37,662 nt of DNA. Origin: Thermoguttaceae bacterium. GTDB taxonomy: Bacteria > Planctomycetota > Planctomycetia > Pirellulales > Thermoguttaceae. This document shows positions 1 through 37,662 of this stretch, piece by piece (the first letter of the stretch is position 1; every line of letters begins with the position of its first letter). The stretch lies in NCBI GenBank assembly GCA_029975295.1, contig JARKPK010000157.1, forward strand, positions 1-37,662, written 5' to 3'. The notes beneath the pieces were generated by a model. That model saw only the letters and a program-made list of their open reading frames with translations. It searched no databases and was not told the origin of the DNA. Position numbers and translations under genes: made by a program.

Positions 1-305
1 CATTGATCCGGCGACGCATCGGCCGATTCGCTCGGCGTTTCCGCCGATGCCGGCTGGACCGACTCGTCCGGTTCGAAAAGGAAGGCGCCGGAACCGCCCG
101 CCGCATCGGGTTCGCCGGCGCTGCCCGCCGCGGCCGGCTCCGCATCAAACAAAAAGATATCCGAGGCAGGTCCCGACTCGCTCGGGCTGCCCGACGCCGA
201 ATCGTCGGCCGCGTCGTCGAAGTCCAATGGTTGCGAAAGCAGATCGTCTTCCGACGGCTGCGATTGGTCTTCCGGCCGATATTCGTTCGATTCGCCTCGC
301 GACAC
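1..305 (-). CDS. Unrecognised acidic low-complexity protein, N-terminal part
   Basis: This open frame runs off the left edge of the window, so only about the first 101 residues are visible. I chose the GTG at 303-305 because a GGGAGA Shine-Dalgarno lies 7 nt upstream (313-318) and no ATG exists in frame. The in-frame stop is a TAG a little over 170 nt further upstream. The protein begins MSRGESNEYRPED and is rich in Asp, Glu, Ser, Ala and Pro. Two similar hydrophobic islands, DIFLFDAEP and GAFLFEPDE, sit in the acidic background about 30 residues apart. No signal peptide, membrane segment or known domain is visible, and I do not recognise the gene. The even spacing of acidic residues and the Shine-Dalgarno argue that it is real. 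Its role may lie in a C-terminal domain outside the window. Confidence 0.55.
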   Translation of the reverse strand, partial: MSRGESNEYRPEDQSQPSEDDLLSQPLDFDDAADDSASGSPSESGPASDIFLFDAEPAAAGSAGEPDAAGGSGAFLFEPDESVQPASAETPSESADASPDQ

Positions 306-614
306 GGCGTGTTCTCCCACGATCACGGATGGATCGAGTCTGACGGTATGCAACAGAAGGCAACCGGCGGCGCGGGCCGAAACGGCCGAACCGTCAGTCC
401 GATCGGCTGCCGCCCCGGCGCGTTGGCCGGCGGCGCAGCCGAGTCTGCTCCCGCAGCGCCGCCGCGGGAACACCTATTTCGATTATAATTCGCCGACCGG
501 AGCACGCCACCGATTTATCGGCCGGTTCGGTCGGAATCTGCGAAACGCAACCCACTGGTGCATGGGCAGTTCGGACGCGGTATGTCGGGCGAACGGCTTG
601 CGGTGCCCGTTTCC
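306..614. other. Intergenic region with palindromic -10-like box and imperfect hairpin
   Basis: This gap separates two minus-strand genes. It holds an AT-rich palindrome ATTATAAT at 482-489, whose minus-strand reading gives TATAAT. It also holds a nested inverted repeat at 493-534: an outer arm CCGACC with GGTCGG, and an inner CCGA-TTTA-TCGG. The hairpin lies about 80 nt past the stop of the GAF-PAS-PilZ gene and could end its transcript, although no T-tract follows. I see no gene in the gap. Confidence 0.4.
482..487 (-). promoter_or_regulatory. Possible -10 box for the left-edge gene
   Basis: The minus strand reads TATAAT here, an exact sigma-70 -10 consensus, in a locally AT-rich patch of otherwise GC-rich DNA. 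The -35 region at 17 nt spacing is poor. Because the element is palindromic, the plus strand reads the same hexamer two bases away. It would give a leader of about 170 nt to the GTG at 305. Confidence 0.3.
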
Positions 615-1940
615 TCAGTAGGTCGCCCGCCCGGTGTAGCAGCAGCCGACCAAGAACATCTTCCGCCCCTGAAAATCGATTCGGTTGACGTGAACCACTT
701 TGGCCGTCAGGTACGAAATCTGAGGGGCCACGCCCAAGGCCACCACTAAGCCGTTGGCGGGCAACGGTTGATGGATCAAGAAGGAGAAGCCGCCGGCGCT
801 GATGTCGTTGCACATCACGGGGAAGAATTGATCGAGGTCGGGCAGCTTGTTCCCGATGATCGGGGCGATCATCTGCCGGTAGGGATACGACCGCCGCATC
901 CCCCGACGCCGTTCGAGGTTCATTACCGAAACCGGATCGGCAGCCGGTTGAGCGGGTTTTTCGATCGCCGTCAGCCGGGCTTCAAGTTGGCGCTCGCGCG
1001 TCACGTCGATTCCGGTGACGATCACCGAACTGGGGATCGTCTCGGAGCCGTGGCGCAGGCCGGCCAGCGTCCAAGCCACATTCCGCTGCTGCGAATGCTT
1101 GGTCAGCAGTCGGCTTTCGAACTCCACCGGGGCGTCCGTCGCCAGGGCTTTGCCCAAGGCGTGATGGAACAAGTGCAGTTCCTCGGGAACAGCCAGCGTG
1201 GCCTCGAGGCGGCGGCCGTTGAGTTCGTCGGCCGAGAAGCCCGTGGCCTTGTGGCACGCCGGATTGCTTCGCACCACCAGGCCGTTGTGATCGAGAATCA
1301 GCACGATCGCTTCCAGCACATCGAACAGGCCTTCGGACAATCGGCGTTCGGCCGCCAGATACTGTTCGGCCTGGCTTCGCGCAATCGTGGCGGCAACCAG
1401 GTGCGAAACGGTTTCCACGAAAAGCAGGTCTTCTTCGCTGAACGTGCGACGAACTGTGGTTCCGGCGCCGATGGCCCCCAGCGCGCGATCGACCAGCTTC
1501 AGCGGCGCCGCGGTTGCGGCGACAATCCCGTGCTTCGGCAGCAACCGATCGTCGAACCGCTGTTCGGCGGTCAAATCGGCAACGGCCGTCGGCAAAGCGG
1601 CGTTGATCGCGTACGCGCACAGTGAAAGTCGCGGATCGTCGGGAATTGGGCGACAGCGAATGACGTTTTGGTCCGACCGCTGGACCGACTGCGGGCGAAC
1701 CAAATGGGTTTCGATCGGCAGACCCGGCCCGCGGTACTGCGCGGCGATGCCGAACTCGGCGTGCAGCATTTCGGCCACCAGCGCCGCGGCATCTTGCAAC
1801 AAAACGCCGATGTCGGGCGGGGCCACGGCCCGCCGCCCGAGCGAAACAAGCGCCTGCTGGCGGGCAATCGCCTGGCCTGCGGCATCGCCGAGTTCGCTCT
1901 GGGACGGCGGATCGTGAGTAACGCTCTCGGACGGGTTCAT
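615..1940 (-). CDS. GAF-PAS-PilZ sensory protein
   Basis: This 441-residue cytoplasmic protein has three readable domains. Residues about 41-188 look like a GAF domain, with the typical TAAPL...GAI...F..EDL..VET pattern. Residues about 201-313 form a PAS domain (ILDHNGLVVRSNPA, ATGFSADELNG, ending in GIDVTRERQLEARL). The C-terminus from about 344 is PilZ-like, with an Arg-rich RRGMRR motif followed by NDISAGG at 378-384. In PilZ proteins these RxxxR and (D/N)xSxxG elements bind c-di-GMP. There is no output kinase, GGDEF or EAL domain, so it is probably an adaptor or effector that senses a small ligand or redox state and c-di-GMP together. I chose the ATG at 1940 (MNPSESV); an in-frame GTG at 2021 would add 27 residues. 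The gene lies 243 nt downstream of a degenerate GGDEF gene on the same strand. Confidence 0.8.
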   Translation of the reverse strand: MNPSESVTHDPPSQSELGDAAGQAIARQQALVSLGRRAVAPPDIGVLLQDAAALVAEMLHAEFGIAAQYRGPGLPIETHLVRPQSVQRSDQNVIRCRPIPDDPRLSLCAYAINAALPTAVADLTAEQRFDDRLLPKHGIVAATAAPLKLVDRALGAIGAGTTVRRTFSEEDLLFVETVSHLVAATIARSQAEQYLAAERRLSEGLFDVLEAIVLILDHNGLVVRSNPACHKATGFSADELNGRRLEATLAVPEELHLFHHALGKALATDAPVEFESRLLTKHSQQRNVAWTLAGLRHGSETIPSSVIVTGIDVTRERQLEARLTAIEKPAQPAADPVSVMNLERRRGMRRSYPYRQMIAPIIGNKLPDLDQFFPVMCNDISAGGFSFLIHQPLPANGLVVALGVAPQISYLTAKVVHVNRIDFQGRKMFLVGCCYTGRATY

Positions 1941-2183
1941 CGGTCGCTCTTGGCGCACAGCAGCTTGAGTTTCGTCGAACGCTCGGCCTTTCGCTGGATT
2001 CAGTGCAATCGGATCGATCACACGCTCATTTCACGCTTCTTTCACGCTTATGTTGGCGTTCCGTTCTTCGCTTATTCCCTTTGTTCCTTCTTCGCTCGGG
2101 CCGCGCCGCTCTTGCCGCTCGTCGGGCCGCCGGCGCCGTCGCTTCCGCGGAACTCGACAAGCGGATGCAGGGTCGCTTGCCGA

Positions 2184-3422
2184 TTATGCGACGGCGACGT
2201 GCCGTTCCTTGATCGTGAAGTTCGGCGGAATGACCGGCGCCGGGTGTTTGCCCTCGTGAAGAAAAGTTCGGTTGCGGCCGTAGCGCTTCGCTTCGTGAAC
2301 GGTGGCTTCCAGCCGTTCAAGCAACGAAAGCAGCGTGTCGGCAGGCGTGGCGGCCGTCACACCGCAACTGACCGTCAGCCGGATGTCGTTGGCCCCATCT
2401 TCAAAGTGAGTCATCTCCAAGCCCTGCCGAAGCTCCTCCACTGTGTTGGCTGCGGTGCGCAGATCGCCATCGAAAAACAGCAGGCAGAAGGATTGGCCGT
2501 TGTAGCGCGCCACAGCTAGGTCGGCGCAGTGCTTGCCGCGAAGCAGCCGTCCGCAGGCGTGAAGCGCCCGATCGGTCCGCCGATGGCCGTGCGCTTGATT
2601 GACGGCCGCCGTTTGATCGACGTCGATCAGCGCCGCAACCAGCGTCCGCATGCGATGCGGATCGCGGCGCCAGAAATCGATAATGGCCGATTCCATCGCG
2701 GCACGGGTGAGCAAGCCGGTTTGCTCGTCGGGGGCGTAGGTGTCGGGCTTCGAGTCGGGATGAGCCGTGCGAAGCAACTCCAGTTCCAGTCCGGCCAGCG
2801 ATGCATCGAACTGAAGGTTCCCCTCGATCAACTGACCGGCGTGCTGCGCCAATTGTTCGCGCTGGGGTTCGTTGTCGGCTTCGACATCGAACCCCTGGAA
2901 GGCGTTGTAGGCCTGTTGGATCGTCTCGTCCTGCTGCCGGGCGGCAGTTTCGATTTGCGAACCGATACCCGAACCGCTTTGGCCCAACGATTCAGCCAAC
3001 TCGGCCACGCGAGCCTGGCTTTTGTTCCGTTCGAGCAGGAACTCTTCCGTTGCCGCCCGCAACGATTCTAGGCACGATTCGATGGCCGCCGCGTCCCAAG
3101 GCTGGGTTTGATCGCGCAGCCGATCTTCGGTTGCATCGAGCTTGTTCTGATAGTCTTGTGTCCCGGCGCGGCATTGAACCAGTGGAGCGGCCTCGGGCGG
3201 AAGGGCGGCGGCCGGCGATAGGGCCGGCTGTTGCGATGCGGCAGGCTGAGGGATGGATCGAGCGGGGGCCGCGCGCGCCGGCGCAATGGGAGCCGCAGGC
3301 GACGCCGTTTCCCAGACCGGGCTGCCGGCGGCCATCATCCGTCGCCAACGCTGACCCAACGCGGCGCCGGCAGCGAAGCCCAAGACCATGTTCAACACAG
3401 CCAGCAAGAAGAACACCCACAT
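2184..3422 (-). CDS. Membrane-anchored protein with coiled coil and degenerate GGDEF domain
   Basis: The 412-residue protein starts with one transmembrane helix (about residues 2-22). An Ala/Pro-rich linker (about 35-85) and a helical, probably coiled-coil region (about 88-225) follow. Residues about 231-390 form a GGDEF-family domain. Family landmarks are clear: LTRAAMESAI where LTGLPNR is usual, LIDVDQTAAVNQAHGH for the D(I/V)DxFKxxND..GH loop, and SCGVTAATP near the end. The signature site itself reads NGQSF (308-312) instead of GGDEF or GGEEF, so diguanylate cyclase activity is unlikely. It more probably acts as a structural or nucleotide-sensing relic. The start is an ATG at 3420-3422 with AAGGAT about 12 nt upstream. 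The PilZ protein encoded downstream makes a c-di-GMP-related pair plausible. Confidence 0.75.
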   Translation of the reverse strand: MWVFFLLAVLNMVLGFAAGAALGQRWRRMMAAGSPVWETASPAAPIAPARAAPARSIPQPAASQQPALSPAAALPPEAAPLVQCRAGTQDYQNKLDATEDRLRDQTQPWDAAAIESCLESLRAATEEFLLERNKSQARVAELAESLGQSGSGIGSQIETAARQQDETIQQAYNAFQGFDVEADNEPQREQLAQHAGQLIEGNLQFDASLAGLELELLRTAHPDSKPDTYAPDEQTGLLTRAAMESAIIDFWRRDPHRMRTLVAALIDVDQTAAVNQAHGHRRTDRALHACGRLLRGKHCADLAVARYNGQSFCLLFFDGDLRTAANTVEELRQGLEMTHFEDGANDIRLTVSCGVTAATPADTLLSLLERLEATVHEAKRYGRNRTFLHEGKHPAPVIPPNFTIKERHVAVA

Positions 3423-3989
3423 CGGACCAACGATATCCTTCTGAAAGAAATCACGGTTTGACGGCAGAATTCAGCCATCGCCACGGCATGACACTCGGCG
3501 GCCTCCCCCTGTTGTCCTCTCAACCGGCGATCGACCGAGAACCCCTAAAAGTCTAGCTTACGACCGGGGGCGACGTGGTGTGCGCGGTGCCGCGATTACG
3601 GCCAACGCATCGGTCGGATGTCGCTGCGTTTTCCGTCGGGCGATACGCGCCGCGCAAGAACCGGACGGCGACGTGATGTTCCGCCGTGTTCCGCGTGTTC
3701 GCGGCCTGATGAGGCATCGAAACCGGCGTCTCGGGTCGGCCCGCTCGGCTCGATCGGCAGGAATGTGCAGCCTGGCGGGCTTCGCCGGAACAGTCCGGAT
3801 GTGCGGGTGGTAGCGGTCTGGGAATCGAAGGCGGCCGCTGTGCCGAGGTGTGATGATCGTCGCCGCGCGGGGTCGATACCAGAAGACGAAGAACAAGGAT
3901 CGTATTCGGGCACGGACGCGCCCAACGATCGCCTCGCGCAATGTGCGGGCGATCGCCGACCGGACAGACCCCCGGCGCGTCGCTGTGCC
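3423..3989. other. Divergent intergenic region upstream of ftsK
   Basis: This 567-bp gap lies between the divergent GGDEF-like gene and ftsK. The frame upstream of ftsK stays open from 3618, but its translation is Arg/Pro/Ser-rich with no domain, so I treat it as non-coding. I see no convincing promoter, tRNA or repeat. The short motif at 3706-3723 resembling a hammerhead core is discussed among the rejected items. Confidence 0.5.
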
Positions 3990-6833
3990 ATGCAAGAGTC
4001 CCGAAACCTCCCTCTCGATCTGCTCGCCCTAGGGTTGCTGGCCCTGGTGGTTTTCTTGACGGCGTCGCTCGTCGGCTACGATCCGGCCGATCCGCCTTCC
4101 GACTTGGTCTATCCGCCCAACGCCAAGGCGGCGAACCTTTGCGGGCCTTCGGGAGCATGGGCGGCCCACGGGCTGTTCGCGGCGTTTGGTTGCGGCGCGT
4201 ACTTCGTCGCGTTATCGCTGGCCGTCTGGGATTTTCTGTTGCTGGCCCGCAAGCCCATCGATCAGCCTTGGTTGCGATTGGTCGGTTGGCTATTGTCGTT
4301 GGCCGGCGTTTGCACCTTTGCCGCGATGTTCCTGCCGAGTTGGTCGCCCGGTCCGGCCATTGGCGCCGGCGGCTACTTGGGGGCGGCCGGCCGCGGGTTT
4401 CTTGAAGCGAACTTTGCGACATTGGGCGCGGCCATACTGACGCTGAGCGTCATTCTCGCCGGTTTGTTGCTGGCTACCGATTCGCTGGTGATTCGCGGGG
4501 TGGCCGTGCTGCTCGGCCGGTCGGCGCGGGAGATGGGCCGCGGCGCCGCTCGCGTCGGTTCGGCTTGCACGGCGCGGCTGGCCGGCAAGCGCAGCGACCT
4601 GGATACGGTGGATTGGGATGAGGCCGCTGACGCCGCGCCGACCTCTTCGGTGCGGGTCACGCGCCGGGGCGCCGATCGCGCGGGCGGCGATTCGAGCGAA
4701 GAGCCGGCGGCAGCGCCCGCGGGCGGCCTACGCTTGGTTGCCGACGATTCGGCGGCCGACGAGCCCGAGACACGAGTCGTTGCCCCGGCTGCGGCGGGCA
4801 AGCCCCCGGCCGGAACCGAGAATCGCGGCGAAGAGCCCGGCTCGCTGGACGACCTGCCCGAGATGGCTCCGCCGGCCGACGAAGAATACGAACTGCCCAG
4901 CCTGGATTTGCTGCTGCCCAGCGAAACCTTCAGCTTCGAAGAGCAGGAAAAGGAAGTGCGGCGGAAAGCGAAGGTGCTGGAGAAAACCTTCGCGGACTTC
5001 GGCTTCAACGTGCGGGTGGTCGAGATTCAAACCGGACCGGTCATCGCGCAGTTCGAGGTGGAGCTCGAAGCCGGCTTGCGGTTGAGCAAGATCACGGCTC
5101 TGTCCGACGACTTGGCGATTGCGCTGCGCGTGCCGAGCGTGCGGATCGTCGCGCCGATTCCGGGCAAGAACACCGTCGGCGTCGAGGTGCCGAACAACCA
5201 GCGGCAGTTGGTCCGTTTGCGCGAAGTGATGGAAGAGGCCAACGGACGGGCCGCCAAGATGCGCATTCCGATCTATCTGGGCAAAGACGTGGCCGGCGCG
5301 CCGATGGTGTGCGACTTGGCCAGCTTGCCGCATCTGCTGATCGCCGGGCGCACCGGCACGGGCAAGAGCGTGTGCCTGAACTCGATCATCGTGTCGCTGC
5401 TGATGACCCGCCGGCCCGACGAAGTGCGGATGCTGCTGATCGACCCGAAGATGGTCGAGCTCAGCCCCTACAAGAGCATTCCGCACCTGATGCACCCGGT
5501 AGTGACCGACATGCGCAAGGCCGAGGCCATCCTCGCCTGGGCCGTCGAAAAGATGGAAGAGCGCTATCACTTGCTCGCCCGGGCCGGCGTGCGCCATATC
5601 AGCAACTACAACCAGTTGGGCGAAGAAGAACTGATGGAGCGATTGGAAGTGGAATCGCCCGAGGAGCGGCGGCAGATTCCGCTGCACATGCCCTACATCG
5701 TCATCGTGGCCGACGAGTTGGCCGACCTGATGATGACCGCCGCCAAAGAGGTCGAAGGGCACATCATCCGCTTGGCGCAAAAGAGCCGGGCCGTGGGCAT
5801 CCATCTGGTTTTGGCGACGCAGAAACCGACGGTGGACGTGATCACCGGATTGATCAAGTCGAACCTGCCGGCGCGCATCTGCTTCCAAGTGGCCAGCCGC
5901 ACCGACAGCCGCGTAGTGCTCGACGAGATGGGCGCCGACAAACTGTTGGGCAATGGCGACATGCTCTTCCTCTGGCCGGGCACCAGCACACTGATTCGCG
6001 GGCAGGGCACCTACCTGGGCGACGACGAGATCAACAAGGTCATCGCCGCCGTGTCCACCAGCGAGCCGCAGTTCGTCAAAGAACTGGTGCAATTGCAGGC
6101 TTCGGCCGCGGCGGCCGCCGGCGGCGACGGCAAACCGTTCTCCGCCCGCGACGAGCTTTACGAGGCTGCGATCGATTGCGTGGTCCGCGAAGGCCGCGGC
6201 AGCGTGTCGCTGTTGCAGCGCGCGTTGGGCATCGGCTACGGGCGGGCGGCGCGCTTGATCGACTTCATGGCCGAGGACGGCATCGTCGGCCCCTACAACG
6301 GATCGCAAGCTCGCGAGGTGCTGATCAGCGTTGAAGACTGGGAAGCCCGGGTCCAAGGCAACCGCCCCGGCGCGGCCCCGGCGACCCCGCGCCCGCCCGC
6401 GCCGCGGAGGTCTTCGACCATCGTCCTCAGCCCTCCGCGCGCTGAACGGTTTGACGACGATGAAGGCGCCGACAACGAAGAATCGGACACCGCCCCATCG
6501 GCGCGCCGGCCGGCATCGAGGGCCAACGCGGCGGCAAGATCTCCGTCCGAAGAAGCGTTATCGGAACAATCGCCATCGGAAGAAGCGCCCTTCGACGACG
6601 ACGATCTGCCCTCGGCCGCTGTTGGCCCGTTGGGCGCTGTCGGCCCCTCGTCGGCTGGCGATGCCGCAGGTGGGGCGATCACCCCATTGGGCGTGGCCGC
6701 CGTCGCCGAGACCGTCGCCGCCTCGCGCAACGCCGACCGCCCAGCGGCCGACGGCGCGACGGCAAACGCCGCCGGAAGCATCGTTCCGGCCGCCGGCCCC
6801 GCGCCGGGCGACAATGCCGCCCAGGTGGCCTGA
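3990..6833 (+). CDS. ftsK: DNA translocase FtsK with unusual C-terminal tail
   Basis: FtsK is the hexameric DNA pump at the division septum that clears chromosome ends and activates XerCD recombination at dif. The product is 947 residues. Four hydrophobic helices occupy about residues 9-29, 58-86, 94-114 and 143-163. An acidic linker follows (about 200-310), then the alpha/beta motor (about 320-700). The motor has Walker A GRTGTGKS (453-460), Walker B VIVADELADL (571-580) and the LATQKPTVDVITG motif. A winged-helix gamma domain covers about 720-782; in the family it reads the polar KOPS sequences. FtsK normally ends there, but this protein continues for about 165 residues of Pro, Ala, Ser and acidic low complexity. 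I chose the ATG at 3990 because the predicted membrane domain begins directly after it; its Shine-Dalgarno is poor. Upstream in-frame sequence shows no domain. Confidence 0.93.
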   Translation: MQESRNLPLDLLALGLLALVVFLTASLVGYDPADPPSDLVYPPNAKAANLCGPSGAWAAHGLFAAFGCGAYFVALSLAVWDFLLLARKPIDQPWLRLVGWLLSLAGVCTFAAMFLPSWSPGPAIGAGGYLGAAGRGFLEANFATLGAAILTLSVILAGLLLATDSLVIRGVAVLLGRSAREMGRGAARVGSACTARLAGKRSDLDTVDWDEAADAAPTSSVRVTRRGADRAGGDSSEEPAAAPAGGLRLVADDSAADEPETRVVAPAAAGKPPAGTENRGEEPGSLDDLPEMAPPADEEYELPSLDLLLPSETFSFEEQEKEVRRKAKVLEKTFADFGFNVRVVEIQTGPVIAQFEVELEAGLRLSKITALSDDLAIALRVPSVRIVAPIPGKNTVGVEVPNNQRQLVRLREVMEEANGRAAKMRIPIYLGKDVAGAPMVCDLASLPHLLIAGRTGTGKSVCLNSIIVSLLMTRRPDEVRMLLIDPKMVELSPYKSIPHLMHPVVTDMRKAEAILAWAVEKMEERYHLLARAGVRHISNYNQLGEEELMERLEVESPEERRQIPLHMPYIVIVADELADLMMTAAKEVEGHIIRLAQKSRAVGIHLVLATQKPTVDVITGLIKSNLPARICFQVASRTDSRVVLDEMGADKLLGNGDMLFLWPGTSTLIRGQGTYLGDDEINKVIAAVSTSEPQFVKELVQLQASAAAAAGGDGKPFSARDELYEAAIDCVVREGRGSVSLLQRALGIGYGRAARLIDFMAEDGIVGPYNGSQAREVLISVEDWEARVQGNRPGAAPATPRPPAPRRSSTIVLSPPRAERFDDDEGADNEESDTAPSARRPASRANAAARSPSEEALSEQSPSEEAPFDDDDLPSAAVGPLGAVGPSSAGDAAGGAITPLGVAAVAETVAASRNADRPAADGATANAAGSIVPAAGPAPGDNAAQVA

Positions 6834-7305
6834 TGCGGCCGTTGGGGCGATCGCTGCGCACCGCGGCGCAAGGCAAATCCGGCAAGAGGGCCAAAGGGAC
6901 TGGTGTTCCCGCGATCTCCTCAAGGGGCGCCCTGCCATTTCGGCACTTATTTTCGGCGACCGGGCGCCGCAGTTTTCAAATCGTCTCCAACATCGGCTGA
7001 ACCGATTTCTGCCGCTTCCTCGTGATCGCCGCAGAGATAATGCAACTGCTAAGTCGTTCTCGGTCGGCGGAATAACGGCCGTGGGTTGGTTGGTCGGGTC
7101 GCGTGGTCGTTCTGGGCAGATCCAAGCGGCATTTGTCCTTCAGCGCGGCGGCGACGCCTTCCCGTCGGCGCAACACCGCGTATGATAATCGGTTCCCACG
7201 CAAACGTCCGTCGCGCCGCACGGCGGCGCCGAGCAAGCGACGCCGGCGAGGCCGCGGCGCGGACAACGAGAATCATTCGAAGAAGAGAATCGTTCCAGGT
7301 GAAGC
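6834..7305. other. Intergenic region between ftsK and ettA
   Basis: This gap of 472 bp contains no supportable gene. A TATGATAAT stretch at 7181-7189 is a possible -10 region for ettA, with only a weak TTCCCG at the -35 position (7159-7164). No strong hairpin follows the ftsK stop that I can see. Confidence 0.4.
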
Positions 7306-8988
7306 ATGCCGCCACAGTTTATCTTTGAAATGCACCGCGTCGGCAAACGATTTGGCGAGCGGGTCGTGCTGCGCGACATCAGCCTGTCGTTCTTCTACGG
7401 GGCGAAAATCGGCGTGGTGGGCGAGAACGGCTCGGGCAAATCGACCTTGCTGCGGATTATGGCCGGCCTCGACACCGACATCGACGGCACGGCCCATCTG
7501 GCCAAGGGAATGCGCGTTCGTTTGGTGGCGCAAGAGCCGGAATTGGCGCTCGATCAGACGGTGCGCGAGAATCTTCGCACGGCCGTCGCGCCGATTCAGT
7601 CGCTGCTCGATCGGTTCAACGAGCTGACCGCGCGGATGGGCGATCCGGGCCCCGACGACGACTTGGACAAGATGGTTGACGAGCTGGGCCGCTTGCAGGA
7701 GCAGATCGACGCGGTTGAAGGCTGGGAGATCGACCGGCATATCGACATGGCCGCCGACGCCTTGGTGCTCCCGCCCGACGAAGCGATCGTCGGACGCCTC
7801 TCCGGCGGCGAGCGCCGGCGGGTGGCGCTGGCGATGGCCCTGCTGGAAAAGCCCGATCTGCTGCTGCTCGACGAACCGACCAACCATCTCGACGCGGAAA
7901 CGGTCGAATGGCTCGAGGCCGAGCTCCGCGGCTATCCGGGCACGGTGATCATCGTCACCCACGATCGCTACTTTCTCGACAACGTGACGAAGTGGATTCT
8001 CGAATTGGAGAACGGCCGAGGGCTGCCCTTCGAGGGCAACTATTCCTCTTGGCTCGAGCAGAAGGCCGAGTTGCTGCGGGTGGTGGAGAAGAAGGAAACG
8101 CAGCGGCAGCGCGTGCTTCAGCGCGAGTTGGATTGGATTCGGACCTCGCACCAGGGGCGGCGGCAGAAGAACCTGGCCCGAATCAAAGCCTACGAGCAAC
8201 TGGCCGATCAACAGATCGACACGAAAAGCGAAACAATCATTCAAATCGCTCCCGGGCCGCGGCTGGGCGACAAGGTGCTGACGTTCCGCGACGTGGGCAA
8301 GGGATACGCCACCTCGGAAGGCCCGCTGACGTTGCTCGACGGCTGTTCGTTCGACGTGCCGCGTGGGGCGATGGTCGGGCTCATCGGCCCGAACGGTGCG
8401 GGCAAAACGACGCTGCTGCGGATGATCGTCGGCGACGAGCGGCCCGACACCGGCTCGATCGAACTGGGGCCGACCGTCGCCCTCTCCTACGTCGATCAGC
8501 ACCGCGACGCGTTGGACGACGCCCGAAGCGTTTTCGAGGAGATCACCGACGGCAAAGACACGGTGCAGCTTGGGCCGGTGTCGATGAACTCCCGCGCGTA
8601 TGTGGCGCGGTTCAACTTCCGCGGTCCGCAGCAACAGAAGCTGGTGGGCGAGTGTTCCGGCGGCGAGCGGAACCGCATCCACTTGGCCAAGCTGCTCCGG
8701 CGCGGCGGCAACCTGTTGCTGCTCGACGAGCCGACGAACGATCTCGACGTGAACACGATGCGCGTACTGGAACACGCGCTGATCGACTTCCCCGGGTCGG
8801 CGCTGATCATCAGCCACGACCGCTTCTTCTTGGACCGGATTTGCACGCACTTGCTCGTGTTCGAGGGCGGCGGAAAAACGCGCTGGTTCGAGGGCAACTT
8901 CGCCGCGTACGAAGAGCTGGTGGCTTCGGAAAGCCCCGATCGTTTGGCTCATCGGCGACAGAAGTACCACCGCATTGCCGCCCGTTGA
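7306..8988 (+). CDS. ettA: ABC-F translation factor EttA
   Basis: EttA is a soluble ABC-F ATPase that binds the ribosomal E site and gates the first peptide bonds according to ATP/ADP level. The 560-residue product has two ABC cassettes and no membrane domain. Cassette one has Walker A GENGSGKS (39-46), signature LSGGE (165-169) and DEPTNHLD (189-196). Its insertion at about 96-140 corresponds to the arm that contacts L1 in EttA. The inter-cassette linker (about 255-305) is charged, with the WIRTSHQGRRQKNLARI pattern typical of the EttA tRNA-interaction motif. Cassette two has GPNGAGKT, the signature CSGGERNR and DEPTNDLD. Length and motifs match EttA rather than Uup or antibiotic-resistance ABC-F proteins. 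The ATG at 7306 follows AGGTGA at a short spacing. The neighbours do not suggest an operon. Confidence 0.93.
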   Translation: MPPQFIFEMHRVGKRFGERVVLRDISLSFFYGAKIGVVGENGSGKSTLLRIMAGLDTDIDGTAHLAKGMRVRLVAQEPELALDQTVRENLRTAVAPIQSLLDRFNELTARMGDPGPDDDLDKMVDELGRLQEQIDAVEGWEIDRHIDMAADALVLPPDEAIVGRLSGGERRRVALAMALLEKPDLLLLDEPTNHLDAETVEWLEAELRGYPGTVIIVTHDRYFLDNVTKWILELENGRGLPFEGNYSSWLEQKAELLRVVEKKETQRQRVLQRELDWIRTSHQGRRQKNLARIKAYEQLADQQIDTKSETIIQIAPGPRLGDKVLTFRDVGKGYATSEGPLTLLDGCSFDVPRGAMVGLIGPNGAGKTTLLRMIVGDERPDTGSIELGPTVALSYVDQHRDALDDARSVFEEITDGKDTVQLGPVSMNSRAYVARFNFRGPQQQKLVGECSGGERNRIHLAKLLRRGGNLLLLDEPTNDLDVNTMRVLEHALIDFPGSALIISHDRFFLDRICTHLLVFEGGGKTRWFEGNFAAYEELVASESPDRLAHRRQKYHRIAAR

Positions 8989-9583
8989 ACGAAATCGCGG
9001 AGCATGAAACAACGGAAAGTGGAACACGGGCCAAGCGGACGCCGCATGTTATGGCTGCCTCGCTGCGCCGGCGGGCGATTGGCCGATTGCGCCGGCGCGG
9101 TTCCGTGGGTCGTTGGGAAAGTCGTTTTCAAAGCATCGCGGCATGGCCGCCGGCGGCGGCATCAACCGTACGGCCCTGTGCGCCGGGGGCGCCTTCCGGC
9201 AGGCAGGCGAAGATCGCTATCCGCCGGGCTCGGCGGGCCGGCCCGCACAATCGCTACGGGCGATTCAAGCCGAACATCCCTCGGGCCGACCGCGGCGCCC
9301 ATCCCCTCTGCAGCGGTCTTCGCCTCGGCCCCAGAGTGCTATGTTTGCTTGGTTTCGCCGAGGGAGACAAGTGGGCGAGCGTGCCGACGGAAAAACCGGT
9401 TTCAGCGGTCCGGAACTGGAGCCCGAGCGGGCCATTTCCGTGTTTGCAAGCCCGATAAGGCCGACGGAATGGGCGCTGACTTCTGCGCGCAGAACGGCGC
9501 CCTCGCGGAATGGCATTGGTCTTGGCATCCGATCAATCGTCTTTCGCGGCCGCGAAACGCCGGCGCACTGATTGGGAGTTGCG
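8989..9583. other. Intergenic region between ettA and the Hpt gene
   Basis: I see nothing firm in this 595-bp stretch. An ATG-started frame at 9341-9571 (76 codons) ends 12 nt before the Hpt start, but its translation has no family resemblance and its Shine-Dalgarno is weak, so it is not listed as a gene. No repeat or terminator stands out. Confidence 0.4.
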
Positions 9584-9922
9584 ATGAATACTGAGATGGA
9601 AAGCGTCGCGATTTACTCGGATCTTGGCGACGATCCCGACTTGGGCGACCTTGTCGCTCTGTTCGTCGAGGAGATGCCCGATCGGGCCGCGACCATTCGG
9701 TCGCATCACGCCGCCGGAGAACGCGAACTGCTGCGTCGGGCGGCGCATCAACTCAAGGGCGCGGCGGGCAGCTACGGCTTCGCCCCCATCTCGGCCGCGG
9801 CCGCGGAACTCGACATGGCCCTTCGCTCCGGCGCGCCCGACGACCGGATTGCCGCCGGCGTCGAGCGCTTGGTGCATCTGTGCCTCAGCGCGCGGGCAGG
9901 GGTGGGGCCGTCAGGCGTGTGA
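9584..9922 (+). CDS. Stand-alone Hpt (histidine phosphotransfer) protein
   Basis: Hpt domains carry a phosphate on histidine between the receiver domains of a hybrid kinase and a response regulator. The 112-residue product is one four-helix Hpt domain. The motif RRAAHQLKGAAGSYGF places the phospho-accepting His at residue 55, followed by the Lys-Gly and Gly residues that are conserved in the family. The acidic N-terminal helix (DLGDLVALFVEEMPDR) matches the usual Hpt start. The ATG at 9584 follows GGGAG at good spacing. An in-frame TTG at 9572 would add four residues and is less likely. No histidine kinase or receiver gene lies in the window, so its partners are encoded elsewhere. The last residues are not conserved-looking. 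Confidence 0.85.
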   Translation: MNTEMESVAIYSDLGDDPDLGDLVALFVEEMPDRAATIRSHHAAGERELLRRAAHQLKGAAGSYGFAPISAAAAELDMALRSGAPDDRIAAGVERLVHLCLSARAGVGPSGV

Positions 9923-10029
9923 TGGCCGCAGCGGCCGATGGTTTGAATGGGCCCAAGAGAGTTTCTCGGGGCCGCAACGGATGGCCCCAACGCGGGGCGA
10001 ATGTTCGCAACGACTGTCCGATGGCGCGA

Positions 10030-10452
10030 TCATTCGCCGCCGGAGCGTTGGGCCGAACAATGGCCGTCGGCGCACGGCTCGGTGCGTCCGAACCAACGGC
10101 CCCAGCGGTGGCGGTTTCGGGCGAACACGCCATACGCCCATTCGGTGATCGGACGCAGCGGGAACCATCGGGTGGGCGCCGCCAGCCATCGCAGCCCAAC
10201 GGCCTCATAGCAGCGGCGGACCGTTTCTGCGCCGCGAACGACGCTGCCGTCGGGCAAGATGCCGTGCAACTGGGCCGCCACCTCCTCCGCCGTCAGGCCG
10301 AACCGGCTCGGGTCGAAGCCCGGCGATGAAATATCGTCGAACAACAACTTCAATTCCGCGTTGCGCCGCCGCAGCCAGTCGATTTCGCGACGGCAGAACG
10401 GGCAGACCCCGTCGTATAGCACGCGCATTGGCCAGAATTGAGTTTTCGGCAT
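10030..10452 (-). CDS. DUF393 (DCC) thiol-disulfide oxidoreductase-like protein
   Basis: The 140-residue product belongs to the DUF393/DCC family, which has a thioredoxin-like fold. The N-terminus carries the family signature LYDGVCPFC, with a CxxC pair at residues 17 and 20 directly after the DG. Further conserved features are the LDDISSPGFD-like segment, the G-x-V-x-x-G-A-E stretch and the WxxxxPxR region. Most members are uncharacterised, and a redox role is inferred from the CxxC. I chose the ATG at 10452 (MPKTQFWP) because AAGGATGG lies at correct spacing. The ATG three codons upstream abuts the same Shine-Dalgarno. It follows folC on the same strand after a gap of 113 nt and may share its transcript. 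Confidence 0.85.
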   Translation of the reverse strand: MPKTQFWPMRVLYDGVCPFCRREIDWLRRRNAELKLLFDDISSPGFDPSRFGLTAEEVAAQLHGILPDGSVVRGAETVRRCYEAVGLRWLAAPTRWFPLRPITEWAYGVFARNRHRWGRWFGRTEPCADGHCSAQRSGGE

Positions 10453-10565
10453 GGATTCCATCCTTTGCAGGCGGCGCGCGCCGTCGGGCGCTTGTTGCCG
10501 CATCGCGTTTTCGACACGTTGACATCAAGCCAATGCGTTTCCCGGCAGCGCGGGTTGGCGGGCGA

Positions 10566-11936
10566 TTATTGCCCCTCGGCTCGCTCGGCGTCGGCCAGCA
10601 TCGCAGGCCGCAATTCCGCGGCCAAGTAGAACGAACCGGCCGCACAAATCAGGTCGTCGGGGCCGGCTCTTCGCCGAGCTTCGCGGTAGGCGTCTGCCGG
10701 CGCATCGAAGCAAAAGCAGCAATCGAACAACCGTTCGGCCCAGCCCAGCAAACGATCGGCCGGAACCGCCCTGGGATTATTCGTGAAGCGGGTGAGAAAG
10801 GTTTCGTCGAAACTCCCGCGCAGCCGTTCGAGCATGGCGGGCACGTCTTTGTCGGCGGCGGCGGCGAAGATCAGAAACCGCCGCCGCGGGCGAAGCTGCT
10901 CGCCTAGAAAACCGGCCAAAGCTTCCAACGAAGCCGGGTTGTGCGCCCCGTCGAGGATCACCCAGGGACGGCGTCCGAGCAATTCGATCCGCGCCGGGCA
11001 ACGCACTTCGGCCAGCGCCGAAGTCAGGGCCGACGCGGCAATCGGCCGGCCCGCATCGCCAAGCAGCCGGCAAATCATCGCCGCCACCGCGGCGTTGTCC
11101 GCCTGATGCCGCCCCAGCAGCGCCAGCGGCGACCAATCGACCAGCACTTCCGCCTGGGGCGCGCGACACTCGACGCGGATCATCGCCGGCTGGTTCCCGG
11201 CGAGGCTGCCGGGCCGGTAGTCGCATTGCAGCCGGCCGCCCAGTTCCCAAAGCGGCGCACGGCGAATGCGCGCCAGTTGCGCGATCACCTCGGACGGGCC
11301 CGTCGTCAGCGCGCCGCAAACCACCGGAACGCCGGGCTTGATAATGCCGCCCTTTTCCGCGGCAATCTCCTCGACCGTCGCGCCGAGTTGCTGCGTGTGA
11401 TCGAGGCTGATGCTGGTTACGGCCGTGACCAGCGGATCGCACACATTGGTCGAATCGAGCCGTCCGCCCAGTCCCACTTCCAGCACGGCCAACTCCACTT
11501 CGCGCCGCCGGAAATGCTCGAAGGCGAAGGCCGTGAGGATTTCGAAGAACGTGGGGCCTTGCTCGCCGGGAACGCCGGCAGCCGCGCGATCCATCTCTTC
11601 AACGTGGGGGCGCAGCCGGGCCAAGCCGTCGGCCAGTTCCATTTCGCTGCACGGCATGCCGTCGATGGCCACCCGTTCTTCCAGCCGCTGCAAGTGCGGC
11701 GAGGTGAACAGCCCGGTGCGATAGCCCGATCGTCGGGCCGCCCCGGCCACCAGCGCGGCTGTCGATCCCTTGCCCTTGGTGCCGGCAATGTGAACCGCGG
11801 GCAACCCGCGTTGCGGATCGCCCAATCGGGCGCACAGGGCGCGCATGCGATGCAGCTTCAGGCCCGTCTCGTAGGGAATCGACGACGACCGTTCGTAATC
11901 CACCCGTTCGTACAGCCAGCGGATCGACGGGTTCAT
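10566..11936 (-). CDS. folC: Dihydrofolate synthase / folylpolyglutamate synthase FolC
   Basis: FolC uses ATP to add glutamate to dihydropteroate and to folates in the cytoplasm. The 456-residue product is full length. It has the Mur-ligase-type P-loop in HIAGTKGKGST (49-59), the TSPHL motif, the FEILTAFAFEHF segment, the VGLGGRLDSTN motif and SLDHTQQLG. The C-terminal domain starts near residue 310 and contains DGAHNPAS. The start is the ATG at 11936. The gene sits downstream of lysC, with 116 nt between them, so the amino-acid block and folC may be co-transcribed. Nothing in the sequence looks truncated. The two activities (DHFS and FPGS) cannot be separated by sequence reading alone. Confidence 0.93.
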   Translation of the reverse strand: MNPSIRWLYERVDYERSSSIPYETGLKLHRMRALCARLGDPQRGLPAVHIAGTKGKGSTAALVAGAARRSGYRTGLFTSPHLQRLEERVAIDGMPCSEMELADGLARLRPHVEEMDRAAAGVPGEQGPTFFEILTAFAFEHFRRREVELAVLEVGLGGRLDSTNVCDPLVTAVTSISLDHTQQLGATVEEIAAEKGGIIKPGVPVVCGALTTGPSEVIAQLARIRRAPLWELGGRLQCDYRPGSLAGNQPAMIRVECRAPQAEVLVDWSPLALLGRHQADNAAVAAMICRLLGDAGRPIAASALTSALAEVRCPARIELLGRRPWVILDGAHNPASLEALAGFLGEQLRPRRRFLIFAAAADKDVPAMLERLRGSFDETFLTRFTNNPRAVPADRLLGWAERLFDCCFCFDAPADAYREARRRAGPDDLICAAGSFYLAAELRPAMLADAERAEGQ

Positions 11937-12052
11937 CGACGAACGGCCTCGGTTTCAAGCAGCGAAGCTCGGCCGGCCTTCGCGCGGACGCCCGGCGAAG
12001 CCGCCGCAATGCGGACGGGAGAGCAATTTCGCTCCGCGGCGCGCCGAAGCGA

Positions 12053-13831
12053 TTACACCAGCGCCTCGGCGAACTCGCGGCGGAGCACATCGACGGCTTT
12101 GGCCCCGTGCGCGCCGGCAATCACTACGTTGATCCGCACTTCACTGGTGCTGATCATTTCCACGTTCATGCCGGCCTCGGCCAAGGCGCGGAACATGCGG
12201 GCGGCCACGTCGGTGTGGCTTTTCATGCCAATGCCGAACACCGAAAGCTTCGCCACCTTGGGCGAGCTTGCCGGGGCGGGTGATCCGAGCAGCTTGGCCA
12301 AATCGGCCGCCTTGACCGCTGCGCGTTGATAATCGGCCTGGGGCACCGTGAAACTGATGTTGGCCTGCCCTTCGTTGCCCACGCTTTGAACGATCATGTC
12401 CACATTGATGCCGGCCTCGGCAATCTCGTCGAAGCATTGCGCGGCCAAACCCGGACGGTCGGGAACATCGACCAGCGTGACTCGCGCCTGGCTCTCGTCG
12501 AGGGTGATGTCTTCGATGATCAAGTCTTCCATCCGTTCGAGCCGGGCCAGCAGCTCCTTGGTGTGGTTGCGGCGGTCGGCGGCTCCGGCCCCTTCGCCCG
12601 GAGCGGCCGCGTTGGGCGGCGCAATCGACAAGCCGAACGCCTCGTGCACCGTGCGCAACGCTTCCTGCGCGAAGTCGCGGGCGACAAGCACCGAGATCTT
12701 GATCTCGCTGGTGGTGATCATGTCGATGTTGATGCCCTTCTCGGCCAAGGCCCGAAACATGGTTCGGGCCACACCCGGCTGGGTGGCCATTCCCAGGCCC
12801 ACAACCGACACCTTCGACACGTCGTCGTCATACGAAACGCTTTCGGCGCCGAGCTGCTGCGAAACTTGTTCGACCACCTTGCGGACCGACGGCAACTCGT
12901 CGCGCGGCACCGTGAAGGAAATGTCCGCCTTTCCGCCCGCCCCCACGTTCTGCACGATCATGTCCATCGGCACTTTGGCGGCCGCCACCTGGGCAAACAC
13001 CTGAGCAGCCACGCCGGGCCGGTCGGGCAGGCCGCGAAGCGTGACCCGGGCTTCATTCTTGATCACCGCGGCGCCGCACACCGGTTGATTCGGCGCCTCG
13101 GGTTGGGCCACGATGAACGTCCCCGGCACATCGCTGAAACTGCTGCGAACATGAACGGGCGTGCTGAACTTCTTGGCGAACTCGATCGAACGATTGTGCA
13201 TCACGCCCGCCCCGGCCGTGGCCAACTCGAGCATCTCGTCGTAGCTGATGCGGTTGGTTTTGCGGGCCTCGGGCACCAACCGCGGATCGGTGGTGTAAAC
13301 GCCGTCCACGTCGGTGTAGATTTCGCACGCGTCGGCGTTCAGGGCGGCGGCCAAAGCCACGGCCGTGGTGTCGCTACCGCCGCGGCCCAGGGTGGTGATG
13401 TTGAAGTCGTCGTCAATCCCCTGAAACCCCGCGGCGATGACGATCTTGCCCGATTCCAACGCGCGGCGCAATCGCTCGGTGGAAATCGAACGAATGCGCG
13501 CCTTCGTATGGGTGCTGTCGGTCACAATACCCATTTGCGCGCCGGTCATGCTGATCGCTTCGTGACCCAGCGAATGAATCGCCATGGCCATCAACGAGAT
13601 CGACACCTGCTCGCCGGTCGAAAGGAGCATGTCCATTTCGCGGGCCGCGGGCGTTTCCGTGATCTGTTTGGCCAGGCCGATCAATTCGTCGGTGGTGTGG
13701 CCCATCGCACTGACGACCACCACCACTTGATTGCCTTCCATTTTGGCGCGAATGGCTTTTCGGGCAGCCGCCAAAATCTTATTGCTGTCCGCAACGCTCG
13801 TTCCGCCGAACTTCTGCACGATCAACGGCAT
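12053..13831 (-). CDS. lysC: Aspartate kinase with four ACT domains
   Basis: Aspartate kinase phosphorylates aspartate, the first step toward lysine, threonine and methionine. The 592-residue product has an N-terminal kinase domain with KFGGTSV (7-13), VSAMGHTTDELI, the STGEQVS motif, and GRGGSDTTAVALAAAL followed by YTDVDGVYTTDPR. From about residue 265 there are two successive ACT pairs. The related sequences MDMIVQNVG and VDMIVQSVG, and INIDMITTSEIKISV and MNVEMISTSEVRINV, show that the regulatory region is duplicated. Common bacterial enzymes of this class have about 400 residues and one ACT pair; four-ACT versions are known, for example in cyanobacteria. Start: the ATG at 13831 follows AGAGGG by 8 nt, whereas the GTG two codons upstream is too close. 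Feedback by lysine and/or threonine is expected from family knowledge. Confidence 0.94.
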   Translation of the reverse strand: MPLIVQKFGGTSVADSNKILAAARKAIRAKMEGNQVVVVVSAMGHTTDELIGLAKQITETPAAREMDMLLSTGEQVSISLMAMAIHSLGHEAISMTGAQMGIVTDSTHTKARIRSISTERLRRALESGKIVIAAGFQGIDDDFNITTLGRGGSDTTAVALAAALNADACEIYTDVDGVYTTDPRLVPEARKTNRISYDEMLELATAGAGVMHNRSIEFAKKFSTPVHVRSSFSDVPGTFIVAQPEAPNQPVCGAAVIKNEARVTLRGLPDRPGVAAQVFAQVAAAKVPMDMIVQNVGAGGKADISFTVPRDELPSVRKVVEQVSQQLGAESVSYDDDVSKVSVVGLGMATQPGVARTMFRALAEKGINIDMITTSEIKISVLVARDFAQEALRTVHEAFGLSIAPPNAAAPGEGAGAADRRNHTKELLARLERMEDLIIEDITLDESQARVTLVDVPDRPGLAAQCFDEIAEAGINVDMIVQSVGNEGQANISFTVPQADYQRAAVKAADLAKLLGSPAPASSPKVAKLSVFGIGMKSHTDVAARMFRALAEAGMNVEMISTSEVRINVVIAGAHGAKAVDVLRREFAEALV

Positions 13832-14271
13832 GACCACAACCCTCTGCTGACCCCCAATGCGGCGTCAGACATCGAAATAAGGTGAAAGAGAACCCGACAA
13901 CCGAAGCCGGCGCACACCGCCAGCGCCCACCGCTCGCTGCCAGCCGCCCAACATCGCCATTGCTAATGATCCCCTCGGCAATTATTAGGCGCGATGAATC
14001 GAATATCTTATCATACCCCTACCGCTTGCCAAGTGCGAAAACCGGCGCGCGTCGCCCGTTGCCTCGCACCGGTCCCTGGCCCTCGAATCGCTTCCATTTT
14101 GTGCGCCGGCGGACGGGCGGGCAGGCCTATGCGGCCGACTGAATCGCCAACCGGGCAACAGAACGGGTTGCCCAATGGAGTCTGAGCGGATGTTCGCTGC
14201 GGCGAGCCACGTTTGATGCGGGCCTTTCGGCGGGAATCGGATGCGGTGCCGATCCGATCGCGACCTATTCA
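13832..14271. other. Intergenic region upstream of lysC
   Basis: The 440-bp gap between the ApgM-like gene and lysC has an AT-rich patch at about 13958-14016 in otherwise GC-rich DNA. It holds a promoter candidate for lysC, listed separately. I looked for a lysine riboswitch and did not see its conserved purine-rich core. No gene is supported. Confidence 0.4.
14005..14032 (-). promoter_or_regulatory. Candidate sigma-70 promoter for lysC
   Basis: On the minus strand TTGGCA (14027-14032) and TAAGAT (14005-14010) are separated by 16 nt within the AT-rich patch. This would start lysC separately from the upstream hom unit, with a leader of about 170 nt. Confidence 0.4.
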
Positions 14272-15486
14272 CTACTTTAGGGGGGCTCGGCCAACAAAGT
14301 GCTCCATCAGCTTCCAACCCTCGGCGAAAACCAGCGACGATCGGGCGGCCGACGCTTCGTCGTACGTCGCGCTGCCGTCCGGCCTGATGTCGCTTCCGGC
14401 AATGGCGGCCGGCACGTCGCCGTAGCTGTGGGTTTTGGTGCGGAGCGGGGTCGGGTGGTCGGGCGAGATGAGCAGCCGGTACTGTCCGAAGCCCCGCAGC
14501 GCCTTCCAAACGGGGGCGACGATCTTCGCGTCGATTTCCTCCAACGCCTTCACCTTGGCTTCTGCGTCGCCCTCGTGCGAGGCTTCGTCGGGCGCCTCGA
14601 CATGCACGCAAACCAGATCGAATTCGTTCAAGGCCTCAACGGCGTATCGGCCCTTGGCCGCGTAATCCGTGTCGGTGTAGCCGGTGGCGCCGGGCACCTC
14701 GATCCGCTTCCAGCCCAACAGCGCCGCCAAGCCGCGGAGCAGATCGACGGCCGTGATCATCGCTCCGCAGACGCCAAAGCGTTCACGGAACGGGGCCAAC
14801 TGCGGCGTACTGCCCAAGCCCCAAAGCCAGACGTGGGTGGCCGGCGGTTTTCCGGCTGCCATGCGCGCCGTGTTGACCGGATGATCGGCGAAAAGGCCTT
14901 CCGACGCATTCATCAGCTCGACGAGCAAATCGCTGCCCGGCCCGCGGGGATAATCGTCGAGCACGCTCTTGTCGGTCAGGTCGTGGGGCGGAGTGGTGTG
15001 GGTGTCGCGGGAAAACGGCGCCGGCCCGCCGGCCGACCGATGAATCAGCAGGTTGCGGTAGCTGACGCCGGGATAGAACTGCCAACGGGGCCCGCCGAGG
15101 CTCTGCTGGGCGGTGCGGAGCAGCTCGGCCGCTTCTTCGGTGGAGATCTGGCCGGCCGTGTAACTCTTCATCACTTGGTCTTCCACCGTCACCAAGTTGC
15201 AGCGGATGGCCCAGTCGTTCGGCCCGAGTTGCAGCCCTTGGGCGGCTGCTTCCAGCGGCGCCCGGCCCGTGTAATATCGGTGTGGATCGTACCCCAACAG
15301 GCTCAAATTCGCCACGTCGGAACCGGCGGGCAGATCGGCGGGGGTGTTGTTGGCGCGGGCAACCACCCCGGCGGCGGCAACGGCGTCCATGTGGGGAAGT
15401 TTCGCGGCCTGCAATGGGGTGCGGCCCCCGAGTCCGTCTTGAGGCTCGTCGGCGGCGCCGTCGGGGATGATAATCGCGTATTTCAT
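14272..15486 (-). CDS. ApgM-like phosphotransferase, proposed homoserine kinase
   Basis: The 404-residue product belongs to the cofactor-independent phosphoglycerate mutase family of the ApgM type (alkaline phosphatase superfamily). Metal-site motifs are intact: IPDGAAD (Asp9), AGSDVANLSLLGYDP (Ser56, the expected phosphorylated residue), DEASHEGD (300-307) and SPDHPTP (341-347), with THSYGDVP next. One subgroup of this family has been proposed as homoserine kinase, on the basis of gene linkage to threonine genes. Here the gene lies 73 nt downstream of hom and upstream of lysC, and no GHMP-type thrB is in the window. I therefore favour homoserine to O-phosphohomoserine, with phosphoglycerate mutase as the alternative. 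The ATG at 15486 is preceded by GAGGTG. The in-frame extension upstream has no family similarity. Confidence 0.85.
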   Translation of the reverse strand: MKYAIIIPDGAADEPQDGLGGRTPLQAAKLPHMDAVAAAGVVARANNTPADLPAGSDVANLSLLGYDPHRYYTGRAPLEAAAQGLQLGPNDWAIRCNLVTVEDQVMKSYTAGQISTEEAAELLRTAQQSLGGPRWQFYPGVSYRNLLIHRSAGGPAPFSRDTHTTPPHDLTDKSVLDDYPRGPGSDLLVELMNASEGLFADHPVNTARMAAGKPPATHVWLWGLGSTPQLAPFRERFGVCGAMITAVDLLRGLAALLGWKRIEVPGATGYTDTDYAAKGRYAVEALNEFDLVCVHVEAPDEASHEGDAEAKVKALEEIDAKIVAPVWKALRGFGQYRLLISPDHPTPLRTKTHSYGDVPAAIAGSDIRPDGSATYDEASAARSSLVFAEGWKLMEHFVGRAPLK

Positions 15487-15559
15487 AACACCTCGAAGAA
15501 AGGAAAACCTTCCGCGGTTGCGGCTTGGCCCGGCCGTCGCCGGCGGTCGTCGCCGACGA

Positions 15560-16861
15560 TCAGTCGCGGACTCGCAATCGCACACTGCCGGCGTGAACGC
15601 AGGGCAGGCTCTCGATCTCTTTCAACGCGGCATCGACCACGCCGTTGGGCGCCGCGTGGGTCATGATGATCAGCGGCACCGTGCCCGAGGCGTTGTCGCC
15701 CGCCTCGTGCTGGATGATCGAGGCGATAGAGATGTTCCGCCGCCCGAGGATGCCGGCGATTTCCGCCATTACCCCGGGGCGATCGTCCACGTTGAACCGC
15801 AGATAGAACCGTCCGGAAATGGCCGCCGGCTGCCGTGTGGCCACTTGGGCGGGGCGTTGATCCGACCACAATTCGAGCGCCCGGAAGGTGAGCGTGGTGC
15901 GGCCGACCACGGTGCTGATCAGGTCGGCGGTTACGGCCGACGCCGTCGGCATTTGGCCGGCGCCCTGGCCCTGGAAGAACACGCGTCCCACCACGTCGCC
16001 CACGACGCGCACGGCGTTGAACGCGCCGCGAACCTCGGCTAACGGCGAACCGTGGCGGACCAACGTGGGCGACACATGGAGTTCCAGGCCCTCGGGGGTC
16101 AGATCACCGACGGCCAACAGCTTGATGCGGTAGCCCAGCTCCTGAGCGAAGCGAATGTCGGCGATATCGACGGAGTCGATTCCCACCCGCGGAATCTCGC
16201 GCCAACTGAGCCGCGTGCCGAAGGCCAGATGGGCCAAGATGGCCAGCTTTTGGGCGGCGTCGGAGCCGTCCACGTCCATGGCCGGATTCGCCTCGGCGTA
16301 GCCGAGCCGCTGCGCCTCGGCCACGGCCGAACGGTAGTCGGCCTGCTGCTCCTCCATCCGCGTGAGAATGAAATTGCTCGTGCCGTTCAGGATTGCGTGG
16401 ATCGAAAGAATCTGATTCGCCGTGAGCGACTCGCTCATCGCCGCGATGATCGGAATGCCGCCGGCCACCGCCGCTTCGAAGGCGATTGTCCGCCCCAGGG
16501 CCCGTGCGCGATCGAACAGTTCCGGGCCGTGCTCGGCCAGCAGCGCTTTGTTGGCGGTGACGATGTTCTTGCCCGCCTCAAGCATCTTCAGCATGATCGT
16601 CCGTTCGGGCTCCAGTCCGCCGATCAGTTGCACCACATGCTCGATCGACCGATCGGAAAGCACCGACTCGACATTGTCGGTCAGCAGACCATCGGGCAGG
16701 GCCACATTCCGCGGCCGAACCAGGTCTTTGTCCACCACGCGAACCAATTCCACCGGCCGGCCCGCATGCCGCGCAATCCGCGGGCCCTGTTCCAAAAGCA
16801 GCTTCGCCACGCCGGAGCCGATCGTGCCGAATCCGATAATCGCCACCTTCACCGGTTCCAT
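15560..16861 (-). CDS. hom: Homoserine dehydrogenase
   Basis: Hom reduces aspartate semialdehyde to homoserine with NAD(P)H, committing carbon to threonine and methionine. The 433-residue product has an N-terminal Rossmann fold (VAIIGFGTIGSGV, with GFGTIG at about 10-15). It also has the TANKALLA segment and the catalytic-domain motif EAAVAGGIPII followed by ILNGTSNFIL. AEANPAMDVDGSDAAQKLAILA supplies the active-site Asp/Lys region. A C-terminal ACT domain (about 355-430, FNVDDRPGVMAEIAGIL) implies allosteric control, usually by threonine. The ATG at 16861 has GAGG 6 nt upstream; an in-frame ATG 17 codons earlier lacks this. The gene leads the block hom, ApgM-like, lysC. Confidence 0.95.
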   Translation of the reverse strand: MEPVKVAIIGFGTIGSGVAKLLLEQGPRIARHAGRPVELVRVVDKDLVRPRNVALPDGLLTDNVESVLSDRSIEHVVQLIGGLEPERTIMLKMLEAGKNIVTANKALLAEHGPELFDRARALGRTIAFEAAVAGGIPIIAAMSESLTANQILSIHAILNGTSNFILTRMEEQQADYRSAVAEAQRLGYAEANPAMDVDGSDAAQKLAILAHLAFGTRLSWREIPRVGIDSVDIADIRFAQELGYRIKLLAVGDLTPEGLELHVSPTLVRHGSPLAEVRGAFNAVRVVGDVVGRVFFQGQGAGQMPTASAVTADLISTVVGRTTLTFRALELWSDQRPAQVATRQPAAISGRFYLRFNVDDRPGVMAEIAGILGRRNISIASIIQHEAGDNASGTVPLIIMTHAAPNGVVDAALKEIESLPCVHAGSVRLRVRD

Positions 16862-17301
16862 AAGAAACCTCGGTTCCAAGAGTTGCCGTCCGATCGAATG
16901 AGAATTGTTCATCGTAGGTTACCGTCACGGCGATCGTCAAGGCCGCGGCGCCCTAGCAGGCTGGGCGATTGTCAGCGTAGAATAAGGGTTTCGATTTGTT
17001 CGGGCGGTTGCCGAGCGGGCGGCTCGGTGCGCAGTGCGGCGGCGACCGACGCACCACGATTCCGCCAACCAACAGCCGCGATCGGTGCGAGAAACGGCGG
17101 CCAGAGGCCGAGGCGCGCTGCGATCAAGATCGATCGGGCTGGCGCAGCGGCCGGGTTGCATTGCGCATCTGCGGGGCGATCCGACGACCGGTTGGTCCTC
17201 CGGCCCGCTTGGGCCGACGGTCGCGTTCCGCGGTTTTGTTCCGCTTGGGTCGGCCCTTGAACAGTGTTGCACTGAGACACAACTGAGGCGCGCAGTCAAT
17301 C
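16862..17301. other. Divergent intergenic region between hom and the ABC-2 operon
   Basis: The 440-bp divergent gap carries a good promoter candidate for hom (listed separately). The plus-strand ABC gene has no clear promoter or Shine-Dalgarno here. No gene is supported. Confidence 0.4.
16911..16940 (-). promoter_or_regulatory. Candidate sigma-70 promoter for hom
   Basis: On the minus strand TTGACG (16935-16940) is followed after 18 nt by TACGAT (16911-16916). The -10 ends about 50 nt before the hom ATG, a normal leader length. Of the promoters listed here it has one of the better -35 boxes. Confidence 0.5.
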
Positions 17302-18282
17302 ATGTCGTGGGCGATTCGATGCCGGAATTTGCGAAAGACCTACGCGGGCAAGCCGCCCGTCGAAGCCGTTCGCGGAATCGATCTGGAGATTGCCGAAGGA
17401 GAATGTTTCGGCGTGTTGGGCCCCAACGGCGCGGGCAAGACAACGACGATCGAGATGTTCGAGGGGTTGATCGAACCGACCGGAGGCGAGATCGAGGTGT
17501 TCGGCGTCCGCTGGCGCGACGATCCGCAGTCGATCCGCCGTCGGATCGGCATTTCGCTGCAAGAGACGAAGTTTTCGGACAAGCTCACTGTGTTGGAAAC
17601 GGTGCGGTTGTTCCGCAGCTTCTACCCCAGCGGCCCGACGCCCGAGGCCGCCATCGCCCGCGTGGGCCTGGAGGAGAAGTCGCGCACCTGGATCAAGAAT
17701 CTTTCCGGCGGTCAACGGCAGCGATTGGCCGTGGCCGTGGCCTTGGTCGGCGAACCGCAGTTGTTGTTTCTCGACGAACCGACCACCGGGCTCGATCCGC
17801 ACTCGCGGCGGCAGGTGTGGGAGGTTGTCGCTTCGGGCAAGCGGCAGGGGCGCACCACCGTGCTGACCACTCATTACATGGAGGAAGCCGAGCAACTCTG
17901 CGACCGGATTGCGCTGGTCGATCGCGGGCGGGTGATCGCCTTGGGCACGCCGCCGCAGTTGATCGCCCAGTTGGGCGGCCGGCATGTGGTTGAGTTCGCG
18001 CTGAATCCGGCCGAGGCGATGGACGACCCGTCGGAGCCGTGGCGCGACTTGTCCGGCGTGATTGCTCGGCGGCGCGAACGGGACGCGATTCATCTGACCG
18101 TCGCTGAGCCGCACGTCGTGCTGCCCTTGTTGTTGGACCAGCTCGCCCGGCGCGGCTGGACGCTGGCCCGACTGGTCACTCGGCCCGCCAAGCTCGACGA
18201 CGTTTTCGTGGCGATCACCGGCCGGACGCTGACTGAGAACGGCTCGGCCAACGGCGCCGAACGCGCGGCGGAGAACGGATGA
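17302..18282 (+). CDS. ABC-2 type exporter, ATP-binding subunit
   Basis: The 326-residue ATPase belongs to the CcmA/DrrA-like group that drives ABC-2 permeases. Walker A is GPNGAGKT (40-47), the signature is LSGGQRQR (133-140), Walker B is LLFLDEPTTGLD (153-164), and the H-loop lies in LTTHYMEEAEQL. The last 90 residues form the C-terminal domain typical of this group, ending with the conserved KLDDVFVAITGR segment. The substrate is unknown: members export drugs, polysaccharides or lipids. The ATG at 17302 lacks a good Shine-Dalgarno, yet it directly precedes the first beta strand of the cassette. The stop overlaps the start of the permease gene by 4 nt, so the two are translationally coupled. 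Confidence 0.92.
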   Translation: MSWAIRCRNLRKTYAGKPPVEAVRGIDLEIAEGECFGVLGPNGAGKTTTIEMFEGLIEPTGGEIEVFGVRWRDDPQSIRRRIGISLQETKFSDKLTVLETVRLFRSFYPSGPTPEAAIARVGLEEKSRTWIKNLSGGQRQRLAVAVALVGEPQLLFLDEPTTGLDPHSRRQVWEVVASGKRQGRTTVLTTHYMEEAEQLCDRIALVDRGRVIALGTPPQLIAQLGGRHVVEFALNPAEAMDDPSEPWRDLSGVIARRRERDAIHLTVAEPHVVLPLLLDQLARRGWTLARLVTRPAKLDDVFVAITGRTLTENGSANGAERAAENG

Positions 18283-19334
18283 TGGCTGCCCGACGGTTCT
18301 CCCCTCTGGTCGAGCTGACCTTGGCGCGTTGCCGCGAGTTCATCCGCGAGCCCGACGCGATTTTCTGGGTCTATGTCTTCCCGCTGTTCTTGGTGTTGGC
18401 GCTGGGCATTGCGTTTCGCGACTCTCCGGTGGAGAAGTTTCGCGCGGCGGTGTTGAATGATCCATCCGCGGAGGCGACGTTGGCCGCCCTGGAAGCCGAC
18501 AGCCGCTTTGCCGTGGAAGCCTCGGACGAGCCGACCGCGCGGAGCCGGCTGCGGATGGGCCGCATCGACCTGATCGTCGCTGCGCGCCCGGGCGAAAGGC
18601 CGACGTATGTCTTCCTGTTCGACCCGACGCGCGCGCAAGGCGTGCTGGCCCGCGACGCCGCCGACGATCTGCTGCAACGGGCCGCCGGCCGCCGCGACGC
18701 CGCCGAACGGATCGACCAGGCGTTCGACGAGCCCGGAGGGCGATATATCGACTTTCTGATTCCCGGCCTGATCGGCATGGGCCTGATGGGCGGCGGGATG
18801 TGGGGCGTCGGCTTCGCCTCGGTCGATATGCGGATTCGCAAGCTGCTGAAACGCTATCGCGCCACGCCGATGCGCCGCAGCGATTTTCTCGCGTCGCTGA
18901 TCCTCAGCCGGCTGCTCTTCACGCTGCCGGAGGTGTCGTTGCTCGTCCTGTTCTCATCGTGGCTGTTCGGCGTCGGCTGCGCGGGCAGCTACGCCGCCTT
19001 GGCCGGATTGGTGGTGCTTGGCGCTTTGCAATTCGCCGGACTGGGCTTGCTCGTGGCGATGCGGGCGCAGACGATCGAAACGGTGATGGGCCTGATGAAC
19101 GCCGTGATGATGCCGATGTGGATCGGCTCGGGGATCTTCTTCTCGATCGAGCGTTTTCCCGAAGCCGTGCAGCCGTTCCTGCACGCGCTTCCCCTGACGC
19201 CGTTGCTCATCGCGCTGAGGCAGGTGATGCTCGAAGGCGCCGGCTGGGCGGCTGTGGCGCCGCAGGTCGCGTTGATTGTCGGCTGGACCGTCCTCTCCTT
19301 CGCCGTCGCGCTTCGCTGGTTCCGCTGGACGTAG
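18279..19334 (+). CDS. ABC-2 type permease
   Basis: The 351-residue membrane partner of the preceding ATPase fits the ABC-2 permease family. A short cytoplasmic N-terminus (with the conserved TLARCREFIREPDAIFW) leads to TM1 at about 28-47. A long extracytoplasmic region of about 110 residues follows. Five further hydrophobic segments lie between about 160 and 345, including the FLIPGLIGMGLMGGGMW helix and the YRATPMRRSDFLASLILSR coupling segment. The GSGIFFSIERFPEAVQPFLHALPLTPLIxALR-like stretch is family-typical. The first ATG (18279) overlaps the upstream stop; a second ATG follows immediately. The transported molecule cannot be read from sequence. Confidence 0.92.
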   Translation: MMAARRFSPLVELTLARCREFIREPDAIFWVYVFPLFLVLALGIAFRDSPVEKFRAAVLNDPSAEATLAALEADSRFAVEASDEPTARSRLRMGRIDLIVAARPGERPTYVFLFDPTRAQGVLARDAADDLLQRAAGRRDAAERIDQAFDEPGGRYIDFLIPGLIGMGLMGGGMWGVGFASVDMRIRKLLKRYRATPMRRSDFLASLILSRLLFTLPEVSLLVLFSSWLFGVGCAGSYAALAGLVVLGALQFAGLGLLVAMRAQTIETVMGLMNAVMMPMWIGSGIFFSIERFPEAVQPFLHALPLTPLLIALRQVMLEGAGWAAVAPQVALIVGWTVLSFAVALRWFRWT

Positions 19335-19501
19335 GCAGCCCGCCGGCCCGCTCGACGAGCCGCAAGGCATTCGCGGTTCGCCCATCGCCTTTTTTTCGCC
19401 CCCGCGCAACGGCGCGTTGGTCGAACCATCGCTATCTCTATGAAACGGCGCGGTTCGCTCAGCGGCGCCAATCCGCCGGCGGCGCACTCCGGGCAGCGCG
19501 A

Positions 19502-20893
19502 TCATGGCGTCGGCTGCTCGCCGCCGATGCCCAGTTGCGCGCGCCATCGGCCGCGGCTGCCCCGATCGGCTTTTTCGTTTTTCGGCGGTTCCGTGGCGGG
19601 CGGCAGCGCGCGAATTTGCTCTTCGAGTTTCGCCCGTTCTCGGGCGAGTTTGGCCCGCTCCAGCGAGATTTCGATTTCGGCCTGGCGCATCTTCTCTTGC
19701 AGTTCGGCCTGAAGCTGTTCGAGATGCACGCGGTGTTCCTGGATCACCGAGTCTTGATCGAACAACTGGCCCAACGCCGCCGCGCCGACGGCTACCGAAC
19801 CGAGATTGCCGCTTTGGTTCTCCAAGAGCAGTTTCAGCTCGTCGATTTCGCGGTCTTTCTCGGCAATCTGGCGGTCTTTTTCGGCCAAGAGCTGGTCGGT
19901 GCGGGCGACGATTTGCTGGAGCTCGATCCGCTCTCCCGACGTCATCGATTCGCGCTGGCTTTCGGCCTCCAGCGCGGCGAGGATCTTCTGCTTCTCCAGT
20001 TCCCAATTCAACACGCCGCCCGACCCGCCCGACGACGCCCGCAGTTGCGTCAACTCCTGCTGCATTTCCGCGTGGCGCGCCCTCAATTGGCGGAGGTCTT
20101 CCAGCGCCATTTCGTAGCGGCGGCGGTAGTCTTCGGCCTCATCGTCGTCGCCCTGCGCGTCGGCCGCTTCGCCGTGCAAGGGCGACGGCGTTTCTTCGGT
20201 CAATGCGGCGGCCAAGGCGTCGCGACGGATGGCGTCGAACCGCTCTTGAACTTCTTCGATGCGATGGGCGTCGTCGTCGGCCGCTTCGCCGCGCCGTGTT
20301 TCCCAATCGGCCTGACGGCGTTCCAACTCGGCCCGCTGCCGATCGAGTTCCGCCCGTCGCCGCTCAAGCTCGTCGCGGACCGACTCCAGCTCGACCTGTT
20401 GCTGGCGGCGCAGGCGATCCCAATTCTCTTGCTCTAAGCGGCATTGTTCTTCGAAGGCAGCCTGACGGGCCCGCCATTGGGCGTCGAGCGCAGCCTGCTG
20501 CTCGGCCAATTGGGCAAACCACTCGGCCTGTTGGCGGCGCCATTGCTCGCCCAAGGCCGTGTTTTGAGCCGCCGTTTGCCGGCATAGTTCGTCCCATTGC
20601 TCGCGCTGAAGCGTCAGTTGCGACGAGAGCCGCTCCAGCTCCGCCTCGCGCTGATCGAGTTCGCCGCGGCGCTGCTCCAGCGTTTGCTGGGCCTGCTGCA
20701 CCTGGCGGGCTTCGCGCTGGAGCAACTCCTTGAGCGCTCGGCCTTGGTCGCGCAGTTGAGCCTCGGTTCTGTTGAGGCGGGCTTGCTGCGAAGCCAGAAA
20801 GACGCGAATCCGCTCGCGCTGCGCGCCTAATGCCGCCGCGAAGCGCGCGGCCCAATCGTCGGCGCCAGCAGGCAGAGCGGGAATCGCTTCCAT
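19502..20893 (-). CDS. Long coiled-coil protein of unknown function
   Basis: The 463-residue product is almost entirely alpha-helical coiled coil, rich in Gln, Arg, Glu, Ala and Leu. A short N-terminal stretch (MEAIPALPAG) precedes a first coil at about 25-215. An acidic spacer follows (about 220-265, TPSPLHGEAADAQGDDDE), then a second coil at about 265-440. The C-terminal tail is basic, with Pro and Gly. There is no membrane segment or signal peptide, so it is likely a cytoplasmic scaffold or filament-forming protein. I do not recognise a named family. The ATG at 20893 fits a promoter candidate upstream; the frame is open to 21106, but the extra residues look non-coding. It converges with the ABC-2 operon. 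Confidence 0.75.
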   Translation of the reverse strand: MEAIPALPAGADDWAARFAAALGAQRERIRVFLASQQARLNRTEAQLRDQGRALKELLQREARQVQQAQQTLEQRRGELDQREAELERLSSQLTLQREQWDELCRQTAAQNTALGEQWRRQQAEWFAQLAEQQAALDAQWRARQAAFEEQCRLEQENWDRLRRQQQVELESVRDELERRRAELDRQRAELERRQADWETRRGEAADDDAHRIEEVQERFDAIRRDALAAALTEETPSPLHGEAADAQGDDDEAEDYRRRYEMALEDLRQLRARHAEMQQELTQLRASSGGSGGVLNWELEKQKILAALEAESQRESMTSGERIELQQIVARTDQLLAEKDRQIAEKDREIDELKLLLENQSGNLGSVAVGAAALGQLFDQDSVIQEHRVHLEQLQAELQEKMRQAEIEISLERAKLARERAKLEEQIRALPPATEPPKNEKADRGSRGRWRAQLGIGGEQPTP

Positions 20894-21435
20894 GTCCAAA
20901 GGAGTAATCCTTGGCTGACTGCGTTCGGACGGTCCGATGATCGATGGTGCACGGCCGACCCGCGGCACGCCGTCCCTGCCGACGGAGTCGTTCGCCGATC
21001 GCGCAATGCCTCGCCAAGAGGCAATCCGCCCGGCGGCGGGAGCGATCTTCGCCCAAGCGGGCGGGCAATCGCCCTCGGAAGGATCACAACGGTAGTCCCC
21101 TATCACTGTTAATAGGCCACAGGGGGCGAACGGTCAAAACGAAGCGCGCGGTTTCGTCAACCGTAACAATGGCGCCGATTGCAACGGCTGTTCAGGCTCG
21201 GAATGCCGCCGCAACTCGATAGGTCGGCACAATGAAGGAAGCGGCCGCCGGCGCAGCGAAGCGGCCCTTTGCGTGTTCTGGACGATTGATCCGCGCCTCG
21301 TTTTCCGCCGGTTGACCAGGGCCGATCACCGAACGGCCGACCCTTGCCGACAGCGGCACTGCCGAAACGTGTTGATCTTCCGAGGATCGGAGCGAAGCCC
21401 CTCGCTTCCGTCGCCGCCACGCCTTCCCTGCGCCG
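20894..21435. other. Intergenic region with promoter candidate and imperfect repeat
   Basis: The 542-bp gap separates two minus-strand genes. It contains the promoter candidate at 21109-21137. The imperfect inverted repeat CCTAT...ATAGG (21099-21115) overlaps the -10 and could bind a regulator. I see no gene. Confidence 0.4.
21109..21137 (-). promoter_or_regulatory. Candidate promoter for the coiled-coil gene
   Basis: The minus strand reads TTGACC (21132-21137), 17 nt, then TATTAA (21109-21114). Transcription from here would begin near 21102 and exclude the longer frame that opens at 21106, which supports the ATG at 20893. The leader would be about 210 nt. Confidence 0.45.
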
Positions 21436-22536
21436 TCAGCGTTGCGGCAATTCGGCGACGAACCGCCGCCAGCGGGCTTCCAGCAGCGGCCAATCGCCGC
21501 CGAAGACCGCGGAAAACTGCTTCAACCGTTCCGCCGGTGGCTGGCGATTCCATGCGGGCTGGTCGGCCGTCAGCCGCACGTAGCGGCCGTAGTGCGCCGG
21601 CATCGTCTCGGTCAGATAGAAACTCAAAGCCCATGCGGCGGCATATGCCGTTTCGGGATGACGAGCAAAGACCGACTCGTCGGCCACCAGCGTTCGCAGC
21701 AAGTCGGGCGTGCGTTGCGGGTCGCAGAATCGGGCGAAGTCGTCGCATCGCATGCGATTGATCCGATCGCTCAATCGCGGATGACGCCGAGCGTCGAAGA
21801 CGCCGGGCGCTTCGAACATCGTCGCCAAGCCCTCGGCCACCCAGCGCGGCGGCATGGCCCAACGGCTGTGGATGCCCGTATTGAAGGCGGCCTGATGCGT
21901 CGCTTCGTGCACAAGCACCGCCTCGGTGGAGCTGAAGTAGGAGCTCTGGCGGCCGCGGTCGTAGATCATCAGGCGATTGGTTTCAGCGTCGTACCAGCCC
22001 AAGACAGCCGCGTTGACCGGCGCCTGCTGTCCGGCCGAGCGGCGGGCGAACTCCTCTGCATCGCGGCACACAATAGCCACCAGCGGCGTCGGGGGCGGAT
22101 CGACGGCGATGCCCCGAACCGTGAAATAGTGGACAAACGATCGGTAGAACTCGTCGAAGCGATCGGCCCAGCGATCGCGCTGACCGACCGGATGAGCCAC
22201 CATGTAGAAGCCGGCGCCCGAAACCTCGAATCCGTTGCCCAACTCGCGCAGCAACGCCGCCCGAGTTTCCGAGGGCGAGTATGGGCGAAACGCAGCGGCG
22301 GTCTGCCGCGCGCGGTTCCCCGCTGCCGCGGGCAGATCCCAAAGCCGGCCATCGCGCCCCAGCAAGAGAATCCGCCGTTGATCGATCGCCAGCGGCCGTC
22401 CCTCGAAATGCTTGCCTTCGTACTCCAGCGCCACCATCACATCAGGCAGCGTGCCCGCCGCGCCGAACTCGGCCGCAAAGCAATGCCCCGCGGCCAGACT
22501 CATCACCGCCGAGCAACCGAGAACGATGGCCCGCAT
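21436..22536 (-). CDS. Secreted DUF1570-type HEATH zinc metalloprotease
   Basis: The 366-residue product starts with a clear signal peptide (MRAIVLGCSAVMSLAAGHCFA, cleavage near residue 21). The mature protein contains LVHEATHQAAF, a gluzincin HExxH site at 210-214, and WVAEGLATMFE (Glu235) as the expected third zinc ligand. The same HEATHQ...EGLA arrangement marks DUF1570 proteins, which are abundant in planctomycetes. The N-terminal part holds a small strand-rich region (EYEGKHFEGRPLAIDQRRILLL) that may be a separate domain. The start is debatable. An upstream in-frame ATG at 22680 has a better Shine-Dalgarno (GGTGGG), but would put 48 Arg/Ala-rich residues before the signal peptide. Substrate unknown; location probably periplasmic or membrane-associated. 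Confidence 0.82.
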   Translation of the reverse strand: MRAIVLGCSAVMSLAAGHCFAAEFGAAGTLPDVMVALEYEGKHFEGRPLAIDQRRILLLGRDGRLWDLPAAAGNRARQTAAAFRPYSPSETRAALLRELGNGFEVSGAGFYMVAHPVGQRDRWADRFDEFYRSFVHYFTVRGIAVDPPPTPLVAIVCRDAEEFARRSAGQQAPVNAAVLGWYDAETNRLMIYDRGRQSSYFSSTEAVLVHEATHQAAFNTGIHSRWAMPPRWVAEGLATMFEAPGVFDARRHPRLSDRINRMRCDDFARFCDPQRTPDLLRTLVADESVFARHPETAYAAAWALSFYLTETMPAHYGRYVRLTADQPAWNRQPPAERLKQFSAVFGGDWPLLEARWRRFVAELPQR

Positions 22537-23016
22537 CGCCGCCGCAAGCCGCCCGGCGGCGCAAAGTGAACTGGCGGCGCAAAGCGAACCGGGCCGCCGA
22601 CGCCAGCGGAGGATTGCGCCCGCCGTCGCGAAGCGTGCGGCAGCGACGAGAAGTCGCCGATGGCGGCAAGCGTGAATCATCAAATCCCACCGTATTCTTC
22701 AGGCCCGAGACTGCTCGATCGCCGTGCCCGCAATCGCACTGCGTTCTTCGAGAGGAACGCCGATTCCCGGCGATCCCCGAACAAGCCTAGCTCAATGTCG
22801 AGCGCGACTGCCGAGAAGCCCTCCTGTGTTATCGGAAAAAACGGGAAAAACGGCCGTTTTGTCTTTTCATGCGCAGCCGCGTTGGCTATGCTGTTGGGGC
22901 TGAAGCGGCCGCAGCACCGATGATGGAGAATCAACCCAGTTGCCACTGACGCTGATACGGAGCAACCGAGAAGAGACGTTTGGTGAACACAAGTCCCGTG
23001 CGGGGGGAGCGTCACC
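22537..23016. other. Divergent intergenic region with palindrome
   Basis: The 480-bp region lies between the divergent protease and zinc-ribbon genes. It contains an 18-bp unit repeated twice in tandem near 22556-22591 (GGCGGCGCAAAG...), a 14-bp palindrome (22847-22860), and a weak plus-strand promoter: TTTTCA at 22864-22869, 17 nt, TATGCT at 22887-22892. The part up to 22680 could be coding if the protease starts upstream. Confidence 0.4.
22847..22860. promoter_or_regulatory. 14-bp perfect palindrome, possible operator
   Basis: AAAACGGCCGTTTT is self-complementary over all 14 bases. It lies 4 nt upstream of a weak -35 box for the zinc-ribbon gene, in a divergent promoter region. Such placement fits a dimeric regulator site, though a small hairpin is also possible. 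Confidence 0.3.
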
Positions 23017-23406
23017 ATGTCGATCCGTGTTAAGTGTCCGAATGGGCATGAACTGAAGGTGAAGTCGAGCTTGGCGGGCAAGTCGGGGCTCTGTCCGGTT
23101 TGTCGGGCGGTGGTTCAGGTGCCCGTGCCCAAGGATCCCCTGGAAGACTCGATCCTCGACATGCTCGCCACGATCAAACCCGTTCTCTCGGCAGAGAGCG
23201 AAGCAGCGGAACCGCCGCTTTCAGAAGCCGATGGTTCCGGGCAGGCTCCGCCCAGTCGTCGGGTGGATCTGCACGACGGTTTGCCGGCGGCCATCACGCC
23301 GAAAAAAGCCTGCATCCGCTGTCGCCGCGAAATCGATTTGGGCACGCACATCTGCCCGCACTGCCACACCTATATCGCCAACGTGGCCGATTTCGGCATG
23401 CGGTAG
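23017..23406 (+). CDS. Small protein with two zinc ribbons
   Basis: The 129-residue product has two separate zinc-ribbon-like modules. The N-terminal one has Cys7 and His11 in VKCPNGHELKV, with Cys26 and Cys29 in LCPVC. This CPNGH...AGK...CPxC pattern is frequent at the N-terminus of planctomycete proteins. The C-terminal one has Cys99/Cys102 (ACIRC) and Cys113/Cys116 (HICPHC), resembling the double-zinc-ribbon type. An acidic, Pro-rich linker of about 55 residues joins them. No enzyme domain is present, so a protein- or nucleic-acid-binding adaptor role is likely but unproven. The ATG at 23017 has a purine-rich GGGGGGAG about 7 nt upstream. Confidence 0.8.
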   Translation: MSIRVKCPNGHELKVKSSLAGKSGLCPVCRAVVQVPVPKDPLEDSILDMLATIKPVLSAESEAAEPPLSEADGSGQAPPSRRVDLHDGLPAAITPKKACIRCRREIDLGTHICPHCHTYIANVADFGMR

Positions 23407-23573
23407 CAGCTCGTCCGCGCGACGGTTTTTTCGCGGCCCCGCGCTCGCCGCTGTCTTATTGTGTCGGACCGCGTCTTCCACTGCGCCGCCGCAGGCTTCA
23501 TGATTTGCGCCGTGATCGGCCGAAGACCGATTCCTTGCCGGTATCGGTGTTTTCTGCGATCGGGCGGCGCGGC

Positions 23574-23579
23574 TATAAT
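23574..23579 (+). promoter_or_regulatory. Candidate -10 box for the HELWH gene
   Basis: An exact TATAAT lies 48 nt upstream of the ATG at 23628. The -35 position at 17 nt spacing (TTTCTG, 23551-23556) is weak, so the call rests mainly on the -10 and on distance. Confidence 0.4.
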
Positions 23580-23627
23580 TCTGCGATTCAACGTCCGTCG
23601 CAACAGGCGGCAGCGCAAGGCCCGAAC

Positions 23628-24233
23628 ATGACGAACGGTTTCGATTTCACTGCGGCCATCAGGCGATTGTGCGCCGACATGATCGCCCGGCTGAGGCCGT
23701 TGAGCCATATCGACTTGACCAAAGTGGCCATCAGTTTTCGGCAGACCCGGACAGCCTCGCGGCACGGCCTCTATGCCTCGGTGACGCCTCTGAGGTTTCC
23801 CGGCGGCGCGATCGAGGCCGAGCGTCGAGGCTGGCGCTGGCGCTACCCGCGGCTCGTCCGCCCCGACGGGCGCGAGTGGCTCTACATCCTCAGCTTCTAC
23901 CTGCCGCGGTTTCTCGACCTCCCTTTTCGCGAGAAGCTGGAAACCATCGTTCACGAACTGTGGCATATCAGCCCCGATTGCGACGGCGACTTGCGCCGCC
24001 ACCAAGGGCGCTGCTACGCGCACGGGCATTCACAGCGAAGCTACGACGCCCAACTGAAACCGCTGATCGACGACTACCTGCAATCGGCTGCGCCGGCCGA
24101 TCTCTACGCTTTTCTGCACGATGATTTCGCCGCGCTGGTGAAGCGGCACGGGCGGGTGTTCGGACAACGCTTCCGCGTGCCGAAGTTGCAAGCGGTCGAA
24201 CCGACAGCGGCTGTCCATCGAACTGCCGAGTGA
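23628..24233 (+). CDS. Putative HELWH metallopeptidase
   Basis: The 201-residue product contains IVHELWHI (HExxH at 109-113), followed by a His-rich stretch with His125, His132 and His134 (RRHQGRCYAHGHS). This is the layout of predicted SprT-like or COG4900-like metallopeptidases. A hydrophobic, aromatic strand (REWLYILSFYLPRFLDLP) precedes the helix carrying the motif. There is no signal peptide, so it should act in the cytoplasm. The ATG at 23628 gives a sensible N-terminus (MTNGFDFTAAIRRL) and is preceded by a perfect -10 box; no strong Shine-Dalgarno is visible. The frame is open upstream through the zinc-ribbon gene, but that part is its out-of-frame shadow. Substrate unknown. Confidence 0.75.
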   Translation: MTNGFDFTAAIRRLCADMIARLRPLSHIDLTKVAISFRQTRTASRHGLYASVTPLRFPGGAIEAERRGWRWRYPRLVRPDGREWLYILSFYLPRFLDLPFREKLETIVHELWHISPDCDGDLRRHQGRCYAHGHSQRSYDAQLKPLIDDYLQSAAPADLYAFLHDDFAALVKRHGRVFGQRFRVPKLQAVEPTAAVHRTAE

Positions 24234-24605
24234 TGCTCTGAACAAGAATGCAACCGGGCCGACCAACGAACGGCGGCGCAACAAGGCGCATCGACGAAGG
24301 TGGTTCGGCCCAACGCGCCCGGGCCTTCCGCTGCGGCTGAGCGTTGGCGCCCGCCGGCAAGTCGGCTCTCGCCCGCGGGTCCGTCGCTCTCACCGCGGGT
24401 CGAGTGTTCCCGCCGCGAGCCGGGTATTCGAGCGGTTGCTTCCCGTTCTCGACGCGGTTGCGCCGCACGTCGCCGTTCGCCGTTGCCTGTTGCCCGAGGC
24501 CCTTGCGCCGGGCCCACTTCGGCAATCTTGCCTCGACCACGGTGCAAGACGGCGCCCCTGGTCGGCAACGACTCTTTTGAATGCGGAATCGTACAACGGG
24601 ATGGC

Positions 24606-24655
24606 GGCGCAGCCCGGGTTCCGTTCGCTACGGATTGGCGATCCCGGGCTGCGCC
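24606..24655. repeat. 13-bp perfect inverted repeat upstream of htrA
   Basis: GGCGCAGCCCGGG (24606-24618) is matched exactly by CCCGGGCTGCGCC (24643-24655), with 24 nt between. The spacer contains a further TCCG...CGGA pairing (within 24620-24634). The perfect arms and nested pairing suggest either a structured RNA element or a copy of a dispersed intergenic palindrome. Confidence 0.6.
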
Positions 24656-24700
24656 CAGGCCGACCGACGTTAGGCCGGCTTCTGCAAACCGCATCGCTGT

Positions 24701-24723
24701 CGAGAAGTCGCATGGACTTCTCG
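24701..24723 (+). promoter_or_regulatory. 9-bp hairpin in the htrA leader
   Basis: CGAGAAGTC (24701-24709) pairs perfectly with GACTTCTCG (24715-24723) around the loop GCATG. It ends 43 nt before the htrA ATG and about 27 nt before the GGGAGG Shine-Dalgarno. It could affect mRNA stability or temperature-dependent translation; this is inference. Confidence 0.45.
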
Positions 24724-24766
24724 CGGAATGTTGGGAACCGATGGATTGATGGGAGGTTGTGAAGCG

Positions 24767-26305
24767 ATGACCGGCATATCTTGCATCTGCAAACGGTGGT
24801 GGTTGGTGGGCGTGGCAACTTTGCTTGCAGTGGGGATCACGGCGGGAATGGTTTGGTCGGCCGACGGCGTGAAGCCCGCGGCCCTTTCGCCGGCCGCGGA
24901 GAAGGGCCAGAACTACGCAAAAACCCTGTCGAAAGCGTTTCGGGAAGCGGCCGAAGCGGCGCTGCCTTCGGTGGTGATGATTCGCACCACCCCCAAGGCG
25001 GTGAAGATCGAGCGGGCGTTGCCTGACGACGACGAGGACGAGCTTTCTCCCTTCGGAGATCTCTTCCGCCGCAATCCGGAACTGCGAAGGTTCTTCCGCG
25101 AAATGCCGGCGCTGCCCCGCGGCGCGCCCGAGTTCCGCGCCGGCGGAATCGGCTCGGGCGTGGTGATCGATGCGTCGGGAATAGTGTTGACCAACAATCA
25201 TGTGGTGGAAGGCGCGGAGAAGATCGTTGTCCGCCTGATGGATGGCCGCGAGTTCAAAGTGGCCGACGTGCGCCGCGACCCGAACAGCGACTTGGCCATC
25301 ATCTTTCTCGAAAACGCAGACAAACTGACCCCGGCCCGACTCGGTGACAGCGACGCCATCGAAGTGGGCGATTGGGTCTTGGCGCTGGGCGATCCGTTCG
25401 GCTTGGAAGGGACCGTCACCGCCGGCATTATCAGCGCCAAGAGCCGCGGCCTGGGAATCACGCCTCGCGACAACATGTTGCAGACCGACGCGGCCATCAA
25501 CCCCGGCAACAGCGGCGGGCCGCTGGTCAACCTCGATGGCGAAGTGGTGGGAATCAACACGGCCATCCATTCGCGGTCGGGCGGCAACCAAGGCGTCGGC
25601 TTTGCCGTGCCAATTAACACGGCCAAATGGGTGGCCGAACAATTGCGGAAGAACGGCAAGGTGGAACGGGCCTACCTGGGCGTGGTCATCCAACCGGTAA
25701 CGCACGAGCTGGCCGAGCAGTTCGGTGTTTCGGCCCGGCAAGGCGTGCTGGTGACCGACGTACAACCCGACTCGCCTGCTGCAAAGGCCGGACTAAAGTC
25801 GGGCGACATCATCGTAGAATTCGCCGGCCGACCGGTGGCCCGGCCGCAGGAACTGCAATCGATCGTCGAGCGCGCTCCGATCGGCTCGAAGCAGCAAGTG
25901 ACCGTATGGCGCGACGGCAAACGGCAGCAGTTGACGATCGCCCCAGCCGTGCTATCCGACGAGAAGGTGGCGGCCTTGGGTGGTCCGGCCGAAAGCCCTT
26001 CGCCCGAAGCCGCGGCGTTTGACCGACTCGGGATCGAGGTGGAAACTCTCACCCCGAGGGTCGCTGAGCAACTCGGCGTGAAGGCCGACAAGGGGGTGGT
26101 CATTACGTCGGTTCGGCCCGGCGGGTTGGCCGCGCTCGCCGGCCTGACGCCTGGGGCAGTGATCGTCGAAGCGAACCGCAAGCCGGTGGCCAGCGTCGAG
26201 GAGTTCCGCAAGGCGATCGAAGCGCAGCCGTTGGAGAAGGGATTGCTGTTGCTGCTTCGGACTGCCCAGGGCAGCCGCTTTGTGGTGTTGCAAGCCGATA
26301 AGTAG
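24767..26305 (+). CDS. htrA: HtrA/DegP-type serine protease with two PDZ domains
   Basis: HtrA proteases degrade or refold damaged proteins outside the cytoplasm. The 512-residue product begins with a hydrophobic segment (about 11-31), either a signal peptide or a membrane anchor. The trypsin-like domain follows, with His145 (LTNNHVV), Asp175 (NSDLAII) and Ser249 (NPGNSGGPL), so the catalytic triad is complete. An acidic loop (DDDEDELSPFGDLF, about 87-100) and a basic segment resemble the LA-loop region of DegP/DegQ. PDZ1 spans about 303-395 and PDZ2 about 420-510. I chose the ATG at 24767 because GGGAGG precedes it and the hydrophobic segment starts right after; the frame is open 39 nt further upstream. 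Two hairpins in the leader may take part in control. Confidence 0.93.
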   Translation: MTGISCICKRWWLVGVATLLAVGITAGMVWSADGVKPAALSPAAEKGQNYAKTLSKAFREAAEAALPSVVMIRTTPKAVKIERALPDDDEDELSPFGDLFRRNPELRRFFREMPALPRGAPEFRAGGIGSGVVIDASGIVLTNNHVVEGAEKIVVRLMDGREFKVADVRRDPNSDLAIIFLENADKLTPARLGDSDAIEVGDWVLALGDPFGLEGTVTAGIISAKSRGLGITPRDNMLQTDAAINPGNSGGPLVNLDGEVVGINTAIHSRSGGNQGVGFAVPINTAKWVAEQLRKNGKVERAYLGVVIQPVTHELAEQFGVSARQGVLVTDVQPDSPAAKAGLKSGDIIVEFAGRPVARPQELQSIVERAPIGSKQQVTVWRDGKRQQLTIAPAVLSDEKVAALGGPAESPSPEAAAFDRLGIEVETLTPRVAEQLGVKADKGVVITSVRPGGLAALAGLTPGAVIVEANRKPVASVEEFRKAIEAQPLEKGLLLLLRTAQGSRFVVLQADK

Positions 26306-26763
26306 TTTTCTGCAATGCGGCGCGCCGCGGAACGCGGACACGCCGCGGCCGCCGCCCCAGGGCAGCTCGGGTTTCCAGAGTTGCACTGGGCCGCTGACGA
26401 TCATTCGGAGTCGCTACGCTCTGCCGTCGGCGGTGTGTTGGGCCCGCCCGAGCGCCCGCTCACCGCAGCGATCAGGGCGTTGACGCGAGTGGACGGTCGC
26501 GCGAGAGGCCCGTCATCATCGATCGGTGTTGCGAGGATTTGCAGCGCCGCTGACCGGTTCGTCCGCCATGGTGGGGCGGAACTGCCGGCGATGATGACGG
26601 GCATCGCTGCTTCTTGGCTCGGAAGAAGGGGAGAACTCAGTCTTCCGGCGTGCAAGGGCGGTGGTGGGCAGCTGTTGCGCCGCGAGGAACAATGATCCGT
26701 CAGCAGAAAGAGCTTGCAGCCCGATCGAGGAGAATGTTCGCTTTCGGCCCCGTTTCGGCCCTG
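26306..26763. other. Convergent intergenic region with long inverted repeat
   Basis: The 458-bp gap lies between the ends of htrA (plus) and the ABC ATPase gene (minus). Apart from the large inverted repeat at 26508-26602 it holds no gene I can support. A GC-rich short palindrome (GCGGCGCGCCGC, about 26318-26329) lies just after the htrA stop and could be a weak terminator. Confidence 0.45.
26508..26602. repeat. 14-bp perfect inverted repeat spanning 95 nt
   Basis: GCCCGTCATCATCG (26508-26521) and CGATGATGACGGGC (26589-26602) are perfectly complementary and enclose 67 nt. The enclosed segment can form at least one more stem (GTCCGCC with GGGCGGAAC, about 26570-26582). Its position between convergent genes fits a bidirectional terminator, a structured RNA, or a small non-autonomous palindromic element. 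Confidence 0.55.
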
Positions 26764-27624
26764 TTACTCCGCGTCGGGCACGATCATCGGCATTCCGCCC
26801 CGCGGATGACTTGCCAGGGCCACCGGCGTGCGGTAGATCGCCTGCAACAGATCGGGCTGCATCAGTTGTCGCGGTGGGCCGTCGAACACCACTTCACCCT
26901 CGCGGAGCGCCAACGCGCGGTCGGCATCGAGCGCGGCGGCATTAACGTCATGCGTCACGGCCAAGATGGTCGTTCCGCGTTGCCGATGCGCGCGGCGGAG
27001 CACGGCGCGAATCTCCGTTTGATGGCGATAGTCGAGAAACGTGGTCGGCTCGTCGAGCAGCAACAAGTCGGCCCCCTGGGCTAAGGCTGCGGCAATCATC
27101 GCCTTTTGCCGTTCGCCGCCGCTGAGGGTGTCGATGGCGCGATTGGCCAGGGCGGTCATGGCCGTTTCTTCCAAGGCTTGGCGCACGGCCGCACGATCCT
27201 CGGCCGACATGGCGGCGAAGGCGTGCAGATAGGGGTATCGGCCCAGGCCGACGAACTCCTCGACAGAGAGCGGCAAGGCGCGTCCGTCGATCTGCGGCAC
27301 ATAGCCGACGCGTTTAGCCAACTCGCGGCGGCGGTAGTGCGCCAACGGTCGCCCGAACAGCTCGACGCAGCCCGAGCAGGGCAACAGCCGATCGAGACAC
27401 TTAAGCAAGGTGGTCTTTCCCGCCCCGTTGGGGCCGACGATTGCCAGATACTCGCCGGGAAAGACTTGGAAGCCCACCCGATGCACGATCGGCCGACCGT
27501 CGATCACGACACTCAGTTGCTCGACCGCGAGCACCGCCTGGGAAGAACCCGACGGCGCCGTGCAGCTTTGGGGCTGAGCGGCTTTTGTTGCGGCGGCCGG
27601 GTTTGATGAAGCGTCGTGAGACAC
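26764..27624 (-). CDS. ABC transporter ATP-binding protein, FecE/BtuD type
   Basis: The 286-residue ATPase resembles those of iron-chelate, cobalamin and metal importers. After a low-complexity N-terminus of about 30 residues come Walker A GPNGAGKT (64-71), a Q-loop in VGYVPQIDG, the segment VEEFVGLGRYPYL that is characteristic of the FecE/FhuC group, the signature LSGGERQKAMIA, and DEPTTFLDYRHQ with AVTHDVNAA as Walker B and H-loop. The start is uncertain: no ATG is available, and I chose the GTG at 27624; a TTG at 27675 would add 17 residues, and neither has a clear Shine-Dalgarno. No permease or binding protein lies nearby, so partners must be encoded elsewhere. I looked for a cobalamin riboswitch upstream and did not see one. 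Confidence 0.85.
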   Translation of the reverse strand: MSHDASSNPAAATKAAQPQSCTAPSGSSQAVLAVEQLSVVIDGRPIVHRVGFQVFPGEYLAIVGPNGAGKTTLLKCLDRLLPCSGCVELFGRPLAHYRRRELAKRVGYVPQIDGRALPLSVEEFVGLGRYPYLHAFAAMSAEDRAAVRQALEETAMTALANRAIDTLSGGERQKAMIAAALAQGADLLLLDEPTTFLDYRHQTEIRAVLRRAHRQRGTTILAVTHDVNAAALDADRALALREGEVVFDGPPRQLMQPDLLQAIYRTPVALASHPRGGMPMIVPDAE

Positions 27625-28180
27625 GGTCGGAAACAAACAGTTCGAGCGGCAAAGGTTCAACGACAAGGTCGGCAAGGCGCGTCGGTGGTGCAGTGTGCTA
27701 CGGAGCGCACCGGATCGTACGAATCATTTGCCTTCGACTACAGCCATCGAGGCCATTCTACACGGATTGACTGCAAGTGAATTGCACCCTGCGTCGCCAA
27801 GCAACGAAACCGCTGCCTGGTCAGCCAAAAGGACAACACCGCGTCGCAACCTGCCGGGATGGTAGGCTGTCGCGCCCACGAAGCTGGTCGGCGGTTTCTT
27901 TGCGGTCGTTTCGAGTGGATTCGGCCGTGTGAAAAATGCTGGGCAGGCCGAACCCGAAACAGGGGGCGTTCGGGAAAACCGTGGAATGGGCGGACGTGCG
28001 TCGCTCTATTATCCCCAAGCATCCCCGTACCCCCAGATTTCCACAGATCGTTGCTCTTTAGACGAATTGTAGCGACAGACGCTCAACCTTGTCGATCTAG
28101 GTAGAAGACCGCATTTTGGCGGAGAAGTTCCCGAATGCGCAAAACTCGGAAAGATAGGTAATTCAATAAGGGTGGGCAAC
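27625..28180. other. Divergent intergenic region, AT-richer than its surroundings
   Basis: The 556-bp divergent gap between the ABC ATPase and WD40 genes is visibly less GC-rich, above all at 28000-28180. I find no promoter with two good boxes and no gene. The WD40 Shine-Dalgarno (AAGGGTGGG, 28168-28176) is strong. Confidence 0.4.
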
Positions 28181-29173
28181 ATGAAGGCTTTCTTGAGGCT
28201 TGCCTGGGTCGGCATGGTGCTTCCGGCCGCATGGGCAGCGTTGGTCACCTTTGCGGGGCCACAATCGGAAGACCGTCAGGCGATCAAGGTGCTTAGGCCA
28301 CCGCTGGCAAACGAGCCGGTGGATCGCTCGCCGGTGATTACGGGGTTGGCGATTCAGCCGGGCGGCCAAGCAGCGCTGTGCGTGGGCGACGATCATGCCA
28401 TGGGCCTCTGGGACCTGAGTACGGGCAAGTTGGTGCGATCGAAGGCGATTCACGCCGACTGGATCCGGGCGATTGCGATCCGCGGCGACGGCCGGATGGC
28501 GGCCACGGTGGGCCACGACCGGCGTTTGCGGTTGATCTCGCTGCCTGAGATGCAACCCCTGGCTGAATCGCCGGTTTGCCCGGCCGCCTTGTTCGCCGCG
28601 GCATTCAGCCCCGACGGAACCACCGTGGCGGCGGTAGGTTTCGACCGGCACGTGCGGCTGTTCGACGTTCGTGATGCCGCTCAGCGCGCCCAATGGGAGG
28701 GCCCGGCCGACGACCTCCGCACAATCGCTTATTCGCCCGACGGTCGTTTTTTGGCGGCAGGCGGGCAAGGGGGTGTTCTGCGGGTGTTCGACGCCGCCTC
28801 GGGCGAGAAGCGGGCCGACTTGGCCTCGGGCGTTCGCGCGGTGCTTTGCGCGGCCTTCTCCCCAGACGCGACGCTGTTGGCCGCCGCCGGTCAGGGCCGC
28901 GTTATTCGTCTCTGGGATACCGCCACGTGGCAGCCTCGCGTCGAGATGAATGTGGCCGCCGGTGGTGTTCGGTCGTTGAGCTTTTGCGGCGATTCCGTGC
29001 TGGCCGCCGGCGACACGACCAACGCAATCACTTTATGGCGAGTTGACGGTCAATCGGCCGGGCGGTGCGTGGGACACACCGGCACGCCGGCCGCACTGGC
29101 CTTCGATGCGGCAACCGGCGTTCTGGTTTCCGCGGGCTTCGACGCCTCGGTGCGCATCTGGTCGATCCGCTAA
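28181..29173 (+). CDS. Exported WD40-repeat protein
   Basis: The 330-residue product has an N-terminal signal-like segment (MKAFLRLAWVGMVLPAAWAAL) and then about seven WD40 repeats. Each repeat shows the usual AxSPDG...LAxxGxDxxVRLWD pattern, for example AAFSPDGTTVAAVGFDRHVRLFD and IAYSPDGRFLAAGGQGGVLRVFD. The last blade ends with DASVRIWSIR at the C-terminus, so the propeller seems complete and no other domain is fused. Such propellers bind proteins; the partner is unknown. The ATG at 28181 is chosen over a GTG three codons upstream because AAGGGTGGG lies 4 nt before it. The gene is followed on the same strand by a small ORF and a large surface protein. Confidence 0.85.
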   Translation: MKAFLRLAWVGMVLPAAWAALVTFAGPQSEDRQAIKVLRPPLANEPVDRSPVITGLAIQPGGQAALCVGDDHAMGLWDLSTGKLVRSKAIHADWIRAIAIRGDGRMAATVGHDRRLRLISLPEMQPLAESPVCPAALFAAAFSPDGTTVAAVGFDRHVRLFDVRDAAQRAQWEGPADDLRTIAYSPDGRFLAAGGQGGVLRVFDAASGEKRADLASGVRAVLCAAFSPDATLLAAAGQGRVIRLWDTATWQPRVEMNVAAGGVRSLSFCGDSVLAAGDTTNAITLWRVDGQSAGRCVGHTGTPAALAFDAATGVLVSAGFDASVRIWSIR

Positions 29174-29202
29174 GCGCCGCGGCCGAACAAGGAGAACACA
29201 AC

Positions 29203-29433
29203 ATCCGTTCCACGTTGAACTCGCGCCGGGCCGCATCGGCCCCGCCCCTGCGAGATTCCAAGCGGGTATTCGCAGAAGCGCGCGATTGTTCCATGTGCGA
29301 ACCAGATGACGGGATGGAAAAGAAACACACGGACGATCGTTGTTTGAATTCGCTGCGCGAGGCGCAAAGAGAAAACGCCGGCGGCAGCGTCCCGCTGATC
29401 GAGATAGTCGAGGCGATCGGCGGCAATCAATGA
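29203..29433 (+). CDS. Small 76-residue ORF, possible ATC start
   Basis: This short frame sits between the WD40 gene and the surface-protein gene, ending 18 nt before the latter. A strong AAGGAG (29189-29194) is followed after 8 nt by ATC (29203), which is in frame. No ATG, GTG, TTG or CTG lies at usable distance. Other in-frame starts are TTG at 29215 and ATGs at 29293 and 29314, all without Shine-Dalgarno. The C-terminal part (LNSLREAQRENAGG, then VPLIEIVEAIGGNQ) looks protein-like and acidic; two Cys lie close together (CSMCEPDD). I do not recognise a family. ATC (like ATT in infC) is a very rare start, so the gene call stays tentative. Confidence 0.4.
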   Translation: MRSTLNSRRAASAPPLRDSKRVFAEARDCSMCEPDDGMEKKHTDDRCLNSLREAQRENAGGSVPLIEIVEAIGGNQ

Positions 29434-29440
29434 CGAACAT

Positions 29441-29451
29441 GGAGGTTCATC
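29441..29451 (+). promoter_or_regulatory. Ribosome binding site fixing a GTG start
   Basis: GGAGG (29441-29445) lies 6 nt before the GTG at 29452. It decides the start of the surface-protein gene, since no ATG is available near the beginning of the frame. Confidence 0.75.
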
Positions 29452-32400
29452 GTGGGGTTGTTCAAATCCTGGCGCGCGGGTAATCGCGCTGCCTCTGGGC
29501 CGAAACGCGCTCGGCGGCCGCGATTGACGGAAAAACACGTTTGCCGTTTCGAGCAGCTCGAATCGCGGCAATTGCTCTCGGCCAATCCCCTCATCAATTT
29601 GGGGGTGGTTTACTACGAGAACAACGTCGGCGACGACTCCGTGCCCGACCTGTTCGAAATCACCTTCAACGGCGGCGCGCCGGGCACGCAGCTCACGCAG
29701 TTGGTGATCGACACGGACAAAGACGGTCTGGGATTGTCGATCGGCGACTGCTTTTTCGACATCGCCCCGGGCGGTTTGGGCGCTTACGGCTCGCAACCGC
29801 TGACCATTGTCAGCAGCAGCGGCATCGACTCGGTCACTTGGTCGGTGGCCGACGGCGGCACTCGGCTCGTCTTCGATTTTTCGGGCTTTCATGCCGGCGA
29901 AAAGCTGGCGTTCAGCATTGATGTCGATGAGATGGGCTTCCTCGGGCCCAACTCGGTGGCCGAAGGCAACGAGTTCGAAGGCAGCAAGCTCTCGGCCATG
30001 TTCACCGCGCCACATTATCAAACCGCCGAGGGCGGCGACATCTTTCTCGATTACTACGATCACAAACTCGTTGGCACGGGGCTCAACCTTCCGCCCGACG
30101 GCTACGTGCCCCCGGGCGATGTGCTCCAGCCCGACCTGACCGCCGGGGCGATCGTCCGCCTTACTCAAGTGCCTCTGCCGAGCAGCATTGCCGGCACGGT
30201 TTACGAAGACTTCAACGGCAACAACCTCCGCGAGCCGGGCGACGTGCCGCTTCAGGGCGTCCAACTCACGCTTCTCCAACTAGTCGATGGACAATATGTT
30301 TCGACTGGACGCACGACGGTTACCGACGCGGCCGGACACTACCGCTTCGATGCCCTGTTGCCCGGAACCTATCGCGTGGTGGAAACACAACCGGCCGGCT
30401 ACCTGAGCGTCGGGGCCACGGCCGGAACGGTTGGCGGCGCGACACGCGGCTCGGTGCTTTCGCCCGACGTGATCGATGGCATTTCGCTCTTGGGCGGCGA
30501 AGACAGCGTGAACAACGACTTCGCCGAATTCCGCGGCGCGAGCCTCAGCGGACGCGTGGCCGCCGATCTGAACCTGAACTGCACGCTCGATTCCACTGAC
30601 CGGTTGTTGTCGGGCGTGGTGCTTCAACTGACCACGGCCGACGGGATCGTGCTGGCCACCACCACGACCAATGCGCTGGGCGAGTACCGGTTCGACGGTT
30701 TGGCGCCCGGCGTCTATCGCGTCGTTGAGCAGCAACCGCACGGCTACTTCGACAGTTGCGACTTGGTGGGCGACTTGGGCGGCGTGCTCGATCCGCCCGA
30801 CGCCATCGGCGGCATCGTGCTCTTCTCGGGCAGCGTCGGCACGCGCTACGACTTCCTGGAAATCGAGCCGGTTCGCCTCTGCGGCTATGTGTATGAAGAC
30901 AACAATAACAACGGCATCCGTGATTCCGGCGAGGCAGGCATCGCCGGCGTGACGCTCACCCTGACCGGCGGCGACCTGAAAACGCCGCTGACGGCGATCA
31001 CCAATGGCGACGGGCTGTATTGCTTCGTCGGGTTGATGCCCGGCACGTACACCGTAACGCAGACGCAGCCGTCGGGCTACTACGACGGGCTCGACACGCC
31101 CGGCACCCAAGGCGGCGTAGCCGAGAATCCCGGCGATCGGATTTCGGAAATCCCCTTGTTCGCCAACGGCAGCCAGTACAACTTCGGCGAGTTGCGGCCG
31201 GCGAGCCTTTCGGGCTACGTTTTCCAAGACGGCCCGACGATCACCTACCGCCAAGGCGAATCGGCGCCCGACCCGTACGCGCTGCGCGACGGCCTGCGGA
31301 CGCCCGACGACAAGCCCATCGCCGGCGTGGTGCTGATGCTGTGCGACGAGTACGGCGTGCCGGTGCTCGACGGCGACGGCAAACCGATGCGAACCACGAC
31401 CGACGCCAACGGTTTCTATCAGTTCACCGGCTTGCGGCCCGGCACCTACTGCGTTTATCAGACGCAGCCCGAGGGGTATGCCGATTTCATCGACACCCCG
31501 GGCAGCTTGGGCGGAACGGCGGTCAACACCTTCAATGTGATCGATCCGGGCATCATCAGCATGTTGGCCACTCCGCCGCGCTACGACGCGATTCTGGGAA
31601 TCGCGCTCGGAGCAGGCCAGCAGGGTGTCGAATACAACTTCAGCGAAGTGCTCTTGGAAGCGTTGCCTCCCGAGCCGCCCCCGCCCCCTCCTCCGCCCCC
31701 TCCTCCGCTCCCACCCGGTCCGCCCGCGAGCCCGCCGCCGATCGACCCGTTCATCAAGCCATTCACCTATGGTGTGTTCTCACCATCGTTGGTCGGCTAT
31801 CCGGCATTTGCGCCGACACCGGGGCCGGCGCTGTTCGGCGGCAATACTGGAACCGATGTCCACACGTGGCATCTGAGCGTGATCAACGCCGGCCAACCGC
31901 GTCGCGACGATGCCCGCGACGCCCGACTGACCGAATCGTCGGCGCAGATCTTCGATCCGGCGTCGTGGTCGGGCGCTTCGATGGGGCAGATGGAGTGGGT
32001 CGTGTTCAACACCCACGGTGAACTGGTCACCAGCTTCATCTTCGGCATGCGCGGCGCATTGCCCGTGCCCGGCGATTTCAACGGCAACGGCAAAGCCGAG
32101 CCCGGCGTGTTCTTCGGCGGGCACTGGTTCATTGATTTGTCGGGCAACTTTTTGTGGGATACGGCCGACTTGTGGGCCAAGCTGGGAAGCGGCAACGACC
32201 TGCCCGTGGCCGGCGACTGGGACGGCGACGGCAAGGCCGACATCGGCGTTTACGGACCGGCATGGCAAGGCGATGCTCAAGCCTTGTCGGCCGAGCCCGG
32301 CCTGCCCGACGCCGCCAACACCCGCGGCGGCCGACCGAAGAACGTTCCGCCGCTGCCCGCCGAGGCGACCAACGGCCTGCGGATGCTCAAGCCCACGGCC

Positions 32401-32814
32401 CGCGGCAAACTCCGCGCCGATCTGATCGACCACGTCTTCCAGTTCGGGGTCGGCGGCGATCGGCCGTTGGTGGGCGACTTCAACGGCGACGGCATCGCCA
32501 CGATTGGCGTGTTCCGCGAAGGCGAGTGGTTCCTCGACATGGACGGCGACGGTCAATGGTCGCCCGGCGACGTTTACGCGCAGTTCGGCGAAGCCGGCGA
32601 CCTGCCCGTGGTCGGCGATTGGACCGGCGACGGCCAAGCGAAGCTCGGCGTTTATCGTGAAGGCAAGTTCATCCTCGACACTAACGGCAACCGCCAACTC
32701 GATTCCGAGGACAAGGTGATCGACGTGCCCGGCGCCGTCGGCCTGCCTGCCGCAGCCGATTTCGACGGCGACGGCAGTACCGACGTGGCCGTGATGCGCG
32801 ATAAGGCCGCCTAA
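29452..32814 (+). CDS. Large surface protein with SdrD-like and VCBS-like repeats
   Basis: The 1120-residue protein starts at GTG. After a basic N-terminus comes FEQLESRQLLSANP (33-46), the planctomycete LExRxLLSA motif that heads many of their exported proteins. Residues about 48-235 form an unnamed beta-rich domain. Four SdrD/Cna-B-like domains follow at about 243-358, 362-470, 474-578 and 584-732. Each has the (Y/F)xDxNxNxxxDxG...GVxLTL, TTTDxxGxYxFxGLxPGTYxVxxTQPxGY pattern. A polyproline hinge lies at about 739-764. The C-terminal third has five FG-GAP/VCBS-like units (DFNGNGKAEPGVF, DWDGDGKADIGVY, DFNGDGIATIGVF, DWTGDGQAKLGVY, DFDGDGSTDVAVM), probably calcium-binding. No C-terminal membrane or sorting signal is seen. 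Adhesion or cell-wall organisation is inferred. Confidence 0.88.
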   Translation: MGLFKSWRAGNRAASGPKRARRPRLTEKHVCRFEQLESRQLLSANPLINLGVVYYENNVGDDSVPDLFEITFNGGAPGTQLTQLVIDTDKDGLGLSIGDCFFDIAPGGLGAYGSQPLTIVSSSGIDSVTWSVADGGTRLVFDFSGFHAGEKLAFSIDVDEMGFLGPNSVAEGNEFEGSKLSAMFTAPHYQTAEGGDIFLDYYDHKLVGTGLNLPPDGYVPPGDVLQPDLTAGAIVRLTQVPLPSSIAGTVYEDFNGNNLREPGDVPLQGVQLTLLQLVDGQYVSTGRTTVTDAAGHYRFDALLPGTYRVVETQPAGYLSVGATAGTVGGATRGSVLSPDVIDGISLLGGEDSVNNDFAEFRGASLSGRVAADLNLNCTLDSTDRLLSGVVLQLTTADGIVLATTTTNALGEYRFDGLAPGVYRVVEQQPHGYFDSCDLVGDLGGVLDPPDAIGGIVLFSGSVGTRYDFLEIEPVRLCGYVYEDNNNNGIRDSGEAGIAGVTLTLTGGDLKTPLTAITNGDGLYCFVGLMPGTYTVTQTQPSGYYDGLDTPGTQGGVAENPGDRISEIPLFANGSQYNFGELRPASLSGYVFQDGPTITYRQGESAPDPYALRDGLRTPDDKPIAGVVLMLCDEYGVPVLDGDGKPMRTTTDANGFYQFTGLRPGTYCVYQTQPEGYADFIDTPGSLGGTAVNTFNVIDPGIISMLATPPRYDAILGIALGAGQQGVEYNFSEVLLEALPPEPPPPPPPPPPPLPPGPPASPPPIDPFIKPFTYGVFSPSLVGYPAFAPTPGPALFGGNTGTDVHTWHLSVINAGQPRRDDARDARLTESSAQIFDPASWSGASMGQMEWVVFNTHGELVTSFIFGMRGALPVPGDFNGNGKAEPGVFFGGHWFIDLSGNFLWDTADLWAKLGSGNDLPVAGDWDGDGKADIGVYGPAWQGDAQALSAEPGLPDAANTRGGRPKNVPPLPAEATNGLRMLKPTARGKLRADLIDHVFQFGVGGDRPLVGDFNGDGIATIGVFREGEWFLDMDGDGQWSPGDVYAQFGEAGDLPVVGDWTGDGQAKLGVYREGKFILDTNGNRQLDSEDKVIDVPGAVGLPAAADFDGDGSTDVAVMRDKAA

Positions 32815-33073
32815 AGCCGCACCGACCGCTCATCCGGATTGCCCACCGCGGTTTTGTGACGGGCCCGATGGAGTAGCAGGTTGACTTCCAGCCGGATGCA
32901 GCGGCGAAACCCATGGCGGGAAGGCCGGCACGCAAGGGAAGATGGCGGCCTCGGCACCGAGAAGAAAGCGGAACGCGGCGCCGCCCGCCCCGGCGACCAT
33001 TGCTTGCTTGCAGGCTGAAAACATCCCGATCGATTGACCTTCCGATGAGCTACCAATGCCGCTGCCGTGGCCC

Positions 33074-33106
33074 CGATAGCTCGCCTATCGCGGTGCCGTA
33101 AGGCAC
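33074..33106. repeat. Two adjacent perfect hairpins
   Basis: CGATAG-CTCGC-CTATCG (33074-33090) is followed after 2 nt by GTGCC-GTAA-GGCAC (33093-33106). The second has a GNRA-type tetraloop, which is unusually stable in RNA. Confidence 0.5.
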
Positions 33107-33196
33107 GAGAGGACGGAAAGGTGCGCCACTTCCGGCAGGGCGGCATCGGCCGTTTGTGTGCCACTGCCGATACGTTAGCATTGCCGGCTCGGGTGC

Positions 33197-33219
33197 CACT
33201 GCCGGCTTGTCCGGCAGTG
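33197..33219. repeat. Perfect hairpin with CTTGT loop
   Basis: CACTGCCGG (33197-33205) pairs with CCGGCAGTG (33211-33219) around CTTGT. Its first arm overlaps the second of two direct GTGCCACTGCCG copies. I recall similar GTGCCACTGC...GCAGTG palindromes between genes in planctomycetes, but could not check here. Confidence 0.55.
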
Positions 33220-33283
33220 CGGGGACTTGGTTGCTCTTGGCTCGGAGAGTGCGGCGGCTCGTCTTGGCTGTTGGAGTGAAGCA

Positions 33284-33302
33284 CGGCGGGACAAGCCCGC
33301 CG
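33284..33302. repeat. Perfect hairpin with ACAAG loop
   Basis: CGGCGGG (33284-33290) pairs with CCCGCCG (33296-33302) around ACAAG. The loop is the exact complement of the CTTGT loop of the hairpin 65 nt upstream, so kissing or loop-loop pairing is possible if both are transcribed. Confidence 0.5.
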
Positions 33303-33496
33303 CGGCACGCGGCGCGACCCATTTGGACGAACTGGGGGGTGCGTCGGCCGGCTGGCAGCGATCGGGCGCCGAGCCGGTTGCGTTGTGGCGTGCGGCCTAC
33401 CGCCCGTTGCGATAGCGCTGCGATGCCGGCTTCACGAAGTTGTGGTCGAGGGCCTGCAACGCAATGGCCTATATCCGACTGCCAACTGCTGCAAGG

Positions 33497-33525
33497 GGGA
33501 CAGAGCCGGGGCATCGTGGTAGAAT
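33497..33525 (+). promoter_or_regulatory. Candidate promoter for the DUF6933-like gene
   Basis: GGGACA (33497-33502), 17 nt, TAGAAT (33520-33525), ending 25 nt before the ATG at 33551. Spacing and -10 are good, and the -35 keeps the GACA half. Confidence 0.4.
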
Positions 33526-33550
33526 CGGATGGCTGTTTCAAGGATTGCCG

Positions 33551-34060
33551 ATGCCCGTTCTTCGCTTGACCTCCAAACTGCTTGCCCAGATCGATACGCC
33601 GCCATCACCGGATGGCGCCCGCCCATCGCCGTTCGGGGACTGGTACGGCCATCTTTTCACACTGGATCGTCGCAAGTGCATCCTATTCATCAACGAGCCG
33701 ACGCTGTTCGTCTGCCTGGCCCTTGACGTAGTGAAGGCCCGCTACCGGCAAATCATCCCGTTCTTCATCGAGACGCTAACTTCATCGTTGCGGGTGTTGC
33801 CCTTTGGCGAAGACGAACGGGCCTGGATTGTCGAGACGCAGCAAGGCCTGACCGTAGGGCCGACGCTGAACCGCAGCACCGTGGGCTCGCTCAACAATCG
33901 GATTCAGGACGCCAAGACCGTCTTCGATTTGCGCGGCGGCTTCGGATTGTGCGGTGTGGACGAATTGGTCAACTTTCTCAACGAGACGCCGATGAAGCCG
34001 ATTGGCTACTGCAATGGTTTGGAGAAGATGAGGGAATTGATTGCGGGGGTGAGGAAGTAG
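33551..34060 (+). CDS. DUF6933-like protein
   Basis: The 169-residue product starts with MPVLRLTSKLLAQI, followed by WYGHLFTLDRRKCILFINEPTLF. This TxKLL...W..HLxxxxRRKCxLFxNxxTLF arrangement matches, as far as I recall, the DUF6933 family of uncharacterised bacterial proteins. The middle is helical with aromatic residues (YRQIIPFFIETLTSSLRVL), and the C-terminus holds NRSTVGSLNNRIQDAK and LNETPMKPIGY. No signal peptide, membrane helix or catalytic motif is visible, so it is probably cytoplasmic; function unknown. The ATG at 33551 has AAGGAT 7 nt upstream and a promoter candidate close by, so it is likely monocistronic. The frame is open upstream to 33440 but that part is not protein-like. Confidence 0.7.
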   Translation: MPVLRLTSKLLAQIDTPPSPDGARPSPFGDWYGHLFTLDRRKCILFINEPTLFVCLALDVVKARYRQIIPFFIETLTSSLRVLPFGEDERAWIVETQQGLTVGPTLNRSTVGSLNNRIQDAKTVFDLRGGFGLCGVDELVNFLNETPMKPIGYCNGLEKMRELIAGVRK

Positions 34061-34260
34061 GGGGCAAGCCGCCCGGCGTTTGCCGACTCCGATTCAGCCG
34101 CAGACGCCGATCGGCACGAGGAGTTCCTTGTGCGGGCCTTGGGCTGGGCAGATTGATTCGGGCACGGCTTGACGCTTTGCGTGCCGGCAGGGGATGATAG
34201 GCCCATGGGGGCCCACGGCGGCGTGCCGCCGGCTATTGCATTGGGGAGAAACGGAACAGC

Positions 34261-35400
34261 ATGTCGCGGCAAGCCATCTTTGAAGCCAGCGTTCGCTACT
34301 TCCTCGATCCGATCATTCCGTTGCTCGACGACGATTCGGTCACCGAGATCATGGTGAACGGCCATGCCGACATCTATATCGAGCGGCGCGGCAAGCTGGA
34401 GAAAACGCCGCTGCAATTCGCCACGGAAGACGCGCTGCTGTCGGCCGTTCACAACATCGCCCAATGGGTCGGCCGGGAAATCAGCGAAGAGCATCCGGTG
34501 CTCGACGCTCGCTTGCCCAACGGCTCGCGCGTTCATGCCGTCATTCCGCCCAGCGCGCGGACGGGCATCTATCTGACGATCCGCAAGTTTTCGCGCGAGG
34601 CGATGACGCTGGACCAACTGATCCGCTTGGGCACGCTTTCCGACCAGGCGTGCGAGTTCCTCGAGCTGGCCGTGTTGTTGAAGAAGAACATCTTGGTTTC
34701 GGGCGGCACGGGCACGGGCAAAACGGTGCTGCTCGGCGCGTTGTCGCGGGCGATACCGGCGGGCGAGCGCATCGTGGTGATCGAAGACACCTCGGAGCTG
34801 CGCTTGATGCAGAAGCACACGCTCTATCTCGAAGCCCGGCACGCCGGCCACGGCGCGAAAACGGGATTGAACGTGCGGCAGTTGTTCGTCAATTCGCTCC
34901 GCATGCGGCCCGACCGCATCATTGTCGGCGAAGTCCGCGGCGGCGAGGCGCTCGACCTGATCCAGTCGATGATCAGCGGCCATGCCGGATCGATTTCGAC
35001 GATTCACGCCAACAGCGCGCTGGACGCCATGATCCGCTTGGAAACCTTGTCGCTGATGTCCGACGTCGAGCTGCCCGTGTACGTGGCCCGCGCCCAGGTG
35101 GCCTCAGCCGTTGATTTGGTGGTGCAGATCGATCGATTCACCGAAGACGGCTCGCGGAAGATCACGCGCATTACCGAGGGCTGCGGGCTGGACGACAAGA
35201 ACCAGTACGTTCTCCGCGATCTGTTCCGATTGCAACTCCGCGGCAAGTCGCGCGACGGGCGGCTGCGGGGCGAACTTGCGCCGACTGGTCTGCAACCATC
35301 GTTCGCCACCGAGCCGTTCGAGCAAGGCATGGGCGATCGGGTGCGCTTGACCGGCTCGCTTTGGCGCCGCGGCGGCGAACCGCACTCGGAATCGTCGTGA
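34261..35400 (+). CDS. cpaF: CpaF/TadA-type secretion ATPase
   Basis: CpaF/TadA is the hexameric GspE-family ATPase that powers assembly of Flp/Tad pili or related secretion. The 379-residue product has an N-terminal domain with the conserved DDSVTEIMVNG and LDARLPNGSRVHAVIPP. Walker A is GGTGTGKT (148-155), the Asp box IEDTSEL (174-180), Walker B RPDRIIVGEVRGGE (216-229) and the His box GHAGSISTIHANS (240-252). All motor motifs are intact. The C-terminal tail of about 50 residues is variable. The start is the ATG at 34261, with GGGGAG upstream at a longish distance; a GC-rich hairpin (34216-34231) lies in the leader. None of the usual partners (CpaE, TadB/C, RcpA, prepilin) is in the window. 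Confidence 0.9.
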   Translation: MSRQAIFEASVRYFLDPIIPLLDDDSVTEIMVNGHADIYIERRGKLEKTPLQFATEDALLSAVHNIAQWVGREISEEHPVLDARLPNGSRVHAVIPPSARTGIYLTIRKFSREAMTLDQLIRLGTLSDQACEFLELAVLLKKNILVSGGTGTGKTVLLGALSRAIPAGERIVVIEDTSELRLMQKHTLYLEARHAGHGAKTGLNVRQLFVNSLRMRPDRIIVGEVRGGEALDLIQSMISGHAGSISTIHANSALDAMIRLETLSLMSDVELPVYVARAQVASAVDLVVQIDRFTEDGSRKITRITEGCGLDDKNQYVLRDLFRLQLRGKSRDGRLRGELAPTGLQPSFATEPFEQGMGDRVRLTGSLWRRGGEPHSESS

Positions 35401-35595
35401 TCGGGCGACCGCCGGAGCGTTGGTTTCATGCCTCCGCCTGAAGATTCGGACGCGCACAGTCACCGGCGGTCGAGCGATCGTGTTGAATGTGAAAGGGCAG
35501 GGCCGCAGCGCGCGGCAGAAAAGCCAAGACGTTTTTTACAAAGCCACGGTCGTCAAGTCCGTCTTCGGCGCGGAGACGAGCAGGAGGGAGTCGCA

Positions 35596-36081
35596 ATGTC
35601 GGAAGAATCGCTGCGGCGCGAGCTGTATGAATCGTACAAGAATCGGGCCATCCTCTACTATCTGATCTTCGACGAATTGCGGAAGCAGTACGGTCCGGCC
35701 GCGGCCGAGTCGGTGCTGTCGCGCGCGATCTATCGGCGGGGGACGATGATCGGGCAGGCGAAGTTCGCCGAATTCGGGCCCGATGATCTGGTCGGGCTGA
35801 AGAAGGCGTTTCTCGGCGGCATTCCCGACGAAGGGCGCACGTTCCAGCCCGAGGTGGTTGGCGAAGACGCCGAGCGGCTCGACATCAAGTTTCACGGTTG
35901 CCCGCTGCGCGACGCCTGGATCGAACTGGGGCTTCCCGGGGCGGACGTAGAGACGCTTTGCCGCATTGCGGCGCGAATCGACAACGGCACGTTCGAATCG
36001 GCGGGCTTCGGGTTCTCGGCCGACACCTGGCGGGCCGGCGGCGATGGTTGCTGCGTTTTGCATATCCGCCGCGGCGGATGA
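35596..36081 (+). CDS. L-2-amino-thiazoline-4-carboxylate hydrolase family protein
   Basis: The 161-residue product matches the ATC-hydrolase family in layout. A helical N-terminus (LRRELYESYKNRAILYYLIFDELRKQYG) is followed by a central helical region. The motif FHGCPLRDAWIELGLPGADVETLCRIA comes next, with the family Cys residues, then a late FGFSADTWRAGGDGCCVLHI segment. The named member converts L-2-amino-thiazoline-4-carboxylate to N-carbamoyl-cysteine, but most homologues are uncharacterised and may act on other substrates. The ATG at 35596 has GGAGGGAG 6 nt upstream; the 56 residues of open frame before it are not protein-like. No cysteine-related gene is adjacent. It converges with the oxidoreductase gene across a strong hairpin. 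Confidence 0.75.
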   Translation: MSEESLRRELYESYKNRAILYYLIFDELRKQYGPAAAESVLSRAIYRRGTMIGQAKFAEFGPDDLVGLKKAFLGGIPDEGRTFQPEVVGEDAERLDIKFHGCPLRDAWIELGLPGADVETLCRIAARIDNGTFESAGFGFSADTWRAGGDGCCVLHIRRGG

Positions 36082-36156
36082 GGAGATCGACCGACCGCGG
36101 CCGCGCCGCTGCCCCAACGCGCAAGCCGCCGGCGGGTTCGAGAAAGACAAGAAGAA

Positions 36157-36200
36157 GCAGAGGCGCCGGCGCGGAACGAGTTTTCCGCGGGCGCCTCTGC
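36157..36200. terminator. Strong hairpin between convergent genes
   Basis: GCAGAGGCGCC (36157-36167) pairs with GGCGCCTCTGC (36190-36200). After a 2-nt bulge CGCGGAA (36170-36176) pairs with TTCCGCG (36183-36189), leaving the loop CGAGTT. It begins 34 nt beyond the stop of the minus-strand oxidoreductase, and the minus strand is then pyrimidine-rich (TTCTTCTTGTC). It likely ends both convergent transcripts. Confidence 0.75.
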
Positions 36201-36234
36201 GGGATTGCCGCAAAAAGCGAGCGGCTGATTCTTT

Positions 36235-37608
36235 CTAGTATTCGCGATCTTTCAAGATGCCGGGCTGCGGCACCGGGTAGCGTCCTTCGCCGTCGGCCGC
36301 GAGCGGGGCGGGGCCGTCGTCGCTGAGTTTGTCGACGCCGGGAGCCATTTCGTGCGGGCAGTTGAGCATCTGCTCGAAGGTGATGATTTGGCCGGTGTGG
36401 GCGGCCATGCGGCCCATCGAGGTCACCATGCTGGCTTCGGCGCCGCGCTTGACCTCGTTGTAGGGCTTGTTCTGCACGATCGCCTCGATCAGGTCGTTCC
36501 ATTCGAGCTGATAGGGGCTTTGCTCGGGCTGCGGGAAGGCCCAAATCATGTCTTCTTTGGCGAAGTTCTGGCCTTTGAAGGTCCGCACCCGGCCCGGCGC
36601 GTGGGCCGAGGTCGAGATGATCGCCGTGCCCTTGGTGCCGTGGGCGTAGCTGGCGAATTCATCGTGGCAGCCGGGCATCTGCCGCCCGTAGTAGAACAAC
36701 TTGGTGCCGTCGGGATAGGTGTACTCGACCGAGTAGGTGTCGAAGTTCTGATCGACGTTGTTGCCGCGGTAGTGCCGCCCGCCCAACGCGGCGGCCTTGA
36801 TCGGCCAAGCGCCTTTGATCCACGAGCATTCGTCGATCTGGTGGATGTAGTAGTCGCTGTAAACGCCGCCGCTCGCCCAGAGGAACGAGTGGAAGCGTTG
36901 AATCTGAAAGAGCGTTTCGCTGATGTTCGCCGGTTTGCGGCCGGTCATTCCGCCGCCGCCGCCCATGCGATAGGCGCGGAGGGCGATAATTTCGCCGATT
37001 TCGCCTTTGTCAACGCGCTCTTTCAATTCTTGTCGGCCGCGGCAATGCCGCACCATCAGGCCCACGCCGCACTTCAGGTTCTTCTTGTCGGCCTCGGCGG
37101 CCAGTTCGATCATCCGCTTCGTCGTCGGGCCATCGACGGTGACCGGCTTTTCCATGAAGACGTTCAGACCCTTTTCAATGGCGTACTTGAAATGCACCCA
37201 GCGGAAGGCGGGCGGGGTGGCCAAAATCACCACGTCGCCGGGCTTCAGACAATCCATCGCCTTGCGATAGCCGTCGAACCCGAGGAACTTGGTTCCATCG
37301 GTCACGCCGAACTTGTCGGGCTTGCCGCCCCAGCGGTTCTTCAAGTTCTCGAAGCTGCCGTTGAGCTTCCGCTCGAAGACGTCGGCCATCGCCACCAATT
37401 TCGTCGGGGCGTTGGGCACGCTCAGCGCGTTGTCGGCCGCTCCCGTGCCGCGGCCTCCGCAACCGACCAGCGCCACTTGGATCGTGCCGCTCTCGGCGGC
37501 ATGGACGCGCGGCACGACCAACGCGGCCATCGCCGTGGCCGCGGCGGCCTGACTGCTCCGCTTCAAGAATGTTCGACGCGACGCATGAGAATCACCGAAC
37601 TGACTCAT
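36235..37608 (-). CDS. Tat-exported Gfo/Idh/MocA family oxidoreductase
   Basis: The 457-residue product starts with a twin-arginine signal (SRRTFLKRS, Arg11-Arg12, then an Ala-rich h-region and a VHA-A cleavage site near 38). The Rossmann domain follows with VALVGCGGRG, then the family motifs VILATPP and FMEKPVTVD. The C-terminal domain has GGVYSDYYIHQIDECSWIKGAWP, in which the His and Asp/Glu supply the catalytic-type residues of the family. Members oxidise or rearrange sugars with bound NAD(P); planctomycete genomes carry many exported copies, thought to act on polysaccharide-derived sugars. The substrate is unknown. I chose the ATG at 37608 with GGGAGG 6 nt upstream; the GTG one codon earlier is less well placed. 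No glycosidase or transporter is adjacent. Confidence 0.93.
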   Translation of the reverse strand: MSQFGDSHASRRTFLKRSSQAAAATAMAALVVPRVHAAESGTIQVALVGCGGRGTGAADNALSVPNAPTKLVAMADVFERKLNGSFENLKNRWGGKPDKFGVTDGTKFLGFDGYRKAMDCLKPGDVVILATPPAFRWVHFKYAIEKGLNVFMEKPVTVDGPTTKRMIELAAEADKKNLKCGVGLMVRHCRGRQELKERVDKGEIGEIIALRAYRMGGGGGMTGRKPANISETLFQIQRFHSFLWASGGVYSDYYIHQIDECSWIKGAWPIKAAALGGRHYRGNNVDQNFDTYSVEYTYPDGTKLFYYGRQMPGCHDEFASYAHGTKGTAIISTSAHAPGRVRTFKGQNFAKEDMIWAFPQPEQSPYQLEWNDLIEAIVQNKPYNEVKRGAEASMVTSMGRMAAHTGQIITFEQMLNCPHEMAPGVDKLSDDGPAPLAADGEGRYPVPQPGILKDREY

Positions 37609-37662
37609 CACAAACCTCCCAAGGATGAAAGAAGACTGCTTGCCGGTTCCAGCACGATCGGG

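Follow-up and report, generated by a model that had tools for sequence, protein, structure and literature searches.

The ApgM-family gene that lies between hom and lysC on a contig of a Thermoguttaceae bacterium probably encodes a homoserine O-phosphorylating enzyme that replaces the GHMP-type kinase ThrB and would act by an alkaline-phosphatase-superfamily mechanism. We base this reading on the gene order in the window (the whole stretch of 37,662 nucleotides that we analysed), the TIGR02535 score of the protein, a genome in which thrB and thrB_alt are absent while thrC and a second ApgM of phosphoglycerate mutase (PGM) type are present, the mutual exclusion of TIGR02535 and thrB across the phylum, and a set of diagnostic residues. 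The idea of a homoserine kinase in this family is already known, since the window protein passes the cut-off of the existing TIGR02535 profile, 'proposed homoserine kinase'. According to PMC7311316, TIGRFAM curators made the proposal and PEP was named as an example of a donor; Bacteroides thetaiotaomicron BT2402 mutants were rescued by threonine, and BT2402 failed to complement an Escherichia coli thrB mutant (a personal communication quoted there). In the GapMind survey of 148 prototrophs described in the same paper, only one step was more often of low confidence than homoserine kinase, which was so in 29 organisms; TIGR02535 was present in 15 of these. A gut-genome survey named the protein ThrB2 and found thrB lacking in 278 of the 300 genomes with ThrB2 (PMC9026213), and the zinc sites of BT2402 are described as conserved (PMC9765024). 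In the open-licence literature we found no report of homoserine-phosphorylating activity for any TIGR02535 member.

The three genes are read from the minus strand in the order hom, ApgM-family gene, lysC, with spacings of 73 bp and then 434 bp (Table 1). The initial annotation had described this linkage, together with intact metal-site residues in the ApgM protein and a lack of thrB in the window. All three observations were confirmed: D9, S56, D300, H304, D343, H344 and H353, which we take to be metal ligands or the nucleophile of the superfamily, are all present, and no thrB over cut-off was found even genome-wide. We took the ATG at 16861 as the start of hom, the longest open reading frame of which extends to 16912. 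The ApgM-family gene encodes 404 amino acids from the ATG at 15486, a start that coincides with position one of the family profile; a longer frame from a GTG (to 15585) overlaps hom, and its added residues fall outside that profile. Promoter-like matches numbered three in the 3.6-kb region, against 0.8 (s.d. 1.0) expected. It is plausible that hom and the ApgM-family gene form one transcript; co-transcription of lysC is uncertain, given the 434-bp gap and the promoter-like matches within it. Nothing in an Rfam scan of the window exceeded the gathering score, and thus lysC is not preceded by a lysine riboswitch of any known family. As both the aspartate kinase and the homoserine dehydrogenase carry ACT domains, the cluster is probably feedback-regulated.

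Table 1 Features of the hom–ApgM–lysC locus
Feature	Position in window	Strand	Evidence
hom, homoserine dehydrogenase with C-terminal ACT domain	15560..16861	-	NF004976, 485 bits (cut-off 205); Pfam Homoserine_dh and ACT
ApgM-family gene, TIGR02535 'proposed homoserine kinase'	14272..15486	-	531 bits (cut-off 446); best candidate for the homoserine O-phosphorylating enzyme
lysC, aspartate kinase with several ACT domains (NF005656/PRK07431 type)	12053..13837	-	753 bits (cut-off 657); ACT_9 in four stretches
Promoter-like match before hom	16911..16940	-	Consensus match only
Two overlapping promoter-like matches in the gap between the ApgM-family gene and lysC	14005..14039	-	Consensus matches only

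The window protein scored 531.1 bits with TIGR02535 (curated cut-off, 446.3), which places it in that family by score, and 487 bits (cut-off, 320) with TIGR00306, the ApgM subfamily model that covers both ApgM groups. It also matched the equivalog NF003242, 'cofactor-independent phosphoglycerate mutase', at 537 bits. Pfam assigned Metalloenzyme and PhosphMutase domains, not a GHMP kinase. The AlphaFold2 model (mean pLDDT, 94.8) was closest to the solved structure 2zkt (Z score, 44.4; 370 residues; r.m.s.d., 2.7; 29% identity). Among the best 80 of 561 loci, the nearest relatives from named genomes were 71–72% identical and came from metagenome bins that bear the labels Rhodopirellula, Thermoguttaceae, Pirellulales, Planctomycetaceae and Planctomycetota, which marks the organism as a planctomycete.

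Genome-wide searches covered 5.01 Mb in 190 contigs (99.99% complete). No GHMP-type thrB (TIGR00191) exceeded the cut-off, and we rejected a diverged GHMP ThrB because the sole weak match was IspE; thrB_alt gave no match. One full shikimate kinase was found, together with a 24-residue match just above the cut-off, so there is no obvious spare copy for a replacement of the Desulfovibrio type. Threonine synthase (thrC) was over the cut-off on a separate contig (C48), beside dapB, which we identified from its sequence. A second ApgM, of the PRK04135 (NF003160) type, is encoded on contig C117 (599 bits), and its family and motif suggest that it is a PGM. Neither GpmI nor GpmA was found over the cut-off genome-wide; two GpmI matches lay far below it and look like sulfatases, and the GpmA match below the cut-off is a histidine-phosphatase-family protein. 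The initial annotation had proposed the ApgM-like protein as the homoserine kinase of this organism and had named a canonical thrB together with the lack of any other PGM as the combination that would speak against it. The genome has neither part of that combination, thrB being without a match over the cut-off and a second ApgM being present, and the proposal is further supported by the exclusion of thrB across the phylum and by the residue switch described below.

We compared the 93 TIGR02535 proteins of the phylum sample with 31 PGM-type rows (29 proteins plus the solved chains 2zkt and 3idd). The seven catalytic positions (DSDHDHH in the window protein, at 9, 56, 300, 304, 343, 344 and 353) were invariant in 93/93 TIGR02535 proteins. 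The motif DRR[AV]GR was present in all 31 PGM-type rows and in none of the 93 TIGR02535 rows, the window protein included. Numbered along the 2zkt chain sequence (one above the numbers in PMC9765024), R226 is replaced by W and K302 by E in every TIGR02535 row, and D167 by P in 89 and by A in 4. Five charged positions in total (these three and the two arginines of DRR) are thus fixed in PGM-type proteins and kept in 0/93 TIGR02535 proteins; the glutamate E297 of the window protein is K in every PGM-type row. Profile alignment of the cap domain to GpmI gave a usable result for PGM-type proteins solely near the metal core and, at a probability of 0.1, failed for TIGR02535; we therefore infer the pocket, with DRR[AV]GR, R226, D167 and K302 as the putative 3-PG-binding residues of PGM-type ApgM. 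With the catalytic set unchanged, the loss of positive charges and the gain of an acid would suit an acceptor that is no longer anionic but zwitterionic. A change at the calcium site (E41 to R38 in BT2402; PMC9765024) was discarded as a marker because the column varies in both groups. We also observed that a glutamate replaces a histidine metal ligand of the solved ApgM structures in 24/31 PGM-type rows, the second ApgM of the genome (L003) included, and this substitution in the likely PGM of the Thermoguttaceae bacterium possibly reflects a different metal preference.

Across the phylum, TIGR02535 and thrB exclude each other. In a sample of 234 genomes, drawn evenly and at least 90% complete, TIGR02535 was over the cut-off in 93 and thrB in 55, and no genome had both (Fisher P = 5.6e-15 by genome, a value inflated by kinship). 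Lowering the thrB limit to 120 bits raised its count to 66 genomes, still with no overlap. Counted by family, TIGR02535 was found in 20/64 and thrB in 21/64, with none shared (P = 8.8e-5, still inflated by kinship). Neither gene was over the cut-off in 86/234 genomes, or in 75 with the thrB limit at 120 bits, and the absence of thrB alone therefore proves little in this phylum; these genomes are likely to have further homoserine kinases or to be threonine auxotrophs.

Gene neighbourhoods link the family to hom. Counting neighbours on the same strand within 800 bp, we found hom directly upstream in 43 of the 92 TIGR02535 loci besides the window, lysC directly downstream in 16 and both in 15. 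With hom upstream in 43/92 loci, from 13/20 families, the linkage is more than chance. The hom gene was not directly upstream in 49/92, including all 24 sampled loci of f4, a family of the window's class, some of these 49 being near contig ends. Among loci from named genomes (best 80 of 561), and counting those with enough flanking sequence, hom was upstream in 43/73, lysC downstream in 39/67 and both in 27/61. In the 28 genomes for which both paralogues were retrieved, hom adjoined TIGR02535 in 12 and PGM-type ApgM in 0 (sign test, P = 0.0005). At 20 of 40 thrB loci, at least one of hom, thrC and lysC lay on the same strand no more than 1.5 kb away. The order hom-thrC-thrB-lysC occurred at nine of these 40 (L160, L162, L167, L168, L170, L221, L223, L225 and L227; six of the nine are one family), which puts thrB between hom and lysC, as the ApgM-family gene is in the window.

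In the tree, TIGR02535 proteins and three sub-cut-off relatives with all seven residues formed one side of a branch with 99/96 support. A sister clade of TIGR02535 (L203–L210 and L213; 98/86 support) keeps W220, W222 and R337 and has lost three to seven of the seven metal or nucleophile residues (for example, TSNHDHG, AEALTHR and SEAAGEY compared with DSDHDHH); because of this loss, its members look like pseudoenzymes. The genomes of this clade had thrB over the cut-off in two cases of nine (G223 and G107) and not in the other seven. At 5/9 loci (L203, L205, L207, L209 and L210, from families f33 and f44), the degenerate ApgM gene is the immediate upstream neighbour of valS, the valyl-tRNA synthetase gene, on the same strand (valS was assigned by Pfam for three loci and by tblastn for all five), and its product is possibly a ligand sensor or a partner protein.

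The equivalog match to NF003242, the fold shared with solved ApgM and the intact metal and nucleophile residues would all be expected of a phosphoglycerate mutase that stands beside hom by chance, but we consider this very unlikely and rejected it as the main reading, because the genome holds another PGM candidate and the charged positions have changed. The five PGM-type charged residues are kept in no TIGR02535 protein, and another PGM candidate over the cut-off was listed in 88/93 TIGR02535 genomes. Of these 88, 33 had a second ApgM (at least 354 bits), 34 of the remaining 60 genomes had GpmI, 12 of the next 26 had GpmA and 9 of the last 14 had a second ApgM. Three of the 12 GpmA cases are weak (a 68-residue match of 87 bits in G177, an in-frame TGA in G066 and two pieces in G090), and each of these genomes also has a listed second ApgM. 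The other five genomes (G165, G089, G037, G008 and G045) have a second ApgM match without a listed score; the second copy in G165 (L152) bears the PGM-type motif. GpmA (386.8 to 402.8 bits) is present in each of the seven TIGR02535 genomes in which ApgM gave a single match (G053, G135, G148, G207, G219, G152 and G226). We note that the GpmA-like frame of G066 (L183; G066:C1:281456-282151) lies just after the TIGR02535 gene of that genome, and its one in-frame TGA points either to gene decay or to an error in sequencing.

A different role in threonine synthesis, as a regulator, a partner of Hom or an enzyme of another phosphoryl transfer, would leave the homoserine kinase to an unrecognised protein. 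The failure of BT2402 to complement E. coli thrB fits such a role, as do the 75 to 86 genomes of 234 with neither gene, in which undiscovered homoserine kinases may exist, and the persistence of the sister clade despite its lost catalytic residues. We nevertheless regard this role as unlikely, because the strict exclusion of thrB is more readily explained if the protein takes over the reaction than if it has an accessory function, and the catalytic residues are fixed in 93/93 proteins. Phosphorylation of homoserine by ThrH of the HAD family, which we take to be profile TIGR02137, or by a dual-substrate shikimate kinase is very unlikely here. Desulfovibrio has a homoserine kinase that resembles shikimate kinase, but an essential shikimate kinase from Phaeobacter failed to complement E. 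coli thrB (PMC5764234 for both), and the one full shikimate kinase of the Thermoguttaceae bacterium is presumably needed for chorismate.

If the window protein is the homoserine O-phosphorylating enzyme, D9, D300, H304, D343, H344 and H353 would hold the metal ions that activate S56, which would take a phosphoryl group from the donor to form a phosphoserine intermediate and pass it to the gamma-hydroxyl of homoserine, the amino group of which would meet E297. The O-phosphohomoserine would then go to threonine synthase, the gene for which is on C48. We infer the phosphoserine intermediate, homoserine as the acceptor and the role of E297. As to the phosphate donor, PEP is the named example, and phosphoglycerate and ATP are also candidates. 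That TIGR02535 enzymes are phosphoserine-enzyme homoserine phosphotransferases with a non-ATP donor, such as PEP or phosphoglycerate, is a proposal for which we see an even balance; if true, threonine synthesis would be coupled to intermediates of glycolysis, and the failure of BT2402 in E. coli could reflect a missing donor or metal.

To the known proposal we add a genome that withstands the combination named against it, phylum-wide exclusion of thrB, evidence that TIGR02535 is dispensable as a PGM, and a residue signature. With a near-complete genome that lacks the alternatives searched for (thrB, thrB_alt and a spare shikimate kinase), and with exclusion across the phylum, the TIGR02535 proposal can be tested directly; the five switched positions are targets for mutants. 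If our reading is true, the 'phosphoglycerate mutase' label (NF003242) is wrong for the TIGR02535 group, this planctomycete, a member of a little-studied group, makes threonine with a repurposed relative of an enzyme of sugar breakdown, and one part of the phylum uses the TIGR02535 enzyme and another part ThrB.

The window protein shares with the known TIGR02535/NF003242 proteins (BT2402 and ThrB2) its score, intact catalytic residues, linkage to hom and complementarity to thrB. In most gut Bacteroidetes, thrB2 stands with ThrC and a fused Asd-Hom (PMC9026213), whereas the window has hom, the ApgM-family gene and lysC, with thrC elsewhere. Compared with the archaeal ApgM phosphoglycerate mutases (2zkt, 3idd and 3kd8), the fold and catalytic metal site are alike, but the DRRAGR motif, R226, D167 and K302 are replaced. 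The second, PRK04135-type (NF003160) copy has the superfamily and the ApgM subfamily (TIGR00306) in common with the window protein, yet PRK04135-type proteins fall on the opposite side of a 100/100 branch from TIGR02535 and hom was beside them at 0/20 loci. GHMP-type ThrB (TIGR00191) has the same proposed reaction and the same place between hom and lysC, but belongs to an unrelated family. The shikimate-kinase-like homoserine kinase DvMF_0971 also replaces ThrB and is likewise of an unrelated family, and it complements E. coli thrB (PMC5764234).
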